Shown here: piece after piece, positions 1-64,000 of the stretch
How the letters are laid out: each line of letters starts with the position of its first letter
How positions within the stretch are numbered: position 1 is the stretch's first letter
Assembly (NCBI GenBank): GCA_903844645.1
Contig: CAIMUP010000118.1
Span: 1 to 64,000 of the forward strand
Origin: an uncultured Bacteroidota bacterium
Lineage (GTDB): Bacteria; Bacteroidota; Bacteroidia; AKYH767-A; JABDAW01
DNA length: 64,000 nucleotides
Reading direction: 5' to 3'
The notes under the pieces: model-generated
The model's input: the letters and a program-made list of their open reading frames with translations, nothing else
Told to the model about the DNA's origin: nothing
Database searches by the model: none
Translations under genes and position numbers: made by a program

Positions 1-230
1 CCTCCAGAGTATGTTCTAGAACCTCCAGAGTATGTTCTCGAACCTCCAGAGTATGTTCTAGAACCTCCAGAACATGTTCTAGAACCTCCAGAACATGTTC
101 TAGAACTTCCAGAGTATGTTCTAGAACCTCCAGAACATGTTCTAGAACCTCCAGAACATGTTCTAGAACTTCCAGAGTATGTTCTAGAACTTCCAGAGTA
201 TGTTCTAGAACCTCGAGAGTATGTTCTGAA
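1..230. repeat. 21-bp tandem array A (TTCTAGAA core)
   Basis: Ten units of exactly 21 bp and a final 20-bp unit, cut by the window start, so the full length is unknown. Each unit ends in the palindrome TTCTAGAA, with one variant TTCTCGAA. Two unit types are mixed and differ only at a central dinucleotide: AGAGTATGTTCT or AGAACATGTTCT. The second is itself a perfect 12-bp palindrome, and the change GT to AC is a reverse complement. No spacers, so not CRISPR. It ends about 160 bp upstream of the first promoter. Confidence 0.95.
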
Positions 231-391
231 AGATGCTTTTCTCGTTATTTTTATCAATAACCAATTTTTGCCGGAGGAATTGAGGGGAGAAAGCAACCGT
301 TTCAGGTATCTTTTACTCTATTATTTGGAGGAATGGGAGGGAAAATTCGGTAGGCGGGAGATGTTAAAAAGATAAAATATTTCATAAAAAC

Positions 392-422
392 TTTGCAGAA
401 AGATAATTTTTTAGTAATTTTG
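392..422 (+). promoter_or_regulatory. Bacteroidota promoter, TTTG-N19-TAATTTTG
   Basis: TTTG at 392-395 and TAATTTTG at 415-422, 19 bp apart, match the Bacteroidota housekeeping promoter. It lies downstream of the first in-frame start at 393 and so excludes it; translation should begin at 474. Confidence 0.8.
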
Positions 423-473
423 TACCCTCAAAGTCAAAAAGGCTTTTCGCTGAATAACAAAAAAAATAAAACA

Positions 474-3400
474 ATGATAAGAAAAACCGCTCACTCCGCC
501 CTGTTTGCTACCGTCTTGATGATAGCGACCTTCCTTGCCAATACTGCATTTGGGCAATTGTTCACTCCTTATACTATTACGCGAACGACTGGGAATACCT
601 ATAATTCGATTATGGGAGGAGGAGGAGGAATTTATCCTGCAAGCACCGTAGGATGGCATTATTCTTTGTTGGGCGATGATATGTTGACCTACCCGATTAG
701 TCTGGGCGGTTGGACATTTAATTATGACAATGTGAATATGTCGGCTTTTATGATTAGCACCAATGGTTTTATTACATTTGATACCACGACGAGTTCTATT
801 GGAGGCTATCCTTATGGATATGTTAATACAGAATTTTCAGATCAATCATCGCCTTGTTGTATAGCCCCTATGTGGGATGATTTAGTTACTGAAAGCACAA
901 ATTACAGCCAGTATGCTTCGTGGCCCAATGTTGATTCTTGCGTAAAATATAAAATAACAGGAAGCTCCGGGAATCATGTACTTACAGTTGAATGGGCAAA
1001 TATGTCGCATTATGCAGCCTCCACAGCGGATATTAATTTTCAATTGAAATTGTATGAATCAGATTATCACATAGAATTTATTTATGGTTCGATGACCCCA
1101 GGAAATGTTACCTGGAGTTTTTCAAGCGGATTGAGCTCGAACCAAACACCTTATACCTCCACCGCCCAATTATTAGCACAACAAACTGTAAATACTACTT
1201 CGTTTACTTACACGGCATCTGATAATTTAAGTTCGATGCCAAGTAATAACTCCATGATTATTTTTAATAGAAACACGAGAGATTTAGGGGCAATTTCGTT
1301 AGCATCTCCAGTAGCAGGTTCTTGTACCTATCCTACTATTGATACTGTCAAAGTTATTGTTCATAATTACGGAACGGTTACACAAACATTTACAAATCTT
1401 AATCCTGTTGTAGTTTACAGCGTGGTTACCACTCCCTCGGGTACTACAACGTGTTCAGCAACTGTTACAAGTGGTACTTTAGCTGCGAATTCAGATATGA
1501 CTGTTACTGTAGGAACAATTAATATGAGTACCGGTGGCAATTATACATTTTTAGATTCGACGAACTATGCAACCGATTTGAATATTAATAATAACGTTGG
1601 AGTTTCTACCACTGTTACCGTTGGTGCTGTTATTGCAACCGCAACTTCGTCTACAACAATATGTTCTGGTGGCAGTGTTAATTTGAGTTGCTCGACACCA
1701 GGTTTTGGGCATGTATTTTCAACTACCTATGCACCAATTTCACTTACAAGCCCAACGACCGTATCCTTGACCAATGATGCCTATACTACCATAAATATTC
1801 CATTTACTTTTAAATATTTTTGTAACAATTATTCCAGTTTTATTTTGGCTGATAATGGAAATATCCAATTTTCATCAGCCTATTCCACCTACTTGAATCA
1901 TGTAATACCTGGCAATGTGTTACCAAATAATATTATCGCGTTTGCCTTTTCAGATTTGAATAATCCTGTCAGTGGATCCATAACTTATCAAACTATGGGT
2001 ACTATACCCTACAGATATTTTGTTTTGAATTTTAATAATGTTGCTGTTTTCGATACTACTGGAATTACAACCCAAGTGATTCTGTATGAAACCACCAACC
2101 TGATCGAAATTCACGAAACCACTGTTCCGTCGCATAATTATACTCAAGGAATTCAGGATAACACCGGAGCTGGATATACACCTACAGGAAGAAATGACTT
2201 AACGTGGTCTGCAACAAATGATGCTTACCAATTTACCTCATGCCCTACTTACAGTTGGTCTCCAGGAGCTACATTAAATGATTCAACCAGCGCAACTCCT
2301 TTAGCCTCGCCTACAGTTACAACAACCTATACAGTCACTCTTAATCCAGGAAGTGCCTGTACCAAAACATCATCGGTTACTGTAATTGTAACAAATCCAT
2401 TAGGTGCGATTCAACCTATTGTCGGAGATTCAATATTATGTGCTTGGACTAATACCTCTTTCAAAATACCAGCAATTACTAATGCTACAAGTTATGTTTG
2501 GGATAATAGCAATCTTTCTGGTTCTACAATCACTACTGGTCAGGGAACAGATTCCATAACACTTAATGTTGGAGGAAGTTTGGGTGGCTCGCTAAGAGTC
2601 AGGGGATATAATTCTGCATGCAACGCATACACAGCCTGGGTTTCTATTTACATCTTGATTATTCCAAACAATAATAGCAGTGCTAACCAATGGGTAGGTG
2701 GGGTTAGTACCAATTGGTTCAATGTAAATAATTGGTGTGGAGGACTTCCTAATTCAACCACTTCTGCGGATATTGATGGATACCTTGGCGGAAATTATGG
2801 TTACTTCCAATATTTCCCAGTTATTAATGCCTCGGGGGCAGTTACGTTGGACATGATTCTGGAAGGTGATTTTGATACCTTGACAATTTCAGGATCAAAT
2901 AATTTAGATGTTTATGGAAATTGGATTATGGCAAATTCTAATAGTATCTCTACCTTCATCCCCAACACAAGCACAGTAACTTTTAAAGGAAGTACCGATC
3001 AATCAATGTCGAATCCTAATTTCTCCAGCCTGACTCTTCCATTTTACAATCTGACAATTAATAAAGGCTCAAGTACCGCTACTCTTCTAGAAGATTTATA
3101 TGGACAACAAATTACCGTTTCGCATAATCTAAGTCTTGTCAATGGCTTATTCCTGATTAGTGAACCGACATCAACAGTTCAATTCAGTAGTGCTCCTACA
3201 ATCCCAGCAACAGCTGGCATTGATTTGAATGGTGGAGTTATTACCCCTGGAAATTATTCAATAACCAATAATGGAGTTTTTAGAATTAATAATTCGTCAT
3301 CCGACATTACCATTGGCGCTACTGCCGGTAATTCAATCACAACCTCTGGTTCGGGAGGAAGTTTTGAAATGTATGGCGGAAATCTAACCGTAACGGGGCA

Positions 3401-5003
3401 ATTGATTGTTCAAAATGGTGCTTCCTTTACTTTTGATGAATCATCAGCTACTTATACTTATTCTACTTCGACTCAAATTCTCTTGAACACGATGGGTGTT
3501 GCAAGTAACACAAAAGCCACCTTTGATGTGGACGCAACCTCTTCAATGGATTTAGAACAAGGAGATATTATTTTTGAAAACACCAACACAGGTTCTGCTG
3601 ATGACTTTAAAATTGGCAATGGCTCTGGTTTCAAGATAATCGGTTCTGCAAACAACCTCCAATTTGGTGATGCATCATCTTCTTCAACCGCTTGCTTTAA
3701 AATTATTGACAGCACTTCCGCCATTAATAATCTTACCATTAACCCAACTGGTGGACACGATTCTGTTCGATTAGATGCTCCGCTAACGATTGGCAGTTCC
3801 GGCATCCTGAATTTACACACAGGTATTCTGCAATTAAATAAAAACCTATTGACCCTTAACAACACTTCTTATAATTCGCTCGGTTCTTTGGTAAATCTTA
3901 ATACAGGTGCTATTCAGCGTTCTACTGGCGGATACATCCTTTCCGAAGATTCCATAAACCGTTCTGCAATAAAATGGGCGATGACGACGGGCAACCTCTT
4001 TTACGTCTTCCCTTTCGGCAATACTTATGGCGGCTATGTTCCATTTTCCTTTAAAAATACATCCACAGGAACTACTTCGCTGAAGGTCGCTACCTACGCT
4101 CCGACGGTTAGCACTTCTCTGCATAAACCTTATCCGTTAACGGTTACGCATCTCCATAGCATCAGCGGTCCTGATAACAGTGCAAATGTCGTTAACAGAT
4201 TCTGGCAAATAGATACATCCGCAGTATCGGGGACGGTTATCGGATCGGTTAAATTTGTATTCTCCAACATTTCAGGGCATGACGAAACACCTGCTAATGC
4301 TTGGGCTACAGGAGGAGTTGCACAACGATGGTCAGCCTCCGGATGGAACACCCCGACGAACAGTGCCCCGACCTCCAACAGCAGCAGTGGCGATACAGTT
4401 TCTGCAAGCGGAATTACCAAATTTTCTCCGTGGACTTTATCCAGAACAGCTTTTGCACTGCCGATAGATTTACTAAATTTTACTGCATCATATAATGGTA
4501 AATCGGTGGATTTGAATTGGACAACGGCTTCTGAAATCAACAATGATTATTTCACCGTTTCAAAGACCGTGAATCAAAGTGAATTCGACTTCGTAGCCAC
4601 CGTGAATGGAGTCGGCAACAGCAATATTATTCAGAATTATTATGCCGAAGACAAGACCCCGTTCATCGGTAATTCTTATTACCAATTAACCCAAACCGAT
4701 TACAATGGCAACGCTACGAAGTACGGGTTGGTACCGATTTTTATTCCAGAAAACGGCTTGGAAATAATCAAGGTTTACGGCGATATAAATGGCGTAATCA
4801 ATCTCACGGTGAACGACAATACCAACGAAATGCTCTCCATCGCCATCCTCGACATTCTCGGAAACAGAATCGGAAGCCAAACCATTAACGCCATCAAAGG
4901 CGGCAATTATATCCAGATAAAACCCGAAAACCTTCCCCAAGGAGTTTACTTTATTTCGGTAAGCAATACCGCCAAACGACTGACCTCGAAATTGGTTTAT
5001 TAA
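474..5003 (+). CDS. Giant secreted T9SS-sorted surface protein
   Basis: 1509-residue exported protein. Residues 1-28 form a signal peptide ending at AFGQ. The next part is rich in aromatic and Asn/Thr residues, followed by Ig/PKD-like stretches (CSGGSVNLSC and a SWSPGATLNDST-type segment). A W-x-G-x-S-T-N-W...NW...P motif follows near residue 740, then a beta-solenoid-like region. The last 80 or so residues have T9SS type A sorting features: a DILGNRIGSQ segment, LPQGVYFISV and a final KRLTSKLVY. The start at 474 was chosen because the promoter lies at 392-422 and the signal peptide begins there. Role unknown: probably an adhesin or structural surface protein. It stands alone between two repeat arrays with its own terminator. 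Confidence 0.85.
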   Translation: MIRKTAHSALFATVLMIATFLANTAFGQLFTPYTITRTTGNTYNSIMGGGGGIYPASTVGWHYSLLGDDMLTYPISLGGWTFNYDNVNMSAFMISTNGFITFDTTTSSIGGYPYGYVNTEFSDQSSPCCIAPMWDDLVTESTNYSQYASWPNVDSCVKYKITGSSGNHVLTVEWANMSHYAASTADINFQLKLYESDYHIEFIYGSMTPGNVTWSFSSGLSSNQTPYTSTAQLLAQQTVNTTSFTYTASDNLSSMPSNNSMIIFNRNTRDLGAISLASPVAGSCTYPTIDTVKVIVHNYGTVTQTFTNLNPVVVYSVVTTPSGTTTCSATVTSGTLAANSDMTVTVGTINMSTGGNYTFLDSTNYATDLNINNNVGVSTTVTVGAVIATATSSTTICSGGSVNLSCSTPGFGHVFSTTYAPISLTSPTTVSLTNDAYTTINIPFTFKYFCNNYSSFILADNGNIQFSSAYSTYLNHVIPGNVLPNNIIAFAFSDLNNPVSGSITYQTMGTIPYRYFVLNFNNVAVFDTTGITTQVILYETTNLIEIHETTVPSHNYTQGIQDNTGAGYTPTGRNDLTWSATNDAYQFTSCPTYSWSPGATLNDSTSATPLASPTVTTTYTVTLNPGSACTKTSSVTVIVTNPLGAIQPIVGDSILCAWTNTSFKIPAITNATSYVWDNSNLSGSTITTGQGTDSITLNVGGSLGGSLRVRGYNSACNAYTAWVSIYILIIPNNNSSANQWVGGVSTNWFNVNNWCGGLPNSTTSADIDGYLGGNYGYFQYFPVINASGAVTLDMILEGDFDTLTISGSNNLDVYGNWIMANSNSISTFIPNTSTVTFKGSTDQSMSNPNFSSLTLPFYNLTINKGSSTATLLEDLYGQQITVSHNLSLVNGLFLISEPTSTVQFSSAPTIPATAGIDLNGGVITPGNYSITNNGVFRINNSSSDITIGATAGNSITTSGSGGSFEMYGGNLTVTGQLIVQNGASFTFDESSATYTYSTSTQILLNTMGVASNTKATFDVDATSSMDLEQGDIIFENTNTGSADDFKIGNGSGFKIIGSANNLQFGDASSSSTACFKIIDSTSAINNLTINPTGGHDSVRLDAPLTIGSSGILNLHTGILQLNKNLLTLNNTSYNSLGSLVNLNTGAIQRSTGGYILSEDSINRSAIKWAMTTGNLFYVFPFGNTYGGYVPFSFKNTSTGTTSLKVATYAPTVSTSLHKPYPLTVTHLHSISGPDNSANVVNRFWQIDTSAVSGTVIGSVKFVFSNISGHDETPANAWATGGVAQRWSASGWNTPTNSAPTSNSSSGDTVSASGITKFSPWTLSRTAFALPIDLLNFTASYNGKSVDLNWTTASEINNDYFTVSKTVNQSEFDFVATVNGVGNSNIIQNYYAEDKTPFIGNSYYQLTQTDYNGNATKYGLVPIFIPENGLEIIKVYGDINGVINLTVNDNTNEMLSIAILDILGNRIGSQTINAIKGGNYIQIKPENLPQGVYFISVSNTAKRLTSKLVY

Positions 5004-5020
5004 CCCCAAAATTCAGTCTT

Positions 5021-5057
5021 AAAAAAGCCGGAAGAATCAACCTTTCGGCTTTTTTTA
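5021..5057 (+). terminator. Rho-independent terminator
   Basis: A-rich arm, AAAAGCCG stem, loop, CGGCTTTT and a T run, just after the first surface-protein gene. Confidence 0.85.
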
Positions 5058-5113
5058 TTAAATAAACTACGAGGGATTCCCATTCCCTTACGAGGGATTT
5101 TTTAACTGTCCGA

Positions 5114-5281
5114 GATGCCAACTCAACCAGTTAAGATGATAACTTAACCGTCGAAGATGCCAACTTCTACCACAAAGAGCACAACTTCTACTACAATGAT
5201 CACAACTTCTACTACAAAGATGACGACTTCGACTACAAAGATGCCAACTTCTACTACAAAGATGGCGACGCTTAACAGTGA
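5114..5281. repeat. 21-bp tandem array B
   Basis: Eight units of exactly 21 bp, each starting GATG or a variant (GATC, GAGC), with the best-conserved part AACTTCTACTACAAA. The first two units (AACTCAACCAGTTAA and AACTTAACCG) have diverged but keep the phase. No ORF of interest. It fills most of the gap between a terminator and the next promoter. Confidence 0.93.
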
Positions 5282-5546
5282 ATTTTGGAGAAAAAGGTTA
5301 AAAAGTAGGGATGAACTGTTCATAACTTTTGGCTGATAAAAGAAACATCTGATAAAAAAAGGCGTAAAAAAGAATGAAATCTTACACTATTTTTTCACCC
5401 TATTTCCCCAAAATGTCCTGCGATACGCCGCCAATTGTAAAAATGTTTCAAAAGCCAAATGATGCCAAATGCCCTTTACTATGGGGAGTTTTAGATATTT
5501 TTAAAAATTTCAGTTGCGAAAAATGCAAAAATAAAATCGTTAAAAA

Positions 5547-5578
5547 TTTGGCAGATTCTTACAAAATCCCTAATTTTG
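5547..5578 (+). promoter_or_regulatory. Bacteroidota promoter, TTTG-N20-TAATTTTG
   Basis: TTTG at 5547-5550 and TAATTTTG at 5571-5578. It lies inside the long upstream in-frame extension (from 5374), showing that this extension is not translated. Confidence 0.8.
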
Positions 5579-5640
5579 CAGCCTCAACAAGGAAATACAT
5601 GTATCACAAATCTATTACACACACTATCAAAACACAAAAA

Positions 5641-8600
5641 ATGAACGTCAAATTGATTACACAAAACACACAAACAGCAATTTTTAAAAAGAGCGGTATT
5701 TTGGTTTGCATATTAATGGCATTCCTATTCTGCACCAACACTTTCGCGGCTACCATTACCTGGAAAGCTAATTCAAACAGTAATTGGAACAGCCCCTCGA
5801 ACTGGCAAGGAGGACCTGTTCCGACCTTTGGCGACATCGCAGTTTTTGATGCGACCTCGGCATTTAATTGTAACATTGATGCAAATGTAAATGTGGCAGG
5901 AATTCAGATTAATGCAGGTTACACAGGTACCATTACGCAGAATGGTTATACCATTACTTGTGGTGCATCCGGCTTTACGCAATCTACCGGAACATTTACC
6001 GGAGGCACTGCTGCAATTACCGGAAACGGAGCATTTAATTTGAGTGGTGGTATTTTTACCTCTACTTCAGGAGTATTTACACAGACTTCCACTTTCACTA
6101 ATTCTGGTGGAACTTTTAATCACAATAACGGTAGTGTTGTGTTCTCTGGTGGTTTAACAATAACCGGTTCGACTACGTTTTATGATTTATCATTTACAGG
6201 AAGTGGGGTTACCTATACTATCGGAAGTTCAACCACTCTAACTGCGAATAATACCTTTAACACTACAGGTGCGAGCTATGCTACTTTGAGCGGTGGAACA
6301 ATTGATGTAAAAGGAAATATTAACGTGAATAATACTTATGCTGCAAATAATAACCATTCGACTTCAGTAACAATTACTGGGACGGGTTCGCAGACATTTA
6401 CAGGAGCAATTACAGCCTATCAAGGTAGATTCCCATCAGTAACCATTAATAAGGCATCGGGAACTTTGTACCTGAAGAATAATATCACCTTTGAAGGGAA
6501 TTTTACTTACACAACTGGTACTATAGATTATACTACTAACACAAACCGATTGATTTTTATTTCTAATGGAAAGACAATAACGGTTAATGCAGTGCTTACT
6601 GTAGGTGATGTCGAATTTTACGGAACAGGAAGTAATTATACACTTACAACACCTTCAAACTTCAATGTTACAGGGACACTATACATTAGCGGATCAAGTT
6701 ATGGTACGATGCTGTCAGGGACGATTTATGCTCAAGGAAATATTACGGTTACGAATAGTTATACCGCTAATATGGGGCATACTGCAATAATAACTATCAA
6801 TGGAAGTGGAAACCAAAATCTTTCAGGAACTATTACCGCTATGCAAGGAAGACTTCCAAGTCTTGTTATTGCTAAGGGAGGTGGAACGCTTTATTTATTG
6901 AACTACATTACTACTGAAGGGCATTACAGCTATTTTATGGGTACGGTTGATTATACGACAAATGCAAACCGGGTAATCTTTATTTCTAATGGAAAGACTA
7001 TTTTGACAAATACTGCACATACGTTGGGAGATGTTGAATTTGTTGGAACAGGAAGTTCATATACACTAACAACTACCGGAGCATTCAATATTGCGGGAAC
7101 ACTTTATATAAGCGGAACCAGCTACGGCACTATGTACACCGGTACAATTAATGCAAAAGGAAATATTACGGTTACAAATAGCTATACTGCCAATATGGGG
7201 CATACAGCAATAATTAACATCACTGGAACAGCAAATCAGAACTTTACAGGACCGACCACATCTTTACAAGGGAGACTTGCGAGCATAATTATCAATAAGG
7301 CCTCAGGAACTCTTTATTTATTAAACTATATCACAACCGAAGGGAACTGGACTTATACCACAGGAACAATTGATTACACTACAAATGCAAACCGTGTAAT
7401 TTTTATATCGAATGGAAAGACAATTACCACAAATGCTGTTCACACATTAGGCGATGTCGAATTCGTTGGGACAGGGAGTTCATTCACTTTTACTACTCCT
7501 TCTGCTTTCAATATTGCAGGAACCCTTTATTTCAGTGGAACGAGTTATGGAACGATGTTGAGCGGTACAATTAATCCACAAGGGAACATTAATGTTAGCA
7601 ATAGTTATACTGCTAATATGGGTCATACTGCAACATGGAATATTAACGGGACAAGTAATCAGAACTTTACTGGTACAACTACGATTTATCAGGGAAGAGT
7701 TCCAAGTATTATTATTAACAAAGCAAGTGGAACGCTTTACTTAATCAATTATATTACCGATGAAGGAAACTGGACTTACACAACAGGAACTGTTGATTAT
7801 ACAACAAGTGCAAACCGTGTTATCTTCATCTCTAATGGTAAAACAATAACTACAAATGCTGTTCACACATTAGGGGATGTTGAATTCAATGGAACAGGAA
7901 GTAATACTACTTGGACTACTCCATCTGCTTTCAATATAACAGGTACGATGTTTATTACTGGAAATAGTTACGGCACATTCCTCGGAGGAACAGTCAATTC
8001 ACAAGGTAATATTGCAGTTACTAATAGCTATACCGCTAATATGGGTCATACGGCAACGATTAATATTAATGGAACATCTAACCAGAACTTTACCGGAACC
8101 ACTACGATTTATCAAGGCAGAGTTCCAAGTATAGTTATTAATAAAGCAAGTGGAACTCTTTACTTAATCAATTATATCACAGATGAAGGTAACTGGACAT
8201 ACGCTACAGGAACTGTCAACTATACGAATAATGCAAACCGTATAATCTTTATCTCTAATGGCAAAACAATAACCACTAATGCTGTTCACACATTGGGAGA
8301 CGTTGAATTTTATGGAACGGGAAGCAATACTACATGGACTACCAATTCAACCTTTAACATTGCCGGTACTATGTACATTACTGGGAATAGTTACGGAACA
8401 TTTCTTGGAGGATCAGTGAATTCTCAAGGGAATATAACCGTTACGAATAGTTATACAGCTAATATGAATCATACAGCTACTATTAGCATTAATGGAACAG
8501 CGAACCAAAACTTCACCGGAACAACGACGATTTATCAAGGAAGACTCCCAAGTATCATTATTAATAAAGCAAGCGGAACTCTTTACTTAATCAATTATAT

Positions 8601-10776
8601 TACCGATGAATGTAACTGGACTTACACTACAGGAACTGTTGATTATACAACAAATGCCAACCGTGTTATATTCATCGGTAATGGTAAGACTATTACTACT
8701 AACGCAGTGCATACGTTGGGTGATGTTGAATTCTATGGAACGGGAAGCAATACTAAATGGACTACGAGCTTTACCTTTAATATTGCCGGTACTATGTACA
8801 TTACTGGAAATAGCTACGGAACATTCCTTGGAGGTACAGTAAATTCTCAAGGGAACATAACGGTTACTAATAGCTATACATCGAATATGAATCATACCGC
8901 TACCATTAATATCAATGGAACAGCGAACCAGAACTTTACCGGAACAACCACGATATATCAAGGAAGGCTTCCTAATATAATTATCAATAAAGCGAGTGGA
9001 ACACTTTATTTAATCAATTATATCACTGCTGAATGCAACTGGACTTACACTACAGGAACGGTTGATTACACTTCAAGTGCAAACCGTGTGATCTTTATCG
9101 CCAATGGTAAAACCATTACTAAGAATGCCAATCACACAATTGGCGATGCCGAATTCTATGGTACAGGAAGCAATACGACGTTCACGACTCCTTCTGCATT
9201 CAATGTTGCGGGTACGATGTATATCACTGGAAACAGCTACGGAACGATGTTGACCGGAACGGTAAATGCGCAAGGTAATATCACCGTTTCAAATTCTTAT
9301 ACCGCAAATAACAATCACACTGCAACGATTAATATTAATGGTTCAGCGAATCAATTATTCACAGGGCAGGGAACGGCAGGAACAGGAAGATTACCTAATA
9401 TTACCATCAACAAAACAGGCGGAACATTAACATTGGCTGCCCCAATAATTACTGCTGAAGGGAACTGGTCTTATACCGCAGGAACGATGGATGTCGCTAC
9501 CGATACCTCTTCTGTTGCATTCTACAACTCTGGCAAATACATCAGCGGAGCACTTTATACCGCTACCTTGATGGACAATAATCGCAGAACCCTAAACGGC
9601 GCAATGAGCATCAGCAATGTCCTCGCATTAGGAACAGGTAATTTAGACTTAAATCAAAACACGCTTTCCATCTTAAACTCTGCTGCCGGTGCAATCACCT
9701 ATTCAACAGGATATATCAAGAGCGAGCAGACAGATAATTCAAGTAAAATAGCTTGGACAATCGGCTCAAATACCGGAAGCCACGTTTATCCTTTCGGTAC
9801 CAATGGCGGTTCTTTAATTCCATTTACATTCACTGTAACCGCTGGAGATGTCGGCGCGTTTTCGGTCGCAACATACTCTACCAACAGCACTTGCAAGCCC
9901 TATCCCGTTACCCCTGATTCAGTTTTGCATGTCCGCAACGTGGCTGGCTTTGACAATAGCTCAAACACCGTAAAAAGATTCTGGCAATTAACCAAGGGCG
10001 GCGTATCTGGCACTGCCAATATGACCTTCACCGCTGCCGCCGCAGAGGTAGGAACCATTACTTCGCTAAGAGCACAACGATACAATAAAATTAACAACGG
10101 ATGGGATCAACCAATCGGAGGACAAAGCAACCCAACGGCATACAGCGCAACGGTTTCCGGTGTCAGCACCTTCTCTCCTTGGACGATGTCTGGCAATGGC
10201 GTTCCGCTCCCGATACAATTGGTGGACTTCACCGGGAATTATGTAAAAGAAACTAAGTCAGTTCATACCCAATGGACCACCGCGAGTGAGGTAAACAGCA
10301 ATTACTTCACCATCCAAAGATCAGCTAACGGCGTGGATTTCGATTCCATAGGAGCTGTCCAAGGAGCAGGCAACAGTAATGCTTTATTGAACTACAGTTT
10401 CGACGATATGAACCCGTTGCAAGGCATCTCTTATTATCGTTTATCACAGACCGATTTCGATGGCAAGGTAGCTACCTTCAACATGATATTAATTGATGTT
10501 AATACTGATGAAAATACCACAGTGAATATCTTCCCGAACCCAGGTAACGGCACAGAAGTGAATGTGGTCTATACCGATGAAGCAGAGGGCGATAATATCA
10601 CCTTTACCATCGCCGATATTGCTGGCAAAACCATCGCGCAAACAACAATAGTGAATGAAGCAAAAGGCATGAATATTTATAAATTCACGCCTCCTTCGAC
10701 ACTCCCATCCGGCATTTATTTTATGACCGCTGTGATTAATAATAAATCCTTCTCCAAAAAGATAATCGTACAATAA
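5641..10776 (+). CDS. Repetitive T9SS-sorted surface protein, 7 x 141-residue repeats
   Basis: 1711-residue secreted protein. Signal peptide at residues 1-37 (hydrophobic ILVCILMAFLFC, then TFAA). A W-K-x-x-S-N-S-N-W...S-N-W motif is followed by seven repeats of exactly 141 residues (423 bp) and a partial eighth. The anchor T-L-G-D-V-E-F recurs at 6601, 7024, 7447, 7870, 8293, 8716 and 9139. Each repeat carries GNITVTNSYTAN, the NINGTANQNFTG type, GRLPSIIINKASGTLYL and RVIFISNGKTITTNA. Copies differ mainly at silent positions with no indels. The C-terminus is a T9SS sorting domain (IFPNPGNGTEVNV, LPSGIYFMTAV, KKIIVQ). A start at 5599 is also possible; 5641 gives the better signal peptide. Probably a beta-solenoid filament or adhesin. 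Confidence 0.87.
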   Translation: MNVKLITQNTQTAIFKKSGILVCILMAFLFCTNTFAATITWKANSNSNWNSPSNWQGGPVPTFGDIAVFDATSAFNCNIDANVNVAGIQINAGYTGTITQNGYTITCGASGFTQSTGTFTGGTAAITGNGAFNLSGGIFTSTSGVFTQTSTFTNSGGTFNHNNGSVVFSGGLTITGSTTFYDLSFTGSGVTYTIGSSTTLTANNTFNTTGASYATLSGGTIDVKGNINVNNTYAANNNHSTSVTITGTGSQTFTGAITAYQGRFPSVTINKASGTLYLKNNITFEGNFTYTTGTIDYTTNTNRLIFISNGKTITVNAVLTVGDVEFYGTGSNYTLTTPSNFNVTGTLYISGSSYGTMLSGTIYAQGNITVTNSYTANMGHTAIITINGSGNQNLSGTITAMQGRLPSLVIAKGGGTLYLLNYITTEGHYSYFMGTVDYTTNANRVIFISNGKTILTNTAHTLGDVEFVGTGSSYTLTTTGAFNIAGTLYISGTSYGTMYTGTINAKGNITVTNSYTANMGHTAIINITGTANQNFTGPTTSLQGRLASIIINKASGTLYLLNYITTEGNWTYTTGTIDYTTNANRVIFISNGKTITTNAVHTLGDVEFVGTGSSFTFTTPSAFNIAGTLYFSGTSYGTMLSGTINPQGNINVSNSYTANMGHTATWNINGTSNQNFTGTTTIYQGRVPSIIINKASGTLYLINYITDEGNWTYTTGTVDYTTSANRVIFISNGKTITTNAVHTLGDVEFNGTGSNTTWTTPSAFNITGTMFITGNSYGTFLGGTVNSQGNIAVTNSYTANMGHTATININGTSNQNFTGTTTIYQGRVPSIVINKASGTLYLINYITDEGNWTYATGTVNYTNNANRIIFISNGKTITTNAVHTLGDVEFYGTGSNTTWTTNSTFNIAGTMYITGNSYGTFLGGSVNSQGNITVTNSYTANMNHTATISINGTANQNFTGTTTIYQGRLPSIIINKASGTLYLINYITDECNWTYTTGTVDYTTNANRVIFIGNGKTITTNAVHTLGDVEFYGTGSNTKWTTSFTFNIAGTMYITGNSYGTFLGGTVNSQGNITVTNSYTSNMNHTATININGTANQNFTGTTTIYQGRLPNIIINKASGTLYLINYITAECNWTYTTGTVDYTSSANRVIFIANGKTITKNANHTIGDAEFYGTGSNTTFTTPSAFNVAGTMYITGNSYGTMLTGTVNAQGNITVSNSYTANNNHTATININGSANQLFTGQGTAGTGRLPNITINKTGGTLTLAAPIITAEGNWSYTAGTMDVATDTSSVAFYNSGKYISGALYTATLMDNNRRTLNGAMSISNVLALGTGNLDLNQNTLSILNSAAGAITYSTGYIKSEQTDNSSKIAWTIGSNTGSHVYPFGTNGGSLIPFTFTVTAGDVGAFSVATYSTNSTCKPYPVTPDSVLHVRNVAGFDNSSNTVKRFWQLTKGGVSGTANMTFTAAAAEVGTITSLRAQRYNKINNGWDQPIGGQSNPTAYSATVSGVSTFSPWTMSGNGVPLPIQLVDFTGNYVKETKSVHTQWTTASEVNSNYFTIQRSANGVDFDSIGAVQGAGNSNALLNYSFDDMNPLQGISYYRLSQTDFDGKVATFNMILIDVNTDENTTVNIFPNPGNGTEVNVVYTDEAEGDNITFTIADIAGKTIAQTTIVNEAKGMNIYKFTPPSTLPSGIYFMTAVINNKSFSKKIIVQ

Positions 10777-10834
10777 TAACGAAGGAGAATCCCCGTTTTA
10801 ATAGTGATGTTTTTATATTGATAGGTTGATGAGA

Positions 10835-10868
10835 GGAGGCTCTGCAAAGGCAGGGCTTCCTTGTTTTT
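10835..10868 (+). terminator. Probable terminator
   Basis: GGAGGCTCTGC and GCAGGGCTTCC form a stem with a G-U pair, followed by TTGTTTTT, after the repetitive surface protein. Confidence 0.6.
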
Positions 10869-10929
10869 AGCCCCTCGGCTTCCTGAATATTGGACCGTGA
10901 TTTTGAAATTATCCCAATAAATTTAAAAA

Positions 10930-11080
10930 AAACCGATACGTTTTTTGGGAAAGGCATTCCGCTTTTCTGAAGAGGCGTTCCGCTTTTTTAATAAAGCATT
11001 CCGCTTTTCCAAAAAGGCATTCCGTTTTTTGAAAAACTCACTACGTTTTTTTAGAAAACTCACTACGTTTTTGGTATAAA
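10930..11080. repeat. 21-bp tandem array C (CG + T-tract)
   Basis: Seven units marked by a C-G step followed by a T tract. The CG falls at 10939, 10960, 10981, 11002, 11023, 11044 and 11066, so spacing is 21 bp five times and 22 once. Units read GCATTCCGCTTTT early and CACTACGTTTTTT late, drifting along the array. The rest of the 510-bp gap holds only a terminator and the secA promoter region. Confidence 0.88.
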
Positions 11081-11287
11081 CAAAACAGTTAGGTAAAGAT
11101 GTTATTCGCTATATTTATCATGTAATTAACCATTATTAAGCTAGTTATAAGTTAATAAAACACCCCTTTTTTGGGCTTCGAAAGAAATTAGGGGAGAGGC
11201 AGGGGCGGAGCATCTTATCGCATAAAAATATCCCGAAAAATAATTCCCTGTTGATTGCTATTTTCGCACCCTAAAGCAAAAAGAATT

Positions 11288-14200
11288 ATGTTAGATTTTA
11301 TTAATAAAACCGTAGGAAAATTTTTCGGAACCAAGTCCGAACGCGATGTGAAGGAAGCGATGCCCCAAGTAGAACGGACGTTGGAGGAATATGCCAAATT
11401 GGCTTCTATAACAAACGATGAATTGCGGGACAAAACGGGGATTTTCAAAGCGAAAATCAATGCTCGTTTACAAGAAACAGAAGATGAAATTGCGGCTATC
11501 ACCCAACAAATAGAGAACGATGTGGACATGGATTTGGAAGCCAAACAAGAGCTTTATACCTCGATTGATACGATCAAGAAAAGCCAAAAGGCGATGATCG
11601 AAGAGGTGTTGAAAGATTTGTTACCAGAGGCGTTCGCGGTAGTGAAGGAAACGGCGAGACGATTCAAAGAAAATGAAACGATAGAAGTAACGGCGACCAT
11701 GATGGATCGGGAATTGGCGGTGGCGAAATCGAATGTCGTTATCGAAGGCGATAAGGCGATTTATAAGAATTCGTGGATGGCTGCCGGCAGTATGATTAAG
11801 TGGGATATGTTACACTACGACGAGCAACTGATTGGCGGCATTGTTTTGCATGAAGGGAAGATTGCGGAGATGGCGACGGGTGAGGGAAAGACGTTGGTAG
11901 GTACGCTTCCGATATACCTCAATGCCCTTGCCGGCAGAGGCGTTCATATCGTTACGGTGAACGATTATCTAGCTCGGAGAGATAGTGAATGGAACGGAAC
12001 TATCTTTGAATTTTTGGGGCTTTCGGTGGATTGTATTGACAAGCACGACCCGAATTCGGATGCGCGCAAGAAGGCTTATAATTCGGATATTACGTATGGT
12101 ACGAACAATGAATTTGGTTTTGATTATTTGCGTGACAATATGGTTTCCAAGCCAGAGGATATGGTGCAGCGCGAGCCTCATTTTGCTATTGTGGATGAAG
12201 TAGATTCGGTCTTGATTGATGATGCTCGTACACCTTTAATCATTGCCGGACCCGCCCCTAAAGGAGATTTGCATGAGTTCTTTGCGCTGAAACCTAAGGT
12301 TGAATTATTGGTGAGAACGCAGCGAGAATATACCAATTCGGCATTGGTTGAAGCGAAGAAGAAGATAGCGGATGGAGATGAAAAGGCGGCAGGCATGGCT
12401 TTGTTGAGGGCTTTCAGAGGACTGCCGAAGAATAAGGCATTGGTGAAGTTTCTTGGCGAACAAGGGATGAGGGTATTGCTGCAAAAGACAGAGAATTATT
12501 ATATGGCAGATCAGTCTAAGGAAATGCACCTCGTGGATGCTGAATTATACTTCGTGATTGATGAAAAGAATAATACCATCGAGCTGACCGAGAAGGGTAC
12601 GGATTTGATCACGTCATCGAGCGAGGATAGTAAGTTCTTTATTATGCCGGATGTAGGGTCAGAAATTGCGGAAATAGAGAGGAAACCGTTGTCTCCGCAA
12701 GAGAAGCTGGAACAAAAAGATATTATGCTTCGCGACTTCGCCATCAAGTCGGAAAGGATACATACCATTAACCAATTACTGAAAGCATACACCCTGTTTG
12801 AGCGCGATGTAGAATATATTATCGTGGAAGAAAAGGTGAAGATAGTAGATGAACAAACAGGGCGTGTGTTGGATGGTAGAAGATACTCCGATGGTTTGCA
12901 TCAGGCTATTGAGGCTAAAGAAAATGTAAAGATAGAAGCCGTAACACAAACCTTCGCTACGATTACATTACAGAACTATTTTCGGATGTATCACAAGTTG
13001 GCAGGAATGACCGGAACTGCCGAAACAGAAGCAGGGGAGTTGTGGCAGATTTATAAATTGGATGTTGTGGTGATACCTACCCATCGTAAGATGATTCGTT
13101 TGGATCACGACGATTTGATTTATAGAACCAAGCGAGAAAAGTACGGGGCGGTGATTGTAGAGATAGAAAAATTAGTGGAAGCTAAAAGACCGGTATTGGT
13201 CGGTACTACTTCTGTCGAAATCTCTGAATTATTAAGCCGCGCATTGACCCAACGGAAGATTAAACACAATGTCTTAAATGCAAAGCTCCATCAGCGAGAA
13301 GCAGATATTGTTGCCGAAGCAGGACAAGCCGGTACCGTTACCATTGCCACCAACATGGCTGGGCGGGGAACGGATATTAAATTAGGAGCTGGCGTAAAAG
13401 ATGCAGGAGGATTAGCGATTATAGGAACGGAAAGACATGAATCGCGAAGAGTGGACAGGCAGCTTCGTGGTCGTTCTGGCAGGCAGGGAGACCCTGGTTC
13501 TACCCAGTTTTTTGTTTCCTTGGAAGATGATTTGATGCGCCTCTTCGGAACGGAACGGATTGGAAAAATAATGGATGCCATAGGTGCTAAAGAAGGCGAC
13601 GTGATCCAGCATAAAATGATTACAAATTCTATCGAAAGGGCGCAGAAGAAAGTCGAAGAAAACAACTTCGGTATCCGTAAACGATTGTTGGAATACGATG
13701 ATGTGATGAACTCCCAGCGCGAGGTTATTTACAGCAAACGCAAGCATGCGCTCTTCGGCGAACGGTTGGCTTTGGATATTGTTAATTCATGCTACGATGT
13801 ATGCGATGCCATCGTGAATAGCTTCCAGGAGAGCCGCGATTATCAAGGATTCCAGTTAGAGATTATCAAGGAATTCGCGATGGAATGCCCTATCTCCGAA
13901 GAAGTATTCTTGAAAGAAACTCCCAATACCATTGTCCCGATTTTGTTCGAGAAGGCACAGGAACATTACAAATATAAATCGAAAGTAATTGCCGAGAAAG
14001 TGTTCCCATTCGTGAGCGAGGTATTCCATATTAATGACCCTCGATATACTAATGTTGAGATTCCATTCACCGACGGAATAGCTACTATCAAGGTGCTTTC
14101 TCCCATTAAAAAAACATTCCAAAACCAGGGCAAGGAAATAGTTACTTCTTTTGAGAAGGCGGTTTCCCTTTCTTTGATTGATGATAATTGGAAAGAACAT

Positions 14201-14623
14201 TTGCGTGAGCTGGATGAATTGAAAACATCGGTGCAGAATGCGGTGTATGAACAAAAAGACCCCTTGCTGGTGTATAAATTCGAGTCCTTCAACCTCTTCA
14301 AACAACTCATTGAGCGGGTCAATAAAGATACCACTTCGTTCCTCTTCAAAGGCAATGTCTATAACATGAATCCGAATGAAGTGAGGGAAGCCAGAGAGCC
14401 GCAAAAGACCGATATGAGCAAGTTGAAAATTGGGCGAGATGAGGCTGCCGGCACTGAAATCCAGGATAAAAAAGGCAATAAAGTAAAAGATATTCCGCAA
14501 GCCGAGCCTCCAAGAGAAAAGCCGCAGCCGATAAAGGTAGAGCAGAAAGTGGGCAGAAACGACCCTTGCCCTTGTGGCAGCGGCAAGAAATACAAAAACT
14601 GCCACGGCAAGGAGAGTTCCTAA
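11288..14623 (+). CDS. secA: Preprotein translocase ATPase SecA
   Basis: SecA is the motor that pushes unfolded preproteins through SecYEG. At 1111 residues it has the long Bacteroidota form. The Walker A motif GEGKT lies at about residues 198-202, followed by the DEAD-like VDEVDSVLIDDARTP. The second motor domain has TNMAGRGTDI and RQLRGRSGRQGDPG. The extreme C-terminus has the zinc/SecB-binding motif CPCGSGKKYKNCH. The start at 11288 (MLDFINKTVGKFFG) is preferred to 11255, because a degraded -7 box (TATTTTCG, 11269-11276) lies between them. Monocistronic, with a strong terminator. It serves the Sec step for the many T9SS cargoes here. Confidence 0.97.
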   Translation: MLDFINKTVGKFFGTKSERDVKEAMPQVERTLEEYAKLASITNDELRDKTGIFKAKINARLQETEDEIAAITQQIENDVDMDLEAKQELYTSIDTIKKSQKAMIEEVLKDLLPEAFAVVKETARRFKENETIEVTATMMDRELAVAKSNVVIEGDKAIYKNSWMAAGSMIKWDMLHYDEQLIGGIVLHEGKIAEMATGEGKTLVGTLPIYLNALAGRGVHIVTVNDYLARRDSEWNGTIFEFLGLSVDCIDKHDPNSDARKKAYNSDITYGTNNEFGFDYLRDNMVSKPEDMVQREPHFAIVDEVDSVLIDDARTPLIIAGPAPKGDLHEFFALKPKVELLVRTQREYTNSALVEAKKKIADGDEKAAGMALLRAFRGLPKNKALVKFLGEQGMRVLLQKTENYYMADQSKEMHLVDAELYFVIDEKNNTIELTEKGTDLITSSSEDSKFFIMPDVGSEIAEIERKPLSPQEKLEQKDIMLRDFAIKSERIHTINQLLKAYTLFERDVEYIIVEEKVKIVDEQTGRVLDGRRYSDGLHQAIEAKENVKIEAVTQTFATITLQNYFRMYHKLAGMTGTAETEAGELWQIYKLDVVVIPTHRKMIRLDHDDLIYRTKREKYGAVIVEIEKLVEAKRPVLVGTTSVEISELLSRALTQRKIKHNVLNAKLHQREADIVAEAGQAGTVTIATNMAGRGTDIKLGAGVKDAGGLAIIGTERHESRRVDRQLRGRSGRQGDPGSTQFFVSLEDDLMRLFGTERIGKIMDAIGAKEGDVIQHKMITNSIERAQKKVEENNFGIRKRLLEYDDVMNSQREVIYSKRKHALFGERLALDIVNSCYDVCDAIVNSFQESRDYQGFQLEIIKEFAMECPISEEVFLKETPNTIVPILFEKAQEHYKYKSKVIAEKVFPFVSEVFHINDPRYTNVEIPFTDGIATIKVLSPIKKTFQNQGKEIVTSFEKAVSLSLIDDNWKEHLRELDELKTSVQNAVYEQKDPLLVYKFESFNLFKQLIERVNKDTTSFLFKGNVYNMNPNEVREAREPQKTDMSKLKIGRDEAAGTEIQDKKGNKVKDIPQAEPPREKPQPIKVEQKVGRNDPCPCGSGKKYKNCHGKESS

Positions 14624-14665
14624 CGAATCACCCTTGTCAGAAGTCGGCATCACCTAAAAACTATT

Positions 14666-14712
14666 AGCCCTCTGTTTCGGAATTTCAGACGAAACAGAGG
14701 GCTTCTTTTTTT
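14666..14712 (+). terminator. Rho-independent terminator of secA
   Basis: AGCCCTCTGTTTCG pairs with CGAAACAGAGGGCT, followed by a T-rich tail. Confidence 0.92.
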
Positions 14713-14751
14713 AATGAAAAGGGTGATTTAGAGACAAAAGATAATATTTTC

Positions 14752-14961
14752 GGGACAGCTATCTTTCACTATGGGAGAGCTATCTATTCATTCGGGATGC
14801 CTATCTATTGCTACGGGATGCCTATCTATTGCTACGGGATGCCTATCTATTCATTCGGGATACCTATCTATTGCTACGGGATACCTATCTATTGCTACGG
14901 GATGCCTATCTATTCATTCGGGATACCTATGTATTCATCCGGGACACATGTCCTGTGCGAA
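14752..14961. repeat. 21-bp tandem array D (GGGATnCCTATCTATT)
   Basis: Ten consecutive units of exactly 21 bp, each starting GGGA and carrying CTATCTATT. Unit ends are of two main kinds, GCTAC and CATTC, in an irregular order. The last unit has diverged (GGGACACATGTCC). Three short open frames across it are products of the 7-codon period. Confidence 0.95.
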
Positions 14962-15052
14962 CTTTTTCCCGTTATAAAAGGCGGTTTTGGGGAGGAATTC
15001 TACCTTTATCCCTGAAAAATGAATCGTAAAACGTTGTTCACATATTGCTAAA

Positions 15053-15090
15053 AAGGAAAATCCCTGAATGATGATCATTCAGGGATTTCG
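15053..15090 (-). terminator. Terminator of tRNA-Leu
   Basis: ATCCCTGAATGA pairs with TCATTCAGGGAT; read leftward it is followed by TTTTCCTTTTT, just past the tRNA 3' end. Confidence 0.85.
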
Positions 15091-15097
15091 TGTGAAG

Positions 15098-15181
15098 TGC
15101 CCAGGACTGGACTCGAACCAGCACAACCTTTCGATCGCTACCACCTCAAGGTAGTGCGTCTACCAATTTCGCCACCTGGGC
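15098..15181 (-). tRNA. tRNA-Leu (anticodon GAG)
   Basis: An 84-nt class II tRNA on the minus strand. The acceptor stem GCCCAGG/CCTGGGC, the D-arm TGGCGAAATTGGTAGACGCA and the T-arm GGTTCGAGTCC are visible. The anticodon stem CTACC/GGTAG closes the loop UUGAGGU, giving anticodon GAG. The long variable arm and the leucine-type D-arm agree. CCA is not encoded. Confidence 0.95.
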
Positions 15182-15223
15182 ATTGTTTTTTCAAGCTGCA
15201 AATATATTATTTGATTGGGAGAA

Positions 15224-15715
15224 TTAATTTCCCCTGATCCTCGCCTCGATGGAGGAGGTCGAAAAGCCTTGCAGGAGTTCAATAGTAACCACCTGCCCGC
15301 CCTTCGCTAGTACGATATCCGAACCTGCAATATCCTCAATCTTATAATCCGCTCCCTTCACCAAAATATCGGGTTGGAGGTAGTTGATAAGGTTATACGG
15401 CGTCGCTTCATCGAATAAAATAACCGCATCGGTAAAGCGCAAAGCGGCAAGAATCATAGCTCGCGAATGCTCATCATTAATGGGGCGAGTCGGACCTTTT
15501 AATGCGCGGGTCGAAGCATCGGAATTAACCCCGATAATCAAGACATGCCCCAGGTCTTTGGCTTTGGAAAGATAGTCAATATGCCCATGATGCAGAAGGT
15601 CGAAACAGCCATTCGTAAAGACAATTTTCTTATCCTTAAACCGCCACACTGATAGCTCATGGATGATGGATTCTTGGGTGAAGATTTTGGAATTAATAAG
15701 TTCTAAGTTGGTCAT
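15224..15715 (-). CDS. rfaE2: Heptose 1-phosphate adenylyltransferase (RfaE domain II)
   Basis: Transfers AMP from ATP to D-glycero-beta-D-manno-heptose 1-phosphate, a late step in making the ADP-heptose of LPS core. The 163-residue protein is a stand-alone nucleotidyltransferase domain with NGCFDLLHHGH (HHGH at residues 42-45) and the C-terminal STSSIEARIR signature. In enterobacteria this domain is fused to a kinase (HldE). Here the kinase is a separate gene at 39132-40133. The start overlaps the stop of the upstream flippase-like gene by 4 bp, so the two are translationally coupled in the panD operon. Confidence 0.94.
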   Translation of the reverse strand: MTNLELINSKIFTQESIIHELSVWRFKDKKIVFTNGCFDLLHHGHIDYLSKAKDLGHVLIIGVNSDASTRALKGPTRPINDEHSRAMILAALRFTDAVILFDEATPYNLINYLQPDILVKGADYKIEDIAGSDIVLAKGGQVVTIELLQGFSTSSIEARIRGN

Positions 15716-16725
15716 AAATTATTTTTATTAGGATTCAGGAAATAGATTACCGAGATGCCTCCCATCAACAATACCAGCATCGTTTGCGCAGTGTGAACAA
15801 TGGTCGCGAAAACCAATCCATCGCTCAACGGAATGCCAAATAAGGTCAATGCTTGCGAGATAAGCAGATGATAGATTCCGAAGCCTCCCTGCACGGGTGC
15901 CGTCATCCCGATGCCTCCGATTGCGAAGATGAAAAGCCCGTCTTTGGCAGTAAGGTTGGAGGTGGCTGGGATGGAGAAAAAGCAAACATAGCTAACGATG
16001 AAATACATCGTCCAGATGAAGAACGTGTGGGCAATGAACTTCCAATTATCTTTCATCATCAGGATGGTTTGGAAGCCACGGATAATGCCGAGGAAGAGGT
16101 CGGAAATCTTTTTGAATGATGCGGTTTGATTACGCTGTTGTCCGCGAAAATAAATCTGCAAAGCAATCAACAGCACCAATGGCGAAAGCATCAAAGCAAC
16201 GAACTTCCACGAATTAACCAGCAAAAGAAAACTGCTGTGGGCAGGATAAAGATGAAAATTGAATGCCCGTACGGCGAAATTTTTTAATAAATCAAACTCC
16301 AGAATAGCCACGAGAATCAGGCTAAGGAATAACATCAAAACATCTATCACCCGTTCGATAACGACGGTGCCTAAGAGTTCATTAAACGGAATCTTTTCTT
16401 TGCGGCTCAAGGCTCCGCAACGCGATACTTCGCCAAGACGCGGGATGGCAAGGTTGGCAAAATATCCAAACAGCAATGCCCAATAAGTGTTCCGAACTTT
16501 CGGTTTGTATCCCAATGATTCGATTAACATATTCCATCGCATCGCTCGGCTGATATAGGCAAGGATGGACACAAAAAGCGATAGGAATACCCAGAAATAA
16601 TTGGCACTTTCGATGTCGCGGAGCATCTTCTTCAAATCATTACCGCGAAAGGCGAGGTACATCAAACCCACGCCTATAGCGAGAAGCACGACATACTTAA
16701 TGATGGAAATGATTTTCTTTTTCAC
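15712..16725 (-). CDS. Flippase-like membrane protein (LPG synthase TM-like, UPF0104)
   Basis: 337-residue polytopic inner-membrane protein with about eight hydrophobic segments. It has features of the lysylphosphatidylglycerol synthase TM / flippase-like family: SRAMRWNMLIESLGY, AIPRLGEVSRCGALSRKEKIPF, GTVVIERVIDV and a late GGIGMTAPVQGGFGIYH. Members without a synthase domain are thought to move or handle lipids; the substrate cannot be told from sequence. It sits 3 bp downstream of panD and overlaps rfaE2. The heptose link could suggest an envelope role, but that is inference. Confidence 0.85.
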   Translation of the reverse strand: MKKKIISIIKYVVLLAIGVGLMYLAFRGNDLKKMLRDIESANYFWVFLSLFVSILAYISRAMRWNMLIESLGYKPKVRNTYWALLFGYFANLAIPRLGEVSRCGALSRKEKIPFNELLGTVVIERVIDVLMLFLSLILVAILEFDLLKNFAVRAFNFHLYPAHSSFLLLVNSWKFVALMLSPLVLLIALQIYFRGQQRNQTASFKKISDLFLGIIRGFQTILMMKDNWKFIAHTFFIWTMYFIVSYVCFFSIPATSNLTAKDGLFIFAIGGIGMTAPVQGGFGIYHLLISQALTLFGIPLSDGLVFATIVHTAQTMLVLLMGGISVIYFLNPNKNNL

Positions 16726-16728
16726 TAC

Positions 16729-17079
16729 CTACCGAATTAAACGGTTGTTGCTATCAGGGAAAATAACAGACGGCTTGAAGGTCTTCGCTTCCTCGAAATC
16801 CAGGATGCCGTAGGACACAATTATTACGATGTCGCCGATCGCGGCTTTCCTCGCTGCCGGTCCATTGAGGCAGATGACGCCAGTGCCCCGTTCGCCTTTG
16901 ATGACGTACGTTTCGAGGCGTTCCCCATTATTGATATTGACGATTTGTACCCGTTCGTTTTCGATCAGGTTGGCAGCCTCCATAAGGTCTTGGTCAATGG
17001 TAACGCTGCCGACATAATTCAATTCAGCCTGCGTGATTTTCACTCGGTGAATCTTTGATTTTACTACTTGTATTTGCAT
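16729..17079 (-). CDS. panD: Aspartate 1-decarboxylase PanD
   Basis: Makes beta-alanine from aspartate for pantothenate and CoA. The 116-residue length is typical. The self-cleavage site is Gly24-Ser25 (NYVGSVTID), where Ser25 becomes the pyruvoyl group. Also conserved are the ALIEN-like [17 protein letters not shown] segment, [14 protein letters not shown] and [10 protein letters not shown]. It is the first gene of the leftward panD-flippase-rfaE2 operon. A -7 box lies 7 bp upstream of the start codon. Confidence 0.96.
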
Positions 17080-17086
17080 AAGGGCG

Positions 17087-17094
17087 CAAAAATA
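17087..17094 (-). promoter_or_regulatory. -7 box of panD operon (TATTTTTG)
   Basis: TAnnTTTG on the minus strand just upstream of panD. No clear TTTG -33 box, and very close to the start codon, so a nearly leaderless mRNA is possible. Confidence 0.55.
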
Positions 17095-17210
17095 TGAAAT
17101 GTTTGAATTATCGGTGGCGGAATTTGGAATATCGGATGATCGCTGTGAAAGGAATGGGAATTCCGAGGACTTATATTGAATTCATTCCCTGAATTAATCC
17201 TGCAAAAGCG

Positions 17211-17488
17211 AATATCCTTCCGCCGCTGCGGGATATCCTGGATCGCTCGCGGGATATCGTGGAATTTTTTGGGGATATCCTGAAAAAATTCCACGATATC
17301 TCGCAAGGCGGGGGGATATTCTGTTGCCGCTGCGGGATATCAATTATCCAACAGAGAATATCCCCATGCGATATCGGGATATCCTGCCGCCGCCGCGAAA
17401 TATCCCCACGCGTTTTCGAGATATTCTGTATCGCTCACGAGATACTCTGGAATTTTTTGGGGATATCCTGAAAAAATTCCACGATATC
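17211..17488. repeat. 21-bp tandem array E (GATATC core)
   Basis: Fourteen units with GATATC or a one-base variant, starting at 17211, 17232, 17253, 17274, 17295, 17315, 17336, 17357, 17378, 17399, 17420, 17441, 17462 and 17483: all 21 bp apart except one 20-bp step. Flanks vary widely while the core keeps phase. A stem GGAATTTTTT/AAAAAATTCC around one GATATC occurs twice (from 17261 and 17449). The array ends about 60 bp before the rnpB promoter. Confidence 0.95.
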
Positions 17489-17550
17489 CCCAAATTTTTA
17501 TTTAGGATCAAAAAAACCTCCCTTATATCAATTCTTAACTCCCCCTTTTC

Positions 17551-17558
17551 TATCTTTG
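17551..17558 (+). promoter_or_regulatory. -7 box of rnpB (TATCTTTG)
   Basis: TAnnTTTG 5 bp before the predicted RNA start; no convincing TTTG at the -33 position. Confidence 0.6.
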
Positions 17559-17562
17559 CAAC

Positions 17563-17940
17563 GCAAATTGTTCCATCGCTCTTTATGCAAATTAAGGGGA
17601 GGAAAGTCCGGGCAACACAGGGCATCATACTTCCTAACGGGAAGGCTTCGACAACGGTTCGGAGACAGAAAGTGCCACAGAAAATAACCACCTCGTACGG
17701 ATGTATCCGGCGCGGGGTACGGGTGAAAATGTGAGGTAAAAGCTCACGCTTCGGCGTAGTGATGCGCCGCAGGGGTAAACCTTATGAGTTGAAAAGCCAA
17801 ATAAACTCCGGTCAAGGGCTGCTCGTCCGAATGCTTCGCAAGAGGATGCCGGAGAGGGTAGGCTGATAGAGGTTTCGGGTGACCGGAATCCCAGATAAAT
17901 GATGGAACACGACAGAACCCGGCTTATAGATTTGCAATTT
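17563..17940 (+). ncRNA. rnpB: RNase P RNA
   Basis: Catalytic RNA of RNase P, which trims tRNA 5' leaders. Universal elements are present in order: GGAGGAAAGTCCGGGC near the 5' end, the internal CAGGGGTAAACC region and ACAGAACCCGGCTTATAG near the 3' end. The ends pair: GCAAAT near the 5' end with ATTTGC near the 3' end, and TGTTCCATC with GATGGAACA. Size about 378 nt suggests the bacterial A type. The exact ends are inferred from this pairing and the terminator. Confidence 0.96.
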
Positions 17941-17943
17941 TAT

Positions 17944-17979
17944 AAAGACCGTCAGAGGAAACTCGGGCGGTCTTTTTTG
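17944..17979 (+). terminator. rnpB terminator
   Basis: AAAGACCG, loop, CGGTCTTTTTT directly after the RNase P RNA. Confidence 0.85.
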
Positions 17980-18031
17980 TTTGATTTACCAAAATTTGAG
18001 TTTCTTTGTCGCTTCAATAAATAATGAAAAC

Positions 18032-20197
18032 ATGAAAAGAAAATTACTTGTAACATTTGTGGCTGCCGTCATTAGCCTTAATAGTATGGCGATTGATGAG
18101 GGGATGTGGTTGCCGCTTCTCTTGAAAAAGTTTAATGAGACTGATATGATGGCGAAGGGTTGTAAGCTCTCGGCTGATGATATTTATAGCCTTAATCATG
18201 CTTCGCTGAAAGACGTAGTTGTTAGTCTGGGCGGCGGTTTCTGCACTGCTGAGGTTGTTTCGGAGGATGGATTGTTGCTCACGAATCATCACTGTGGATT
18301 TGATGCAATCCAAGCACACAGCACTCCCGAACATGATTATCTAACCAATGGTTTTTGGGCTTATTCCAAGGATCAGGAATTGCAGAATGAAGGCTTGACG
18401 GCTTCCTTTCTTGTAAGGATGGATGATGTTACCGATAGTGTTTTGGCGAAGCTGGGGGATGCTGCTAACGATACTTCTCGCGAAACGAAGTTGAGTAAGA
18501 TCATTACCGAAATGACTACTGCCGCAACGAAAGGCACTGATTACACCGCGCAGATAAAGCCGCTGTTTAACGGCAATCAATTCTTCATGTGGACTTATTA
18601 TGTTTTCAAGGATGTGCGCTTGGTGGGTGCGCCGCCATCTTCTATCGGGAAGTTCGGTGGGGATACTGATAACTGGATGTGGCCCCGTCACACCGGCGAC
18701 TTCTCGATGCTAAGAATTTATTGCAACAAAGATGGCAAGCCCGCGACGTATTCAAAGGATAATATTCCATATCATCCGAAGAAGCATTTGAACATCTCGC
18801 TTGCCGGTTATCAGCCGAAAGATTTCGCTATGACGATGGGTTATCCTGCGAGGACTGACAGATATTTGACATCGTATGGCGTTGCGCTGGAAGTAGATCA
18901 GAAGGCACCTGCTATCGTGAAGATCAGGACAAAGAAATTGCAGATATTTAAGGAAGGAATGGAGACGAGTGCGACGGTGAGAATCAAGTATGCATCGAAG
19001 TATGCGAAGACTTCTAACTACTGGAAATATTACATCGGGCAACGCAAAGGTTTGCTGCGATTAAAGATTGAAGATAAGAAGCGAGCAGAAGAAATGGAGT
19101 TCACGAATTGGGTGAATAGTGGTGATGCTGCGCGGAAGGAAAAGTATGGAAAAGTGTTGCCGGATATTGCTGATGCTTATGCAGAATTAAGGAAGATAAA
19201 TATCCACCGTACCTACATGAATGAGGCTATCACACAGGGTCCGGAGATTATGAACCTTGCTTATAAGTTTGAAGACCTGGCAACGAATCTTGCGGTGAAA
19301 GGACATCAGGAAGATGACATAAATGGTTTGATTGTAAAGCTGAAGAAGGCAGTTGCAACACAGTTTAAAAACTATGATATGAACACCGATAAGAAGCTGT
19401 TTGCTGCCTTGATCAAGATGTATTATGATGATGTGGATAAGGCGCAGATGAGTGATGATTTCAAATCGATGGTGAATACTTACAAAGGCGATTTCAACAA
19501 GTTTGCGAATGATGTATTCAGCAAGTCTATGTTCCGCGATAGTGCTTTGATCAGTGCGTTCTTCAAGAAGCCTGATGCCAAGACTATCACTAATGATATT
19601 GCATACAAAACTACCATCGCCATCATCAGTAATTACATGAAGAAACATAACCCAAATGTCTTGGTTCTTAATGCCCGTCTGGAGAAAGACAACCGCCTAT
19701 TGCTTGCCGGAATGATGGAGATGAAGCCGAATAAAAAGTTCTATCCCAATGCCAATTCCACGATGCGAGTGTCTTATGGAAGCGTCATGGATTATGCCCC
19801 GGTGGATGCCGTTCATTACAATTATTACACGACTTTGGATGGCATTATGCAGAAGGAAGATACGGCAAGCGAGGAGTTCATCGTGCCGGCAAAGTTGAAG
19901 GAATTATATCAGAAGAAAGACTTCGGAAGGTATGCCGATAATGGCGTTGTGAAGACTTGTTTCATCACTAATAATGACATCACGGGAGGCAACTCCGGCT
20001 CGCCTGTTATCAATGGAAATGGCGAACTGATAGGCATAGCCTTCGATGGAAACTGGGAAGCGATGAGTGGCGATATTGCCTTCGATACCGAGCTGAAACG
20101 CTGCATCAATGTGGACATTCGCTATGTGCTTTTTGTGATAGATAAGTATGCCGGGGCAACGAATCTTATCCAGGAGATGACGCTGGTGGGGAAGTGA
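18032..20197 (+). CDS. S46 family dipeptidyl-peptidase (DPP7/DPP11-like)
   Basis: 721-residue periplasmic or surface serine exopeptidase that would release dipeptides from the N-terminus of oligopeptides. Signal peptide at residues 1-20. The mature start IDEGMWLPLLL is typical of S46 enzymes. The chymotrypsin-like fold motifs are TNHHCGFDAIQ (catalytic His), GDTDNWMWPRHTGDFSMLRIY (Asp region) and GGNSGSPVINGNGELIGIAFDGNWE (catalytic Ser). Length fits the family. I cannot say by eye whether it prefers acidic (DPP11) or hydrophobic (DPP7) P1 residues. The start is moved from 17981 to the MKRKLL signal peptide. Such enzymes feed peptide-based growth. Confidence 0.93.
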   Translation: MKRKLLVTFVAAVISLNSMAIDEGMWLPLLLKKFNETDMMAKGCKLSADDIYSLNHASLKDVVVSLGGGFCTAEVVSEDGLLLTNHHCGFDAIQAHSTPEHDYLTNGFWAYSKDQELQNEGLTASFLVRMDDVTDSVLAKLGDAANDTSRETKLSKIITEMTTAATKGTDYTAQIKPLFNGNQFFMWTYYVFKDVRLVGAPPSSIGKFGGDTDNWMWPRHTGDFSMLRIYCNKDGKPATYSKDNIPYHPKKHLNISLAGYQPKDFAMTMGYPARTDRYLTSYGVALEVDQKAPAIVKIRTKKLQIFKEGMETSATVRIKYASKYAKTSNYWKYYIGQRKGLLRLKIEDKKRAEEMEFTNWVNSGDAARKEKYGKVLPDIADAYAELRKINIHRTYMNEAITQGPEIMNLAYKFEDLATNLAVKGHQEDDINGLIVKLKKAVATQFKNYDMNTDKKLFAALIKMYYDDVDKAQMSDDFKSMVNTYKGDFNKFANDVFSKSMFRDSALISAFFKKPDAKTITNDIAYKTTIAIISNYMKKHNPNVLVLNARLEKDNRLLLAGMMEMKPNKKFYPNANSTMRVSYGSVMDYAPVDAVHYNYYTTLDGIMQKEDTASEEFIVPAKLKELYQKKDFGRYADNGVVKTCFITNNDITGGNSGSPVINGNGELIGIAFDGNWEAMSGDIAFDTELKRCINVDIRYVLFVIDKYAGATNLIQEMTLVGK

Positions 20198-20238
20198 TTT
20201 ACGATTTGCTTTTGTAGATGGATTTATAAATTTACAGA

Positions 20239-20733
20239 ATGAAATTATTCAAGAGCCTTCTTATCTTATTTGTGTTTTATTCGCTTAAATCTTTTTCACA
20301 AACAGACAGTATCGCTCCGAAGAAACTGAACTTCAGAATAGGTGTGGGAATTTTTTGCATGCCTGGAATCTATTTAGAAAAAAATATTTCCAAAGAACTA
20401 TCTATTGAAGCTGGTGGTCTCTCCTTTTTAATTTTTAACGAAGCGAGCATTGGTTTAAAGTATCATCTGTTTGGAAAGAATGAGTTTAAGATAAAAGCTG
20501 GAGTCGGATGTGGGATGACTGCTTTATTTTGGTTTGAGAAATCATACCCGGCAAAATCAGGCAAAGATATTTTCATCCTTCCGGTCATTCCTTTTGAAGT
20601 TATTTATAAACACTCCTCATTGGAATTGCAACCGGGATATACCTTTAAATTATCTGGTGATGATGAAGGTAAAATTCCAATTATTGTCTTCCTGTCATAT
20701 ATCATTCCTTCACATCATAAAAAGGTTAAATGA
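20239..20733 (+). CDS. Small secreted beta-barrel-like hypothetical
   Basis: 164 residues with a signal peptide ending FSQ at about residue 21. The rest alternates glycine and aromatic residues in short strands (GVGIFCMPGIYLEKNIS, IKAGVGCGMTALFWF, LELQPGYTFKLSG, VFLSYIIP), as in small outer-membrane barrels. No named family recognised. It lies 41 bp after the S46 peptidase and could share its transcript. It precedes a repeat array. Confidence 0.6.
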   Translation: MKLFKSLLILFVFYSLKSFSQTDSIAPKKLNFRIGVGIFCMPGIYLEKNISKELSIEAGGLSFLIFNEASIGLKYHLFGKNEFKIKAGVGCGMTALFWFEKSYPAKSGKDIFILPVIPFEVIYKHSSLELQPGYTFKLSGDDEGKIPIIVFLSYIIPSHHKKVK

Positions 20734-20829
20734 ATTCCCAATTCCTCCCCTCCTCACCCCTCACTATTATATAAGGAGTACCCACATCCCAAATCCCCCC
20801 TTTTATTCCCTTCCGATACTTCCGTAGCC

Positions 20830-21060
20830 CTCCAGATGCGTCTATGGAAGGCATTCCTTCCTTCCGACAGCTTCCGTACACGTGTATGGGAGCTGTCGGA
20901 TGCTCCCAATGCCTTCCAAACACGTGTATGGAAGGTATTCCTTCCTCCCGATGCCTTCCGGAGGCGTCTATGGAAGCTATCCGATCCTCCAGATGCCTTC
21001 CATAGACGTCTATGGAAGCTATCCGATCCTCCAGATGCCTTCCATAGACGTCTATGGAGC
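20830..21060. repeat. 42-bp (2 x 21) tandem array F (GACGTC palindromes)
   Basis: Six copies with an exact 42-bp period; the marker TATGG starts at 20843, 20885, 20927, 20969, 21011 and 21053. The mature unit centres on the perfect 22-bp palindrome CTTCCATAGAC|GTCTATGGAAG (clearest at 20997-21018), so each 42 bp holds two 21-bp half-units in opposite orientation. Early copies have CACGTGTATGG in place of GACGTCTATGG. Downstream to 21285 there is only the next promoter. Confidence 0.93.
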
Positions 21061-21258
21061 CACAACGTAAAAGCATGTCGTTTTTGCGAAAATGAGCCTT
21101 TTTGGAGGTCTTTTCAGCCATTTTCTGCTTTTTGGGGATAATGAAATCAGGAAAAAAATAACGGTCAGAAGAAAAACCTTCAAAGAAAAAATCTCGCGAA
21201 TCAAAAGAATAATTCCAAGAAATTTTAGCTGACTTGTACCGATTTCTAAAATATTATA

Positions 21259-21266
21259 TACTTTTG
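21259..21266 (+). promoter_or_regulatory. -7 box (TACTTTTG)
   Basis: TAnnTTTG about 20 bp upstream of the lipoprotein start codon; -33 box weak. Confidence 0.55.
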
Positions 21267-21285
21267 CTGCTCTAAAATAAATAAC

Positions 21286-22104
21286 ATGAAGTATAAAATC
21301 TATCTTTTAAGCATTGCATTCGTGGCGTTCTTCGCGGGATGCAATAAGGATTATCCCAATCCTGATACCAACGATTGTCAGGATGTGGTCCTCGCAGAAG
21401 GCACCTACAACGATGCCACCAATATCATGGATGAAGCCGCATTTAATGGCAGGTTGCCGCTCTATGCCGATGTGCAAACGCCGCAAGATTTATCGGCTTG
21501 CGCCTCGATTACGCATAGCCTCACGAACCTGGATACGATCATCGTGGACTTCGGTCCGAGCGATTGTATTTGCTCTGATAACAGGTATCGGAGAGGGCAG
21601 ATTATTGCCACGCTTTCGTCGTGGTATTTCGATAGTACGATTGTGAATGGCGTAGTCTTGAGTTTTAATAAATATTATGTGAACGACAACCTCGTGCAAG
21701 GCACCAAAACCATCACTTTCAAAGGAAGAAACAGTAGTACGCACAACTACGAATTCTCGAGTACCACCGCCGGAAAGATCACCAACAAGATGGGACAAAC
21801 GATGACCTGGAATGCCTCGGAAAAGAAGGTCGTGATGAATCAACAATTCTATACCGATTGGATAGATGCGGTCTATCATATCTCTGGTTCGGGTAGTGGA
21901 ACGGGCTTCAATGGAACGACTTATACATCGAGCATAACTACTGATTTGGTAACGAAAGGAGCTTGTTCCTATATCACTTCGGGCATCATGTCCGTCACAC
22001 CTGCGGGGCAAAGTGCACGCATCGTCAACTTCGGAAATGATGCCTGCGACAGGTATATTGATGTTACCTTAGACGGTAATCATTACAACATCAATCAGCA
22101 GTAA
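21286..22104 (+). CDS. Lipoprotein of unknown function
   Basis: 272 residues. Lipobox FFAGC puts the lipidated cysteine at residue 19, followed by NKDYPNPDTND, so it is an outer-membrane or periplasmic lipoprotein. The body is beta-rich, with internal cysteine pairs (CICSDNRYRRGQI, GACSYITSG, NDACDRYIDVTLDG). Segments such as NKMGQTMTWNASEK suggest a two-domain sandwich. No catalytic motif recognised. It is 30 bp upstream of murQ but its cargo or partner is unknown. Confidence 0.75.
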   Translation: MKYKIYLLSIAFVAFFAGCNKDYPNPDTNDCQDVVLAEGTYNDATNIMDEAAFNGRLPLYADVQTPQDLSACASITHSLTNLDTIIVDFGPSDCICSDNRYRRGQIIATLSSWYFDSTIVNGVVLSFNKYYVNDNLVQGTKTITFKGRNSSTHNYEFSSTTAGKITNKMGQTMTWNASEKKVVMNQQFYTDWIDAVYHISGSGSGTGFNGTTYTSSITTDLVTKGACSYITSGIMSVTPAGQSARIVNFGNDACDRYIDVTLDGNHYNINQQ

Positions 22105-22134
22105 TTTCGTTCCGTTTTGGTTTAATATTATTTA

Positions 22135-22938
22135 ATGTCAACCACTACCGAATCAGATTCTCACTACGACCATCTCGAAAAGATGAGTGTAAAAGAGTTG
22201 TTGAAGAATATCAATAAAGAAGATAAAACAGTACCCACAGCTATCGAAAAAGTGATTCCTCAAATCGAGGCTTTGGTGAATTGTATTGTAAAGAAAATGA
22301 AGAAAGGAGGACGCTTATTTTATATCGGGGCAGGTACCAGTGGGAGATTAGGGATTGTGGATGCATCTGAAATCCCTCCTACCTTCGGCATGGAGCACGG
22401 AAAGGTTATTGGGATTATTGCAGGAGGCGATTCAGCGATTCGTAAGGCAGTGGAATTTGCGGAAGATGACGAGCAGCAAGGCTGGAAAGATTTGCAAGGA
22501 TTTAAGATTACTAAAAAGGATGTTGTGATCGGTATTGCAGCCTCCGGAAGCACTCCTTATGTGATCGGGGCTTTGAGGAATTGCAGGGAAAATAACATTG
22601 CAACCGGTTCGATAGCTTGTAATAAAGGAGCTAAAATCAGTGCTCATGCAGACTTTCCTATAGAGGTAATAGTAGGTCCCGAATTTATCACCGGAAGCAC
22701 CCGAATGAAAGCCGGCACTGCACAAAAATTAGTGTTGAATATGATTTCTACATCGGTGATGATTCAATTAGGAAGAATCAAAGGAAACAAGATGGTGGAT
22801 ATGCAGCTCACCAACCATAAACTCATCAAACGCGGGACTAAGATGCTGATGAAATCGCTTGACATAAATGAAAAGGAAGCCGCGAAATTATTAGCGAAAC
22901 ATGGTAACGTAAGGAAAGCGATTGAGAAGAAGAAATAG
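22135..22938 (+). CDS. murQ: N-acetylmuramic acid 6-phosphate etherase MurQ
   Basis: Cleaves the lactyl ether of MurNAc-6-phosphate to GlcNAc-6-phosphate and lactate in peptidoglycan recycling. The 267-residue protein is a SIS-domain enzyme with IGAGTSGRLGIVDASEIPPTFG near residue 62. The second signature, TGSTRMKAGTAQKLVLNMIST, is followed by VDMQLTNHKLIKRG. Bacteroidota MurQ proteins are often this short. No anmK or amgK kinase lies nearby, so the source of the phosphorylated substrate is outside the window. Confidence 0.95.
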   Translation: MSTTTESDSHYDHLEKMSVKELLKNINKEDKTVPTAIEKVIPQIEALVNCIVKKMKKGGRLFYIGAGTSGRLGIVDASEIPPTFGMEHGKVIGIIAGGDSAIRKAVEFAEDDEQQGWKDLQGFKITKKDVVIGIAASGSTPYVIGALRNCRENNIATGSIACNKGAKISAHADFPIEVIVGPEFITGSTRMKAGTAQKLVLNMISTSVMIQLGRIKGNKMVDMQLTNHKLIKRGTKMLMKSLDINEKEAAKLLAKHGNVRKAIEKKK

Positions 22939-22998
22939 ATTTTCTTTTTCTAATTTATCCTTAAATTCTTTTCTTTGCCGCCCCTAAATTATTAAACC

Positions 22999-23769
22999 AT
23001 GAAAGACGAAGTTTACAGTAAGTTCAGGATTTTCGGCATCCCAATATCGTTTTGTGATACGAAGGAAGCATTAGCGTTTGTTGAACAATCCATCAAGAAT
23101 AAAGAAACCAATTCTATCTTTACGCCATGCTTGGAGAGCTTGGCTTTATACAATACCAATCCTGCTTTTGCAGAGGCATCCGATAATGTTGACCTATCTA
23201 TTGTGGATGGAATTACCATGGTTCAGATGAGCAGACTGTCCGGGCATCCTTTGAAAGAGCGGATTACAGGAGCTACCTTTGTGGTGGAGATTATCAAGGA
23301 GTTCCATGAAAGCGCAACCTTCTTTGTTATCGGCAGCAAGCCTGAAAACTTGGAAATAGCCTTTGCGAAGCTCAAGAAGGATTATCCGAAGATGAAAGGT
23401 ATCGGATATTATTCTCCGCCCTTCTATCCCGGATTCTTTCCGAAGGAGGAAGGCGACATCGTTATTCAAAAGATTAATGAAAGCGGAGCCAATGTAGTCT
23501 TCTTTGCCCTCGGGGCACCGAAACAAGAGCTTCTGATTCAGATGGTAAAGCCTCATGTCAAGGCAAATATATTGATGAGCTGTGGAGGTACCTTTGAGTT
23601 TATCGGAGGGGTAGTACCCAGAGCACCGCGACGCATCCAAAAGATGGGAATGGAGTGGGCATACAGAATCTACACACAGCCCGACAGAATGATTAAACGA
23701 TATGCTTGGCAAGCTAAGGTCTTCTTCATCGTGTTAATAAAAGCGATACTGGGCATTAAGAGGAAATAA
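22999..23769 (+). CDS. WecG/TagA/CpsF family glycosyltransferase (GT26)
   Basis: 256 residues. Members transfer UDP-sugars (ManNAc or ManNAcA) onto lipid-linked precursors of surface polymers. Family features: VDGITMVQMSRLSG near residue 72, ITGATFVVEII, FVIGSKPENLEIA, GYYSPPFYP, VVFFALGAPKQELLIQ, a GGTFEFIGGVVPRAPRRIQKMG block and MEWAYRI. The C-terminal basic and hydrophobic tail (MIKRYAWQAKVFFIVLIKAILG) would sit at the membrane. It lies 60 bp after murQ. The polymer made is unknown. Confidence 0.92.
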   Translation: MKDEVYSKFRIFGIPISFCDTKEALAFVEQSIKNKETNSIFTPCLESLALYNTNPAFAEASDNVDLSIVDGITMVQMSRLSGHPLKERITGATFVVEIIKEFHESATFFVIGSKPENLEIAFAKLKKDYPKMKGIGYYSPPFYPGFFPKEEGDIVIQKINESGANVVFFALGAPKQELLIQMVKPHVKANILMSCGGTFEFIGGVVPRAPRRIQKMGMEWAYRIYTQPDRMIKRYAWQAKVFFIVLIKAILGIKRK

Positions 23770-23808
23770 TACTGTTGAAACCCTTCTCATTCGTAGCAGA
23801 ACCATGCG

Positions 23809-24375
23809 ATGCAGGACTTAGAACCATACTATAATTGGGAGTCGCTCTATAATTCTTCGGAAGACGAATTGTCTCCCCTCTTTGGGCGTGAGTACAGCCA
23901 GTTTGAATATGTCAATACGATCTACAACTTCTATATTCATCCGCAGTGGGACTATATCGGGTCGCCGACGCTTTACATTAAGATTTTATTTGCGGACTAT
24001 ATCCAGGGATATGCCATTATTGAGATGATAGGAGAGTGGAATGATGCCATCAACAACGATATTATGTTCTTGAAGCGCGACATTGCCGATGTGATGATAG
24101 CAGAAGGAATCAATAAGTTTATCATCATTGGGGAGAACATCCTGAACTTTCATTTTTCGGATGATTGTTACTACCAAGAATGGTTCGAGGATGTGGAAGA
24201 CGGATGGATTGTAGCCCTCAACTTCCGCGAACATGTCATCTTCGAGATGGAGCTGGGCAACATAGATTATTATCTCGGAATGGGTGGCGAGCTGGACATG
24301 CTGGAATGGCGTACTTTCAGCCCGATGGCGTTGTTTGAGAGGGTAGAAGGCGTGCTGACCAAACGCTTGAATTAA
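23809..24375 (+). CDS. Conserved-looking hypothetical cytoplasmic protein
   Basis: 188 residues, acidic and very rich in aromatic residues (Tyr, Trp, Phe). No signal peptide or membrane span. Distinct stretches include ESLYNSSEDELSPLFGREYS, FYIHPQWDYIGSPTLYIKIL and NKFIIIGENILNFHFSDD. It has normal coding character, lies 39 bp after the glycosyltransferase and has its own terminator, so I regard it as real. I do not recognise a family. Confidence 0.7.
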   Translation: MQDLEPYYNWESLYNSSEDELSPLFGREYSQFEYVNTIYNFYIHPQWDYIGSPTLYIKILFADYIQGYAIIEMIGEWNDAINNDIMFLKRDIADVMIAEGINKFIIIGENILNFHFSDDCYYQEWFEDVEDGWIVALNFREHVIFEMELGNIDYYLGMGGELDMLEWRTFSPMALFERVEGVLTKRLN

Positions 24376-24378
24376 AAG

Positions 24379-24409
24379 AAGAAGCCGCCATAAACAAAGA
24401 CGGCTTCTT
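24379..24409. terminator. Convergent terminator
   Basis: AAGAAGCCG pairs with CGGCTTCTT between converging genes; it could serve both strands. Confidence 0.75.
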
Positions 24410-24438
24410 ACAAAACAAAACAACTACTCTTACTGAAC

Positions 24439-24627
24439 TTATACCCGTTTTTTATCCTTCATGTTAAAAAGGATCATCGCGCTGTAAGTGCCGATGACGG
24501 TTAAGATCATGCCGCCAATGAATTTTAAGCCGGGCAGGTCGCTGGTTAAGAACCCAATCCTTACGGGGAAGAGGAAAACGAGAGCCATGATGATGACTGC
24601 GATTAATTTATTATTCATAAGATACAT
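24439..24627 (-). CDS. Small two-span membrane protein
   Basis: 62 residues with two hydrophobic spans (LIAVIIMALVFLFPV and FIGGMILTVIGTYSAMILF) and a basic tail KDKKRV. A -7 box (TATCTTTG) lies upstream. A start at the internal Met four codons later is equally likely. No family recognised. Confidence 0.6.
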   Translation of the reverse strand: MYLMNNKLIAVIIMALVFLFPVRIGFLTSDLPGLKFIGGMILTVIGTYSAMILFNMKDKKRV

Positions 24628-24664
24628 CTATAATTATTAGTGATTAATATTTTTTTCAACACCG

Positions 24665-24672
24665 CAAAGATA
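24665..24672 (-). promoter_or_regulatory. -7 box (TATCTTTG), leftward
   Basis: TAnnTTTG on the minus strand about 40 bp upstream of the small membrane protein. Confidence 0.55.
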
Positions 24673-24772
24673 GATGCCGGGGGTAGCCAAAACCATGACT
24701 TTTATCATCTTTGGCAATGACGATTATCAGGAATTAATGCAGGGAAAACACATGGACAGATGTACCTTAACA

Positions 24773-25654
24773 TCAAAGATACCGCTCCAGATAGTTGACA
24801 GCATCGGCATCATTCGTGGGGAGGGATTTTATTATATCGAGGAAGGCGGCGATGGACTTTTGTTTTAAAAATACGCGTTTCAGGAGGAAATAATTCTTAG
24901 AATAGTACGAATTTTTCAGCAGGGTGGCGGTATTAATATCGAAGTCGAAGCGGTCGTGTTGGAAGAGGTCGCCATGCTTGAGGAGCTTCCGAATTTTCTG
25001 TTGGCATGCCGCCGTCAGTGTGTTTGTTTGGTCGGGGTGGAGGCTGATTTCTGCTATGCAATGATTCATACATTGGTAGATATTTTCGTTTAGGCGTAGT
25101 TGTTTCTTCACGGTTTTAAGATTTATTTCATGGCTGTCGGCAGCATACTTCTTCGCTCCGTAATTCCCGAGAATGTCTGCGGCAGCTTCGTTGAAATCAT
25201 AAGGAATATCGAGCTTGAATTGTTCGATATAGTTGTGCATTAATTCGTGAAAGACGATCATCGTTACGGACTCTCTCCGATAGCTCAAAAGCCGCTTATT
25301 CAGCAGGGTGGAGGAGCTTGCGTAAGCGAGATAAAGGAAGGTAGCATACCCCATATTCTGCCGATAGGTGGCGACTATGTTGGCATCGTATTTAGAGTTG
25401 AAGGTAGCGTACTTCCGATTGTATCCGAAGGGTATTTCAACCTTGTTTTTCAGGGATACATAGAGGTAATAAAGCGGCTGATCGGAGGTATCGCGATGGG
25501 TGTAGAAGGTGCCGTCTAAGACGATGTTCATTTCTTTGAAAACATAGTCCTTAACGCCAGCAATGAATGTCGAATCGGCGGTTTGGGCATGGCTTGCATT
25601 CGCGACAAGCATCATGCAAAGGGAAAGAAAACATAGTGCGAAGGTCTTATACAT
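24773..25654 (-). CDS. Secreted zinc metallopeptidase-like protein
   Basis: 293 residues with a signal peptide (cleavage near SHAQ, residue 24). The gluzincin-type signature HELMH lies at residues 136-140, with a likely third ligand Glu156 in DFNEAAADILG. The arrangement recalls the 'predicted aminopeptidase' group (HELxH...FNE), but that assignment is weak. The rest is helical and Leu/Lys rich. The start is set at 25654 rather than 25678, because the upstream ATG falls inside the -7 box at 25676-25683. Divergent from a retropepsin-like protease gene. Confidence 0.72.
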   Translation of the reverse strand: MYKTFALCFLSLCMMLVANASHAQTADSTFIAGVKDYVFKEMNIVLDGTFYTHRDTSDQPLYYLYVSLKNKVEIPFGYNRKYATFNSKYDANIVATYRQNMGYATFLYLAYASSSTLLNKRLLSYRRESVTMIVFHELMHNYIEQFKLDIPYDFNEAAADILGNYGAKKYAADSHEINLKTVKKQLRLNENIYQCMNHCIAEISLHPDQTNTLTAACQQKIRKLLKHGDLFQHDRFDFDINTATLLKNSYYSKNYFLLKRVFLKQKSIAAFLDIIKSLPTNDADAVNYLERYL

Positions 25655-25675
25655 CGAAGTTTTTATTAACCGATG

Positions 25676-25683
25676 CAAAGCTA
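25676..25683 (-). promoter_or_regulatory. -7 box (TAGCTTTG), leftward
   Basis: TAnnTTTG on the minus strand that overlaps the first in-frame ATG of the metallopeptidase gene and so decides its start. Confidence 0.65.
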
Positions 25684-25739
25684 TGAAAGGAATCGTTAGT
25701 TTTCGGGCAGCCCCGCCATTCGGTTATTAATTATTATCG

Positions 25740-25747
25740 TATCTTTG
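25740..25747 (+). promoter_or_regulatory. -7 box (TATCTTTG), rightward
   Basis: TAnnTTTG 20 bp upstream of the retropepsin-like gene; back to back with the leftward promoter at 25676. Confidence 0.65.
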
Positions 25748-25767
25748 CGGCATTAAATAAATCCACG

Positions 25768-26145
25768 ATGTCCATTATTAAGTTGCCGTTATTTTTTGAA
25801 GGTTCGTTAGGCGAAAAAACCTTATATGCCCTGTTCGATTCGGGTGCCTCCTTTTCTTGTATCAGTGAGGAGGCAGTAAAGGGCTTGGCTCCCTTGGATA
25901 AGATGCGTCGTCCCTTGGAAATAGCTACTGCGGCAGTGGGGGTGTATCTGAAAATCGAGTATCGGATCACATTGGATTTTTATTATAACGACATTCGTTT
26001 GTCGGATGAATTTATGGTCATTCCGAGCCTTTCGGAGGAGGTGATTATCGGGGTTAATACGATGCAGAAATGGCGTATTAAATTAGATTTTGAGCATGAC
26101 ACGGTAATCATTGACCCGAAAGTGGCGAAAGCGATCCTAAAATAA
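25768..26145 (+). CDS. Retropepsin-like aspartic protease
   Basis: 125 residues, the size of one retropepsin monomer. The active-site motif ALFDSGASFSCIS places the catalytic Asp at residue 24. The flap region follows, and the second half has the family's VIIGVNTMQKWRIKLDFEHD (normally I-L-G-x-D-x-L). No signal peptide or membrane span. It would act as a homodimer, presumably in the cytoplasm. Substrate unknown. This is the bacterial stand-alone version, not part of a retroelement: no reverse transcriptase is nearby. Confidence 0.85.
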   Translation: MSIIKLPLFFEGSLGEKTLYALFDSGASFSCISEEAVKGLAPLDKMRRPLEIATAAVGVYLKIEYRITLDFYYNDIRLSDEFMVIPSLSEEVIIGVNTMQKWRIKLDFEHDTVIIDPKVAKAILK

Positions 26146-26151
26146 TAAACC

Positions 26152-26159
26152 TATCTTTG
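26152..26159 (+). promoter_or_regulatory. -7 box (TATCTTTG) with long leader
   Basis: TAnnTTTG immediately after the retropepsin-like gene. The next gene starts 470 bp on, so array G would be transcribed as its 5' leader if this promoter is used. Confidence 0.5.
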
Positions 26160-26354
26160 CGCCATCGAAACAGAAAAAAGATTAAGAACTAACAATCCTT
26201 ATTAAAGCAGCGAAAAATTTTATTCCTTAACTAACATACCACAAACCGGCAGCAAAAAATTCTATGAAGCGCATCAGCAACCATCAGTCCGGTACGAGGA
26301 ATGTTATTCCTTATTGTATTCCCCGAAAAGGTTTTGAAAAGTTAGGATGTTGGG

Positions 26355-26530
26355 CATGTAAAACCTATCAGAAATCCAAATTTCCGATAGGTCTTGGATT
26401 CAAGACCTATGTGAAATCCAAATTTCTGATAGGTTTTCGATCCAAGACCTATGTGAAATCCAAATTTCTGATAGGTTTTGAATCCAAGACCTATCGGAAA
26501 TTTGGATTTCTGATAGGTTTTGGATCCCCA
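26355..26530. repeat. 42-bp (2 x 21) tandem array G
   Basis: Four copies with an exact 42-bp period; the marker ACCTAT starts at 26363, 26405, 26447 and 26489. Each copy is a 21-bp unit (GACCTATGTGAAATCC) followed by its inverted counterpart (AAATTTCTGATAGGT), giving hairpins around CCTATCAGAAAT/AAATTTCTGATAGG. A 113-residue open frame over the array has a 14-residue repeat only because of the period. The rest of 26146-26628 shows nothing else. Confidence 0.92.
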
Positions 26531-26628
26531 AGTCCTACCTTTTTGGGGCTTTTATCGGGGGTGGTGGAATGGAATGATACGATTTTAAGAGTAAACAATA
26601 ACTAAATATTAATTAAATACATAAAATT

Positions 26629-27606
26629 ATGAGCATGGAAAAAGTTCCGTTAGATTCGGAAGTAAAAATTCAGATGGCGTTGAATACTGCTAAAGGAAGG
26701 TATGATCAATTGCTGGCTTTGGGGACTAATTATCTGAAACCGGCGACGGTTACGGATATGAATAATGAATTCGTGGATTATCCCGCATTGCGAATTTTGA
26801 GAAACACGGCAGACTCTGTCGTGGACGCGAAGGAGGAGCTATTGGAAGTGGCGGGGGAGAACCTTTTGAACCGCAATTCCTGGTATTTTAATGAGCTGGA
26901 AGGGCATGTCGTTTGTAAGGACAATCCAAAGGCGGTCTATGCCTTGTTTGATTTGGATTTGAGCGGCAATCATCCCATGATGAATACGCCGGAACGGTTG
27001 ATTAATGCGGGAGATTCCATTCGGTTGGGCAACGTAGCGATGATTGCCGGAGGATATGTCGTGAATACCGGCTTCACTGCGGCTTCTGTGTTGTCATTAT
27101 TCAATATTTACAAACCTCTTTTTATTGATAAAAATGCCAAGAAGGCATTGGCAGGTATTGCCGAAGTTAATTTTTCGGCAAAGGAAGAACAGGTTATCGC
27201 CACGTTGGATGTTATTTTCGAAGCCGTCGTAGATAACAATCATGCCATGACCGAACCGCAGTTGCGGGCAGAATTAGCCCTGTGGGGATTTCATTATCAG
27301 CCAGCAAAAGAAAAGACTGTTATCGGAGGGGACATTTTTCTTCCCGATGGCATCACGAAGGCAGCAGGAGCGGAAGTAAGAATCGGCAAACATTTCAATA
27401 CGAATGGAAAAAGATCGAAAGAAGGCGTGAAAGTTTATGCCGATGCGAACGGACATTTTAGTGCCGAAACAACTATTGACGGGGACACCTTTATCAATGT
27501 CCGTATTTTGAATTGCGCAGACAACAGTCCGGCAATAGTTATCGAACCCGCCACGAATCAACTGACGCATGTGATCCACATGATCGCCGGCACCTCGAGT
27601 TTGTAA
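26629..27606 (+). CDS. Hypothetical protein with C-terminal Ig-like segment
   Basis: 325 residues, no signal peptide. The first 210 or so residues are mostly helical (SEVKIQMALNTAKGRYDQLL, SVVDAKEELLEVAGENLL). The last 90 form a beta-rich module resembling carboxypeptidase-regulatory/prealbumin-like folds (GGDIFLPDGITKAAGAEVRIG, GVKVYADANGHFSAETTIDG). I do not recognise the family. It begins about 100 bp after array G. An alternative start two codons on (MEKV) is possible. Confidence 0.7.
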   Translation: MSMEKVPLDSEVKIQMALNTAKGRYDQLLALGTNYLKPATVTDMNNEFVDYPALRILRNTADSVVDAKEELLEVAGENLLNRNSWYFNELEGHVVCKDNPKAVYALFDLDLSGNHPMMNTPERLINAGDSIRLGNVAMIAGGYVVNTGFTAASVLSLFNIYKPLFIDKNAKKALAGIAEVNFSAKEEQVIATLDVIFEAVVDNNHAMTEPQLRAELALWGFHYQPAKEKTVIGGDIFLPDGITKAAGAEVRIGKHFNTNGKRSKEGVKVYADANGHFSAETTIDGDTFINVRILNCADNSPAIVIEPATNQLTHVIHMIAGTSSL

Positions 27607-27634
27607 CACCAATAGTTAATAAAATAAAATCATG

Positions 27635-27666
27635 AAGCCCCGCAGCCATCCCGCTGGGGGGCTTTT
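27635..27666 (+). terminator. Probable terminator
   Basis: AAGCCCC and GGGGCTT around a GC-rich loop, followed by TTTC, 28 bp after the stop codon. Confidence 0.7.
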
Positions 27667-27713
27667 CGGTTGATAAAAGGAAAACCGTATTTCGGTATGT
27701 AATAAAATATTCT

Positions 27714-27721
27714 TAATTTTG
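27714..27721 (+). promoter_or_regulatory. -7 box (TAATTTTG)
   Basis: TAnnTTTG overlapping the first in-frame ATG at 27719, so translation should start at 27773. Confidence 0.65.
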
Positions 27722-27772
27722 CCGAAACAAATTTTAAGGAATAATCATAACAATAATTTAATAAAAAAGAAA

Positions 27773-29335
27773 ATGAAAAACATGTACCTACTGTCCCTTC
27801 TCGTCCTCGCGATGATTTGCGGAATGAACCCCGTCTCGGCAAATACCTACACCGTTATTTCGCCGTTAGACCTCACCATTAACGATTCAGGATGCCTCCG
27901 CTGGGCGATGCACAAAGCCGAGATGAATCCCGGACCAGACACCGTCGCCTTCAACATTGCCGGACCCCTCCCGATTATCATGAATATCTTCAGTCCCCTC
28001 TCCCTCGACAGTGCCAACTATAACGGCGACGGAACCTTTATTAACGGCGGTTCTCAACCCGCTCCCGTAGTTTATGGTACCGCTCCGCGGATTGTATTAA
28101 AAGGTCCCGGACCGCAGCCTACCTGCCTCATGATTCATGCGCGGAATGTAAAAGTTACGGGGCTATGCATCACCAACTGGCAACAATTCGGTATCGCCAT
28201 TATGCCCGGGGCAGATGGTTTTATCATTGGCGATTCGGCGCATGGAAATTTTATCTGTAATATCACGCTTGCCTCCGCGAATGGCATCTCCATTACCGCT
28301 GCCGGTAATGGGAAGATTCAAGGAAACAGGATCGGGGTGGACACCAGCGGGATGACCTCGCAGCCTACCGGTTCGGGGATCATAATAAGCGGCGCATTGT
28401 CGAATCATATCCTTATCGGCGGCTCGTTTAACGGTCAAGGGAATATTATTTCCGGGCAGCGTAACCAGAGTAAAAATATTATTGTAGATGGCGGTAAGAA
28501 CATTAGCATCATCGGCAATATTATCGGCTGCAACAGGCTTGGCGGATTGATAGATTCTGCCAACACCCTGATTGGCATCAATCTCAAGAACGGAGCAGAT
28601 AGTTGCATCATCGGGGGCAGCAATCCGAACGAAGGAAACATCATTGCCTATAACATGGAAACCCTTGCCTTTGCCGGCGGTGGCGTTATTGTGGATGGAT
28701 CTAACTTTGCCCGTATCTCGCATAATCAAATCTATTGCAACGGGCATTCTGGCGGCATACAATTGATAAATAATGGCAACGGCAACTATGCTGCACCACT
28801 GATTATGTCAGCCAATTCTGGCGGTGCTGTCGGTACCGGTTTGGCAGGGTCTGTCATCGAATTATTTTATAATAATTCCGGCTGTGCTTTGTCCACCCAA
28901 ACATGCAGCGGAGCAGTGTATGCAGGCACCACCACGGTAGATATTTTCGGCAACTGGGCTTATGTAGGCTACCTCGATGCTGCCTTCTCACTGACGGCTA
29001 CTGCCGCAGACCCCGTAAGTGGGAATACCAGCCCGTTTGCACCATGTGCCCTTATCTTATTCACTACCGATGTGCCTTCGGTTACGCCTTATGGTTCGTA
29101 TTCCGTTTATCCGAATCCGTTTAATACTTTCACTCAAATCAAGGTTGATAACAGCCTCCTCAATGCTGGTTGCGTACTCACGATTACCGATATTTCGGGA
29201 CGGGAATTAAGGAGTATTAATATCATAAACCCTACTACCGAAATTAATAAAGAAGAGATGGCAGCAGGGATTTATTTTTATAATTTAATAACCCGTGAAG
29301 GCAAGGCAGGCAGCGGGAAATTGGTCATTCAGTAA
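27773..29335 (+). CDS. Secreted right-handed beta-helix protein, T9SS-sorted
   Basis: 520 residues. Signal peptide MKNMYLLSLLVLAMICG ending near VSAN. After it comes a CSLREAI-like segment (GCLRWAMHKAEMNPGPDT) that often precedes parallel beta-helix domains. The body has many short Ile/Gly/Asn turns (GNIISGQRNQSKNIIVDGG, ISIIGNIIGCNRLGG) as in right-handed beta-helices. The last 80 residues are a T9SS type A sorting domain (VYPNPFNTFTQIKV, ITDISGRELRSINI, AAGIYFYNLI, GKLVIQ). It could be a polysaccharide-binding or lyase-like surface protein; no catalytic residues identified. Confidence 0.85.
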   Translation: MKNMYLLSLLVLAMICGMNPVSANTYTVISPLDLTINDSGCLRWAMHKAEMNPGPDTVAFNIAGPLPIIMNIFSPLSLDSANYNGDGTFINGGSQPAPVVYGTAPRIVLKGPGPQPTCLMIHARNVKVTGLCITNWQQFGIAIMPGADGFIIGDSAHGNFICNITLASANGISITAAGNGKIQGNRIGVDTSGMTSQPTGSGIIISGALSNHILIGGSFNGQGNIISGQRNQSKNIIVDGGKNISIIGNIIGCNRLGGLIDSANTLIGINLKNGADSCIIGGSNPNEGNIIAYNMETLAFAGGGVIVDGSNFARISHNQIYCNGHSGGIQLINNGNGNYAAPLIMSANSGGAVGTGLAGSVIELFYNNSGCALSTQTCSGAVYAGTTTVDIFGNWAYVGYLDAAFSLTATAADPVSGNTSPFAPCALILFTTDVPSVTPYGSYSVYPNPFNTFTQIKVDNSLLNAGCVLTITDISGRELRSINIINPTTEINKEEMAAGIYFYNLITREGKAGSGKLVIQ

Positions 29336-29359
29336 TCCTTCTAAATAATAGAATCATTC

Positions 29360-29392
29360 GCAAAGGGCAGTACAGTTTGTATCGCCCTTTGC
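29360..29392 (+). terminator. Probable terminator
   Basis: GCAAAGGGC pairs with GCCCTTTGC 24 bp after the stop codon; only a short T-rich tail. Confidence 0.6.
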
Positions 29393-29482
29393 CTTTAATG
29401 ACGATTGATAGTTTTTAATGATGAATCAATACTTATCCTTCTTTTTATAATTTCGCCGACTAATAATCTAATAACATATACG

Positions 29483-32400
29483 ATGAAAAATTTTACAACA
29501 ACATGCAAAGGCATCCTCGTGATTGCTCTTTTTCTTTTATTAAACAATGGCATCATGGCGCAGAACGACACGATTCATGTGCAGACCTTTACCTACTGCT
29601 CCTCGCAAGATTCGTTCTTTGTTTTCCCTTCCGATACCAATCGGTATGAGAAGATTTTGATGCACTACAAGCTACGTTGCCCCTACATCGGCAATCCCCT
29701 GTGCGGGCAGTGGGATTACCTGACCTACACCAATCTCTATGAACGAACGAACCTATACGATTCCACGTTGCTTGCCGCTCCGAGTTATGCTATTCATGGT
29801 GCCAGCCCCGACAGCGTGATGTATATGACTACGCCCTCGTATCGCTACTATCCTTTTTGGCATACGCAGGCAGTTGTAGATAGTTTGTATGGCGGAAATA
29901 ATGCTACCGTAGGGACAGGAGCGATTACTTCTGTGCATCCTTTTAATAGTTCCAATCCCCAAAGCCGAACGCAATACTTGTGGAAAGCCAGTGAGCTGAC
30001 CTTAGCAGGTGTCCATGCAGGAAACATTACGAATCTTCGGCTTAATGTTGTGGTATTGGGCAGCAGGATGGATAATCTTACGATTCGGTTTAAGAACTCT
30101 GTAATGACCACTTTGATTCCTTCAACTTACGAAACCACCAATCTGGTTACAGCATATAGTGATACCGTTTCTTTTGCGGCGACAGGCTGGAATTTTATTA
30201 ATCTCAGGCATCCCTTTGTTTGGGATGGAGTATCGAATCTGGTGATGGATATTAGTTATACCAATGCCATCGGAGGCGTTGATAATATCATTAAAGCCGA
30301 TAGCACCACGTTCTCTTCAGGGGTTTATTCTGCTGGCGATGACAGGTCGTTGTTCTTTGCAGGGAATGACCAGGTGAATGTTCCAAGTTCAGCATTTACT
30401 TCTTTGGATAGTTTCATTACGGTAGCCTTTTGGTGTTATGGCGACCCCACCGTTCAGCCGCTGAATTGTTCTGCTTTTGAAGCCCAAGATTCGTTAGGTC
30501 ATCGGATACTTAATGCCCATTTGCCGTGGTCTGATACTTCTGTTTATTGGGATGCCGGATATGAGCGATGCTATAGTTTCGATCGTATCAATGCAGCCGT
30601 CAATCATAATGGATGGGAAGGAAAATGGAACTATTGGACCTTCACCAAGAACGTAACTACCGGACAGATGAGAGCATACCTTAACGGTAACATTTTAATC
30701 AACGGTTTCGGTAAAGTGAACAGGATGTTAGGTATCCGCAAGTTCTGTATCGGATCGGGGGATAATAATAATGCCTACTACGGCGGCAATATTGATGAGT
30801 TCGCTGTCTGGAATAAAGTCCTGGATATAGCAACCATCCAAGCATACATGTACAAGGATTTAGATGCATCGCATCCTTTTAATTCCAACCTCATTCTGTA
30901 TTACCATTGCAACGATAATTCTTATTCCGCAGCCGCTGATGCCAGCACTCTTGGCGGACATGATGGCTCTTTAGCAGGGATTCCTGGCAATCCTCAAATA
31001 AAAGGATTGAACTTATTCCGAAACTTCGTAGCCACCAATGCCCGCCCCTTTGTAATCTTTAGTCAGGATTCGATCACCTACCATCTCGATTCCACGATGA
31101 CCATAGATTCTATTGCCAACACCCCGTATCAAATAGTGATGTACAATGATTTCTCTCACCCTACCACGCCTACCGATACCCTTTTGGTTTGGGATACATA
31201 TTACAACAACTACACATTCGACAATACGGGTCATGCCACGGACTCTTCCTTCGTTTCGCCAAGCAATACCTTGCATCTAATTCATACTCCATACTACAGC
31301 ACTCCGACCGAAAGGCTCAATCGCTATGAGATAGGAAGATACATCACTCCTTATGGAATCGGGTTGACCCTTGGCAATGGCTTTATGTGGACTTACGATG
31401 TGAGTGATTACGCTTCTCTCCTCCATGATACCGTCCACTTGGCTGCTGGCAACTGGCAGGAATTATTAGATGTCGAATTCGAGATGATTAAAGGAGTGCC
31501 TCCTCGCGATCCTTTCAAAGTTACGAACCTATGGCAGGGAGACTTCTGGTACAACGGAATCCAGAATACCGTAACCCCAAAGACCGTAACGATAGATCCT
31601 TTAGCAATCAATGTCCGTTACAAGATGAGAACTACCGGACACGGATTCACGAGCGTAGATAACTGTGCTGAGTTTTGTCCTCGACATCATTTCTTGATGG
31701 TCAATAACACACAAGTTTGGGATACCTTAGTCTGGAGGAATACTTGTAGCTACAATCCTCTTTATCCGCAAGGAGGAACCTGGATATACAACCGATCGAA
31801 CTGGTGTCCGGGGGCAGAAGTAACGACTTATGATTTTGAATTAACCCCTTACACCACGCCTGGCGATACGATCAACCTTGATTATAATGTACAACCGATG
31901 ACTGATTCCACAGGGAATCCGAACTACGTTATCGAAACTCAATTAATCTCTTATTCTGCACCAAACTTCTCTCTGGATGCAGGCATTTGGGACATTATAT
32001 CTCCTTCCAAAGCCGATGTTTATAAACGAGTGAACCCAATCTGCATGAATCCGACCATCACCATCAAGAATTGTGGTTCGACAACCTTAACAAGCCTCAC
32101 GATTACCTACGGATTGGAAGGTAACACGATGAGTACCTTTCACTGGACGGGCAATCTCCTATTCACTCATACCGAAAACGTAACCCTTCCGCCGTTTACT
32201 TGGGGAACTAATAACAAGTTTATTGCAACAGTGAGTGCTCCGAATGGTGGCACCGATCAATATGCTCACAACAATTCCATGGAGAGCGATTACACCGTCG
32301 TTCCGCAGTATCCGTCCACACTTGTTTTCGATTTATTGACCGATGCTCACTACAACCAAGTGGGTGCTAACGAAGGGTCTTATAAAATTACTGATGGAGC

Positions 32401-32959
32401 CGGAAACATCGTCTGGCAACGGAATAATCTTACGCCATCTACCGCGTATAAAGACACCTTAAACTTGGTTAATGGTTGTTACGAATTCCATTTTACAGAT
32501 GATTATTACGTTGCTGACATCAACGACCCGAATCATAATGAAGGCGATGGGATGTGGAACTGGCCCGATCAAACCAACTCCGTAGGGCACATGGTTATTC
32601 GGAAGATAAACCCCAATGGCGTGCTGAAACAATTCGGAATGGACTTCGGGCATGAACTGTTCCAACAGTTTACCGTGGGGTATTACCTCGATATTCCGAA
32701 TCAAAAGGGCGACGAGCTGATGATTATTTACCCGAATCCTTCGGCTGGCATCTTCAACTTGGATATGGCATTCAACGAACCCCAAGATGTCGCGGTTGCG
32801 GTGTACGATATGATGGGGAATAAAATAGTGGATCAACTCCTCAAAAATGTCTCCGTCCAAATCAATAAAATAGACCTTACGAATCAGCCGACCGGCATCT
32901 ATTTTATCACTGTACAAGGCAAGGATAAACGCATCTCTCGGAAGTTAATAAAAAATTAA
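29483..32959 (+). CDS. PNGase F-like secreted protein with LamG insertion, T9SS-sorted
   Basis: 1158 residues. Signal peptide at residues 1-26 (ILVIALFLLLNNGIMAQ). It opens like PNGase F-type proteins (YEKILMHYKLRCP, CGQWDYLTYTNLYE). Near residues 270-480 sits a LamG/concanavalin-like domain (DDRSLFFAGNDQVNVPSS, ITVAFWCYGDP, MRAYLNGNILINGFG, GGNIDEFAVWNKVLD). The C-terminal PNGase F region follows (RTTGHGFTSVDNCAEFCP, NPLYPQGGTWIYN, RSNWCPGAEV), then a CARDB-like segment and a T9SS sorting domain (IYPNPSAGIFNLDM, PTGIYFITV, SRKLIKN). PNGase F removes N-glycans from asparagine; whether this relative is active cannot be judged here. Start moved from 29405 to the signal peptide. Confidence 0.85.
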   Translation: MKNFTTTCKGILVIALFLLLNNGIMAQNDTIHVQTFTYCSSQDSFFVFPSDTNRYEKILMHYKLRCPYIGNPLCGQWDYLTYTNLYERTNLYDSTLLAAPSYAIHGASPDSVMYMTTPSYRYYPFWHTQAVVDSLYGGNNATVGTGAITSVHPFNSSNPQSRTQYLWKASELTLAGVHAGNITNLRLNVVVLGSRMDNLTIRFKNSVMTTLIPSTYETTNLVTAYSDTVSFAATGWNFINLRHPFVWDGVSNLVMDISYTNAIGGVDNIIKADSTTFSSGVYSAGDDRSLFFAGNDQVNVPSSAFTSLDSFITVAFWCYGDPTVQPLNCSAFEAQDSLGHRILNAHLPWSDTSVYWDAGYERCYSFDRINAAVNHNGWEGKWNYWTFTKNVTTGQMRAYLNGNILINGFGKVNRMLGIRKFCIGSGDNNNAYYGGNIDEFAVWNKVLDIATIQAYMYKDLDASHPFNSNLILYYHCNDNSYSAAADASTLGGHDGSLAGIPGNPQIKGLNLFRNFVATNARPFVIFSQDSITYHLDSTMTIDSIANTPYQIVMYNDFSHPTTPTDTLLVWDTYYNNYTFDNTGHATDSSFVSPSNTLHLIHTPYYSTPTERLNRYEIGRYITPYGIGLTLGNGFMWTYDVSDYASLLHDTVHLAAGNWQELLDVEFEMIKGVPPRDPFKVTNLWQGDFWYNGIQNTVTPKTVTIDPLAINVRYKMRTTGHGFTSVDNCAEFCPRHHFLMVNNTQVWDTLVWRNTCSYNPLYPQGGTWIYNRSNWCPGAEVTTYDFELTPYTTPGDTINLDYNVQPMTDSTGNPNYVIETQLISYSAPNFSLDAGIWDIISPSKADVYKRVNPICMNPTITIKNCGSTTLTSLTITYGLEGNTMSTFHWTGNLLFTHTENVTLPPFTWGTNNKFIATVSAPNGGTDQYAHNNSMESDYTVVPQYPSTLVFDLLTDAHYNQVGANEGSYKITDGAGNIVWQRNNLTPSTAYKDTLNLVNGCYEFHFTDDYYVADINDPNHNEGDGMWNWPDQTNSVGHMVIRKINPNGVLKQFGMDFGHELFQQFTVGYYLDIPNQKGDELMIIYPNPSAGIFNLDMAFNEPQDVAVAVYDMMGNKIVDQLLKNVSVQINKIDLTNQPTGIYFITVQGKDKRISRKLIKN

Positions 32960-32984
32960 ACCCTCGCCCTTCGCTTCCTAACAG

Positions 32985-33018
32985 AAAGCCTCTCGATGAT
33001 ACATCGGGGGGCTTTTTT
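32985..33018 (+). terminator. Rho-independent terminator
   Basis: AAAGCCTCTCGATG pairs, with one mismatch, with CATCGGGGGGCTTT, followed by T's. Confidence 0.85.
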
Positions 33019-33055
33019 ATAGAGCAAACTATCTGACAGATACATGAGCATCCTG

Positions 33056-33290
33056 TCAGGATTCATTCCCATTGCCGGATTGCACCAAAGTATTGCTGGA
33101 TTGCACCAAATTATTGCGAGCAATGGCGGAATTATTGCGAGCAATGGCGGAATTATTGCGGGCAATGGCGGAATTATTGCGGGCAATGACGAAGTTTTTG
33201 CGGGCAATGACGAAGTTATTGCTGGATTGCACCAAATTATTGCCGGCAATAATTTGGTGCAATCCAGCAAAATATTGGTGCAATCCAGCA
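33056..33290. repeat. 21-bp tandem array H with flanking inverted units
   Basis: The middle has direct 21-bp units (CAATGG/CAATGA marker at 33121, 33142, 33163, 33184 and 33205). On both sides lie units GGATTGCACCAAA (33077, 33098, 33224) and their reverse complement TTTGGTGCAATCC (33256 and 33277 marker). The right part forms a perfect 52-bp palindrome at 33219-33270 centred on GCC|GGC. All markers stay in 21-bp phase. Confidence 0.94.
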
Positions 33291-33363
33291 CGGACGAAAA
33301 TATTGCCGGATTAAATTCAAATAAACTTAATAAAATATACTAAAAAATGGCTAAAGATTACAT

Positions 33364-33408
33364 GTCCTAAACTCCTGACAGGTTTTTCTCCTGTCAGGAG
33401 TTTAGGAC
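33364..33408. other. Perfect 19-bp stem hairpin, possible terminator
   Basis: Arms 33364-33382 and 33390-33408 are perfectly complementary (core CTCCTGACAGG), with a 7-nt loop TTTTTCT. It lies 22 bp past the stop of the leftward MbnH-like gene. No U tract follows on the minus strand, so it may be an mRNA 3'-end structure instead. Confidence 0.6.
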
Positions 33409-33430
33409 AGGAGTTAAGGTCAACCAACGA

Positions 33431-34480
33431 TTAATACAGGGTAGGATCGGCAAACCGACGGTCGTAGGTGAAGGTTTTATCGGTCAAAGTCTTCAGAAAA
33501 GCGATGATTTGGATTTTCTCCGTTTCATTTAATCCCACTATTCGGAGGATACTTTTGTCGAAATTATCGGTTCGGAAGTCGCCTTTGGCATAATGATTCA
33601 GCACTTGTTCCAGATTCCTGAACCGCCCATCGTGCATATAGGGATAGGTCAATTCTACATTGCGAAGGCTCGGCACTTTGAATTTCATATAATCGGAAAC
33701 GATGCCGGTGAGGGCGATTCTCCCTGAATCCTTCAAAAGAGTATCCAGCACAAGCCCGATATTACGGAAGGAATTATCGGTAAACAATGGTTCTTTGTGG
33801 CAATTCTCGCAATGGCTTCGGAAGAGATTCAAACCAGCAAACTCCATCGAAGTAAGCGTGTCCTCATGCCGAATGAAACGGTCGTACCTGGAGTTATTAC
33901 TGATCATCAAACCCGTGAATTGGGCAAGAGCTTTCAACACCTTCTCGCTATTAATAATAGTATCGTGGAATGCCCTCTGAAAACGCTGAATATAGGCAGG
34001 GTTTCGCTGGAGTTTTGTAATCAGATGAGGCAATTCTTCATTCATCTCCATCGGATTCGTGATCGGAGCCAAGGGTTGCATCTCCAAATGGTTCACCGCG
34101 CCTTCCCACATAAAGGATTTCTGCCAAATCTCATTCTGAATAGCCGGCACATTGCGCTTCCCTATCAAACTGTTGATGCCATGACTCAACGCATGGTCAA
34201 TATGTGCAAAAGCCGCAAAGCGTTGATGGCAGAATGCACAGGAAATAGAGCTGTCTTTGGAGAGAATAGGGTCGTAAAACAAGTATCTGCCAAGGATAAA
34301 GCCATCAGGAGTGGGCTTGTTGTTATTAAATTCATAGACTACCTTCGGGAAGCCTTTGGGATGCTGCACTTCTACATCTTTCTTCGTAATAATGAAGTAA
34401 GGATTCTCGGAAACGAAGCCATTTAATAAGATGATGAACCCAATCAGGGAGAGGATTACAAGGAAGCTCTTACTTTTCAT
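33431..34480 (-). CDS. Di-heme MauG/cytochrome c peroxidase family protein (MbnH-like)
   Basis: 349 residues with an N-terminal export signal. Two c-type heme motifs, CAFCH (81-85) and CENCH (224-228), define the family. Conserved segments include LGRYLFYDPILSKDSS, RNVPAIQNEIW, DNSFRNIGL, VPSLRNVELTYPYMHDGRF and LNHYAKG. The next gene upstream encodes an MbnP-like protein; in the known MbnP/MbnH pairs the di-heme enzyme oxidises a tryptophan of MbnP to kynurenine and the product binds copper. That pairing, not the sequence alone, favours MbnH over a true peroxidase. The coding start overlaps the MbnP stop by 11 bp. Confidence 0.85.
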   Translation of the reverse strand: MKSKSFLVILSLIGFIILLNGFVSENPYFIITKKDVEVQHPKGFPKVVYEFNNNKPTPDGFILGRYLFYDPILSKDSSISCAFCHQRFAAFAHIDHALSHGINSLIGKRNVPAIQNEIWQKSFMWEGAVNHLEMQPLAPITNPMEMNEELPHLITKLQRNPAYIQRFQRAFHDTIINSEKVLKALAQFTGLMISNNSRYDRFIRHEDTLTSMEFAGLNLFRSHCENCHKEPLFTDNSFRNIGLVLDTLLKDSGRIALTGIVSDYMKFKVPSLRNVELTYPYMHDGRFRNLEQVLNHYAKGDFRTDNFDKSILRIVGLNETEKIQIIAFLKTLTDKTFTYDRRFADPTLY

Positions 34481-35246
34481 CTTTTATTTTAAGGATAGAG
34501 AACATATCCTTGTAGTTATCGGCAATTGTTGTGGCATTATGGAAGTCTGTTACGGTAGAAATCTTAGAGAAGTCAATCTTATTCACGGAATTAAAGACCT
34601 TCCCGATGTCTGCTTTGATAACAATGATACCATAGCCGTCATGCATTATGTGAATATCGTTATCATTCAGGTTTAAACTGACTTCTCGGATGCAATTGTT
34701 AGGATATTTATACCCGCCTATATGGAACTCCAGCATATTACCGGAGGACTTCGACGAACTTGCCTTGCCATCCATCTTAAAGAAGACGTAACCCGTGTTC
34801 CATGCCCAGAACATGCCATGAACAGGATCTAAAGCACCGGATTGCGTGCCGCTACAATTGTGAATACTGTCCACCCCGATGATAAAACTGATGGAAGTAT
34901 AATTTTTCAAGGGATCAACATCTAAATAGCAGGTGTTAGGGCTGGATCCATCTTCATCAATCAAGAAATATTCATGCGAAGCGTACCCTTCCTTGCCATC
35001 TTTAGTATATAATTTGATATTTCCGATGTAATATCTTATTCTATTAATAGAATAATCCTGACCATAGCTGTTTTTATAGAGGCTACTATCTAATCTTACA
35101 AGGCTATCGCCGATACAATTGACAAACTGAAGCATTATTCCGCCGTTACCCTTTCGTTCTTTAGCAGGAATACAAAAAGACGCGGCAACCACAAGGATTA
35201 CCGCGCCTACTACAATGAAAACGTTTCGGTTTCCCAACAGATTCAT
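34470..35246 (-). CDS. MbnP-like copper-associated protein
   Basis: 258 residues. N-terminal hydrophobic segment (VFIVVGAVILVVAASFC) that may be a signal anchor or lipoprotein signal. Hallmarks of the family: INRIRYYIGNIKLYTKDG, FLIDEDG, ISFIIGVDS, GALDPVHGMFWAWNTGYVFFK and LEFHIGGY. Trp147 and Trp149 are candidates for the oxidised tryptophan known from MbnP. Its gene lies between YHYH and the di-heme enzyme, the expected partner set. Probably periplasmic copper handling. Confidence 0.85.
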   Translation of the reverse strand: MNLLGNRNVFIVVGAVILVVAASFCIPAKERKGNGGIMLQFVNCIGDSLVRLDSSLYKNSYGQDYSINRIRYYIGNIKLYTKDGKEGYASHEYFLIDEDGSSPNTCYLDVDPLKNYTSISFIIGVDSIHNCSGTQSGALDPVHGMFWAWNTGYVFFKMDGKASSSKSSGNMLEFHIGGYKYPNNCIREVSLNLNDNDIHIMHDGYGIIVIKADIGKVFNSVNKIDFSKISTVTDFHNATTIADNYKDMFSILKIKDEK

Positions 35247-35258
35247 TGGGGAAATATA

Positions 35259-36500
35259 TTATTTTACCTTAACAAACTTCTGAACTACCTTTTCATTGGC
35301 GGTTTCTAAGTGGAGGAAGTAAATTCCTGTGGCATATTTGGTGAAATCAAAGGCGTAACTGATGCTGGGTTGCATGGTGTTGAACGATTCTACGCATTTT
35401 CCTTTGGAATCATAGACGCTGCAACGGATATTATTGGAGCTATTCGGATTAAAGTAGATGTAAGCATACTCTTTTACTGGGTTGGGATTAAATTCAAACT
35501 GGATATGCCTTTGTAATTCAGGAATACCGGTCGGATTGTAAACGGTAGTGCTGTCAGTTATGGTAACATGACCTGATCCCATGCCCATATCGCCAGCAGG
35601 TACGACGCCATAGTACGAACCATAGTAGGTATAAGGAAATACTGGGTGGAAAGCACTGTCAATCGTGACGAAGTAGCAATAAATCCCTTGTGGATAATCC
35701 GGTGTTACACAGAATCTCCCATTTCGTGCATCGAGATCGCCTGAACCTGCGACATATTTATAATCTTCTATGTAGGCACCGAGCGGATATGTGCTGGAAA
35801 CGACCGGTCCGTAGTAGGTACTGGTCAATCCTGTGCCGTCAGGGAGGGTATCTCTGTTGGTAATGTTCCGTAATTGGTAGGAACTGCGCATTCTTCTGAA
35901 AGGACCTGTTCCGTTTGTGTCCTGATATGCCCAAGCACCGTAAACAGGGAAGCCATCAAAGGAGAAACCGATGATAGGTGAGTGGTGAATACTGTCTTGT
36001 TGGTTATAAAGACAGGAAGGACTGACGTGATGATGATATTCTCCTTGTTGTTGGGGATGTCCTAAGCAGGCATCGAAGCCAGGTCCTTCCCAAAAGTATG
36101 CGTTTCTGTTCCAATAACCGTAATTATTGTAGGACATGGCGTCAGATACGTTGAAAATACTCACTCCATTGCTCCAAATGCCGATATGTCCGAGACCAAT
36201 AGGGATATTCACGCTGGTATCGTGATGAGGATGGCGAGGAATGGCGAAAACAAAGTTCTGATTGCTGGGAATGTTGGGGTTACCGGTCCAAGGTCCGATG
36301 CTGTAGCCCGGAATGCAGGTGCAACTGACGTAAGTATTGGTGGTATCGTACTGAACTGTCTGGACATTGCTCGGGATGCCGCCGTAACCGAGCTGGTTCG
36401 TGGTGTTTCTGATCCAAGAGCTGATGTCGGGAGTGATTTGTGCGAAGCTATTGATCGCGAATGCGAGGATAGCGGTGAGGATTACGAGGTTTTTCTTCAT
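35259..36500 (-). CDS. YHYH-domain secreted protein, T9SS-sorted
   Basis: 413 residues. Signal peptide at residues 1-20 (LAFAINSFAQ). The YHYH-type core has GHIGIWSNGVSIFNVSDAMS, then FDACLGHPQQQGEYHHHVSP and IIGFSFDGFPVYGAWAY; His-rich loops could bind metal. The C-terminus is a T9SS sorting domain (FNPNPVKEYAYIYF, YATGIYFLHLETAN, QKFVKVK). First gene of a leftward three-gene operon, 12 bp ahead of MbnP. The company of MbnP and MbnH suggests copper capture at the surface; that role is inference. Confidence 0.85.
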   Translation of the reverse strand: MKKNLVILTAILAFAINSFAQITPDISSWIRNTTNQLGYGGIPSNVQTVQYDTTNTYVSCTCIPGYSIGPWTGNPNIPSNQNFVFAIPRHPHHDTSVNIPIGLGHIGIWSNGVSIFNVSDAMSYNNYGYWNRNAYFWEGPGFDACLGHPQQQGEYHHHVSPSCLYNQQDSIHHSPIIGFSFDGFPVYGAWAYQDTNGTGPFRRMRSSYQLRNITNRDTLPDGTGLTSTYYGPVVSSTYPLGAYIEDYKYVAGSGDLDARNGRFCVTPDYPQGIYCYFVTIDSAFHPVFPYTYYGSYYGVVPAGDMGMGSGHVTITDSTTVYNPTGIPELQRHIQFEFNPNPVKEYAYIYFNPNSSNNIRCSVYDSKGKCVESFNTMQPSISYAFDFTKYATGIYFLHLETANEKVVQKFVKVK

Positions 36501-36574
36501 TTTATTATGTATATTATTAACTTGTTTTTGGTTAGACGTTTATCTTCGGGGAAGGTTTATTAAGTATCTGGCGG

Positions 36575-36582
36575 CAAAAGTA
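36575..36582 (-). promoter_or_regulatory. -7 box (TACTTTTG), leftward
   Basis: TAnnTTTG on the minus strand about 75 bp upstream of the YHYH gene; divergent from the rightward box at 36622. Confidence 0.6.
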
Positions 36583-36621
36583 TAAAATTCGTAATCATTC
36601 CTCCCATCTCCTCGAATGTTT

Positions 36622-36629
36622 ATCTTTGT
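36622..36629 (+). promoter_or_regulatory. -7 box (TATCTTTG), rightward
   Basis: TAnnTTTG about 33 bp upstream of the start at 36662; it covers the earlier in-frame start near 36626 and so rules that out. Confidence 0.6.
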
Positions 36630-36661
36630 ACCGCGAAAAATTAGTTATTATCCTCAAAAAA

Positions 36662-37084
36662 ATGATTCTTATCCAAAACAAACCAAGTATTTTCCTGATG
36701 GGCGATGCCATTAGTTATGCCAAATTCCAAAACCTCCGCATTCCTTATAGTAATAGGGGCAGACAGTTGTTTATTTTCGCCAGCAAGGTGGACCATTACG
36801 AGGCATACGGCAATAATACCTTCGCGTTTATGGAAAATAATGGCGGTAAAATCTTGCTCGACACCACCATTTCCGCCACTGCGCTTTGGTTGCCGGGCAA
36901 TCATTGCGATAGATTCCATAGATTCACGATAGGTAACCTGAATCACCTCGCGGAATTCCATGATGGTAAGAAACCTTATTATAATACCTCCGATCATTAC
37001 CGGATGTATATCAGTAGAAATGAGAAAGGGCGTATAAAGGACGTGATTCGCCGTTATTCTCCGATGAAAGGCGTGAGGAAATAA
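36662..37084 (+). CDS. Hypothetical cytoplasmic protein
   Basis: 140 residues, basic, no signal peptide (MILIQNKPSIFLMGDAISYA). Features: KFQNLRIPYSNRGRQLFIFA, ATALWLPGNHCDRFHRF, HYRMYISRNEKGRIKDVIRR. I do not recognise a family. The start follows the -7 box at 36622-36629. The next 580 bp hold array I. Confidence 0.62.
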   Translation: MILIQNKPSIFLMGDAISYAKFQNLRIPYSNRGRQLFIFASKVDHYEAYGNNTFAFMENNGGKILLDTTISATALWLPGNHCDRFHRFTIGNLNHLAEFHDGKKPYYNTSDHYRMYISRNEKGRIKDVIRRYSPMKGVRK

Positions 37085-37261
37085 GTCAACATTTTCCGAA
37101 ATCCCCGTTATAACCTTACCATTCGACAGATTTTTCTTGGTCATCATTCCGTCATTCGCGACTATTGCGGCGCGATTCGCGGAAAGCATCGCATTAGTCA
37201 TAGAGAATAAAAGAAACATCATGGAGAGTACCACAAGCATCGGGAACATTGGGATAAGAGC

Positions 37262-37520
37262 CACGGGGAATGGGATTTTATCCTTGGCTAATTCCATTTT
37301 ATCCTTGGCTAAAACCCAAATAGCCGTGGCTATTTCCATTTTAGCCGTGACTAATTCCAAAATAGCCGTGGCTAATTCCATTTTAGCCATGACTAATTCC
37401 AAAATAGCTGTGGCTAATTCCATTTTATCCTTGACTAATTCCAAAATAGCCTCCGCTAAAACCAAAATAGCCTCGGCTATTTCCATTTTATCCTCCGCTA
37501 TTTCCATTTTCTTCGGGAAA
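37262..37520. repeat. 21-bp tandem array I (ATTCCATTTTA / ATTCCAAAATA)
   Basis: About twelve units in exact 21-bp phase, from CCTTGG at 37282 to CCTCCG at 37492. Two unit types mix: CCATTTTA and CCAAAATA. They differ by exchanging T4 for A4, i.e. a reverse-complemented core, between constant GCCGTGGCTA arms (TAGCC and GGCTA are complementary). A 320-residue leftward frame and a 164-residue rightward frame across it are period artefacts. Confidence 0.94.
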
Positions 37521-37664
37521 AACAGCCCAGTTTTTGAAAACATAAGGGGAGAATCGGGGAGGAATTTCTTAAAAGCCTCGGCTGAAATGGTGTTTATCCC
37601 CAAGATTTTTTATCTGATAACAACGAATTAAACAATAATAGTAACTAATTTAATAATAATCACA

Positions 37665-38357
37665 ATGCCTGTAATAATCAAACAAATCATTATCGTATTC
37701 CTCATCAGGAATATGACAAATCAGCAGAAGAGAGACTTCGCTCGCACGTCTGCTACGCAAGCAATCGCGCATCCTACGGGATATCCCACGTTTGCCCCGA
37801 CACCTGCCGCCATGGTTACGCTTTGTAACACGGGAGACTCCATTGCTTCTGCCAAAGAAACGATGGCTGCCGACTTGAAAACATTAACAGACAACGAAAA
37901 TGCCAATCTTGTAACGATTATGACGGGATTAGACGGGTGGAAACTGGCACTTCAGGGGATTACTGGCTTAACTGTCGGGCTGATTAATCAATTAGGCTGG
38001 AAAGTGAAGAGCGAAGGGACGGATAATAGGGTAGATATGTTGAATTCTAGCCCTATCGTCACGAAAGCGAACCAAGGAACGACGAAAAAAATCGCTCTTG
38101 ACTTGGTGAATTCATTAACTTCCAAGAAACCGAAGCCTTATGGCGCGAAAGGATGGATTCCATTCGTGCAGATTGGCGGAACAAAGCCGACAAGTCATGA
38201 TTCGATGACGGCAGAAATACCAACCGGCAAGATGAAATATGCGAAAACCTTCGCTGCCGGCGATTTAGGCAAACAGTTTTATGTTACCTTCGTGTGGTTT
38301 GACGGAACTGACTTCATTGGTCCCGATTCCCCCATCTATTCTTTCACAATTATCTAA
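37665..38357 (+). CDS. Hypothetical protein with Ig-like C-terminus
   Basis: 230 residues; a start at 37713 (MTNQQKRDFA) is possible and would drop 16 hydrophobic N-terminal residues. The central part is helical (SIASAKETMAADLKTLTDNEN), and the C-terminal 100 residues are beta-rich, ending GDLGKQFYVTFVWFDGTDF then GPDSPIYSFTII. This end has the layout of the last part of the protein at 59596 (YYFARWINTRG...GPWTLVLV), so the two may be distant relatives. No named family. It directly follows array I. Confidence 0.65.
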   Translation: MPVIIKQIIIVFLIRNMTNQQKRDFARTSATQAIAHPTGYPTFAPTPAAMVTLCNTGDSIASAKETMAADLKTLTDNENANLVTIMTGLDGWKLALQGITGLTVGLINQLGWKVKSEGTDNRVDMLNSSPIVTKANQGTTKKIALDLVNSLTSKKPKPYGAKGWIPFVQIGGTKPTSHDSMTAEIPTGKMKYAKTFAAGDLGKQFYVTFVWFDGTDFIGPDSPIYSFTII

Positions 38358-38396
38358 GCTAAAACAATAAAGTTCAAGGAGAATAGTTTCCAGTCC

Positions 38397-39059
38397 ATGG
38401 AGAACGCCGTATTCTATACCGATACCGAGCAAGAATTGCTGGAGGTTATGGAAGATATCAGGAAACTGCTTAAAAAAACCATCACCTTTAACCTGAAACT
38501 CTGGGCGATTAAACAAAATTCCTTGCAGATGATGAAGCAAATGGCGAAAGATATTCACACCTTCGCGAAACTTCGCCAAGAATACGCCGATATGTTGGCA
38601 AAAGAAAAGACAGATCACTGGGAATCCTTCCATGATGTGGAATGTACCAAGTGTAAATTCTTCACATCCCTCCGTCCCACGAAAGAAGCTGTGTATAATG
38701 ACGGATTGACCTACCATATTTACGAATGCCCCAAGTGTAAAACCGTATTCCGCGACAGTCTTCCGAATAATATCAAGGACACCATGGTATTTGCCAAGAA
38801 ACAATACGACTTCTTCGTGAAACGCGACAAAAGAGGCAGGATAAATTATGTAACCCTCGGCGTTCCCAAAGAAATGGTTACGAGTTTTTCAGAAATGTAC
38901 ACCAATCTTAAAGTAGCCGACGACAATGTTATCGCAGAACGCATCGAAAAAGAAGCATCAGCCAAGAATTTTGAGGCAGTAATCGCAGATGAACTGGTAC
39001 GATTCAAGGTTTTTAAAGCAGAACTGCTGAATGGCGGACCACTTGCCGCAGAAGAATAA
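38397..39059 (+). CDS. Hypothetical protein with central zinc ribbon
   Basis: 220 residues. A helical, Glu/Lys/Met-rich N-terminal part is followed by two CxxC knuckles, CTKC and CPKC, about 30 residues apart (ECTKCKFFTSLRP and YECPKCKTVFRD), a likely zinc ribbon. Then comes another helical part (KKQYDFFVKRDKRGRINYVT). No membrane span. It starts 39 bp after the preceding hypothetical. Function unknown; nucleic-acid or protein binding is possible. Confidence 0.7.
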   Translation: MENAVFYTDTEQELLEVMEDIRKLLKKTITFNLKLWAIKQNSLQMMKQMAKDIHTFAKLRQEYADMLAKEKTDHWESFHDVECTKCKFFTSLRPTKEAVYNDGLTYHIYECPKCKTVFRDSLPNNIKDTMVFAKKQYDFFVKRDKRGRINYVTLGVPKEMVTSFSEMYTNLKVADDNVIAERIEKEASAKNFEAVIADELVRFKVFKAELLNGGPLAAEE

Positions 39060-39079
39060 CCGATTACCGCCGATATTCG

Positions 39080-39087
39080 TAAATTTG
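39080..39087 (+). promoter_or_regulatory. -7 box (TAAATTTG)
   Basis: TAnnTTTG 45 bp upstream of rfaE1, likely heading the rfaE1-ubiE-porT operon. Confidence 0.6.
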
Positions 39088-39131
39088 CCGCCATAAGTAC
39101 GAATACCCTTCCCTATAATTAATGAGTCTGC

Positions 39132-40133
39132 ATGGAATCTTTTAAAAACATCGAAGACATTTTTGAAGCCTACAACAACCTTCGCGTATTAATCATCGGA
39201 GATGTGATGATAGACTCGTATATTACCGGCATCGTCGAACGAATGTCGCCAGAAGCCCCCGTTCCCGTAGTATTAGTCAAAGATAAAGACGACCGCCTCG
39301 GAGGTGCTGCCAATGTTGCCTTGAATATTAAAGCAATGGGCGCGCATCCTATCCTATGTTCCGTCATTGGGGAGGATATTGCAGGAGAAAAATTCGTAAC
39401 ATTATTGAATAATCAAGGACTCTCCACGGAAGGCATCCTGCATTCCGCAAATAAAAGAACAACAGTCAAGACTCGTATCATAAACAACAAGCATCAAATG
39501 CTCCGCCTCGACGAAGAAGATGAAAATCCCCTGACTATTGACGAACGAACCACGCTGATCGCGAAAATCAAGACCATTATTGCCGCAGGTATCGAAGTAA
39601 TTATCTTTGAAGACTACGATAAAGGAACAATAGACAAGGCTTTGATACGAGAAATCGTGGCTATTGCGACAGAAGCCAAGATTCCTATCGCAGTAGATCC
39701 GAAGAAAAAGAATTTTAACGACTATAATAACGTATCCCTCTTCAAACCTAACCTAAAAGAACTGAAAGAAGGACTGAAAACCGAGATCATTAAACCCACT
39801 GTCGCGAATTTAATAAAAGCCACCTCCCTTCTCCACGAAGAACGCGGCATAAAAATGGTCATGATCACGCTTTCTGAAGAAGGAATCTACATGAGCGACG
39901 GAAAACTCCAGGATATTTTCCCGGCACACGTAAGGAATATCGTAGATGTGTCGGGTGCTGGCGATACCGTCATCAGTGTCGCAGCACTTTCCCTCGCTCT
40001 CGGGCTTTCTCCTAAGATAATTGGGATACTTGCCAACCTAAGCGGCGGATTAGTCTGCGAAAAAGCCGGCGTAGTCCCGATAGATAAACTCCAACTGCTG
40101 GAAGAAGCCCGACAAATGCCGTTGTTTGATTGA
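39132..40133 (+). CDS. rfaE1: Heptose 7-phosphate kinase (RfaE domain I)
   Basis: Phosphorylates D-glycero-D-manno-heptose 7-phosphate to the 1,7-bisphosphate for LPS core. The 333-residue PfkB-fold protein has LIIGDVMIDSYITG at the N-terminus, DRLGGAANVALNIKAMGA, and the C-terminal anion hole VDVSGAGDTVISVAALSLA with the catalytic Asp. The adenylyltransferase half is the separate rfaE2 at 15224. It is the first gene of a run with ubiE (gap 3 bp), porT and an FAD enzyme. Confidence 0.94.
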   Translation: MESFKNIEDIFEAYNNLRVLIIGDVMIDSYITGIVERMSPEAPVPVVLVKDKDDRLGGAANVALNIKAMGAHPILCSVIGEDIAGEKFVTLLNNQGLSTEGILHSANKRTTVKTRIINNKHQMLRLDEEDENPLTIDERTTLIAKIKTIIAAGIEVIIFEDYDKGTIDKALIREIVAIATEAKIPIAVDPKKKNFNDYNNVSLFKPNLKELKEGLKTEIIKPTVANLIKATSLLHEERGIKMVMITLSEEGIYMSDGKLQDIFPAHVRNIVDVSGAGDTVISVAALSLALGLSPKIIGILANLSGGLVCEKAGVVPIDKLQLLEEARQMPLFD

Positions 40134-40136
40134 TTC

Positions 40137-40868
40137 ATGAAAGAAATTATCACGCCCTACGCCGATTCTTCGGCATCCAAGAAGGAACAAGTAGCCACCA
40201 TGTTCGATAATATCGCAACGAACTATGATTTTCTGAATCATTTCCTGTCTTTCGGGATAGACATCGTGTGGAGAAAGAAAACAATCAGGCTTTTGAAACC
40301 ATTCTCCCCGAAATATATCCTCGATGTCGCGACCGGTACCGGAGACCTCGCCATCACTGCCCTATCCCTCAAGCCTGATAAGGTAATAGGCGTGGATATT
40401 TCAGAGAAGATGATAGCTGTTGGGCAAGCAAAGCTGAAGAAAATGAAACTAACCGACAAAATTCAACTCCTCCCCGGCGATAGCGAGAAATTAATCTTCA
40501 ATGATAACACTTTCGATGCGGTAACTGTGGCATTCGGCATCCGTAATTTCGAGAACCTCGAGAAAGGTCTGCAAGACATCCACAGAGTTCTGAAACCAAA
40601 CGGGGTTGTTGCGATATTAGAGTTCTCTATGCCGACAACATTTCCGGTAAAACAACTGTATGCCTTCTATTTTAAGAACATTCTCCCCGTTATCGGCAAA
40701 CTGATCTCGAAAGATTATGCCGCCTACACGTATCTTCCGAGTTCGGTCATCGCTTTTCCGCAAGGTGCCGCGATGGCGAAGATATTAACCGCCGTAGGAT
40801 TCGATACAACAAAGGTTATTCCTGTTACGTTCGGTATCGCGACGATATATATTGCGCAAAAAGCATAA
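40137..40868 (+). CDS. ubiE: Demethylmenaquinone methyltransferase (UbiE/MenG)
   Basis: SAM-dependent C-methylation in the last step of menaquinone synthesis; menaquinone is the expected quinone in Bacteroidota. 243 residues. SAM site ILDVATGTGDLAITAL; also MFDNIATNYDFLNHFLSFGID, FDAVTVAFGIRNFENLEKGL, VLKPNGVVAILEFSMP and the late AAYTYLPSSVIAFP. It starts 3 bp after the rfaE1 stop and is followed by porT, an order often seen in this phylum. Confidence 0.95.
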   Translation: MKEIITPYADSSASKKEQVATMFDNIATNYDFLNHFLSFGIDIVWRKKTIRLLKPFSPKYILDVATGTGDLAITALSLKPDKVIGVDISEKMIAVGQAKLKKMKLTDKIQLLPGDSEKLIFNDNTFDAVTVAFGIRNFENLEKGLQDIHRVLKPNGVVAILEFSMPTTFPVKQLYAFYFKNILPVIGKLISKDYAAYTYLPSSVIAFPQGAAMAKILTAVGFDTTKVIPVTFGIATIYIAQKA

Positions 40869-40886
40869 GCGATTAAGAAAAATTTC

Positions 40887-41603
40887 ATGAAGTTCACGAT
40901 AAATAAGATACTTGTTCCGGTCATTCTGTTAATGGTTCTTACTAATGGAATCATTGCTCAGGATATGCACATCAAGAACATGCCTACTTACGATCGTGCC
41001 CCGTGGCATCCGGGATTTACCTTGGGTTTTAACTCTGCCGACTTCGTTATTAAGTGGGGTCCCAACATCAATCAAAGCGATTCCTTGCAACAAGTTACTT
41101 CCCAAAGCAATACCGGACTGAATCTCGGCATCCTTCTGGATTTGAAGCTGGGAGAAAACTTTAATTTCCGCTTTGTTCCGACATTGGTCTTCGCTTCGCG
41201 AGAATTAGATTATACTTTTGGGCAAAATGGCGTGGTGCAGCACGAAGTTGCCAAACTTGTTCAATCTACCTTTGCAGAATTCCCGCTGATGCTCAAGTTT
41301 AAATCGGTTCGGATAGACAACTTTAGGATATATGTCTTGGGAGGTATTAAATATGACCACGATTTCATCGCACAGAACAAGGTGCAGGACGTAAAGAAGC
41401 AAATTGTAAAGCTAAACCAAGACGATTATGGATACGAAATGGGTGTAGGGCTGGATATTTACTTTGAATATTTCAAACTCTCTCCCGAGTTGAAGGTTTT
41501 CCACAGCATCCGCAACATGCTTGTCCACGAAGATACGCCTTTTGCCAAAGACCTTGGCGGGTTGTTCTCCAAAATATTCTATCTCCAGTTCTACTTTGAA
41601 TAA
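40887..41603 (+). CDS. porT: PorT-like outer-membrane barrel of type IX secretion
   Basis: 238 residues with a signal peptide ending IIAQ (about residue 24). A beta-barrel-like pattern ends in an aromatic residue (FYLQFYFE), as in outer-membrane proteins. Typical of PorT/SprT: PGFTLGFNSADFVIKW, NFRFVPTLVFASRELDYTF, FPLMLKFKSVRIDNFRIYVLGG, ELKVFHSIRNML. PorT is needed to export T9SS cargo such as the large surface proteins in this window. Placement directly after ubiE supports the call. Confidence 0.88.
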   Translation: MKFTINKILVPVILLMVLTNGIIAQDMHIKNMPTYDRAPWHPGFTLGFNSADFVIKWGPNINQSDSLQQVTSQSNTGLNLGILLDLKLGENFNFRFVPTLVFASRELDYTFGQNGVVQHEVAKLVQSTFAEFPLMLKFKSVRIDNFRIYVLGGIKYDHDFIAQNKVQDVKKQIVKLNQDDYGYEMGVGLDIYFEYFKLSPELKVFHSIRNMLVHEDTPFAKDLGGLFSKIFYLQFYFE

Positions 41604-41615
41604 AAACCTTCGGTA

Positions 41616-43190
41616 ATGAAACAAAACATTGAGTTGGTTTTGTTGCCTGAAGAGGCTTCCAACGAACTCCTTATCAAAGAACAAGCAGCGAGGCAGTTGA
41701 AACTCACGATTGCCTCCATTACTTCCGTAAATATCACCAAGCGTTCGATAGATGCTCGGTCTCGGCAGGTAAAGATAAGGCTGTTGGTAGATGTTTTCAT
41801 CAATGAAACGTCTCCCTATGCAATCTTTCATAAAGAACAATACAAAGATGTTCATAATATGCCGCCTGTCTTGATAATTGGTGCTGGTCCTGCTGGATTA
41901 TTCGCGGCATTAAGACTGATTGAGCTGGGTTTAAAACCAATCATCGTTGAGAGAGGAAAGGATGTTCGGCAACGACGACGAGACCTTGCATTAATTAATA
42001 AAAATCGCTTCATTAATCCCAATTCCAACTACTGTTTTGGGGAGGGCGGCGCAGGAACGTATTCCGATGGCAAGCTATACACCCGATCTACCAAGCGGGG
42101 CGATGTGAATCGGATATTAAATATTTTGGTGGCGCACGGTGCCTCGCGAGATATTCTGATAGATGCCCATCCTCATATCGGAACGAACAAGTTGCCGGCA
42201 GTGGTTATGGAACTTCGCGAAACGATATTGGAGGCAGGTGGAGAAATCTTGTTCAATACCCTGCTTACTAATTTTATTATTCACAATAATTCCATCCAAG
42301 GCATCCTGGTGAAGACTATTAATGGTAATTCATCTACCGAATATTCTATCAAAGCCCAAGCTGTGATCCTGGCTACGGGACATTCGGCGGGGGATGTGTA
42401 TGAGTTATTGAATTCCAAAAACATCCTGATCCATCCCAAACCGTTTGCCCTCGGGGTCAGGATTGAGCATCCGCAAGCGTTGATTGATTCCATCCAATAC
42501 CATTGCGATACCCGTAGTGCTTTTCTCCCTGCTGCCGCTTATAATTTTGCATCCCAAACAAATGGTCGCGGCGTGTATTCTTTCTGCATGTGTCCTGGTG
42601 GAATCATTGCGCCATGCGCTACCGATGCCGGAGAAATAGTGGTCAATGGGTGGTCTCCCAGTAAACGAAATAATCCTTTTGCTAACTCCGGCATCGTGGT
42701 CAGTGTGGATGAAAATGATTTCAAGAATTATAAAAATCACGGCGCATTATGCGGCTTAAAGTATCGCCAAGGTATCGAACAAAAAGCATTCATCGCGGCA
42801 GGTTCCAATCTGAAGGCTCCTGCCCAAAGGATGATGGATTTTATAGACCACAAATTCAGCCGCAGCCTCCCCGATACCTCCTACATTCCGGGTGTGCAAA
42901 GCGTTTTATTGGATGAAGTGCTGCCTGAAACCATTGCCGACAGTTTGCGAATCGCCTTAAAAGAATTCGGGAAGAAGATGAAAGGATATGCCACCAATGA
43001 TGCCGTATTGGTAGGCGTAGAAAGCCGCACTTCTTCTCCTGTTCGCATCCCGAGAGATGCCGAATCATTGCAGCATCCACAGGTAAACGGACTCTATCCT
43101 TGTGCCGAAGGAGCGGGCTATGCTGGCGGCATCATCTCTGCCGCAATAGATGGCGAACGATGCGCAAATAGCATTAAAAACTCCTATTAA
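41616..43190 (+). CDS. FAD-dependent dehydrogenase (COG2509-type)
   Basis: 524 residues. A small N-terminal alpha/beta domain is followed by the FAD-binding VLIIGAGPAGLFAALRLIE at about residue 85 with VERGKDVRQRRRD. Then NSNYCFGEGGAGTYSDGKLY, the VILATGHSAGDVYELL block, HPKPFALGVRIEHPQ and a C-terminal NGLYPCAEGAGYAGGIISAAIDG. This set marks the uncharacterised FAD-dependent dehydrogenase family related to HI0933/BaiN proteins. Substrate unknown. It starts 12 bp after porT and probably shares its mRNA. Confidence 0.88.
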   Translation: MKQNIELVLLPEEASNELLIKEQAARQLKLTIASITSVNITKRSIDARSRQVKIRLLVDVFINETSPYAIFHKEQYKDVHNMPPVLIIGAGPAGLFAALRLIELGLKPIIVERGKDVRQRRRDLALINKNRFINPNSNYCFGEGGAGTYSDGKLYTRSTKRGDVNRILNILVAHGASRDILIDAHPHIGTNKLPAVVMELRETILEAGGEILFNTLLTNFIIHNNSIQGILVKTINGNSSTEYSIKAQAVILATGHSAGDVYELLNSKNILIHPKPFALGVRIEHPQALIDSIQYHCDTRSAFLPAAAYNFASQTNGRGVYSFCMCPGGIIAPCATDAGEIVVNGWSPSKRNNPFANSGIVVSVDENDFKNYKNHGALCGLKYRQGIEQKAFIAAGSNLKAPAQRMMDFIDHKFSRSLPDTSYIPGVQSVLLDEVLPETIADSLRIALKEFGKKMKGYATNDAVLVGVESRTSSPVRIPRDAESLQHPQVNGLYPCAEGAGYAGGIISAAIDGERCANSIKNSY

Positions 43191-43204
43191 AGTGGGGAAA
43201 ACCC

Positions 43205-43418
43205 TCGGGAGTACGCCCAATACTCCCATATATACGCGGCGTACTCCCATATATACACGGCGTACTCCCATATATACACGGCGTACTCCCATATATACAC
43301 GGCGTACTCCCATATATACACGGCGTACTCCCATATATACACGGCGTACTCCCGTATATACGCGGCGTACTCCCGTATATACGCGGCGTATATATGGGAG
43401 TATTGGGCGTACTCCCGA
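43205..43418. repeat. 21-bp tandem array J with 33-bp perfect terminal inverted repeats
   Basis: Eight marker positions of CGGCGTA in exact 21-bp phase, with GG at 43238, 43259, 43280, 43301, 43322, 43343, 43364 and 43385. The internal palindrome is TATATA. Unit types CCCATATATACA and CCCGTATATACG are grouped, the second near the right end. The array is bounded by perfect inverted repeats at 43205-43237 and 43386-43418 (core CCCAATACTCCCATATATAC). It starts 14 bp after the upstream stop codon. Confidence 0.96.
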
Positions 43419-43482
43419 CCATTTTCAAGAATTATTGGTGTTTTGAAGCAGGTTTAATCATTTTGAATCCCCAGAAAAGAAG

Positions 43483-43513
43483 AAGTCTCCCGATGTGCAT
43501 CGAGAGGACTTCC
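43483..43513 (+). terminator. Hairpin, possible terminator
   Basis: AAGTC..CCGATG and CATCG..GACTT form an imperfect stem just upstream of the rmuC promoter. Confidence 0.5.
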
Positions 43514-43524
43514 CATTCTCTTTC

Positions 43525-43532
43525 TAATTTTG
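43525..43532 (+). promoter_or_regulatory. -7 box of rmuC-murF (TAATTTTG)
   Basis: TAnnTTTG 16 bp upstream of the rmuC start codon. Confidence 0.65.
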
Positions 43533-43548
43533 CAGCAAATAAAAAGAA

Positions 43549-44940
43549 ATGGAGATAGCATATTTAATAATAGGATTGGTAGTCGGAATCGGGGCGGCGT
43601 ATTTTGTGATGAAATATAAGTTTGAGAGCAATAAAGGCATTCCGCAAGAGCAGGTAGAAGAGTTGGCAAAACAAATTGCAGAGCTATCGAAGCATAAGGA
43701 ACTTGCCGAAGGGAAAGTGCTGCAATTGATAGAGCAGGTTCGGGAATGGCGCGATAAAGCGGATGCCGAACAGGAGAAAAATGTGTCGCTGAATAAACAA
43801 TTATCAACCAAAGAGGAGGCGTATAAGAACATCGAAGAGAAGCTGGCAAAACAAAAAGAGGAGATTGAACATATCCAAACGAAATTCACGACCGAATTCA
43901 AGAACTTAGCCAATGAAATTCTCGAAGATAAGAGCAAAAAGTTTACGGAACAAAACAAAACCAATATTGATGAGATATTGAAGCCGCTGAATGAAAAGAT
44001 TAAAGACTTCGAGAAGCGCGTCGTGGATACTTATGACAAAGAATCGAAGGAACGTTTCTCGTTGCAGAATGAAATTAAGAACCTCGTTATCCTGAATCAA
44101 AGCATCAGCAAAGAGGCGAATAACCTGACGAATGCGCTCAAAGGACAAGCCAAGACGCAGGGCAATTGGGGAGAAATGATTTTAGAGAATATCCTCGAGA
44201 AATCGGGTTTGGCAAAGGGACGGGAGTACTTTGTTCAGCAATCTTTCACCGATGAAGCGGGGAAACGATTACAGCCCGATGTGGTGGTGAATTACCCGGG
44301 AAATAAAAGTATTGTCATTGATTCGAAAGTGTCCTTGAATGCTTATGAAAGGTATTCTAATGAAGAAGATAAAACTCGTCAGGATGTAGAATTGAAGTTA
44401 CATATTGATGCTATCAAATTGCATATAAATACGTTAAGCGGAAAGAATTATCAGGACTTATATCAGTTGACAAGTTTAGACTTCGTGCTGATGTTTGTGC
44501 CTATAGAGCCGGCATTTATGTTAGCCGTGCAAGCCGATCCCGATCTTTGGAGTTATGCTTATGAGAGAAGGATTTTGTTAATCTCTCCTACTAATTTAAT
44601 CTCTACTTTAAAGATTGTTTCGAGCCTCTGGAGGCAAGAATATCAGAATAGAAATGCCATGGAAATAGCTAAGCAGAGTGGAGATCTTTATGATAAGTTT
44701 GTTTTGCTGATGGAGAGTTTGGTCGATGTTGGTAACAAATTAAAAGGCACGCAGAAAAGCTATGAGGAGTCAATGAATCGCCTATCTACCGGTAAGGGAA
44801 ATCTAATAAAGAAAGTGGAAGACATCAAGACACTTGGTGCAAAAGCAAACAAGTCAATACCCCAGGTTTTATTAGACAGAGCAGGGGATGATGAGACTAT
44901 TGAGACAAATGAAACTAACGATACGAAGACATTATTCTAA
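43549..44940 (+). CDS. rmuC: DNA recombination protein RmuC
   Basis: 463 residues. An N-terminal membrane anchor (IAYLIIGLVVGIGAAYFVM) is followed by a long coiled coil (about residues 30-190, rich in Glu/Lys/Gln). The C-terminal nuclease-like RmuC core has GQAKTQGNWGEMILENILEKSGL, LQPDVVVNYPGNKSIVIDSKVSLNAYE, LDFVLMFVPIEPAFMLAV and RRILLISPTNLISTLKIV. In E. coli RmuC limits inversions at short inverted repeats, notable here because inverted-repeat arrays surround it. It heads an rmuC-murF pair. Confidence 0.94.
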   Translation: MEIAYLIIGLVVGIGAAYFVMKYKFESNKGIPQEQVEELAKQIAELSKHKELAEGKVLQLIEQVREWRDKADAEQEKNVSLNKQLSTKEEAYKNIEEKLAKQKEEIEHIQTKFTTEFKNLANEILEDKSKKFTEQNKTNIDEILKPLNEKIKDFEKRVVDTYDKESKERFSLQNEIKNLVILNQSISKEANNLTNALKGQAKTQGNWGEMILENILEKSGLAKGREYFVQQSFTDEAGKRLQPDVVVNYPGNKSIVIDSKVSLNAYERYSNEEDKTRQDVELKLHIDAIKLHINTLSGKNYQDLYQLTSLDFVLMFVPIEPAFMLAVQADPDLWSYAYERRILLISPTNLISTLKIVSSLWRQEYQNRNAMEIAKQSGDLYDKFVLLMESLVDVGNKLKGTQKSYEESMNRLSTGKGNLIKKVEDIKTLGAKANKSIPQVLLDRAGDDETIETNETNDTKTLF

Positions 44941-44946
44941 AAAATT

Positions 44947-46323
44947 ATGGACATCTTTAGAGAAATTTTAGAACTTGAAGGGCGACTTTGTTTTCCAATG
45001 CCTCATTTCAAAATCTTCATAACCGGAGTTTCGATTGACACCAGAACAATCAAAGAAGGCAATCTTTACTTTGCTATCAAAGGAGAGAACTTTGATGGGC
45101 ATGATTTTGTTTGGGAGGCTTATGAAAAGGGAGCTTCTATTTGTTTTGTCAATGAAGATTGGCATGAAAAGAACAATGAGAATCTCAAACATTATTTTTC
45201 AAAATGTGTTAAGGATACGACTGTAGCTTTGGCAAATTTATCTAAGGATTATCGCAAGAAATTCGGCATCCCTTTCATTGCTGTGGGCGGTAGTAATGGC
45301 AAGACGACCACCAAAGAAATGATTGCCGCCGTCCTATCCCCAAAGTATAAAGTCCTAAAGACGGAGGGCAATTTGAACAACCATATCGGAGTTCCCTTAA
45401 CATTATTTCGGCTGGACGATACGTTCCAAATTGCCGTCATAGAAATCGGGACGAATCACTTCCATGAATTGACTTATTTGTGTTCAATTCTGGAGCCGGA
45501 TTATGGCATGCTGACCAATATTGGCAGGGAACATCTGGAGTTCTTTAAGGATATTAACGGCGTGGCTGAAGCGGAGGGAGAACTGATACATTATTTGATA
45601 AAAAACCATAAAAAAGGCATCCTAAATACAGACGATAAACATATTTTCCATAGCGCAAAAGGGCTGCGCCACAGGCTTTCCTACGGTTTCCATGGAAACG
45701 TCGCCGTAAAGGGTGAGTTCCTAGGATTAGACAGGCTCGCGATGCCAACTTTCAGTGTAACTTTTAAAAAAAATACCACAAAAATCAAACTAAAAGTACC
45801 TGGCGAACACTCCATCCATAATGCCCTTGCCGCCGCGGCTATAGGCTTCGAATTTGGGGTATCTGCAAAGCAAATAAAGATAGCCCTGGAGAGCTTTTTG
45901 TCATACAATAAACGAATGGAGGTACTGAAAACAAATGGAATCACCATCATTAACGATTGTTACAATGCCAATCCGGATTCGATGATAGCCGCCATCAAAA
46001 CATTGGAACACATAAAAACAAAAGGCAATAGGATTGCCGTCCTGGGAGATATGGCGGAGCTCGGAAACACCAGTAAAATCGGGCATCAGGAGGTAGGAAA
46101 AATAATTTCAGTATCCAATATCAACTACTTCCTATCTATCGGGAAGGATATGAAACACGCCCACGAAATTGCGGATACCATAATGGAAAATGCCATACAT
46201 TTCGAGAGCAATAAGGTACTGATAGAATTCCTTCGCTTTGCTGCGGAGGCGGGCGACATACTCCTTATCAAAGGATCCCGTTCCATGCGGATGGAAGAGA
46301 TTGTCGCAGCCATGAATTCGTAA
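44947..46323 (+). CDS. murF: UDP-MurNAc-tripeptide--D-Ala-D-Ala ligase MurF
   Basis: Adds D-Ala-D-Ala to UDP-MurNAc-tripeptide, the last cytoplasmic step of peptidoglycan precursor synthesis. 458 residues. The uridine-binding N-terminal domain has GVSIDTRTIKEGNLYFAIKG, followed by the P-loop AVGGSNGKTTTKEM (about residues 112-125), LNNHIGVPLTL, VIEIGTNHFHEL, PGEHSIHNALAAAAIG and CYNANPDSMIAAIKTL. It lies 6 bp after rmuC and is likely cotranscribed. murQ at 22135 is the recycling counterpart. Confidence 0.95.
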   Translation: MDIFREILELEGRLCFPMPHFKIFITGVSIDTRTIKEGNLYFAIKGENFDGHDFVWEAYEKGASICFVNEDWHEKNNENLKHYFSKCVKDTTVALANLSKDYRKKFGIPFIAVGGSNGKTTTKEMIAAVLSPKYKVLKTEGNLNNHIGVPLTLFRLDDTFQIAVIEIGTNHFHELTYLCSILEPDYGMLTNIGREHLEFFKDINGVAEAEGELIHYLIKNHKKGILNTDDKHIFHSAKGLRHRLSYGFHGNVAVKGEFLGLDRLAMPTFSVTFKKNTTKIKLKVPGEHSIHNALAAAAIGFEFGVSAKQIKIALESFLSYNKRMEVLKTNGITIINDCYNANPDSMIAAIKTLEHIKTKGNRIAVLGDMAELGNTSKIGHQEVGKIISVSNINYFLSIGKDMKHAHEIADTIMENAIHFESNKVLIEFLRFAAEAGDILLIKGSRSMRMEEIVAAMNS

Positions 46324-46551
46324 TCCGCCATCGAAATAATCCTCCCAAAAATCGCCTTTCAGGTATCTCCTTTTTTCTATTTGATAGCAAAAAAATCGCG
46401 CTCATGCCCATTCCCATCCGACAGGTTATGATTCAGAAAAGAGCCATACCTTTGCAAGCAAACGGGGTTACCATTTTGGTTAATTCTATACCCTTTTTGA
46501 ACGATTTCCATGTCGCCAAACTTTTTTTGAAAGGGGTAGGATGTAAGTAGA

Positions 46552-46973
46552 TACTGCTCCGCCGAGTTTTCATACTGTTTTAATAAAAATTACTACCTCC
46601 CGTAAGCAAATTCCTACCTAACGCAAGAAAATACTTACCAGCCGAAACGGGATTTTTACCAAAAACGAACAAAAACATATGTTTTTGTTCGTTTTTGGTA
46701 AAAATCCTAAGTTTTTAGATAGGTGTCCCGATTGTTCGCATAGGAAAACCCGAAAATTTGGTAAGCGCAATTCTTTTTTAGATAAGATTATAACGGGGAA
46801 TGGTATCAGGAAATCCGAAAATCCTATCAGAACTTTTCAAAAACATATGTTTTTGAAATTTTTTGGTAAGAATACACTTTTTTTAGGTGCGAATTCCTAC
46901 AGAATCAGTACCAACGAAGTGATGGCGAGTACCTTTTTTCTTAAAAAAGCTATCAAACACTGCCGCATCCATA
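46552..46973. repeat. Degenerate 21-bp phased array K with 58-bp perfect palindrome
   Basis: From 46552 to 46972 a TA step recurs every 21 bp without slip (46552, 46573, 46594 ... 46972; the one at 46888 reads TG), although the sequence between is largely diverged. Left of 46678 the step reads TACC or TACT; right of it GGTA, then TACC/TATC again, i.e. a degenerate GGTACC core. Units meet head to head in a perfect 58-bp palindrome at 46650-46707 centred on CAT|ATG, and in a 24-bp palindrome at 46835-46858. Nothing else is seen in 46324-47104. Confidence 0.9.
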
Positions 46974-46984
46974 CCGATATTTTT

Positions 46985-46994
46985 GGGGGGGGGG
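46985..46994. repeat. Poly-G tract (10 G)
   Basis: Ten consecutive G preceded by T's, at the end of array K and about 110 bp upstream of a promoter. Such tracts change length easily by slippage. Confidence 0.8.
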
Positions 46995-47104
46995 GAATTG
47001 AATTCCCGCGAATCCTTACCAATCGCCCCGAAATAGATACCAGACATCAAAATTCTGATTACTCATCCCCAAATAATAATACTATAAGTTACCGAAATTA
47101 TTAG

Positions 47105-47112
47105 TAACTTTG
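47105..47112 (+). promoter_or_regulatory. -7 box (TAACTTTG)
   Basis: TAnnTTTG 32 bp upstream of the start at 47145. Confidence 0.6.
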
Positions 47113-47144
47113 CGCAGACAATAATAACAATAAATTTTTAGATA

Positions 47145-47624
47145 ATGAAAAGAATAACAATAGTAGCAGTAACGTTTTTTTTGATACTGAATGGCGTCAA
47201 AGCCCAACAAACAGACCAAGGATTGATGACAAACATTGATAAACAGAGACAAGAAATTAAATCGAAGATGAGTACCTATCGCCGCGTGGTACGGTTCCGC
47301 GATAGTTTAAGTACAAAGTATTATTTTTACCAAGGAAAGGAGCTGCAAATGGTAACAATTTGGGTAAAGGCAGGTACGGTAGATAAAAATATAGAATGGT
47401 ATTTCGCGGCAGGCAAGATGATTTATTCCGAAAACAATTGGAAAGACCGCGTAACAGGTAAGGTTACGGAAAATCAGCATTATTATCTTAAAAATGAGGA
47501 AGTATTTGTCTGGATAAAGACAGACGGAAGCCGCGGAGATGCTACCTCCAAAGAATTTTTGGAAGCAAAAGAAGGATTATCCAAGCTTGCCGGCAAAATG
47601 CGGGAAGACGCGACGCATTTTTAG
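47145..47624 (+). CDS. Small secreted hypothetical protein
   Basis: 159 residues with a signal peptide (ITIVAVTFFLILNGVKAQ). The mature part is basic with segments IDKQRQEIKSKMSTYRRVV, DKNIEWYFAAGKMIYSENNW and NEEVFVWIKTDGS; it could be a small periplasmic sensor or lipid/peptide-binding protein. No family recognised. It has its own promoter and a convergent terminator shared with tRNA-Ala. Confidence 0.68.
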   Translation: MKRITIVAVTFFLILNGVKAQQTDQGLMTNIDKQRQEIKSKMSTYRRVVRFRDSLSTKYYFYQGKELQMVTIWVKAGTVDKNIEWYFAAGKMIYSENNWKDRVTGKVTENQHYYLKNEEVFVWIKTDGSRGDATSKEFLEAKEGLSKLAGKMREDATHF

Positions 47625-47650
47625 GGTATAATTTCTTAATTAATAATAAC

Positions 47651-47683
47651 AAAAAGACTTCTGAAGAACACAGAAGTCTTTTT
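47651..47683. terminator. Bidirectional terminator
   Basis: AAAAAGACTTCTG pairs with CAGAAGTCTTTTT; serves the rightward gene and the leftward tRNA-Ala. Confidence 0.88.
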
Positions 47684-47689
47684 ATTATG

Positions 47690-47763
<74 letters not shown>

Positions 47764-47790
47764 GTTTTGAGGGTGCAAATATATAAAAAC

Positions 47791-49068
47791 TTAGACATAC
47801 AGCGGAAAGTCCTCCATGAATGTGTTTACTTTCTTCTTCACCTTCTCGATAACCTTTTCATTATCGGCATTCATCAGCACTTCGTCAATGAAGTCAACAA
47901 TCTTGGGGATGTGTTTTTCTTTCATGCCGCGAGATGTAATTGCCGGCGTTCCGACTCTGATGCCGGAGGTAATGAACGGACTTTTATCATCAAAAGGAAC
48001 CATGTTTTTATTCAACGTAATGTCGGCTTTGACCAAGATATTCTCGGCTAATTTTCCGGTGAGATTCTTGGAACGAAGGTCTATCAGCATACAGTGATTA
48101 TCGGTGCCGTCAGAGATAATTTTATATCCCTTATCCATAAAACATTTCGCCATAAGCTGCGCATTCTTCATCAGTTGAATACAATATTTCATGTAATCAT
48201 CGGTCAATGCTTCGCCGAAGGCAACGGCTTTTGCAGCGATAACATGTTCGAGCGGACCGCCTTGCGTACCAGGGAATACAGCCATGTCGAGCACGTTCGA
48301 CATCATCTTGATTTCGCCTTTCGGAGTTTTCAATCCCCAGGGGTTCTCGAAATCTTTTCCCATCATAATCATGCCGCCACGCGGACCACGCAAAGTCTTG
48401 TGCGTAGTCGTCGTTACGATATGGCAATGCGGCATCGGATCATTCAACAAACCCCGTGCGATCAGCCCTGCCGGATGCGCAATATCAGCCATCAGCAAGC
48501 AGCCGCCTTTCACCTTATCGGCAATCTTTCGCAAGAGTTTATAATCCCAATCTCGCGAGTAGGATGATGCCCCGGCGATAATCAATTTAGGTTGCTCTTT
48601 TATGGCAGTAGCTTCGAGTTTTTTATAATCCACGCGACCCGTTTTTTCATTCACTTGATAGAAGGAAGGGACATACAATTTCCCACTGAAGTTCACCGGC
48701 GAGCCATGCGTAAGATGTCCGCCATGCGAGAGATCAAAGCCCAAAATCTTATCCCCTGGCTTGAGGCATGCCAACATGACCGCGGCATTTGCTTGTGCAC
48801 CGGAATGTGGCTGCACATTCACCCATTCGGCATTGAACAAAACCTTGGCGCGATCAATTGCCAACTGCTCCGTTTGATCCACAATTTCACAACCGCCGTA
48901 ATACCTTTTGCCGGGCAAGCCCTCCGCATATTTATTGGTAAGGCAGGAGCCCATCGCATCCATCACTTGCTGGCTCACAAAATTCTCGGAAGCGATCAAC
49001 TCGATTCCATGACGCTGACGATCCAACTCTTTCTGGATCAAATCAAAAACTTGTTTATCTCTTTTCAT
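47791..49068 (-). CDS. glyA: Serine hydroxymethyltransferase GlyA
   Basis: PLP enzyme interconverting serine and glycine with tetrahydrofolate, the main source of one-carbon units. 425 residues with [51 protein letters not shown], the metal/PLP Asp in [14 protein letters not shown], the PLP lysine in [17 protein letters not shown] (about residue 230) and [17 protein letters not shown]. Usual length. Its promoter -7 box is at 49095-49102. Confidence 0.97.
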
Positions 49069-49094
49069 CGTATTTTATTTAATATTAAAGAGCG

Positions 49095-49102
49095 CAAATT
49101 TA
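49095..49102 (-). promoter_or_regulatory. -7 box of glyA (TAAATTTG), leftward
   Basis: TAnnTTTG on the minus strand 26 bp upstream of the glyA start. Confidence 0.6.
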
Positions 49103-49150
49103 GAAATATTGCGGTATGTCGCGCTATCATTTCTAATCGGAATTCGGTTT

Positions 49151-49270
49151 CCCCTCATCCAAAACACGGATGACCTCAACCCAATCACGGATGACCTCAT
49201 CCAAAACATGGATGACCTCAAACCAATCACGGATGACCTCAAACTTGTCGCGGATGACCTCATCCGTGAT
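49151..49270. repeat. 21-bp tandem array L (GGATGACCTC)
   Basis: Five units in exact 21-bp phase (GGATGACCTC at 49168, 49189, 49210, 49231 and 49252). The last runs into an inverted half unit, giving the near-palindrome CGGATGACCTCATCCG. It sits between the divergent promoters of glyA and rocD. Confidence 0.94.
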
Positions 49271-49373
49271 TTTCCAGTACTAATTGTGATTTTTTGGCTT
49301 CAAAATCAATTTTGCGAGCTACTTTTATTCAATCGCAACGACCACCGATTTGGGAACTCTCCAATAAAATTCG

Positions 49374-49381
49374 TATTTTTG
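49374..49381 (+). promoter_or_regulatory. -7 box of rocD (TATTTTTG)
   Basis: TAnnTTTG about 40 bp upstream of the rocD start. Confidence 0.6.
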
Positions 49382-49422
49382 CAGTCGAAGATTATTGAAT
49401 TAATAAGGAAAGGAATAAAATT

Positions 49423-50661
49423 ATGAATACAGAAGAATTAATGGAACACATCACGAGCTTGGGGGCTATGGAATTAGAGGAGAAATATGGCGCGCATAAT
49501 TATCATCCGATACCGGTGGTTTTGTCGCGGGGCAAAGGAATTTATGTTTGGGATGTCGAGGGCAAGCGATATTTTGATTTTTTGTCGGGCTATTCGGCGT
49601 TGAATCAAGGGCATTGCCATCCGAAAATTATCGGTGCTTTGATGGAACAGGCACAGAAAATGACTTTGAGTTCTCGTGCTTTTCACAATGAAGTCTTTGT
49701 GGAATATGCCGAGTTTGTGACCAAGTATTTTGGGTATGATAAAGTCTTGCCGATGAATACGGGTGCGGAAGGTGTGGAGACAGCGATTAAATTATGCCGG
49801 AAATGGGCATATCAAAAGAAGGGAATCGAGCCGAATGAAGCCAAGATAATTGTCTGCGAGGGGAACTTTCATGGGCGCACTTCGACCATCATTTCTTTCT
49901 CTTCCGATCCTGATGCTCGGACTGGATTTGGTCCCTTTGCGACGGGCTTTGTTTCGATTCCTTACAATGATTTGGATGCTTTGGCGAATGCTTTGAAGGA
50001 CCCGAATGTTGCAGGATTTCTCGTCGAACCGATACAAGGCGAGGCAGGAGTTATTGTCCCTGATGATGGATATTTGTCGAAGGCTTTTGAGCTTTGCAAA
50101 GCTGCGAATGTGTTGTTTATTGGGGATGAAGTGCAGACTGGAATTGCCCGCACCGGAAGGATGCTGGCTTGCGATCATGAAGGTGTGCATCCAGATATTT
50201 TGATTCTCGGCAAGGCACTTTCTGGAGGTACGATGCCGGTGTCTGCCGTCCTCGCGAATGATGCTATTATGTTGTGCATCAAGCCTGGCGAACATGGTTC
50301 TACTTATGGTGGAAATCCGCTTGCATGTCGCGTTGCGATTGCGGCTTTGGAAGTGGTGAAGGAAGAGAGATTGGCGGAGAATGCGGCGCATCTCGGACCG
50401 ATATTTATGGGAGAATTGAAGAAGATAAAATCGGATATGATAGCGGTGGTTCGAGGTAAGGGTTTGTTTGTTGCGATGGTTATTAATCCAGTGAATGGAA
50501 AGGATGCCTGGGAGGTGGCATTGAAATTAAAAGATAATGGTTTGCTCTCGAAACCTACTCATGGAACGACGCTTCGGTTTGCGCCGCCATTGGTTATTAA
50601 CGAGGAGCAATTGATGGAGGCAGTGGCAATTATAAAAGATACTATTTTGAGTTTTAATTAA
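49423..50661 (+). CDS. rocD: Ornithine--oxo-acid transaminase
   Basis: PLP enzyme converting ornithine and 2-oxoglutarate to glutamate semialdehyde and glutamate, linking arginine, proline and glutamate. 412 residues: [72 protein letters not shown], the PLP Asp in [16 protein letters not shown], Lys264 in [10 protein letters not shown], and [14 protein letters not shown]. This set distinguishes rocD from acetylornithine aminotransferase. A lipoprotein gene follows after 11 bp. Confidence 0.95.
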
Positions 50662-50672
50662 TACCTGAAGAT

Positions 50673-51146
50673 ATGAAAAAGATTGATGTAATAATACTCG
50701 CAATGCTTCTGATGGTGGGCATTTCATGCAAGAAACCAAAAGTAGCAACTGTCGTTCCGACCTTGAGTTATCTAAGTTATGACCATCTTTATGATATTAA
50801 TAACAAAGATACTACGGGGCTTTTGAAGATTTACTTCGTAGATGGTGATGGCGATGTAGGAATGAATCAGGATGAGGCGGGCGTGGATTTTTATTCCGTG
50901 CTTTATCATAAAGCAAATGGAGTTTGGAAGCGCGATAGCCTGAATTATAATTACAGGCTTCCGTATCTTGTAGGGCAAGGAGGCAGTGGAGCTATGAAAG
51001 GCGAGATTTTGATAACTTTTAATAAAATAATCGTTACCTCCTTCCCAATGCCTTATCCTGATTCGGTAAAATTTCAATGTTATATTGTAGATAGGGCGGG
51101 GAATGAAAGTAATAAGGTCTTTACTTCTCCTATAGAAATCAGATAA
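50673..51146 (+). CDS. Lipoprotein with acidic DGDGD loop
   Basis: 157 residues. Lipobox MVGISC puts the lipid-bearing Cys at residue 19, then KKPKVATVVPTLSY. The body is a single beta sandwich with an acidic loop IYFVDGDGDVGMNQDEAG that could bind calcium. The late VKFQCYIVDRAGNESNKV segment looks like the end of an Ig-like fold. Lipoproteins of this type are common in Bacteroidota, but I know no function. It lies between rocD (11 bp) and the histidine kinase (13 bp). Confidence 0.78.
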   Translation: MKKIDVIILAMLLMVGISCKKPKVATVVPTLSYLSYDHLYDINNKDTTGLLKIYFVDGDGDVGMNQDEAGVDFYSVLYHKANGVWKRDSLNYNYRLPYLVGQGGSGAMKGEILITFNKIIVTSFPMPYPDSVKFQCYIVDRAGNESNKVFTSPIEIR

Positions 51147-51159
51147 AGCAGAAACCCTG

Positions 51160-52896
51160 ATGTTCAAAAGGTTTCAAATCGCAATAGACAATAAGACCTT
51201 TGCTGGGTTTATATTTATTTTACTCATCCTTACCGGTGTCGAATGGTTCACCTTCCGTACTACCAATGAGCTGATAGAAAATACCAAGCTGGTGAATCAA
51301 ACGCATATTATCATTACCAAATTGGAGTTGGTATTTTCCTTTCTTAAAGACGCTGAATCGGGGCAGCGAGGCTATATGCTTACGAATGATTCTATCTATA
51401 TGGTACGTTATAAAACGGATAATATAAATGTAAATAATGAGATAGAAGGTATACAAAAACTAATCACTGACAATCTTGAACATCAGCAAAGAATGGTGTT
51501 GTTGGATTCTTTGGTTAAGGAGCGATATAAACGGATGGAATTGACTTTGCAATTTCATGAATTGAAAGGACAAAGAGGATCTGCGGAACTGGTAATGACT
51601 GGTGAGGAGAATCGGATAATGGATGAGATCAGGAATCTGATTGATAGGATGAAGGAAGACGAAAATCAGTTGTTGCTGATTCATACAACGGGGACAGATG
51701 CCAGTGCCAAGCGAACGATTTCTGTAATCTTAATCACGGGTTCGGTTTCAATATTGGTAGTGCTTTTGGCATTGTTCTTTATCAATAGTGATAACATTAA
51801 ACGGAAGAAAGCAGAAGAGGAATTGAACAGGTTTTTCACTCTTTCTTTGGATATGATGTGCATCATTGGGGTGGATGGGTATTTCAAAAGAATCAACCCG
51901 GCATTCGAGGATGTGTTGGGATTTAGTCGTGATGAATTGTTTAGTAAACCATACCATGAATTCCTTCACCCAGATGATAAAGAAAAGACACTTGCAGCGG
52001 TGAGAAAAATGATTGAAGATGGTTCTAAATTAACCATCGAGAACCGTTGTCTTTGCAAGGATGGAACATTCCGCTGGCTTGCTTGGAAAGCGGTCCCTGT
52101 TGATAAGATGAGATATGCCAGCGCAAGAGATATTACCGAACAAAAGGAGGCTGCTGAACAAATCAAGAAGATGAATACAGAGCTTGAATCGAGGGTACAA
52201 CGCCGTACAGCCGAGTTAAAGCGTTCCAATGAAGAGCTGCAACAATTTGCTTATGTGGCTTCGCATGATTTACAAGAACCGTTGAGGATGGTGGCGAGTT
52301 ACATGCAGCTATTGGAACGGAAATATAAAGGACAATTAGATGAGAAAGCCGATATGTATATTGGCTTTGCAGTTGATGGCGCAAGCAGGATGAAAGCTCT
52401 TATCAACGACCTTTTAAATTTCTCCAGAGTGGATTCAAAAGCCAAGGACTTAGCACCTACTGATTTTAATGAGATGCTGGAAGTGGTGCGTCAGAATCTT
52501 AAACAAGCTATCGAAGAAAATAAAGCAAAGATTATTATGACTGACATCATGCCTGTAATCCCTGCTGACAGTTCGCAGATGATTCAAATATTCCAGAATT
52601 TAATTTCTAATGCTATCAAGTTTAAAGGAGTTGTAACCCCTGAAATTACAATTTCGGCAGAGCAACAACCCACTCATTGGTTGTTTAAAATAAAGGATAA
52701 TGGCATCGGAATTGAGAAAGAATATTGGGATAGAATATTCGTCATCTTCCAACGATTGAATAACCGAGAGGAATACCCCGGAACTGGCATCGGGCTGGCG
52801 ATTTGTAAGAAGATTGTGGAGCGGCATGGAGGGCAGATTTGGTTGGAATCGGAGGCAGGAAAAGGAACCACTTTCTTCTTCTCGATAAAGAAATAA
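51160..52896 (+). CDS. CHASE3-PAS sensor histidine kinase
   Basis: 578 residues. Order: TM helix (FAGFIFILLILTGVEWFTF), extracytoplasmic CHASE3-like helical domain (LKDAESGQRGYMLTND at about 65-80), second TM (ISVILITGSVSILVVLLALFF), PAS (about 225-340), short coiled coil, HisKA with His369 in YVASHDLQEPLRMVASYMQLL, and a HATPase domain (NLISNAIKFKG, IKDNGIGIEKEYWDRIFVIF, GTGIGLAICKKIVERHGG). The HDLQEPLR phospho-acceptor box resembles phytochrome-like kinases that pair with Rcp1-type single-domain regulators, exactly what follows. Signal unknown. Confidence 0.93.
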   Translation: MFKRFQIAIDNKTFAGFIFILLILTGVEWFTFRTTNELIENTKLVNQTHIIITKLELVFSFLKDAESGQRGYMLTNDSIYMVRYKTDNINVNNEIEGIQKLITDNLEHQQRMVLLDSLVKERYKRMELTLQFHELKGQRGSAELVMTGEENRIMDEIRNLIDRMKEDENQLLLIHTTGTDASAKRTISVILITGSVSILVVLLALFFINSDNIKRKKAEEELNRFFTLSLDMMCIIGVDGYFKRINPAFEDVLGFSRDELFSKPYHEFLHPDDKEKTLAAVRKMIEDGSKLTIENRCLCKDGTFRWLAWKAVPVDKMRYASARDITEQKEAAEQIKKMNTELESRVQRRTAELKRSNEELQQFAYVASHDLQEPLRMVASYMQLLERKYKGQLDEKADMYIGFAVDGASRMKALINDLLNFSRVDSKAKDLAPTDFNEMLEVVRQNLKQAIEENKAKIIMTDIMPVIPADSSQMIQIFQNLISNAIKFKGVVTPEITISAEQQPTHWLFKIKDNGIGIEKEYWDRIFVIFQRLNNREEYPGTGIGLAICKKIVERHGGQIWLESEAGKGTTFFFSIKK

Positions 52897-52957
52897 TTAT
52901 GACTATTTGTCATTAACTTGAAATGATATAGATTTGACCCCTTAAATATAAAATACC

Positions 52958-53398
52958 ATGACGAATAAATTAACAGTAAATATTTTGCTCATCGAGGACA
53001 GTCTCGGTGATGTTGAATTAACCAAAGAAGCCTTTGCCACGTGGGAAATCCCACATATCTTGGAGGTGGTGCATGACGGCGATGAAGCAATTAAATTCCT
53101 CCATAAAACAGGAAAATATGCCCATAAGGAGGCTCCTAATTTCATTATTCTGGACCTCAATCTGCCACGAAAAGATGGTATCGAGGTGCTGAAAGAACTC
53201 CTCGAGGATGTTCATTTGAATGAAATCCCTATCGTGATTTTATCTACCTCGAATGCGGAGGCTGATATTCAGAAATGCTACGATTTGGGGGCATATTCGT
53301 ACTTCGTGAAGCCGGTGGATTTGGATAATTTTTATGATGTCATCAAATCTATCGAGGACTTGTGGCTGCATGGTGATAAGGATGCTTCTGAGAAATAA
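52958..53398 (+). CDS. Single-domain response regulator (Rcp1-like)
   Basis: 146 residues forming one receiver domain with no output domain. Acidic pair in LLIEDSLGDVELTKEAF, phospho-acceptor Asp66 in FIILDLNLPRKDG, conserved Ser/Thr in VILSTSNAEAD, Lys in YFVKPVDLDNF. The EDSLGDVEL start is typical of Rcp1-type regulators. Gene order (61 bp after the kinase) indicates it receives phosphate from that kinase. Output would be through protein contacts. Confidence 0.93.
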   Translation: MTNKLTVNILLIEDSLGDVELTKEAFATWEIPHILEVVHDGDEAIKFLHKTGKYAHKEAPNFIILDLNLPRKDGIEVLKELLEDVHLNEIPIVILSTSNAEADIQKCYDLGAYSYFVKPVDLDNFYDVIKSIEDLWLHGDKDASEK

Positions 53399-53407
53399 TT
53401 TCATTGC

Positions 53408-54196
53408 ATGGAAATAATCAATGTGCTGTTGATTGAGGATAACCTCGGCGATGTCGAACTGATCAAGGAGATGTTGCTGGAGCGTAAGACCAAGAAAAAA
53501 TACAAGGTCGAGGTTTCGCCGTCTTTTTACAAGGGCATGAGCCGGCTCAAACGGGGTGGGATTGATGTGGTGTTGCTTGACCTTTCTTTGCCGGATAGTA
53601 TGGGGTATGAAACCTTCTTCAAGCTGCATGATTCGTTCCAAAAAATCCCTATTATTTTATTCACCGGAACGGATGACGATGACTTTGTGGAGAACGTGAT
53701 GGAGACCGGTGCACAAGACTATTTGGTGAAGGGAACCATTACCGGAGAGCTTCTCGAAAAGTCGTTGATGAATGCCATAGATAGAAACAAATTAGTCGTG
53801 AAATTAAAACATACTTCCCAAATCCTTGCCGATACGGAAGCCATGTTCCAAGCGGTGTTTCACAACTCTGCCATCGGCATTTGTGTGGCGGATATTCGCG
53901 GTATGATCGTTAATTCAAACCCTGCCATGCGAGATATTTTGGGATATTCGGAAGACGAAATGCTGACCAAATCGCTCTCCGATATTTCTATTGAAGAGGA
54001 TAAAAAACACAACCAGGAGTTGTTCAACGAACTCGTTTATCAGAAGCGGGGCAATTACCGGATGCGAAGAAAATATGTCTGCAAAGACGGCTCCATCATC
54101 TGGTGCAGCGTGGCGGCATCGGCAATCCGAGACTTCTATGGCAAGGCGATATACGTCATCAACATGGTCGAGAATATGACCCACGGAAATAATTAA
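53408..54196 (+). CDS. Response regulator with C-terminal PAS domain
   Basis: 262 residues. The receiver domain (1-130) has acidic residues in LLIEDNLGDVELIKEM, Asp58 in VVLLDLSLPDSMG, Thr in ILFTGTDDDDFV and Lys in DYLVKGTITGELL. A PAS domain follows (about 145-258; FQAVFHNSAIGICVADIRG, ILGYSEDEMLTKSLSDI, GSIIWCSVAASAIRD). There is no kinase, cyclase or DNA-binding module, so it is an unusual receiver-sensor hybrid that may link the kinase to a PAS-bound signal. 9 bp after the previous regulator. Confidence 0.92.
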   Translation: MEIINVLLIEDNLGDVELIKEMLLERKTKKKYKVEVSPSFYKGMSRLKRGGIDVVLLDLSLPDSMGYETFFKLHDSFQKIPIILFTGTDDDDFVENVMETGAQDYLVKGTITGELLEKSLMNAIDRNKLVVKLKHTSQILADTEAMFQAVFHNSAIGICVADIRGMIVNSNPAMRDILGYSEDEMLTKSLSDISIEEDKKHNQELFNELVYQKRGNYRMRRKYVCKDGSIIWCSVAASAIRDFYGKAIYVINMVENMTHGNN

Positions 54197-54227
54197 ATAA
54201 TCCTCTTTTCCTTGCTCTCGATGCAAA

Positions 54228-54289
54228 AAAAAAGCCACCAATTTCGCGAATTATAGTTTAAATAATTCGTGAAATTGGTAGCTTTTTTT
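54228..54289. terminator. Strong bidirectional terminator
   Basis: A-rich left side, arms ACCAATTTCGCGAATTA and TAATTCGTGAAATTGGT with one mismatch, then a T run; ends the kinase-regulator operon. Confidence 0.88.
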
Positions 54290-54294
54290 GCCCA

Positions 54295-54520
54295 TAACAA
54301 TATTCTTCGACCCCGTTGATATATTCTTCGACCCCGTTAAGATGTTGTTCGACCCCGTTGATATGTTGTTTGACCCCGTTAAGATGTTGTCCGACCCCGT
54401 TGATATGTTGTTTGACCCCGTTAAGATGTTGTCCGACCCCGTTGATATGTTGTTTGACCCCGTTGATATGTTGTCCGACAACACAGATATGTTGAGGGGG
54501 AACATATCTCTGTTGTCTCT
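54295..54520. repeat. 21-bp tandem array M (ACCCCGTTGATATG)
   Basis: Eight units in exact 21-bp phase (CCCCGTT at 54311, 54332, 54353, 54374, 54395, 54416, 54437 and 54458). Types TTGATATG and TTAAGATG alternate almost strictly. The right edge is a hairpin at about 54476-54516 (GACAACACAGATATGTT against AACATATCTCTGTTGTC, one mismatch). The left edge adjoins the terminator. Confidence 0.95.
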
Positions 54521-54603
54521 TTTTCCCGTTGAAAAACCCAATTTTCAGGTGTAAAACCGGATTTTTCGAGGAAAGGCATTTGCGGGAATGATTTCCTTTT
54601 TCC

Positions 54604-54611
54604 TAATTTTG
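54604..54611 (+). promoter_or_regulatory. -7 box (TAATTTTG)
   Basis: TAnnTTTG 18 bp upstream of the start at 54630. Confidence 0.6.
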
Positions 54612-54629
54612 CCACCAATAAAATAAGTA

Positions 54630-56213
54630 ATGAATATGAAAATAAGAATACTATTAATCGTAATCGCATTCGCCCTGATGGGCTTGAGTGCAGAAGCACA
54701 ATTGAAATTTCAAAAATGTGTCGGCACCGCCACAGGTAATGAATGGGCACATTGCATTCAAAACACTGCCGATGGTGGATTTATCGTTGCCGGAACGACC
54801 AGTTATAATTCCAGCTTCGATCAAGTTTATCTCGTAAAATTAAACAGTACCGCTGATACCATTTGGACAAAGATTTATTCCGGCACTTCGCTCGACTTAG
54901 CCAATTCGGTCATTCAAACCTCGGATGGCGGATACATGATTGTGGGGCATACCTTGAGTTTCGGAGCAGGGAATAAGGATATGTTGGTCATCAAAACGAA
55001 TGATGTAGGCGATACGCTGTGGTGTAAAACGATTGGTACCACCGATGTTGATGTCGCGACTTCCGTGAAGCAAACTACCGATGGCGGATACATCATTACC
55101 GGTAATACCTATAGCTCTGCCACCACTTTTTATGGTGCTGCTTTGATAAAATTGGATGCTACCGGGACGGTGCTTTGGAATAAAATTTTCTCCGGCGTCG
55201 GAAGCTATAACGGTGAAGATGTTTTGCAAACAAATGATGGCGGATATTTGGTCGTTGGCGAGGCATTTTCAAATATATCCGGTATCAATGTAGGCATTTT
55301 CAAAACGAATAATGCAGGCGATACTTTGTGGACAAAAGTTTATGGAGGTGTGGGTGATGAATATGTATATTCCGTAACCCAAACCAATGATCAGGGATTT
55401 ATCATAGTCGGTCAAACAAATAGTTACGGTGCCGGAGCCACCGATGTTTACGTTTTAAAATTAGATTCTATGGGCGTATTGGAATGGACCAAGACCTACG
55501 GGGGAACCCAGGATGAATCTGGCAGCACCATTCAGCAAACTGCCGATGGAGGATATATTATTTGCGGATCTACCGCCAGCTTTGGTGCCGGAAGCTGGGA
55601 TGTTTATCTCATTAAAATTAATGCCAGCGGAATACCGGCATGGTCAAAAACTTATGGAGGAACAGGATTGGATTATGGTATGTCATTAAAAATAACTCCC
55701 GATGGAGGATTTATTATTGCAGGATTTAACAGCACTTTCGGAGCAGGTGCCCGCGACTTTTATATTATAAAAACAGATGCTAATGGAAAAAGTGGGTGCT
55801 TTCAGGATACCGCAGTAACGGTGTTTGCCAATACCGGTACATCAATATTTCACAATACTACTGTTGTTGATTCGGGATTGGTTTCCTCACCAGCACCAGT
55901 AACCATTAGCAGTGCAGGAATTGCTACCGATCTTTGTAATAATGTCGGTATTAAGGAACTATTAGAAGGCACATCAATAAGTGTTTCCCCAAATCCCTTC
56001 TCCACCCAAACAATACTAACCTTTCAAGGCAGCGTGCATAATCCCTCCTTATTCATCTACAACCTCCTCGGACAAGAAGTAAAATCTATTCCTGTAGGAA
56101 CGAATACACAAGTTACCATCCAACGAAACCAACTACCCGCAGGTATGTATTTTTATAAATTGATAGAGGAGAATAAAGAGGTCTTGGGTATCGGGAAAAT
56201 GATGGTGGAGTAA
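54630..56213 (+). CDS. Secreted repeat protein (propeller-like), T9SS-sorted
   Basis: 527 residues. Signal peptide ends near AEAQ (residue 24). About seven repeats of roughly 50 residues follow, each with a Q-T-x-D-G-G-(Y/F)-(I/M)-(I/V)-x-G core and an acceptor strand V-(I/L)-K-(T/L)-(N/D)-x-x-G-D-T-L-W (such as TADGGFIVAGTTS, TSDGGYMIVGHTLSFGAG, TTDGGYIITGNTYS). This resembles T9SS-associated beta-propeller-type surface proteins. The last 80 residues are a T9SS type A sorting domain (SVSPNPFSTQTILTF, YNLLGQEVKSIPV, PAGMYFYKLIEEN). Function unknown. A start two codons later (MKIRILL) is possible. Confidence 0.85.
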   Translation: MNMKIRILLIVIAFALMGLSAEAQLKFQKCVGTATGNEWAHCIQNTADGGFIVAGTTSYNSSFDQVYLVKLNSTADTIWTKIYSGTSLDLANSVIQTSDGGYMIVGHTLSFGAGNKDMLVIKTNDVGDTLWCKTIGTTDVDVATSVKQTTDGGYIITGNTYSSATTFYGAALIKLDATGTVLWNKIFSGVGSYNGEDVLQTNDGGYLVVGEAFSNISGINVGIFKTNNAGDTLWTKVYGGVGDEYVYSVTQTNDQGFIIVGQTNSYGAGATDVYVLKLDSMGVLEWTKTYGGTQDESGSTIQQTADGGYIICGSTASFGAGSWDVYLIKINASGIPAWSKTYGGTGLDYGMSLKITPDGGFIIAGFNSTFGAGARDFYIIKTDANGKSGCFQDTAVTVFANTGTSIFHNTTVVDSGLVSSPAPVTISSAGIATDLCNNVGIKELLEGTSISVSPNPFSTQTILTFQGSVHNPSLFIYNLLGQEVKSIPVGTNTQVTIQRNQLPAGMYFYKLIEENKEVLGIGKMMVE

Positions 56214-56303
56214 GTCATTATTCATCCCCCGTTTTGTATTTCCGATAAATTGTTTAATATTGCAGCCTCAAAAAATAATAGAATCACTTAATAATTTAAT
56301 AAA

Positions 56304-56651
56304 ATGGATTTAGTAAAATATGTGCAGGACACTTTAACTCCCTCAAAAACCCTCCCGAATTTCAAGGCAGGAGACACCATCACCGTTTCCTACAAAATCA
56401 AGGAAGGCGTGAAAGAAAGAATACAGTTATTTCAAGGAGTCGTCCTTCAACGTAAGGGCACCGGAACGACTAAAACCTTCACTGTCAGAAAGATTTCTAA
56501 TGGGGTAGGGGTAGAGCGTATTTTTCCGCTTCTCTCTCCTCAAATTGATAAAATCGAATTGAATAAAGTGGGCGTGGTCAGAAGAGCTCGTATCTTCTAT
56601 CTGCGCGAAAAGAGCGGGAAAGCGGCTCGTATCAAAGAGAAAAAAATGTAG
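56304..56651 (+). CDS. rplS: 50S ribosomal protein L19
   Basis: 115 residues, the usual length. [29 protein letters not shown], the [23 protein letters not shown] block, [12 protein letters not shown] and [14 protein letters not shown] are the conserved parts of L19, which sits at the 30S-50S interface. A degenerate -7 box (TAATATTG, 56255-56262) and a terminator make it monocistronic here. Confidence 0.97.
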
Positions 56652-56673
56652 TATTTTAGTTTAGTGAATAGTG

Positions 56674-56704
56674 AAGCCTTTCGGGAAACCGAAGGGCTTT
56701 TTTG
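56674..56704 (+). terminator. rplS terminator
   Basis: AAGCCTTTCGG pairs with CCGAAGGGCTT around a GAAA loop, followed by T's. Confidence 0.9.
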
Positions 56705-56719
56705 TTTAAAGAAAATATT

Positions 56720-56727
56720 TAGTTTTG
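56720..56727 (+). promoter_or_regulatory. -7 box (TAGTTTTG)
   Basis: TAnnTTTG that contains the first in-frame start (TTG at 56725), so the gene should start at 56761. Confidence 0.65.
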
Positions 56728-56760
56728 CCCGATAAATTATCAAGAGAACGGTTCGTACCA

Positions 56761-58797
56761 ATGAAACAAAAACAACAGATAAAAAACTCGGTTTCCAAGA
56801 CCTCCAAAGGAACTAAATCTAATGAGATTATAGCCACCCCTGCTTCTTTAAGAAGTCTTAAAAGAATACTTGGAATCATGATTGCTGCTTTTGCTTTTGT
56901 GTTGTATGCTCCGAGTATTTCGTTTAAATATACGCTTGATGACCCTACTGTTTTAAAAGAAAATTCTTTGGTAACTCAAGGCTTCAACGGCATTCCTGCT
57001 ATTCTGAAAACAGACTACTGGTTTGGTACTAATATCCGTATCCCCGAATACCGCCCGGCACCCTTGGTTTGTTATGCGATTGTCTGGCAATTTTTCCCTG
57101 ATAATTCAATGGTCTTTCATCTGCTGAATGTGTTTTTATATGCCTTGAGTTGTTGGTTGCTTTTTATGTTGCTTTGCAAATTATTTGAGAAGCAAAACCT
57201 GTTGTTTCCATTCGTTTGTTCCTTGCTTTATCTTGCCCACCCTATCCATACAGAAGTGGTGGACAGCATTAAAAGTTTAGATGAGATATTGTGCTTTCTT
57301 TTTGCCATCCTTTCAACGATTTTTGTGTTGGAATATATAGAGAAAAAATCTATCGTGAAATTGATTATCGCAGCTTTGTTTTTCTTCTTTTCCCTCTTAT
57401 CAAAAGAGACCGGAATTTCCTTTTTGATTATTACTCCTTTGCTGCTGTTTGTTTTCACAAGAGCAGATGTAAAGAGTCTCGCAATTCCTGTTGTGGTGAT
57501 GGTTTTCGTTACCGGCTTATTCTTTTTTATTCGTTACAAAGTTTTGGAAGGGGTGCCTGTTCATGGCTTCAATTCACCGATGAATAATTCATTGACTACA
57601 GCCCCTGATTTCATTAGCGAGAAGGCAACGGCATTTTATGTTTTGTTGAAGTATATTATCCTTTTATTATTTCCTGTTTCGTTGTCGTTTGATTATTCGT
57701 TTTCGGAAATTCCTATCTACAAAATAAGCGACCCGAGTGCCCTTCTTTCTATCCTTGTTTATGTGGCAATCGGGGTGTATGCGGTCTTAAAAATCAAACA
57801 AAAAAATGTCGTTGCATTCGCCATATTATTTTATCTGCTGACCTTGGTTCCGGTTTCCAATATTTTCTTGATCATCGGCTCGCCAATGGCTGAACGATTT
57901 ATGTACATGCCTTCTCTTGGATTCTGCATGGTGCTGACTTTTTTCTTAATTAAATTCACCAAAACGGAATCCATCAAAAGTAAATTCAGCACCTTCGGAC
58001 AATTCATTTCCGTCCATACTTTTCTTTTCGTTTTGGTCTTTATTATTGTAGGATTATATACTGCTAAAACCGTTGCCAGAAGCCAGAATTGGAAAGATAA
58101 TATCTCGCTGTTTGAACATGATGTAACGGTGGTAGATAGGAGTGCGAAAGCCCATTTGAGTTTAGGTTGTGCTTATCTTATTGATCTTTATCCGGCAGAG
58201 AAAAACAAGGCTAAAAAGCAGCAGTATATTGATCGAGAAATTCAAGAGTTCAGCAAGGCGATTCGTATCTATCCGAACTACCAGGATGCGTACATGAATC
58301 TGGCGGTTGCGCTTACCGATAAAGGGGATTTTGCGAATGCGATTAAGAACTATGAAATGGTACTGAAACTTTCTCCTGTTCCAGAGCCGAAAGTCTTCAT
58401 CGGGTTGAGTTCTATTTACTTGAGTTTAGGGCAAAATGACAAGGCTTTATTGTTTGCCGATTCGGCATTAAAATACCCCTCTAATTCTTCTGACGGATAC
58501 AACAACAAAGCCTGTGCTTTGGAGGGTTTGGGAAAGTATTCCGAGGCTATGCCGTACTTTGAAAAGGCGATTGCGATGAGTCCTAAATCGGCAGTGGTGA
58601 ATCGAAACATTGGGGGTAATTATGGCAACCTGAAACAGTACCAAAAGGCGATAGATTATTTATTAAAATCATACCAGTTCGACCCTTCGGATTATAAGAC
58701 GGTTTATTATCTCGGAATTACCTATCGCTACATGGGCGATTCCACGAATGCGGCATTCTACATGGATAAATCGAATGGGATGAATGGGAATCGTTAA
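56761..58797 (+). CDS. Membrane glycosyltransferase-like TPR protein (TMTC-like)
   Basis: 678 residues. A basic N-terminus is followed by about ten TM segments (residues 35-440) with GT-C-type features: SFKYTLDDPTVLKENSLV, TDYWFG, RPAPLVCYAIVWQFF, FHLLNVFLYALSCWLL and AHPIHTEVVDSIKSLDEIL. The last 220 or so residues carry TPR units (AIRIYPNYQDAYMNLAVALT, NAIKNYEMVLKLSP, YNNKACALEGLGKYSEAMPY). This layout resembles TMTC O-mannosyltransferase-like proteins, so a role in glycosylating exported proteins is plausible but unproven. The start follows the promoter at 56720-56727. Confidence 0.85.
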   Translation: MKQKQQIKNSVSKTSKGTKSNEIIATPASLRSLKRILGIMIAAFAFVLYAPSISFKYTLDDPTVLKENSLVTQGFNGIPAILKTDYWFGTNIRIPEYRPAPLVCYAIVWQFFPDNSMVFHLLNVFLYALSCWLLFMLLCKLFEKQNLLFPFVCSLLYLAHPIHTEVVDSIKSLDEILCFLFAILSTIFVLEYIEKKSIVKLIIAALFFFFSLLSKETGISFLIITPLLLFVFTRADVKSLAIPVVVMVFVTGLFFFIRYKVLEGVPVHGFNSPMNNSLTTAPDFISEKATAFYVLLKYIILLLFPVSLSFDYSFSEIPIYKISDPSALLSILVYVAIGVYAVLKIKQKNVVAFAILFYLLTLVPVSNIFLIIGSPMAERFMYMPSLGFCMVLTFFLIKFTKTESIKSKFSTFGQFISVHTFLFVLVFIIVGLYTAKTVARSQNWKDNISLFEHDVTVVDRSAKAHLSLGCAYLIDLYPAEKNKAKKQQYIDREIQEFSKAIRIYPNYQDAYMNLAVALTDKGDFANAIKNYEMVLKLSPVPEPKVFIGLSSIYLSLGQNDKALLFADSALKYPSNSSDGYNNKACALEGLGKYSEAMPYFEKAIAMSPKSAVVNRNIGGNYGNLKQYQKAIDYLLKSYQFDPSDYKTVYYLGITYRYMGDSTNAAFYMDKSNGMNGNR

Positions 58798-59072
58798 TTG
58801 AATTCTGAAACGTGTTTATCCATTCTTGAAAAGTTGTTGGTGATTGTCCAATAAAGCACACTTGGTTTTTGTGATATTACAGTAATTTATATCAAGTTGA
58901 TTTATAGATAGATTTTTATCTAAGTTTTTGCAGATGAAATATTTTGACAAAATTTAGACTTTGTTTTTTGTTGCGGTGTGCCCGAAATCCAGAAATATCA
59001 AGGGGTTCGTAACCTTATGCTAATGATAAACGTACAATACAATATTAGTACAAAATCATAAAATATATTCAA

Positions 59073-59552
59073 ATGAAAAAGTCAAAAAATTTAGGGAAAG
59101 AAAATGTCGGGAGTGGCATTAATCCCATGTTTGTGTTAACAGTGGATATTTTATATCTCACTGAAATGTTGAATGGATTGTTAGCAAAGTTTAACATCTC
59201 CTCAAAAAATCTTTCTAAAGAAAAGACCACTTTCTCCAAGACTATTGTAACTGTTTCCAAAGGCTCTGTAATACCTTCCCATAGGTCTGTAAAGCGTTAC
59301 AAGATGTTGGTAAGTGGTTCCAATCCTCCTGATAATTGTTACAGAACTTGCATCACTATTACTGTACATTCTATATCTTATTCCAAAATATCTGCATTAT
59401 GTTACAAGACCTCTACAACCTATTCCACCTACAACATAACCTGTGACAAGGCTTCTGCAAATAGTTACAGATTGGCTTTGGAGATTATTAAGGTACTTGA
59501 ACAACTCGAAATAAAATCCGCGTCGCTTAATGCATTAAGCGATTCTATATAG
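59073..59552 (+). CDS. Doubtful ORF built on a 21-bp phased array
   Basis: 159-residue frame. From 59214 to 59468 its S/Y-type codons (TCC, TAC and variants) recur exactly every 21 bp (59235, 59256, 59277, 59298, 59319, 59340, 59361, 59382, 59403, 59424, 59445 and 59466), giving heptads such as YKTSTTY, STYNITC and DKASANS. The rest of the sequence drifts. Either a real protein made of seven-residue repeats, or a degenerate array N read as a frame. For coding: it has an ATG after an A-rich leader and precedes a solid gene by 43 bp. Against: every other 21-bp array here is non-coding. Confidence 0.35.
   Translation: MKKSKNLGKENVGSGINPMFVLTVDILYLTEMLNGLLAKFNISSKNLSKEKTTFSKTIVTVSKGSVIPSHRSVKRYKMLVSGSNPPDNCYRTCITITVHSISYSKISALCYKTSTTYSTYNITCDKASANSYRLALEIIKVLEQLEIKSASLNALSDSI
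59214..59480. repeat. Degenerate 21-bp phased array N (TTCCAA / GTTACAA)
   Basis: Thirteen successive 21-bp units within the doubtful ORF, marked by TTCC or TTAC at fixed phase. It resembles array K in keeping a short marker while the remainder diverges. Confidence 0.75.
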
Positions 59553-59595
59553 TAGTTTTCTAAAATCATTTATTAACAATCTAAATTTTAAAGTA

Positions 59596-60261
59596 ATGAA
59601 AAGTAGTGATTATTTGCCTCACGCCGATAAAAAGTTCGACGTGTGGAGAAAGAATTTCATCAAGTTATTGTTGATGAATTCTGTAGCCTGGGGAGTAACT
59701 CCGGCTTCCGTAACAGCTCTGCAAGTTTTTGACACAGACTGGGACACAAAATGGGCAGTTGCCTTGAACAAGACTACACGTACCCCACAAGATACGTTAG
59801 CCAAAAACACTTCGAAAAAGTCGTACATTACGGCACTTCGATTGTTTGTGAAAAGATGGATTACAGCAAATCCTGTAATCACGAATCCTGTACGTTTGGC
59901 AATTGGAACCAATGTTCCGAAAACCACACATACCAAATCACCAATACCGATAGAAATACCGGTATTGGAAGTAGATGAAACCATTCACACCATTCATGCG
60001 GTGAAGTTTCATCAACCAAGCGAATTTGAAACAAATGCCAAACCAGATGGTGTGGTAAGTTGTGAAGTCAGGGCACAGGTGGATGGTTTAATGCCTCTTG
60101 TTCCTGAAAATTGTCCGATTGTTTACATACGCGGCAGAGCCTTCAAGATTATCTATGATGTTTCATTGGTAGGAAAGGTGGTTTATTATTTTGCCCGTTG
60201 GATAAATACTCGGGGTATTCCTGGACCATGGACTTTGGTCCTCGTTAAAATTATCAGGTAA
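59596..60261 (+). CDS. Hypothetical protein with fibronectin-like C-terminus
   Basis: 221 residues, no signal peptide. The N-terminal half is helical and Trp-rich (YLPHADKKFDVWRKNFIKLL, WGVTPASVTALQVFDTDWD). The C-terminal half is beta-rich: VKFHQPSEFETNAKPDGV and YIRGRAFKIIYDVSLVGKVVYYFARWINTRGIPGPW, like a fibronectin-type module. No named family assigned. Its end resembles that of 37665-38357. It follows array N and has a terminator. Confidence 0.75.
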   Translation: MKSSDYLPHADKKFDVWRKNFIKLLLMNSVAWGVTPASVTALQVFDTDWDTKWAVALNKTTRTPQDTLAKNTSKKSYITALRLFVKRWITANPVITNPVRLAIGTNVPKTTHTKSPIPIEIPVLEVDETIHTIHAVKFHQPSEFETNAKPDGVVSCEVRAQVDGLMPLVPENCPIVYIRGRAFKIIYDVSLVGKVVYYFARWINTRGIPGPWTLVLVKIIR

Positions 60262-60283
60262 TAGTTGTTTAGGTTAATTTAGT

Positions 60284-60319
60284 AGCTCTCTCCGAAAATT
60301 TTTCGGAGGGAGCTTTTTT
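60284..60319 (+). terminator. Rho-independent terminator
   Basis: AGCTCTCTCCGAAAA pairs with TTCGGAGGGAGCT (one G-U), followed by T's. Confidence 0.9.
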
Positions 60320-60349
60320 TATATATCTATTGTAAACGAGAATTCTATG

Positions 60350-60581
60350 TTAGACCTCTTTTATAATTGTAGCGTCAAAAGTAGCATCCAAGTCCCGAAG
60401 GGACGGGCTTTTGGTGGTAATTAGATAATGAATTTGAAATAAGTCCCTATAGGACGACCTTATTAATTATTCTATTTTAACAACCGAAAGGTCGTCCCTG
60501 TTGGAATTTGATGGTTCTTTCTATTCATTCTTTTCTATCGAATGCTTATAGCTATAGGACAGAATTACGAAAGAGGTCTAA
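60350..60581. mobile_element. MITE-like / REP-like 232-bp element
   Basis: Bounded by inverted ends TTAGACCTCTTT (60350-60361) and AAAGAGGTCTAA (60570-60581), with further partial matches inside (TAATT). It contains no ORF. Internally it has GTCCCGAAGGGAC (60392-60404), GTCCCTATAGGAC (60443-60455) and a 10-bp perfect inverted pair GGACGACCTT (60452) / AAGGTCGTCC (60488), the kind of structure seen in REP sequences mobilised by RAYT transposases. No clear target duplication. Confidence 0.6.
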
Positions 60582-60771
60582 TCTTTTTTCATCAAGACCG
60601 TCCACCCTTGTTAAGGGGGCATTTTAGGATTGGTGAACTTTTTTTTCATGCTATTCTTTGGATTAAAAGCTATAGTGGCGGGTTGGTTTTTTAGAGTCCT
60701 ATTTTGTTTGTAATGGCAGAGTTGTTAAAAGGTGATTGTTGATAAATAAATGAGGTGAAATGCAAAATAAA

Positions 60772-60803
60772 TTTGTGTAGGAACTTTGACATCTGTATTT
60801 TTG
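60772..60803 (+). promoter_or_regulatory. Bacteroidota promoter without an obvious gene
   Basis: TTTG at 60772-60775, 20 bp, TATTTTTG at 60796-60803. A near-perfect match, yet no convincing coding sequence follows until 61416. The rest of 60582-61306 is AT-rich and shows no array or gene. Confidence 0.65.
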
Positions 60804-61306
60804 CCGCGACAAAAAATAGTTGGAGGATTTGGAGCATAGTCAGAAATTAAAAATCTAAGTTAGGGAATGATAAAATTGAGGGATAAAAAAATCAAAACAA
60901 AACTCAAAAAAACTTGCAATCGAAAGAGCAAAAGCCACTCAAGAGTCCGGAAGGTAAAAACGAAAAGTAAAATTCAGACATCTACATTAATATAAAGAAC
61001 TAAAAATAGAATATGACACTTGTTGGCGGCATGAATAAAATTAGGTCATTTGTTGGAAATTTATCTCCGAATGGTCTATCCCCTCTTTTATGTAAAGTAT
61101 CGCAACTTTTACCAAAAATATCCGTTTCAAAGCCCAATGCAAATTATTTGCAATTTTTTAATACTAAAATAATCCTCCAAAAATTTGACCCTCATTCACC
61201 TTTGAAATATTTTATAATAGTCGCATAATCAAACAAATAATGACAACAAAATTACTTCCCGCATTTCAAATTTCAGGTTCTTTCCAGAAAAATGTTAATA
61301 AATTAA

Positions 61307-61338
61307 TTTGGAACTTATCTGACCAATATCTATCTTTG
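61307..61338 (+). promoter_or_regulatory. Bacteroidota promoter, TTTG-N20-TATCTTTG
   Basis: TTTG at 61307-61310 and TATCTTTG at 61331-61338; drives the adhesin gene at 61416 with a leader of about 70 nt. Confidence 0.8.
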
Positions 61339-61415
61339 CACCGAATAAAAAATTTACGCTGGTCGTAAACCATAAATAGTATAATAAATATAAGATAAAT
61401 TAAAATAATTAAAAC

Positions 61416-64000
61416 ATGAGAAATTTTACAAGTCAAGAAAAATTAATTAAAGGAATCAGCAGGTCAATGACCTTCGTATTTTCCTTAATTGTAGGTGTTA
61501 TTTTCAGCACGAATGTGATGGCAACCGTTGTTGTTACTCCAGCTACATTAGGTACAGGAATTTCGGCTGACAGATCAGCAAATGCTGGAAGTGTTCCAGG
61601 ACCTGTTGGTGGACAATGGACAACCATTGGTAACATCAAGGTTCAGGAAGGTGTTGCATCTGATTTTGCAGCCAGCCAAACGAATGCTACATTCATTCTG
61701 AATGCACCATCTGGTTGGAAATTTAATTACCCGGGAACACCTACTGTCGTGAAAAGCGGTGCTGGATTTACAGGAACTGCAAGTGTTGCAGTCTCTTCCG
61801 ACGGATCGAAAGTTACCGTAACATTTTCAACGAACACCAATGTTAGTTCGATTGACTTTTTCACGATAGGTAATCTTCAAGTAAAGCCAAATGTGGGAGG
61901 TTCTAATCCAAACACAGGAAGTATCAATTACAACAATACAGGTTCTGCCTCTATCAATGGAATCGGTAGCATCGCGAATTTTGGTTCTTTATCTACCGTT
62001 GCAGGTGCTTTGAACCATTTTAATTTCTCTTCTATTACTACCCAAACTGCGGGCACTCCGTTTTCTGTAACGATTACAGCAAAAGACCAATTTGGAAATA
62101 CGCTTGGCGGATTCAATTCGTCTGTTGCTATTTCTTCAAATGCAGGTACCACAACTCCTGCCAATGTAACATTTACAGGTGGCTCAAAGACTTTTAATGC
62201 AACTGTTCTTTTGGCTGGTTCAAACAAAAATATAACTGCTGCTTATAATCTGATTTCTACGACAAGCACAAGTAATTTTACAGTTGGTGCAAATACTTTT
62301 GTTAAACTACAATTATTACTTCCGGGAGAAACGGCTGCACCAGGTACAGTATCTGGTAAAACTGGAGCTCCAACAGGACAAACTGCCTTGACAGCTATTA
62401 ATTCTATAACCGTGAATGCAGTAGATAATTATTGGAATGTAGTAACCACAGCACCTGCTGACCATGTTCAATTATCTTCTACCGATGCTTATGCTACAAT
62501 TCCATCTTTTGGTGTTTTATCAAGCGGTACTACTTCTTTTAACAACAGTTTTATTTTCAATACTGCCGGACCACAATCTATCACAGCAAGCGATGCCTCT
62601 ACTATGAGTATAGCTCTTAACACAAGTCCTTCGATTGCGGTAAGTGCTCCAGTACCTACGATTAGTACTTATTCACCTACTTGTGCTTTAAAAGGAGATG
62701 ACGATTTAACAATTTATCTTACAGGAACTAATTATACAGGTAATTCATTTGTTACCTGGGATGGCAATCCTATTATTACGACCTATAATAGTTCCACATC
62801 TTTGGAAGCGGTAATTACCCAAGCACAATTAAATGGGACAGCAGGTACTCACACTATTAATGTTACCAATCCTGGAACCTCAAATGTTTCCTCTACTTAT
62901 GCTAACAACTTTACTTTATATGCATATCCTACTCTTTCCACATCCCTGACCACCTCGCCTACAGATGTTGGTGAAGTAGTAACGATGTGTGAAGGTGCTT
63001 CTTCGGTTACTTTGACTGCTACCTATAATAATACGAATGGTACTATACAATGGTATAACGGTAGCGGAGCATTAGTAAATAACGCCACCTATTCCGGTGT
63101 TCAGACAGCAACTCTGACCATTGCACCTACATTAGATGCTTCGGATATTTATTATGCTGTTGTTTCTGGTCATTGTACCTCCAGTTATGATAATGATTTA
63201 TATTCTGATACCTATGTATTGGTTATTAATTCCAAGCCTACCTTTATTACCAATCAAAGTATTACCACCTGCCACGTGGGTCAGGCGCCAGGAGCACATC
63301 CTGAATATACTTCCGATGGTTCAGTTACATTGAATGCAGACGATTTAGGTCCGAATTACAGATATACCATCAATGGATTCTCTACTTATCAAGATGATCC
63401 AAATTCTTACGGTTTAGATTTCCATTCAGCAAACGTTTTTGAAGGTCTTGCTCCGGGAACCTATCCTGCTCAATTAAGAGATGTTACCACAGGTTGTAAT
63501 TCTGACATTGTGAATCAAGTTATAGGTCAGCCAGATTTAGTAGCATTTTATGCATTAGCTCATAATACTACTAATGACGACACCAGCCATTCAGGAGTAG
63601 GAGTATCTTGTTTTCAGGGAAATGATGCCGAAGTATTAATATTAGGTTTAGATCAGGTTCACAATAACTTTAATCCCATTACTGATGTTCCTGAAGGACC
63701 AAGTGGTGGTACTGAAGATTTAAACGGATTCTATAATATTTCTATAGATGGTGGAATTACTTCTGGTAATGGTGCATATACTTATCCCTTTGTAGATGGT
63801 GCAGGAACTTATCAGGTAATGGCTACGGATAACTTTGGTTGTAAGACAGCGAATCAGACTATCGTTATTACACAACCAGGGCAATCGGTTACCGTTGTGG
63901 AAAATGTAGGTGCACATGTTAATCTTTTATGTCATGGATATTCTACCGGAACAGTAGGTGTTACAGCATCTGGAGGAGTTACACCTTATACCTATAGTAT
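61416..64000 (+). CDS. Large secreted adhesin-like protein, 3' end beyond window
   Basis: An uninterrupted frame from ATG 61416 to the window end: 861 codons with no stop, so the true protein is longer. Signal peptide at residues 1-39 (FVFSLIVGVIFSTNVMA). Next a beta-rich domain, an invasin/bacterial Ig-like module (ITAKDQFGNTLGGFNSSVAISS), an IPT-like segment (YLTGTNYTGNSFVTWDGNP), a PKD/Ig-like region around TYNNTNGTIQWYNGSG, and SprB-like repeats with CFQGNDAEV, GAGTYQVMATDNFGCK and LLCHGYSTGTVGVTASGG. The pattern suggests a SprB-type adhesin, probably with a T9SS signal beyond the window. It has a strong promoter. Confidence 0.88.
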   Translation, partial: MRNFTSQEKLIKGISRSMTFVFSLIVGVIFSTNVMATVVVTPATLGTGISADRSANAGSVPGPVGGQWTTIGNIKVQEGVASDFAASQTNATFILNAPSGWKFNYPGTPTVVKSGAGFTGTASVAVSSDGSKVTVTFSTNTNVSSIDFFTIGNLQVKPNVGGSNPNTGSINYNNTGSASINGIGSIANFGSLSTVAGALNHFNFSSITTQTAGTPFSVTITAKDQFGNTLGGFNSSVAISSNAGTTTPANVTFTGGSKTFNATVLLAGSNKNITAAYNLISTTSTSNFTVGANTFVKLQLLLPGETAAPGTVSGKTGAPTGQTALTAINSITVNAVDNYWNVVTTAPADHVQLSSTDAYATIPSFGVLSSGTTSFNNSFIFNTAGPQSITASDASTMSIALNTSPSIAVSAPVPTISTYSPTCALKGDDDLTIYLTGTNYTGNSFVTWDGNPIITTYNSSTSLEAVITQAQLNGTAGTHTINVTNPGTSNVSSTYANNFTLYAYPTLSTSLTTSPTDVGEVVTMCEGASSVTLTATYNNTNGTIQWYNGSGALVNNATYSGVQTATLTIAPTLDASDIYYAVVSGHCTSSYDNDLYSDTYVLVINSKPTFITNQSITTCHVGQAPGAHPEYTSDGSVTLNADDLGPNYRYTINGFSTYQDDPNSYGLDFHSANVFEGLAPGTYPAQLRDVTTGCNSDIVNQVIGQPDLVAFYALAHNTTNDDTSHSGVGVSCFQGNDAEVLILGLDQVHNNFNPITDVPEGPSGGTEDLNGFYNISIDGGITSGNGAYTYPFVDGAGTYQVMATDNFGCKTANQTIVITQPGQSVTVVENVGAHVNLLCHGYSTGTVGVTASGGVTPYTYS

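Follow-up and report, generated by a model that had tools for sequence, protein, structure and literature searches.

We describe a class of intergenic 21-bp minisatellites that, among the genomes sampled, is specific to a single bacterial genus. Bacterial minisatellites are normally few, and a common period among them usually means a common sequence or coding. In the three genomes of this genus, by contrast, arrays keep one length while their sequences vary freely. The 21-letter length is common to them and the sequence almost never is. This pattern points to duplication in 21-letter steps, blind to sequence, and away from a single mobile cassette. This bears on the focal array, at 43205-43418 of the window (the 64,000-nucleotide stretch of an uncultured Bacteroidota bacterium that was analysed), whose cassette interpretation is mostly not supported. 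The constant length, and not the ends of the focal array, is the point of interest.

Arrays of constant length in the window, the genome and the genus

The window holds about a dozen arrays of period 21, 42, 63 or 84 with unrelated sequences. Besides the focal array they include:

1..227, 21-bp array at the contig end (TRF call)
5154..5264, 21-bp array (TRF call)
10950..11081, 21/22-bp array (TRF call)
14751..14944, 21-bp array with faded edges (repeat calls and 21-column layout)
20839..21058, 42-bp array; its 21-bp halves are related to each other by inversion
26363..26527, 42-bp array whose 21-bp units alternate and are partly inverted, with 44-nt perfect inverted arms at 26360-26403 and 26478-26521
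33071..33290, 21-bp array whose right-end units are inverted in the same register, with a 52-bp perfect palindrome at 33219-33270
37275..37510, 21/42-bp array (TRF call)
46586..46639, short 21-bp array adjoining a 58-bp perfect palindrome at 46650-46707
49153..49262, 21/42-bp array; the right edge carries an inverted unit
54306..54479, 21/42-bp array (TRF call)

Elsewhere in the window we find RNase P RNA class A (17560-17942), tRNA-Leu (15097-15181) and tRNA-Ala (47689-47763), both tRNAs on the minus strand, and 5.7 copies of a 423-bp repeat (6946-9350) inside an 1800-aa ORF (5374-10776) that probably encodes a repetitive secreted or surface protein.

The genome of the window (G000) is a 143-contig bin of 3.8 Mb, of which we sampled 692 kb (400 + 292 kb, about 18%), calling genes by a simple ORF rule. 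Periods of 21, 42, 63 or 84 account for 98 of the 121 TRF arrays in the first sample and 78 of the 92 in the second, and about 175 arrays of period 21, 42 or 63 bp were found across the 692 kb. By extrapolation to 3.8 Mb, the genome would carry several hundred to about a thousand arrays. In a lag analysis of 112 arrays from three genomes of the genus, which were chosen beforehand for periods of 21, 42, 63 or 84 and with which the unselected counts agree, a strong excess of matches appears only at these four lags (+0.43 to +0.57), and is larger at 42 than at 21. Within the units there is no 7-base or half-turn sub-periodicity, as lags 7, 10, 11 and 14 all fall under expectation. The sequences themselves are mostly unrelated, with 8 similar pairs among the 112 arrays. 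At L028:16734-16986 one and the same other 42-bp unit pair flanks an array on either side, its two occurrences separated by exactly 210 bp, and two unrelated unit sequences here lie on one 21-bp lattice in one register.

The arrays are predominantly intergenic. In the first sample 90 of 97 lie outside any ORF, and an array is present in 92 of 322 intergenic gaps on our rough gene map, with no preference for the orientation of the neighbouring genes (++ 20, +- 16, -+ 15, -- 17). Heptapeptide coding can be rejected on this count and by the position of the focal array between two complete genes; a slight excess of open frames in the units (4.39 vs 3.91 of six) is uninformative on coding. We also reject an assembly artefact, as the class is seen in three separate genome bins and the focal arms are short, and an origin in phages or plasmids, as nothing similar was found in phage or plasmid collections. 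Of the contig ends examined, 36 of 65 fall in arrays, so homogeneous arrays may be collapsed and the lengths may be underestimates.

Counting arrays of any period, the three genomes of the genus carry 30 (G000), 18 (G001) and 26 (G002) per 100 kb. In the 13 genomes from other families of the order, 21-bp arrays are few or lacking, and the sister genus (G003, e.g. L204-L223) has mostly arrays of 7 or 8 bp, which are many, with a few of 42-44 bp and no dense 21-bp arrays. The difference between these two genera makes the step size of tandem duplication a testable question. Spacers beside homologous genes in G001 or G002 contain either an array of unrelated sequence or none; since the genes have about 70% nucleotide identity the spacers are expected to be saturated, and the comparison gives no rate. 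In G001 the homologues of the focal neighbour genes lie on different contigs and have other neighbours.

The arrays resemble the prokaryotic satellites surveyed by Subirana and Messeguer in being local tandem arrays, many of unique sequence and some with dispersed copies (PMC6749651). In the part of that survey considered here, the highest listed density is 89 per Mb, in Methanosarcina vacuolata, whereas G000 has about 200 arrays per Mb with at least 4 copies (all periods of 10-200 bp counted); this is more than twice as dense, although detectors and criteria differ. A single non-coding 21-bp period dominates in G000, and the same part of the survey mentions no such constant non-coding period. 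The TAACTGA heptamer repeats of Beggiatoaceae, Cyanobacteria and Bacteroidetes are likewise short intergenic tandem arrays in scattered lineages, but they have one fixed 7-nt sequence (PMC4679880), whereas here the length is fixed and the sequences are many. Text searches of the literature, with subscription papers mostly outside their coverage, found no account of the 21-bp class.

The focal array and its inverted ends

The focal array and its setting are composed as follows:

41616..43190, + strand, upstream gene, FAD-dependent protein of 524 aa (Pfam PF21688, E 7.2e-72)
43205..43237, + strand, left inverted arm, TCGGGAGTACGCCCAATACTCCCATATATACGC; 16 nt of flank with inverted-unit sequence and the first 17 nt of unit 1
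43221..43390, + strand, 21-bp tandem array (TRF: 8.1 units of TACTCCCATATATACACGGCG, 97% matches, no indels)
43242..43388, + strand, 147-bp segment of exactly 7 units, whose computed excision leaves a 67-bp perfect odd palindrome
43386..43418, - strand, right inverted arm, an inverted copy of the unit 1 start and the left flank
43549..44940, + strand, downstream gene, RmuC family protein of 463 aa (Pfam PF02646, E 1.2e-106)

The left arm begins 14 bp after the stop of the FAD-dependent protein gene, and rmuC starts 130 bp past the right arm. With 8.1 head-to-tail copies of 21 nt the array qualifies as a minisatellite or prokaryotic satellite (at least 4 copies of a 10-200 nt unit). The sequence-only reading had described 33-bp perfect inverted repeats around direct 21-bp units, and this holds exactly, 43205-43237 and 43386-43418 being exact reverse complements. 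When mismatches are allowed, the pairing widens to 43197-43243 and 43380-43426 (47 nt at 91%). The arms are not distinct from the array, since each consists of 17 nt of one unit and 16 nt of flank, and GGGAGTA, the start of a unit in inverted form, lies in the flank part of the left arm. Between the arms there are 148 bp, or 7 x 21 + 1, so that removal of 147 bp gives a 67-bp palindrome that is perfect except for its single central base. Both inverted stretches keep one 21-bp register, with the axis at 13 modulo 21 on each side (the left scored by hand). The right arm carries the unit 1 form ATATATACGC and not the GTATATACGC of the adjacent unit 8. The two ends therefore match one another, beyond any likeness to adjacent units, an argument that consists of one base in the unit and the 16 nt of shared flank.

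The ends are also not due to chance. Perfect inverted repeats with arms of at least 20 nt within about 440 bp occur at just 18 places in the 692 kb of G000, and the focal one is the fourth longest of these. Sixteen of the 18 overlap 21-bp arrays. Similarly, 18 of 27 perfect hairpins with arms of at least 14 nt lie in or beside arrays; arrays and 45-bp margins cover 6.3% of the DNA. In a scan for inversions, each array was searched, together with 84 bp of flank, for its own consensus in reverse complement; the control used the consensus taken from a different array. Inverted edge units were found in 21 of 94 arrays from the three genomes and in 5 of 47 from the second sample; the controls gave 0 of 465 and 0 of 231. 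These totals (26 of 141 arrays, none of 696 mismatched controls) and the concentration of palindromes in arrays show that inverted ends are a recurring feature of the class, and the idea that the focal ends might be the coincidence of a single inversion is not supported. The location of the inversions at edges is partly definitional, because a direct-repeat finder halts where the orientation switches.

Where an array has several scorable inverted segments they share their axis modulo 21, as at 33071 (11, 11), L039 (3, 3, 3) and L041 (12 throughout). This agreement is partly automatic for contiguous or palindromic blocks, and the cleanest independent cases are the focal array and L039 2079. The inverted in-register ends resemble a record of fold-back events within arrays.

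The same scan argues against the defined edges of a mobile or self-contained cassette that the sequence-only reading had proposed. It had named gradual edges with no inverted ends in relatives as the observation that would speak against it, and this holds for most arrays of the class: 115 of the 141 lack inverted edge units, and the remaining 26 have them. Beyond the left edges the in-register similarity to the consensus is 0.37, 0.34 and 0.31, compared with 0.24-0.26 off register. It thus decays over two to three further units past the called edges, and edges are generally gradual.

The suggestion that a strand could fold with its ends paired is borne out by prediction. The predicted RNA fold of the focal array has an MFE of -120.1 kcal/mol, compared with -71.9 in shuffles (z -9.65), and the predicted single-strand DNA fold has a z of -8.83. 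Across the class, predicted folds beat those of column-permuted copies at z < -2 in 68 of 134 arrays, and 3 lie at z > 2. Between 20 and 46% of units are self-complementary, compared with 4-5% of flank controls. This raises the question whether arrays are kept for the long RNA hairpins or cruciform DNA they could form, with roles in transcript end protection, insulation or nucleoid binding at two helical turns. The strong fold, the excess of self-complementary units, the intergenic position and a unit spacing of exactly two helical turns would all fit such selection. Against it, arrays show no preference for gene orientation, their sequences are not conserved between species, and about half of them have no clear structure. 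At the focal array we found no Rfam family match and no transcription terminator, just a separate small minus-strand hairpin at 43506-43487. We regard selection for structure as decidedly unlikely to be the main explanation, but it could also hold on top of the one we prefer.

Sibling arrays and mobility

The focal repeat has only two copies in the genome. The second, 91% identical, is found at G000:C11:816-987, on the far side of rpoC and of the small gene that follows it. The two copies have the left end in common, including AAAACCYTCGGGAGTACGC, and also TATTGGGC at the right, but the sibling lacks the inverted right arm. Exact matches to the terminal 12-mer are found genome-wide at both focal ends and one end of the sibling, and nowhere else. 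Other sibling pairs vary in what they have in common. At L038 18045 and L040 18038 both ends are common (left ..TTTTAGGAAACTGGGGATT.., right ..GGAATTCC) in unrelated surroundings, another pair has about 40 bp in common on one side, and the pair L025 5871 and L037 has its units in common and nothing more. Pairs with common ends indicate that some arrays were copied to new places, and limited mobility of arrays is therefore possible.

A mobile element of the MITE type would have its ends as terminal inverted repeats for a transposase and the 21-bp units as an internal minisatellite. The nearest described object in appearance is BrickBuilt of Porphyromonas gingivalis, a 23-bp minisatellite inside a MITE (PMC4596501). 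Both occur in Bacteroidota as intergenic direct repeats of similar unit length with inverted ends and a predicted long stem-loop. The 19 copies of BrickBuilt form a single sequence family and have a leader, a tail, 12-nt IS5-like terminal repeats and filled and empty sites (PMC4596501). Here, by contrast, there are hundreds of mostly unrelated arrays with the 21-bp period alone in common, and the inverted ends occur in a minority of arrays and are made of array units.

The focal array does have terminal inverted repeats at both ends (33 bp, perfect), as a MITE would, and the edges it has in common with the array near rpoC, like the ends of the L038 and L040 pair, would be expected of such an element. 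What is missing is a set of copies with common terminal repeats. There are two copies, the 12-mer is absent elsewhere and no duplication is seen next to the focal arms, which argues against a transposon; the focal array is outside any transposon family with conserved ends. The missing right arm of the sibling, the many arrays without inverted edges, the pair that has only units in common and the lack of a match in phage or plasmid collections weigh in the same direction. A MITE-like origin thus seems unlikely to us.

REP and BIME sequences with RAYT transposases are short intergenic palindromic units, sometimes alternating in orientation, and belong to one sequence family per genome. The arrays described here also have short intergenic palindromic units, some of them alternating, but the units differ between arrays, unlike the dispersed copies of one palindromic consensus that go with a RAYT system. 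An origin of this kind was rejected, as PF01797 (REP-type transposase, Y1) is no richer here than in relatives.

Proposed growth by 21-bp steps and fold-back inversion

The explanation we prefer, with slightly more confidence than doubt, is a genus-specific intergenic 21-bp minisatellite that grows by 21-bp steps and obtains its inverted arms from fold-back template switching. Slippage, template switching and the order of events are what we infer. Sequence-independent tandem duplication in 21-bp steps, often of 42, would start arrays and make them grow, and such steps would keep the whole array on one 21-bp lattice. Units tend towards self-complementarity, and the resulting hairpin-prone stretch could stall replication. 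The nascent strand would then turn back on itself and serve as its own template (quasipalindrome template switching), an event that may both place inverted units on the same lattice and make imperfect inverted arms perfect. The focal arms would be the halves of a 67-bp palindrome, separated by 7 further 21-bp units, or alternatively the product of a fold-back copy of unit 1 and the left flank that was placed after unit 8.

The lattice, the genus-wide occurrence, the intergenic position, the unrelated sequences, the in-register inversions, the excess of palindromes in arrays and the self-complementary units support this explanation. In E. coli, template switching is an established route by which imperfect inverted repeats become perfect (PMC7202029), and the 33 of 33 paired positions of the focal arms are what it could leave behind. 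In E. coli it was seen at short hairpins in laboratory reporter genes (PMC7202029), and we infer its action here. Several observations do not sit easily with this explanation. Ordinary slippage does not predict a single fixed 21-bp step for unrelated sequences, pure local growth does not give sibling pairs with sequence in common past the array edges, and about half of the arrays have no clear self-complementarity.

The fixed step could instead be set by a dedicated ruler, a genus-specific enzyme that builds and inverts units, for example a nuclease that cuts 21 nt apart with subsequent fill-in, or a site-specific recombinase whose targets are the unit dyads. Such an enzyme would account for a step that is fixed whatever the sequence, for inverted units that stay in register and for the restriction to one genus among the genomes sampled. 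No such gene was identified, and PF01797, as noted, is not richer than in relatives; as a rival explanation we consider the ruler enzyme improbable and give it little weight. In its broader form, the proposal is that the genus has a dedicated sequence-blind ruler that duplicates, and at times inverts in register, 21-bp intergenic segments, so that each genome would have from several hundred up to a thousand arrays, mostly unrelated to one another, and this we hold to be unlikely.

As for repair factors, SbcD, part of a hairpin nuclease, did not exceed the cut-off in any of 12 genomes from the order, this genus included. Its lack may let palindromes persist, but since it is missing order-wide it does not explain arrays in this genus only. 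Loss of mismatch repair was rejected, as both G000 and G001 have MutS. Most of the relatives tested have a second, MutS2-like hit that is missing in this family (G000, G001, G003); this is a correlation only.

Two motifs were observed next to arrays. One is a palindromic element, CATCCTGACAGGCAATCGCCCCTTCGCGATTTCCTGTAAGGTTG, about 44 bp long and dispersed, found in G000 at L028:3505-3548 and 3814-3838, L033:10430-10473 and L258:372-415; at L028 an array is flanked by inverted copies of it. Half-site matches number 123 genome-wide; the element probably has 60 or more copies in G000 and is nearly absent from G001 and G002. In the samples, 20 of 24 CCTGWCAGG sites lie within 200 bp of a 21-bp array, compared with 38% of non-array intergenic DNA. 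The second motif, around CACTCCTTATATATAGGCAGCTTTTTGGGG, lies at most 70 bp from an array in 6 of 7 cases, and its sites include L031:16396, L039:6960, L249:5221, L037:182, L256:17098 and L246:17335.

Follow-up and report, generated by a model that had tools for sequence, protein, structure and literature searches.

The nearest described case to the arrays analyzed here is BrickBuilt of Porphyromonas gingivalis, a 23-nt intergenic minisatellite that lies within a MITE, whose 19 copies share sequence and are bounded by a defined leader and a defined tail that carry terminal inverted repeats (PMC4596501). BrickBuilt and the 21-bp arrays of this genome are alike in occurring in Bacteroidota, in having fixed, spacer-free tandem units of nearly two helical turns with a conserved and a variable half, and in being intergenic and dispersed. 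They differ in unit length (21 bp here instead of 23), in density (about one array per 4.6 kb here), and in sequence, since the units here are mostly unrelated and the shared unit sequence that defines BrickBuilt is lacking. Intergenic direct repeats of the heptamer TAACTGA form patchy, short tandem arrays in Bacteroidetes (PMC4679880); that system consists of one 7-bp word, whereas we deal with 21-bp units of differing sequence. REP and BIME elements are likewise intergenic, palindromic, and dispersed, and a REP-like palindrome of about 44 bp lies near several of our arrays, but the 21-bp arrays have no common sequence and keep a strict tandem register. Iterons of plasmid origins are direct repeats at whole-turn spacing that place a protein on one face of the helix, with variable bases between the contacts and inverted dyads nearby. 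The array at positions 46552 to 46973 resembles them in its exact 21-bp (whole-turn) spacing and differs in that a binding core of several bases is absent, only TA being kept across units, and in its setting on a chromosomal contig, between a Mur ligase gene and a gene without a Pfam match, with no rep gene seen beside it. Tandem repeats normally have a common sequence or mixed unit lengths. A literature search returned no system in which arrays of differing units keep a fixed 21-bp length, which is weak evidence because most subscription papers lay outside the search.

We analyzed a window of 64,000 nucleotides, the whole stretch of DNA presented here, from an uncultured Bacteroidota bacterium. 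The original prediction was that a row of TA steps, with one TG, recurs at exact 21-bp spacing among units that no longer look alike. Indeed, TA occupies 20 of the 21 positions 46552+21k (k = 0 to 20), the exception being the TG at 46888. Among 2000 dinucleotide-preserving shuffles of positions 46300 to 47144, the best row had 9/21 TA at 21-bp steps and none came near 20/21; with the whole window shuffled 200 times, the maximum was 10/21. When the window was scanned with any dinucleotide at the other periods from 15 to 30, no row exceeded 12/21. The dissimilarity of neighboring units was essentially confirmed as well, with a lag-21 identity outside the TA columns of 0.329 versus 0.265 expected. 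Pairwise column identity was 1.0 for the T, 0.9 for the A, and 0.22 to 0.49, near saturation, for the remaining 19 columns. TA alone is near invariant, and the units of this array showed no common multibase core, no 7-bp subunit, and no lag-3 correlation. Two bases beyond the TA, G or C stands on the two sides in 17/21 and 18/21 units, GG precedes or CC follows the TA in 11 of 20 units, and the columns further out are A/T rich.

The array lies downstream of a plus-strand gene of the Mur ligase family, probably murF (44947 to 46323; Pfam Mur_ligase_M, Mur_ligase_C, and catalytic domains), and upstream of a gene for a 159-amino-acid protein, also on the plus strand (47145 to 47624). Synteny around murF is broken, its neighbors being rearranged in a congener. 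Two outlying TA sites, at 46447 and 46489 (46447 to 46490), are still in phase, the sites between these two having been lost or shifted. A perfect palindrome of 58 bp (46650 to 46707) is centered on a first dyad and holds AAAACATATGTTTT at 46672 to 46685. The second dyad is again AAAACATATGTTTT, at 46840 to 46853 (center at 46846/47), 168 bp or eight units from the first and inside an imperfect 50-bp palindrome (46822 to 46871). The in-phase run ends at a tract of 11 G on the plus strand (46985 to 46995), across which the register shifts by +3; two more TACC sites follow in the shifted phase, with TA at 47017 and 47038 (47017 to 47039), 21 bp apart. The single register slip near the array thus falls at a homopolymer.

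The TA row is not a one-off, because two paralogous arrays of the same genome, L043 (C39, 56.1 to 57.3 kb) and L224 (C88, 10.8 to 11.9 kb), each 1.1 to 1.2 kb long, show the same pattern. Their TA chains comprise 55 units in L043, with one TA skipped, and 48 units in L224, and each departs from 21-bp spacing only once, where a 20-bp step coincides with an A8 tract. The 14-mer AAAACATATGTTTT occurs twice in each of the three arrays, separated by 168, 167, and 167 bp, and a pattern search of the 3.8-Mb assembly found it at these six sites only; the congener G002 has one copy, with GGTA 21 bp from its dyad. In all three arrays, dyad 1 is directly preceded on its left by TACC-type units and dyad 2 is directly followed on its right by GGTA-type units. 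The three lie on separate chromosomal contigs, and two adjoin Mur-ligase-type or other household genes. Between the dyads, L043 and L224 align in opposite orientation with 178 matches, 8 mismatches, and 2 one-base gaps, and their overall identity is 91.6% over 368 bp, which marks them as recent relatives. The copy at 46552 to 46973 aligns poorly with both, and equally poorly in both orientations. The GC fraction at 5 to 6 bp on either side of the TA is 0.00 to 0.04 in L043 and L224 and 0.10 and 0.25 in the 46552-46973 array. That this poorly alignable copy retains the register, the TA, the dyads, and the A/T at 5 to 6 bp speaks more strongly than any other finding for constraint on the register and the TA step.

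The 46552-46973 array is an old, eroded member of a genome-wide set of 21-bp intergenic arrays. Our census of the genome covered the window plus 400 kb of the same assembly (464 kb); other genome-wide figures come from samples of 1.16 Mb of this genome and of 0.88 Mb and 0.07 Mb of two congeners, except for pattern searches. In the 464 kb, Tandem Repeats Finder assigned period 21 to 121 rows, period 42 to 43, and period 63 to 23, versus 1 row for period 20 and 3 for period 22. These correspond to ∼101 arrays of period 21, 42, or 63, with a median length of 190 bp, of which about 80 lie in gaps and 10 overlap called genes. An array was present in 72 of the 86 gaps of at least 300 bp versus 6 of the 240 shorter ones, and tandem, convergent, and divergent gaps held arrays equally. 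Within the window, other period-21 arrays lie at 14752 to 14951 (unit GGGATACCTATCTATTCCTAC), 1 to 231, 5113 to 5269, 10900 to 11057, 33071 to 33290, 37198 to 37514, 43198 to 43411, 49133 to 49268, and 54291 to 54515, and period-42 arrays lie at 20839 to 21058 and 26363 to 26527. Array lengths and numbers are probably underestimated, because many contigs begin inside a 21-bp array (for example, L031, L035, L041, L046, L207, and L214).

Consensus units are mostly unrelated between arrays, with a homologous minority. Dyad symmetry is enriched, as 30 of 84 units have at least 7 of 10 pairs, versus 8.6 expected. We rejected several candidates for a feature common to all arrays: an EM search found no shared motif, TA is unenriched in array units (odds 0.89), the enriched 5- and 6-mers (ATACC, CCAAA) are not universal, and poly-G tracts number 7 in 464 kb, one alone within 10 bp of an array. 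A CRISPR array was rejected too, given that the units lie head to tail and that the 46552-46973 array keeps nothing beyond TA as a repeat.

Of the 1782 core-to-core spacings measured in 210 arrays, 1692 (94.9%) are multiples of 21; among those off register, about 30 deviate by 1 to 4 bp and 52 are 14. Units carry 4.7 substitutions versus their consensus and roughly 0.004 indels per substitution, a ratio that is biased low by the lag-21 detection and in which substitutions are counted against the consensus and not as events. A ratio of 0.118 from gapped alignment was discarded because the gap cost was too permissive, and core spacing was used instead. Scarcity of indels is therefore general across the 21-bp arrays. 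In about 24 arrays, a conserved dinucleotide recurs at period 21 in otherwise unlike units; many of these arrays are of period 42, the 46552-46973 array and the C39 array being among the few exceptions. At periods 19, 20, 22, 23, and 24 there were no such arrays, at period 18 there was one long locus (L197), and 1.95 Mb of other Bacteroidota contained none at period 21. The claim that indels were avoided while substitutions accumulated, in a way hard to explain by neutral decay, fits the shuffles, the two paralogous arrays, and the core spacings. Support for it is partial: purifying selection is what we infer from this pattern, lag-21 detection undercounts indels, and tandem duplication with homogenization also keeps register. 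Moreover, what needs explaining is the 21-bp system, with about a hundred arrays per 0.46 Mb, and not a single gap.

We favor, with a probability of about one half, the explanation that the arrays are helically phased sites for a putative DNA-binding protein of two-fold symmetry and that selection keeps the register and the contacted step while the arrays expand, homogenize, and spread. Each 21-bp unit, equal to two helical turns, would hold one two-fold-symmetric site with its axis running through the TA step, G/C 2 to 3 bp away, and A/T further out, so that all sites would face one side of the helix. The candidate protein may occupy successive sites in a filament-like manner, and the two CATATG dyads eight units apart could be special or nucleating sites. 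Tandem duplication and unequal exchange, acting on whole units, would let arrays grow and homogenize, with occasional spread to other gaps; selection for a phased nucleoprotein array would purge register shifts and retain the contacted step, leaving the remainder of the unit to drift. We favor protein sites because the period equals two turns, the retained step lies on the dyad, array units are more often dyad-symmetric than expected, and readings as coding sequence, as RNA alone, or as curved DNA fit poorly. As to curvature, the A-tract signals of gap DNA do not rise above background at lags 10 and 11, and there is no 10.5-bp subperiod. A single protein of fixed specificity cannot read all arrays, since TA is unenriched in general and there is no common motif; other arrays have other cores, so the protein would read phase and symmetry, or several proteins would share one spacing. 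The most likely role would be to shape the DNA locally or to insulate transcription units from one another, because arrays show no preference for gene orientation. Speaking against protein sites are this limit on a single protein, the absent 10.5-bp subperiod, the turnover of arrays between congeners, the undercounting of indels, and the greater homogeneity of array centers than of edges (0.82 versus 0.71), which is what plain minisatellites show.

The main rival, serious although less probable, is a second explanation, in which the arrays are selfish or neutral miniature elements bearing minisatellites, as in BrickBuilt, their 21 bp being set by formation or copying and the host tolerating them in gaps. 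The greater divergence at the edges fits this explanation, as do comparisons of orthologous gene pairs between congeners, where the gap is 208 bp with an array versus 51 bp without; subtracting the array (208-151 bp) leaves a remainder close to the array-free gap. Two further comparisons gave 480 versus 141 bp and 1297 bp (array plus gene) versus 184 bp. By the length of the rest of the gap, arrays are present in 2% of cases below 60 bp and reach a peak of 55 to 63% at 200 to 500 bp. Flanks match elsewhere for 98 of 341 array flanks, mostly beside other arrays, and related arrays occur at several loci, some mutually inverted, as are L043 and L224. One inverted flank pair was found, at L231 (67 nt, 84% complementary). 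Against this explanation, most arrays have unrelated units, unlike one element family, repeat flanks are a minority, and no long terminal repeats (at least 20 nt) bracket the 46552-46973 array, where neutral decay would not keep TA at 20/21 with 19 other columns saturated.

Such comparisons show that arrays expand, spread, and vanish on species timescales. Homologous period-42 arrays in one gap of two species (L038 and L191) keep their dyad in different letters, and in an orthologous gap of two congeners (L049, 2178 to 2482; L254, 6194 to 7139) the arrays have unrelated units. In G002, the latter gap has an additional gene, which may encode a Uma2-type (DUF820) nuclease. This turnover of arrays between congeners favors a mobile or minisatellite component and is the chief argument for the second explanation; it also makes no single array look indispensable. 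The two explanations may both hold, in the form of an element whose spread is tolerated owing to the bound protein.

We consider it improbable that register and TA are imposed by a mechanism without selection, for example, a nuclease, recombinase, or polymerase activity that builds and repairs arrays in 21-bp steps with a preference for TA. The sharpness of period 21 in mostly unrelated sequences, with hardly any rows at 20 or 22, would be expected of such a mechanism. Long perfect palindromes are typical of template-switch correction, and the one at 46650 to 46707 is consistent with it. The patchy distribution among relatives also looks as though one determinant had been gained or lost. Both sampled congeners carry 21-bp arrays, while 67 kb of a genome of the same family and 40 kb from each of ten genomes of other families of the order had none. 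A whole-genome pattern search found them in a second family of the order (G027), and across the class they are patchy even within genus g41, being present in G269, G100, and G161 and absent from G186, G209, and G229; many of the smaller counts in this class-wide search reflect 7-bp repeats and not the 21-bp class. On the other hand, TA is not general in array units, and we found no candidate enzyme: the REP-type Y1 transposase, which has one match in this genome, does not correlate with arrays. Tandem repeats of 7 bp (for example, TACCTAA) occur in other Bacteroidia (G011, G019, G271, G089, and G262), 21 being 3 × 7.

A series of hairpins in RNA or single-stranded DNA, acting as terminators, attenuators, or processing sites, is very unlikely. 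The gap of the 46552-46973 array does fold better as RNA than its shuffles (z of −5.8), and arrays compared with column-permuted controls have a mean z of −1.7, with 28% below −2.5. However, the median z is only −0.95, so most arrays are not strong hairpins, divergent gaps hold arrays as often as others, and an Rfam search of the window at the gathering threshold matched RNase P and two tRNAs only, with nothing at the array; an RNA stem, moreover, needs neither an exact 21-bp register nor TA. That the arrays encode a heptad-repeat protein (21 bp being seven codons and divisible by 3) has a negligible probability, for although 1.8 of 6 frames are open versus 1.3 in controls, both strands are closed in every frame in 51 of 223 arrays, the mod-3 contrast in conservation is below that of permuted controls, and lag-3 correlation is lacking.

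The favored protein-site explanation can be extended, tentatively and with less confidence than we attach to the sites themselves, to a chromatin code fixed in length and free of sequence. In some Bacteroidota, the arrays of most long gaps would share only a 21-bp register, for a putative protein that would rely less on sequence than on helical phase and dyad symmetry, and the eroded array at 46552 to 46973 would expose the contact step. One unit length, that of two helical turns, is common to hundreds of sequences that are for the most part unrelated, and the small TA family reveals which base step survives the erosion of the remainder. If a protein lies behind the arrays, they would mark a bacterial system, nucleoid or insulator, that has a clear binding register and has not been described before; if a mutational process does, that process would be one that makes repeats in a fixed step. 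Because close relatives differ in whether they carry arrays, comparative genomics can be used to search for the determinant.

We made several further observations in these genomes. The three genomes of the genus encode 11, 8, and 6 members of a protein family of ∼255 amino acids without a Pfam match, and 38 other relatives encode none; the loci of this family include L209 (10200 to 10967), L036 (10633 to 11400), L043 (17305 to 18060), and L045 (about 5856), on C13, C39, and C44 of the genome studied here (G000). All five inspected copies lie just downstream of a 21-bp array, which in one case touches the start codon. A REP-like dispersed palindrome of about 44 to 50 bp (CCTGACAGGCAATCGCCCCTTCGCGATTTCCTGTAAGG) adjoins several arrays, and in some cases two inverted copies enclose the array, with sites at 3686 to 3733, 3783 to 3834, 7052 to 7105, and 7475 to 7516 of L225, among others. 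GATC depletion, considered as an array-specific feature, proved to be genome-wide, together with that of GGCC and CTAG: all three are strongly avoided in samples of this genome and of G002 (GGCC, 254 occurrences versus 7768 expected in coding sequence), as in restriction-site avoidance. Finally, positions 6946 to 9350 of the window hold a 423-bp tandem repeat of 5.7 copies within a long open reading frame, which probably encodes a repeat-domain surface protein.

Follow-up and report, generated by a model that had tools for sequence, protein, structure and literature searches.

The perfect 58-bp palindrome at 46650-46707 of the window (the whole 64-kb stretch of DNA that was analysed) is the point at which a worn array of 21-bp repeats reverses direction. 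We consider it probable that the palindrome is a head-to-head junction in a decayed intergenic minisatellite of 21-bp unit, made by fold-back copying. The original prediction overlooked that it is one event within a genome-wide system of 21-bp arrays.

The palindrome consists of GGATTTTTACCAAAAACGAACAAAAACAT followed directly by ATGTTTTTGTTCGTTTTTGGTAAAAATCC, that is, two 29-bp arms that are 100% complementary with a spacer of 0, exactly as had been claimed. From the local base composition, some 4×10−12 such palindromes are expected by chance per 64 kb. A second palindrome of 24 bp, at 46835-46858, is also perfect and has the same centre, AAAAACATATGTTTTT, in agreement with the earlier reading; it lies inside a 50-bp inverted repeat, and the two dyads are spaced by exactly 168 bp, or 8×21. 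With up to 2 mismatches allowed, the 16-mer AAAAACATATGTTTTT has 2 sites in the 64 kb, which are those of the two palindromes, and strong matches of the 58-bp palindrome in the genome were likewise restricted to itself and its decayed sister. No Rfam family was found in the gap. An exact 23-mer covering the left arm and the centre found no match in viral contigs, and a viral origin was rejected on this ground.

Both palindromes are located between a gene whose stop is near 46323 and the next gene, at 47145. The upstream gene (44947-46323) matches Pfam Mur_ligase_M and Mur_ligase_C and is a MurF-type Mur ligase, so the gap was correctly placed downstream of murF. Because an 838-aa ORF on contig C10 also carries MurF similarity, we count 44947-46323 as a second, stand-alone MurF-like gene, possibly a second MurF copy. 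The size of this ORF is one usual for the fused racemase-MurF of Bacteroidota. The same gap contains, at 46985-46995, a run of 11 G after five T, where slippage may occur or to which the assembly may be sensitive.

A decayed 21-bp tandem array, extending from 46586 to about 46900, holds both palindromes (Table 1). Written in 21-bp rows from left to right, the gap contains the forward units AAAATTACTACCTCCCGTAAG, CAAATTCCTACCTAACGCAAG, AAAATACTTACCAGCCGAAAC and GGGATTTTTACCAAAAACGAA. The palindromic unit CAAAAACATATGTTTTTGTTC comes next, followed by mostly reverse units (GTTTTTGGTAAAAATCCTAAG onward), the decayed palindrome, and reverse rows again. The 21-bp register is present on both sides of the 58-bp palindrome, the orientation changes at its dyad, from TACC forward units on the left to GGTA reverse units on the right, and the second dyad is 8 units off; 21-bp-type units do meet head to head, as proposed. 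To the right of the palindrome, direct repeats are spaced by 105 bp, or 5×21. Identity at lag 21 in the gap was 0.410, compared to 0.271 in shuffled sequence (z 5.5), lags 21, 42, 63 and 84 were all significant (z 5.5 to 3.1), and lags 21 and 42 stayed the top two when both palindromes were masked. A minisatellite consists of units of about 10-100 bp repeated head to tail, and such repetition is seen both in the TRF call at 46586-46639 and in this masked 21-bp periodicity. A 141-aa ORF crossing the array region matched no Pfam family, and we take it as spurious.

Table 1. Coordinates of the palindromes and of the repeat rows around them in the window.
Feature	Position	Strand	Details
Four forward 21-bp units leading into the palindrome	46586..46669	+	...TACC... 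at fixed columns; TRF 46586-46639; row display
Perfect 58-bp palindrome	46650..46707	.	dyad at 46678/46679 (CATATG)
Six 21-bp rows on the right side of the palindrome	46691..46816	-	mostly reverse-oriented (GGTA...), decayed; row display
Second, decayed palindrome	46822..46871	.	50 bp, 80% complementary; core 46835-46858 perfect
Reverse-oriented 21-bp rows past the second dyad, array end	46859..46900	-	row display
Another 21-bp array, with orientation flips	33071..33290	+	unit AATTATTGCGGGCAATGGCGG; TRF, row display
Perfect 52-bp palindrome at the flip	33219..33270	.	junction exactly at the unit boundary (GGATTGCACCAAATTATTGCC meeting GGCAATAATTTGGTGCAATCC)

If transcribed, the palindrome is predicted to fold into a strong hairpin as RNA of either strand (−41.0 kcal/mol, z −10, on the + strand; −38.7 kcal/mol, z about −11, on the − strand), and an effect on the murF transcript would be possible. 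Together with the location downstream of murF, this stability would suit a functional hairpin, either one that terminates or shields the murF transcript or one that acts as a bidirectional RNA structure. Such a role is nevertheless unlikely: about 330 bp separate the start of the palindrome from the murF stop, 0 terminator-like sites (a G+C-rich stem, then a T run) were found in 46300-47200, and the hairpin sequence is unrepeated elsewhere in the genome. Moreover, arrays are distributed over tandem, convergent and divergent gaps (40, 13 and 16 respectively), near mid-gap and unlinked to gene ends. In these counts, which use heuristic gene calls including some spurious array ORFs, 69 arrays are within gaps, and 89 gaps are longer than 250 bp. 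A terminator role of the arrays in general was rejected as well, gene ends not being preferred. Since the palindrome has no terminator signature and is single copy, and since array sequence is not kept between arrays, we do not think that it is selected. It probably has no dedicated function, the arrays being the primary feature.

The same arrangement was found in another array of the window and in one array of a congener. In the former, the flip at 33245 converts GGATTGCACCAAATTATTGCC to its own reverse complement. In the latter, a 40-bp palindrome of congener G001 (L164 4054-4093), the other units of the host array also have GATATC cores. Perfect spacerless palindromes of at least 50 bp number 2 in a 417-kb sample of the genome, chosen by known contigs and not random (46650-46707 and 33219-33270, both inside the window). 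Junctions of this kind in a second array and in a separately assembled congener bear on the concern that the palindrome is a false inverted duplication created by assembly. The assembly is indeed a draft of 143 contigs, and 5 of 8 sampled contig starts are at arrays, versus 7.6% by chance; however, the flanks differ on each side and run on into ordinary genes, and the decayed sister keeps the 21-bp register, so that we regard an artefact as very unlikely.

Perfect inverted repeats with arms of at least 12 bp reached a density of 70.9 per 100 kb within arrays, about 18 times that outside (3.8), and only 0.6 in order-mates. Part of the excess stems from units that are themselves palindromic. Dyad symmetry is also in excess in the unit consensus sequences, 42 of 142 of which agree with their reverse complement in at least 14 of the 21 positions, where shuffles give about 14 units. 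Flips are uncommon: in a strict scan, only 6 of 222 arrays contained a stretch of their own unit in inverted orientation. A preference of palindromes for array ends was rejected, the bias being not significant.

The dyad symmetry of the units, some of which have perfect 14-bp palindromes at 21-bp spacing (GGTAGAGCTCTACC, AATCAATATTGATT), could be taken to indicate operator-like sites, bound by a dimeric protein and repeated every two helical turns, which is what 21 bp amounts to. We find this improbable. Unit sequences are unrelated between arrays, with a similarity near that of shuffled units, which makes a single sequence-reading protein impossible, and no A/T phasing signal was present at 10-11 bp. 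The lack of this signal also led us to reject curved-DNA phasing, sequence-directed bending being unsupported.

In the fold-back reading that we favour, the nascent strand would, during replication or gap repair, fold back within an array at a short self-complementary core; candidate cores are CATATG at the 58-bp palindrome, GCCGGC at 33245 and GATATC in G001. The folded strand would then copy itself, and a quasi-palindromic unit would become a perfect palindrome in array register. Perfect arms of the 58-bp palindrome amid a decayed array call for either a recent flip or correction through the hairpin. The flip step itself is inferred. Elsewhere in the genus, congener G002 contains a 71-bp near-perfect hairpin with 33-bp arms and a 5-bp loop, made of ACTAAG-type repeats and lying outside any detected 21-bp array (L175 4741-4811).

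Without detectable SbcCD, such hairpins would stay uncut and the junction could persist. The original prediction had invoked the cutting of long palindromes by SbcCD, with sbcCD to be looked for in the genome. The SbcC Walker-B family PF13558 had no match above cut-off in this 98.7%-complete genome, nor, with one exception, in the other genomes searched (24 of 25 without a match), and the search worked in controls, with 12 of 14 control genomes positive, Bacteroides included. TIGR00618 gave only short N-terminal matches, which cover the ATP-binding start in large proteins (~1200 aa, the size of SMC) and fall mostly in ORFs sized like SMC and RecF, and TIGR00619 only sub-threshold metallophosphatase matches, one of them a membrane metallophosphoesterase. 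The suspicion that sbcCD might be missing is supported, and the absence of a detectable SbcC may help palindromes to persist. As an explanation of the palindrome it fares less well: 355 kb from relatives that likewise lack SbcC contained zero perfect inverted repeats with arms of at least 16 bp. Since SbcC-less relatives have no such palindromes, SbcC absence is not the cause, the array is the source, and SbcCD loss is at most permissive. In vivo palindrome work in E. coli used palindromes of 246-460 bp, far longer than 58 bp (PMC4245961), and does not extend the originally stated instability in most bacteria to this length.

The arrays are abundant in this genome (G000): in the 417-kb sample of chosen contigs, 108 arrays had a period of 21 bp or a multiple of it, that is 259 per Mb and 4.6% of bases. 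TRF rows numbered 126 at period 21, 48 at 42, 18 at 63 and 10 at 84, with few off-period rows (7 at 22 and 5 at 20), and the top period was a multiple of 21 at 112 of 133 tandem-repeat loci. Two congeners, with 174 and 151 arrays per Mb, gave 79 of 95 loci (G001) and 83 of 141 (G002); the lock is weaker in G002, which is 58% complete, and every genome compared is a draft. Outside the genus, the family-mate G003 had 18 arrays per Mb (0.11% coverage) and 3 of 18 loci on a multiple of 21, small order-mate samples had almost no arrays, and 934 kb of MurF loci from several phyla yielded 3 period-21 rows. A free variation of unit length between loci is a usual trait of minisatellites, not a strict definition; here, multiples of 21 bp dominate in G000 and G001. 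A contig from Kapaibacterium carried an unrelated repeat, about 40 copies of a 77-bp unit (L045 7-3130), which has nothing to do with the palindrome.

Sampled contig starts fell at arrays in 7 of 33 cases in G001 and 0 of 28 in G002. Contig breaks at arrays are frequent in G000 and G001, so that the arrays may be more numerous and longer than counted here. In addition, lags 42, 21 and 63 were the top three of 54 in intergenic stretches where TRF reported no array, which indicates that decayed arrays like 46586-46900 are common. Lags 7 and 14 showed no excess, and a heptamer (7-bp) origin of the period was rejected.

In the window, further arrays of 21 bp (or 42/84 bp) are found at 1-227, 5154-5264, 10950-11081, 14751-14944, 20839-21058, 26363-26527, 37275-37510, 43221-43390, 49153-49262 and 54306-54479, each with a private unit sequence. 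A gene called on the minus strand at 36643-37603 includes a 21-bp array whose translation is a heptad-like peptide repeat (E-L-A-K-A-K-M type), and some 21-bp arrays may be translated. The window also holds, at 6946-9350, 5.7 copies of a 423-bp tandem unit, 78% alike, probably encoding a repeat protein.

Pairwise similarity between units of different arrays tracked that of shuffled units, except for about two dozen pairs. An exception to the private-unit rule is provided by CTCGATAAC-like units, related versions of which are found repeatedly in G002 and are shared by G001 and G002 (L254 6410-6630 and L263 5804-6004 in G002, L264 9601-9756 and L271 3534-3742 in G001). The lack of a common motif among array units also bears on the reading of the palindrome as a mobile element of REP/BIME or MITE type. 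Like BIMEs, the repeats alternate in orientation, and the genome has homologues of Y1 (TnpA_REP-type) transposases. REP/BIME elements, however, are many dispersed copies of one palindromic sequence, and here just the palindrome and its decayed sister exist, which largely refutes a mobile element. Y1 homologues are not more frequent here than in array-free relatives, and a REP transposase was rejected as the cause since these homologues are not genus-specific. We give the mobile reading hardly any credence.

Arrays are not copied from neighbouring sequence either, as just 4 cases of sharing were found for 94 arrays. Nor do we claim that they keep conserved positions across species, because arrays are present in a large share of the longer gaps in any case; two-sided synteny is scarce despite arrays beside the same genes. 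One gap conserved on both sides has an array in G000 and G002 and is a 73-bp array-free gap in G001, and other arrays sit opposite gaps of 24 and 41 bp.

Three species of one genus thus have about 150-260 arrays per Mb, of mostly unrelated sequence, with a unit of nearly always exactly 21 bp. Satellites that arise by slippage are expected to drift in unit length while losing sequence similarity, and the length here is therefore probably set by some factor or under selection. If all arrays descend from one ancestral satellite, similarity decayed to background while the length stayed at 21, whereas indels would be expected to alter many arrays; if their origins are separate, some factor measures out 21 bp. 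Both cases imply a length constraint. We tentatively suggest, as a possibility falling short of likely, that a DNA-copying process of the genus contains a ruler of 21 bp and would make or maintain arrays from unrelated local sequence in many longer gaps, sometimes with fold-back palindromes, length and not sequence being conserved. The length could correspond to an enzyme's step, or could be selected as two helical turns that accommodate a bound protein, two testable alternatives. The palindrome alone is a by-product and the 21-bp lock is the interesting part; searches of open-access papers found no description of the lock. These genomes also offer a natural case for the formation and persistence of perfect palindromes where SbcCD is undetectable.

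Among known systems, the conversion of quasi-palindromes to perfect ones and inverted duplication by fold-back (snap-back), against which SbcCD/Mre11-Rad50 stands guard, resemble our junctions in the short self-complementary core, the head-to-head inversion and the perfect arms; in yeast, loss of the Mre11 nuclease is reported to favour inverted duplications (PMC10622511). The events described here differ in that they lie inside 21-bp arrays and in register, and relatives with undetected SbcC have no such palindromes. REP/BIME elements are likewise intergenic, alternate in orientation and form hairpins, but the loci here have no common sequence and show no evident link to a RAYT. Prokaryotic satellites and minisatellites share tandem arrays in intergenic DNA; a survey of 119 bacteria classes a species as rich above 4 satellites per Mb, by its own satellite definition, and describes no 21-bp lock in the text consulted (PMC6749651). 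By analogy, the nearest parallel is the tandem repeats of Borgs, which also form many arrays with mostly private units, both intergenic and in ORFs, and are absent from relatives (PMC9879509). Borgs are extrachromosomal elements, and their unit lengths vary, 14-38% of intergenic units being divisible by three (PMC9879509), whereas the arrays described here are on bacterial genome contigs and are locked at 21 bp.
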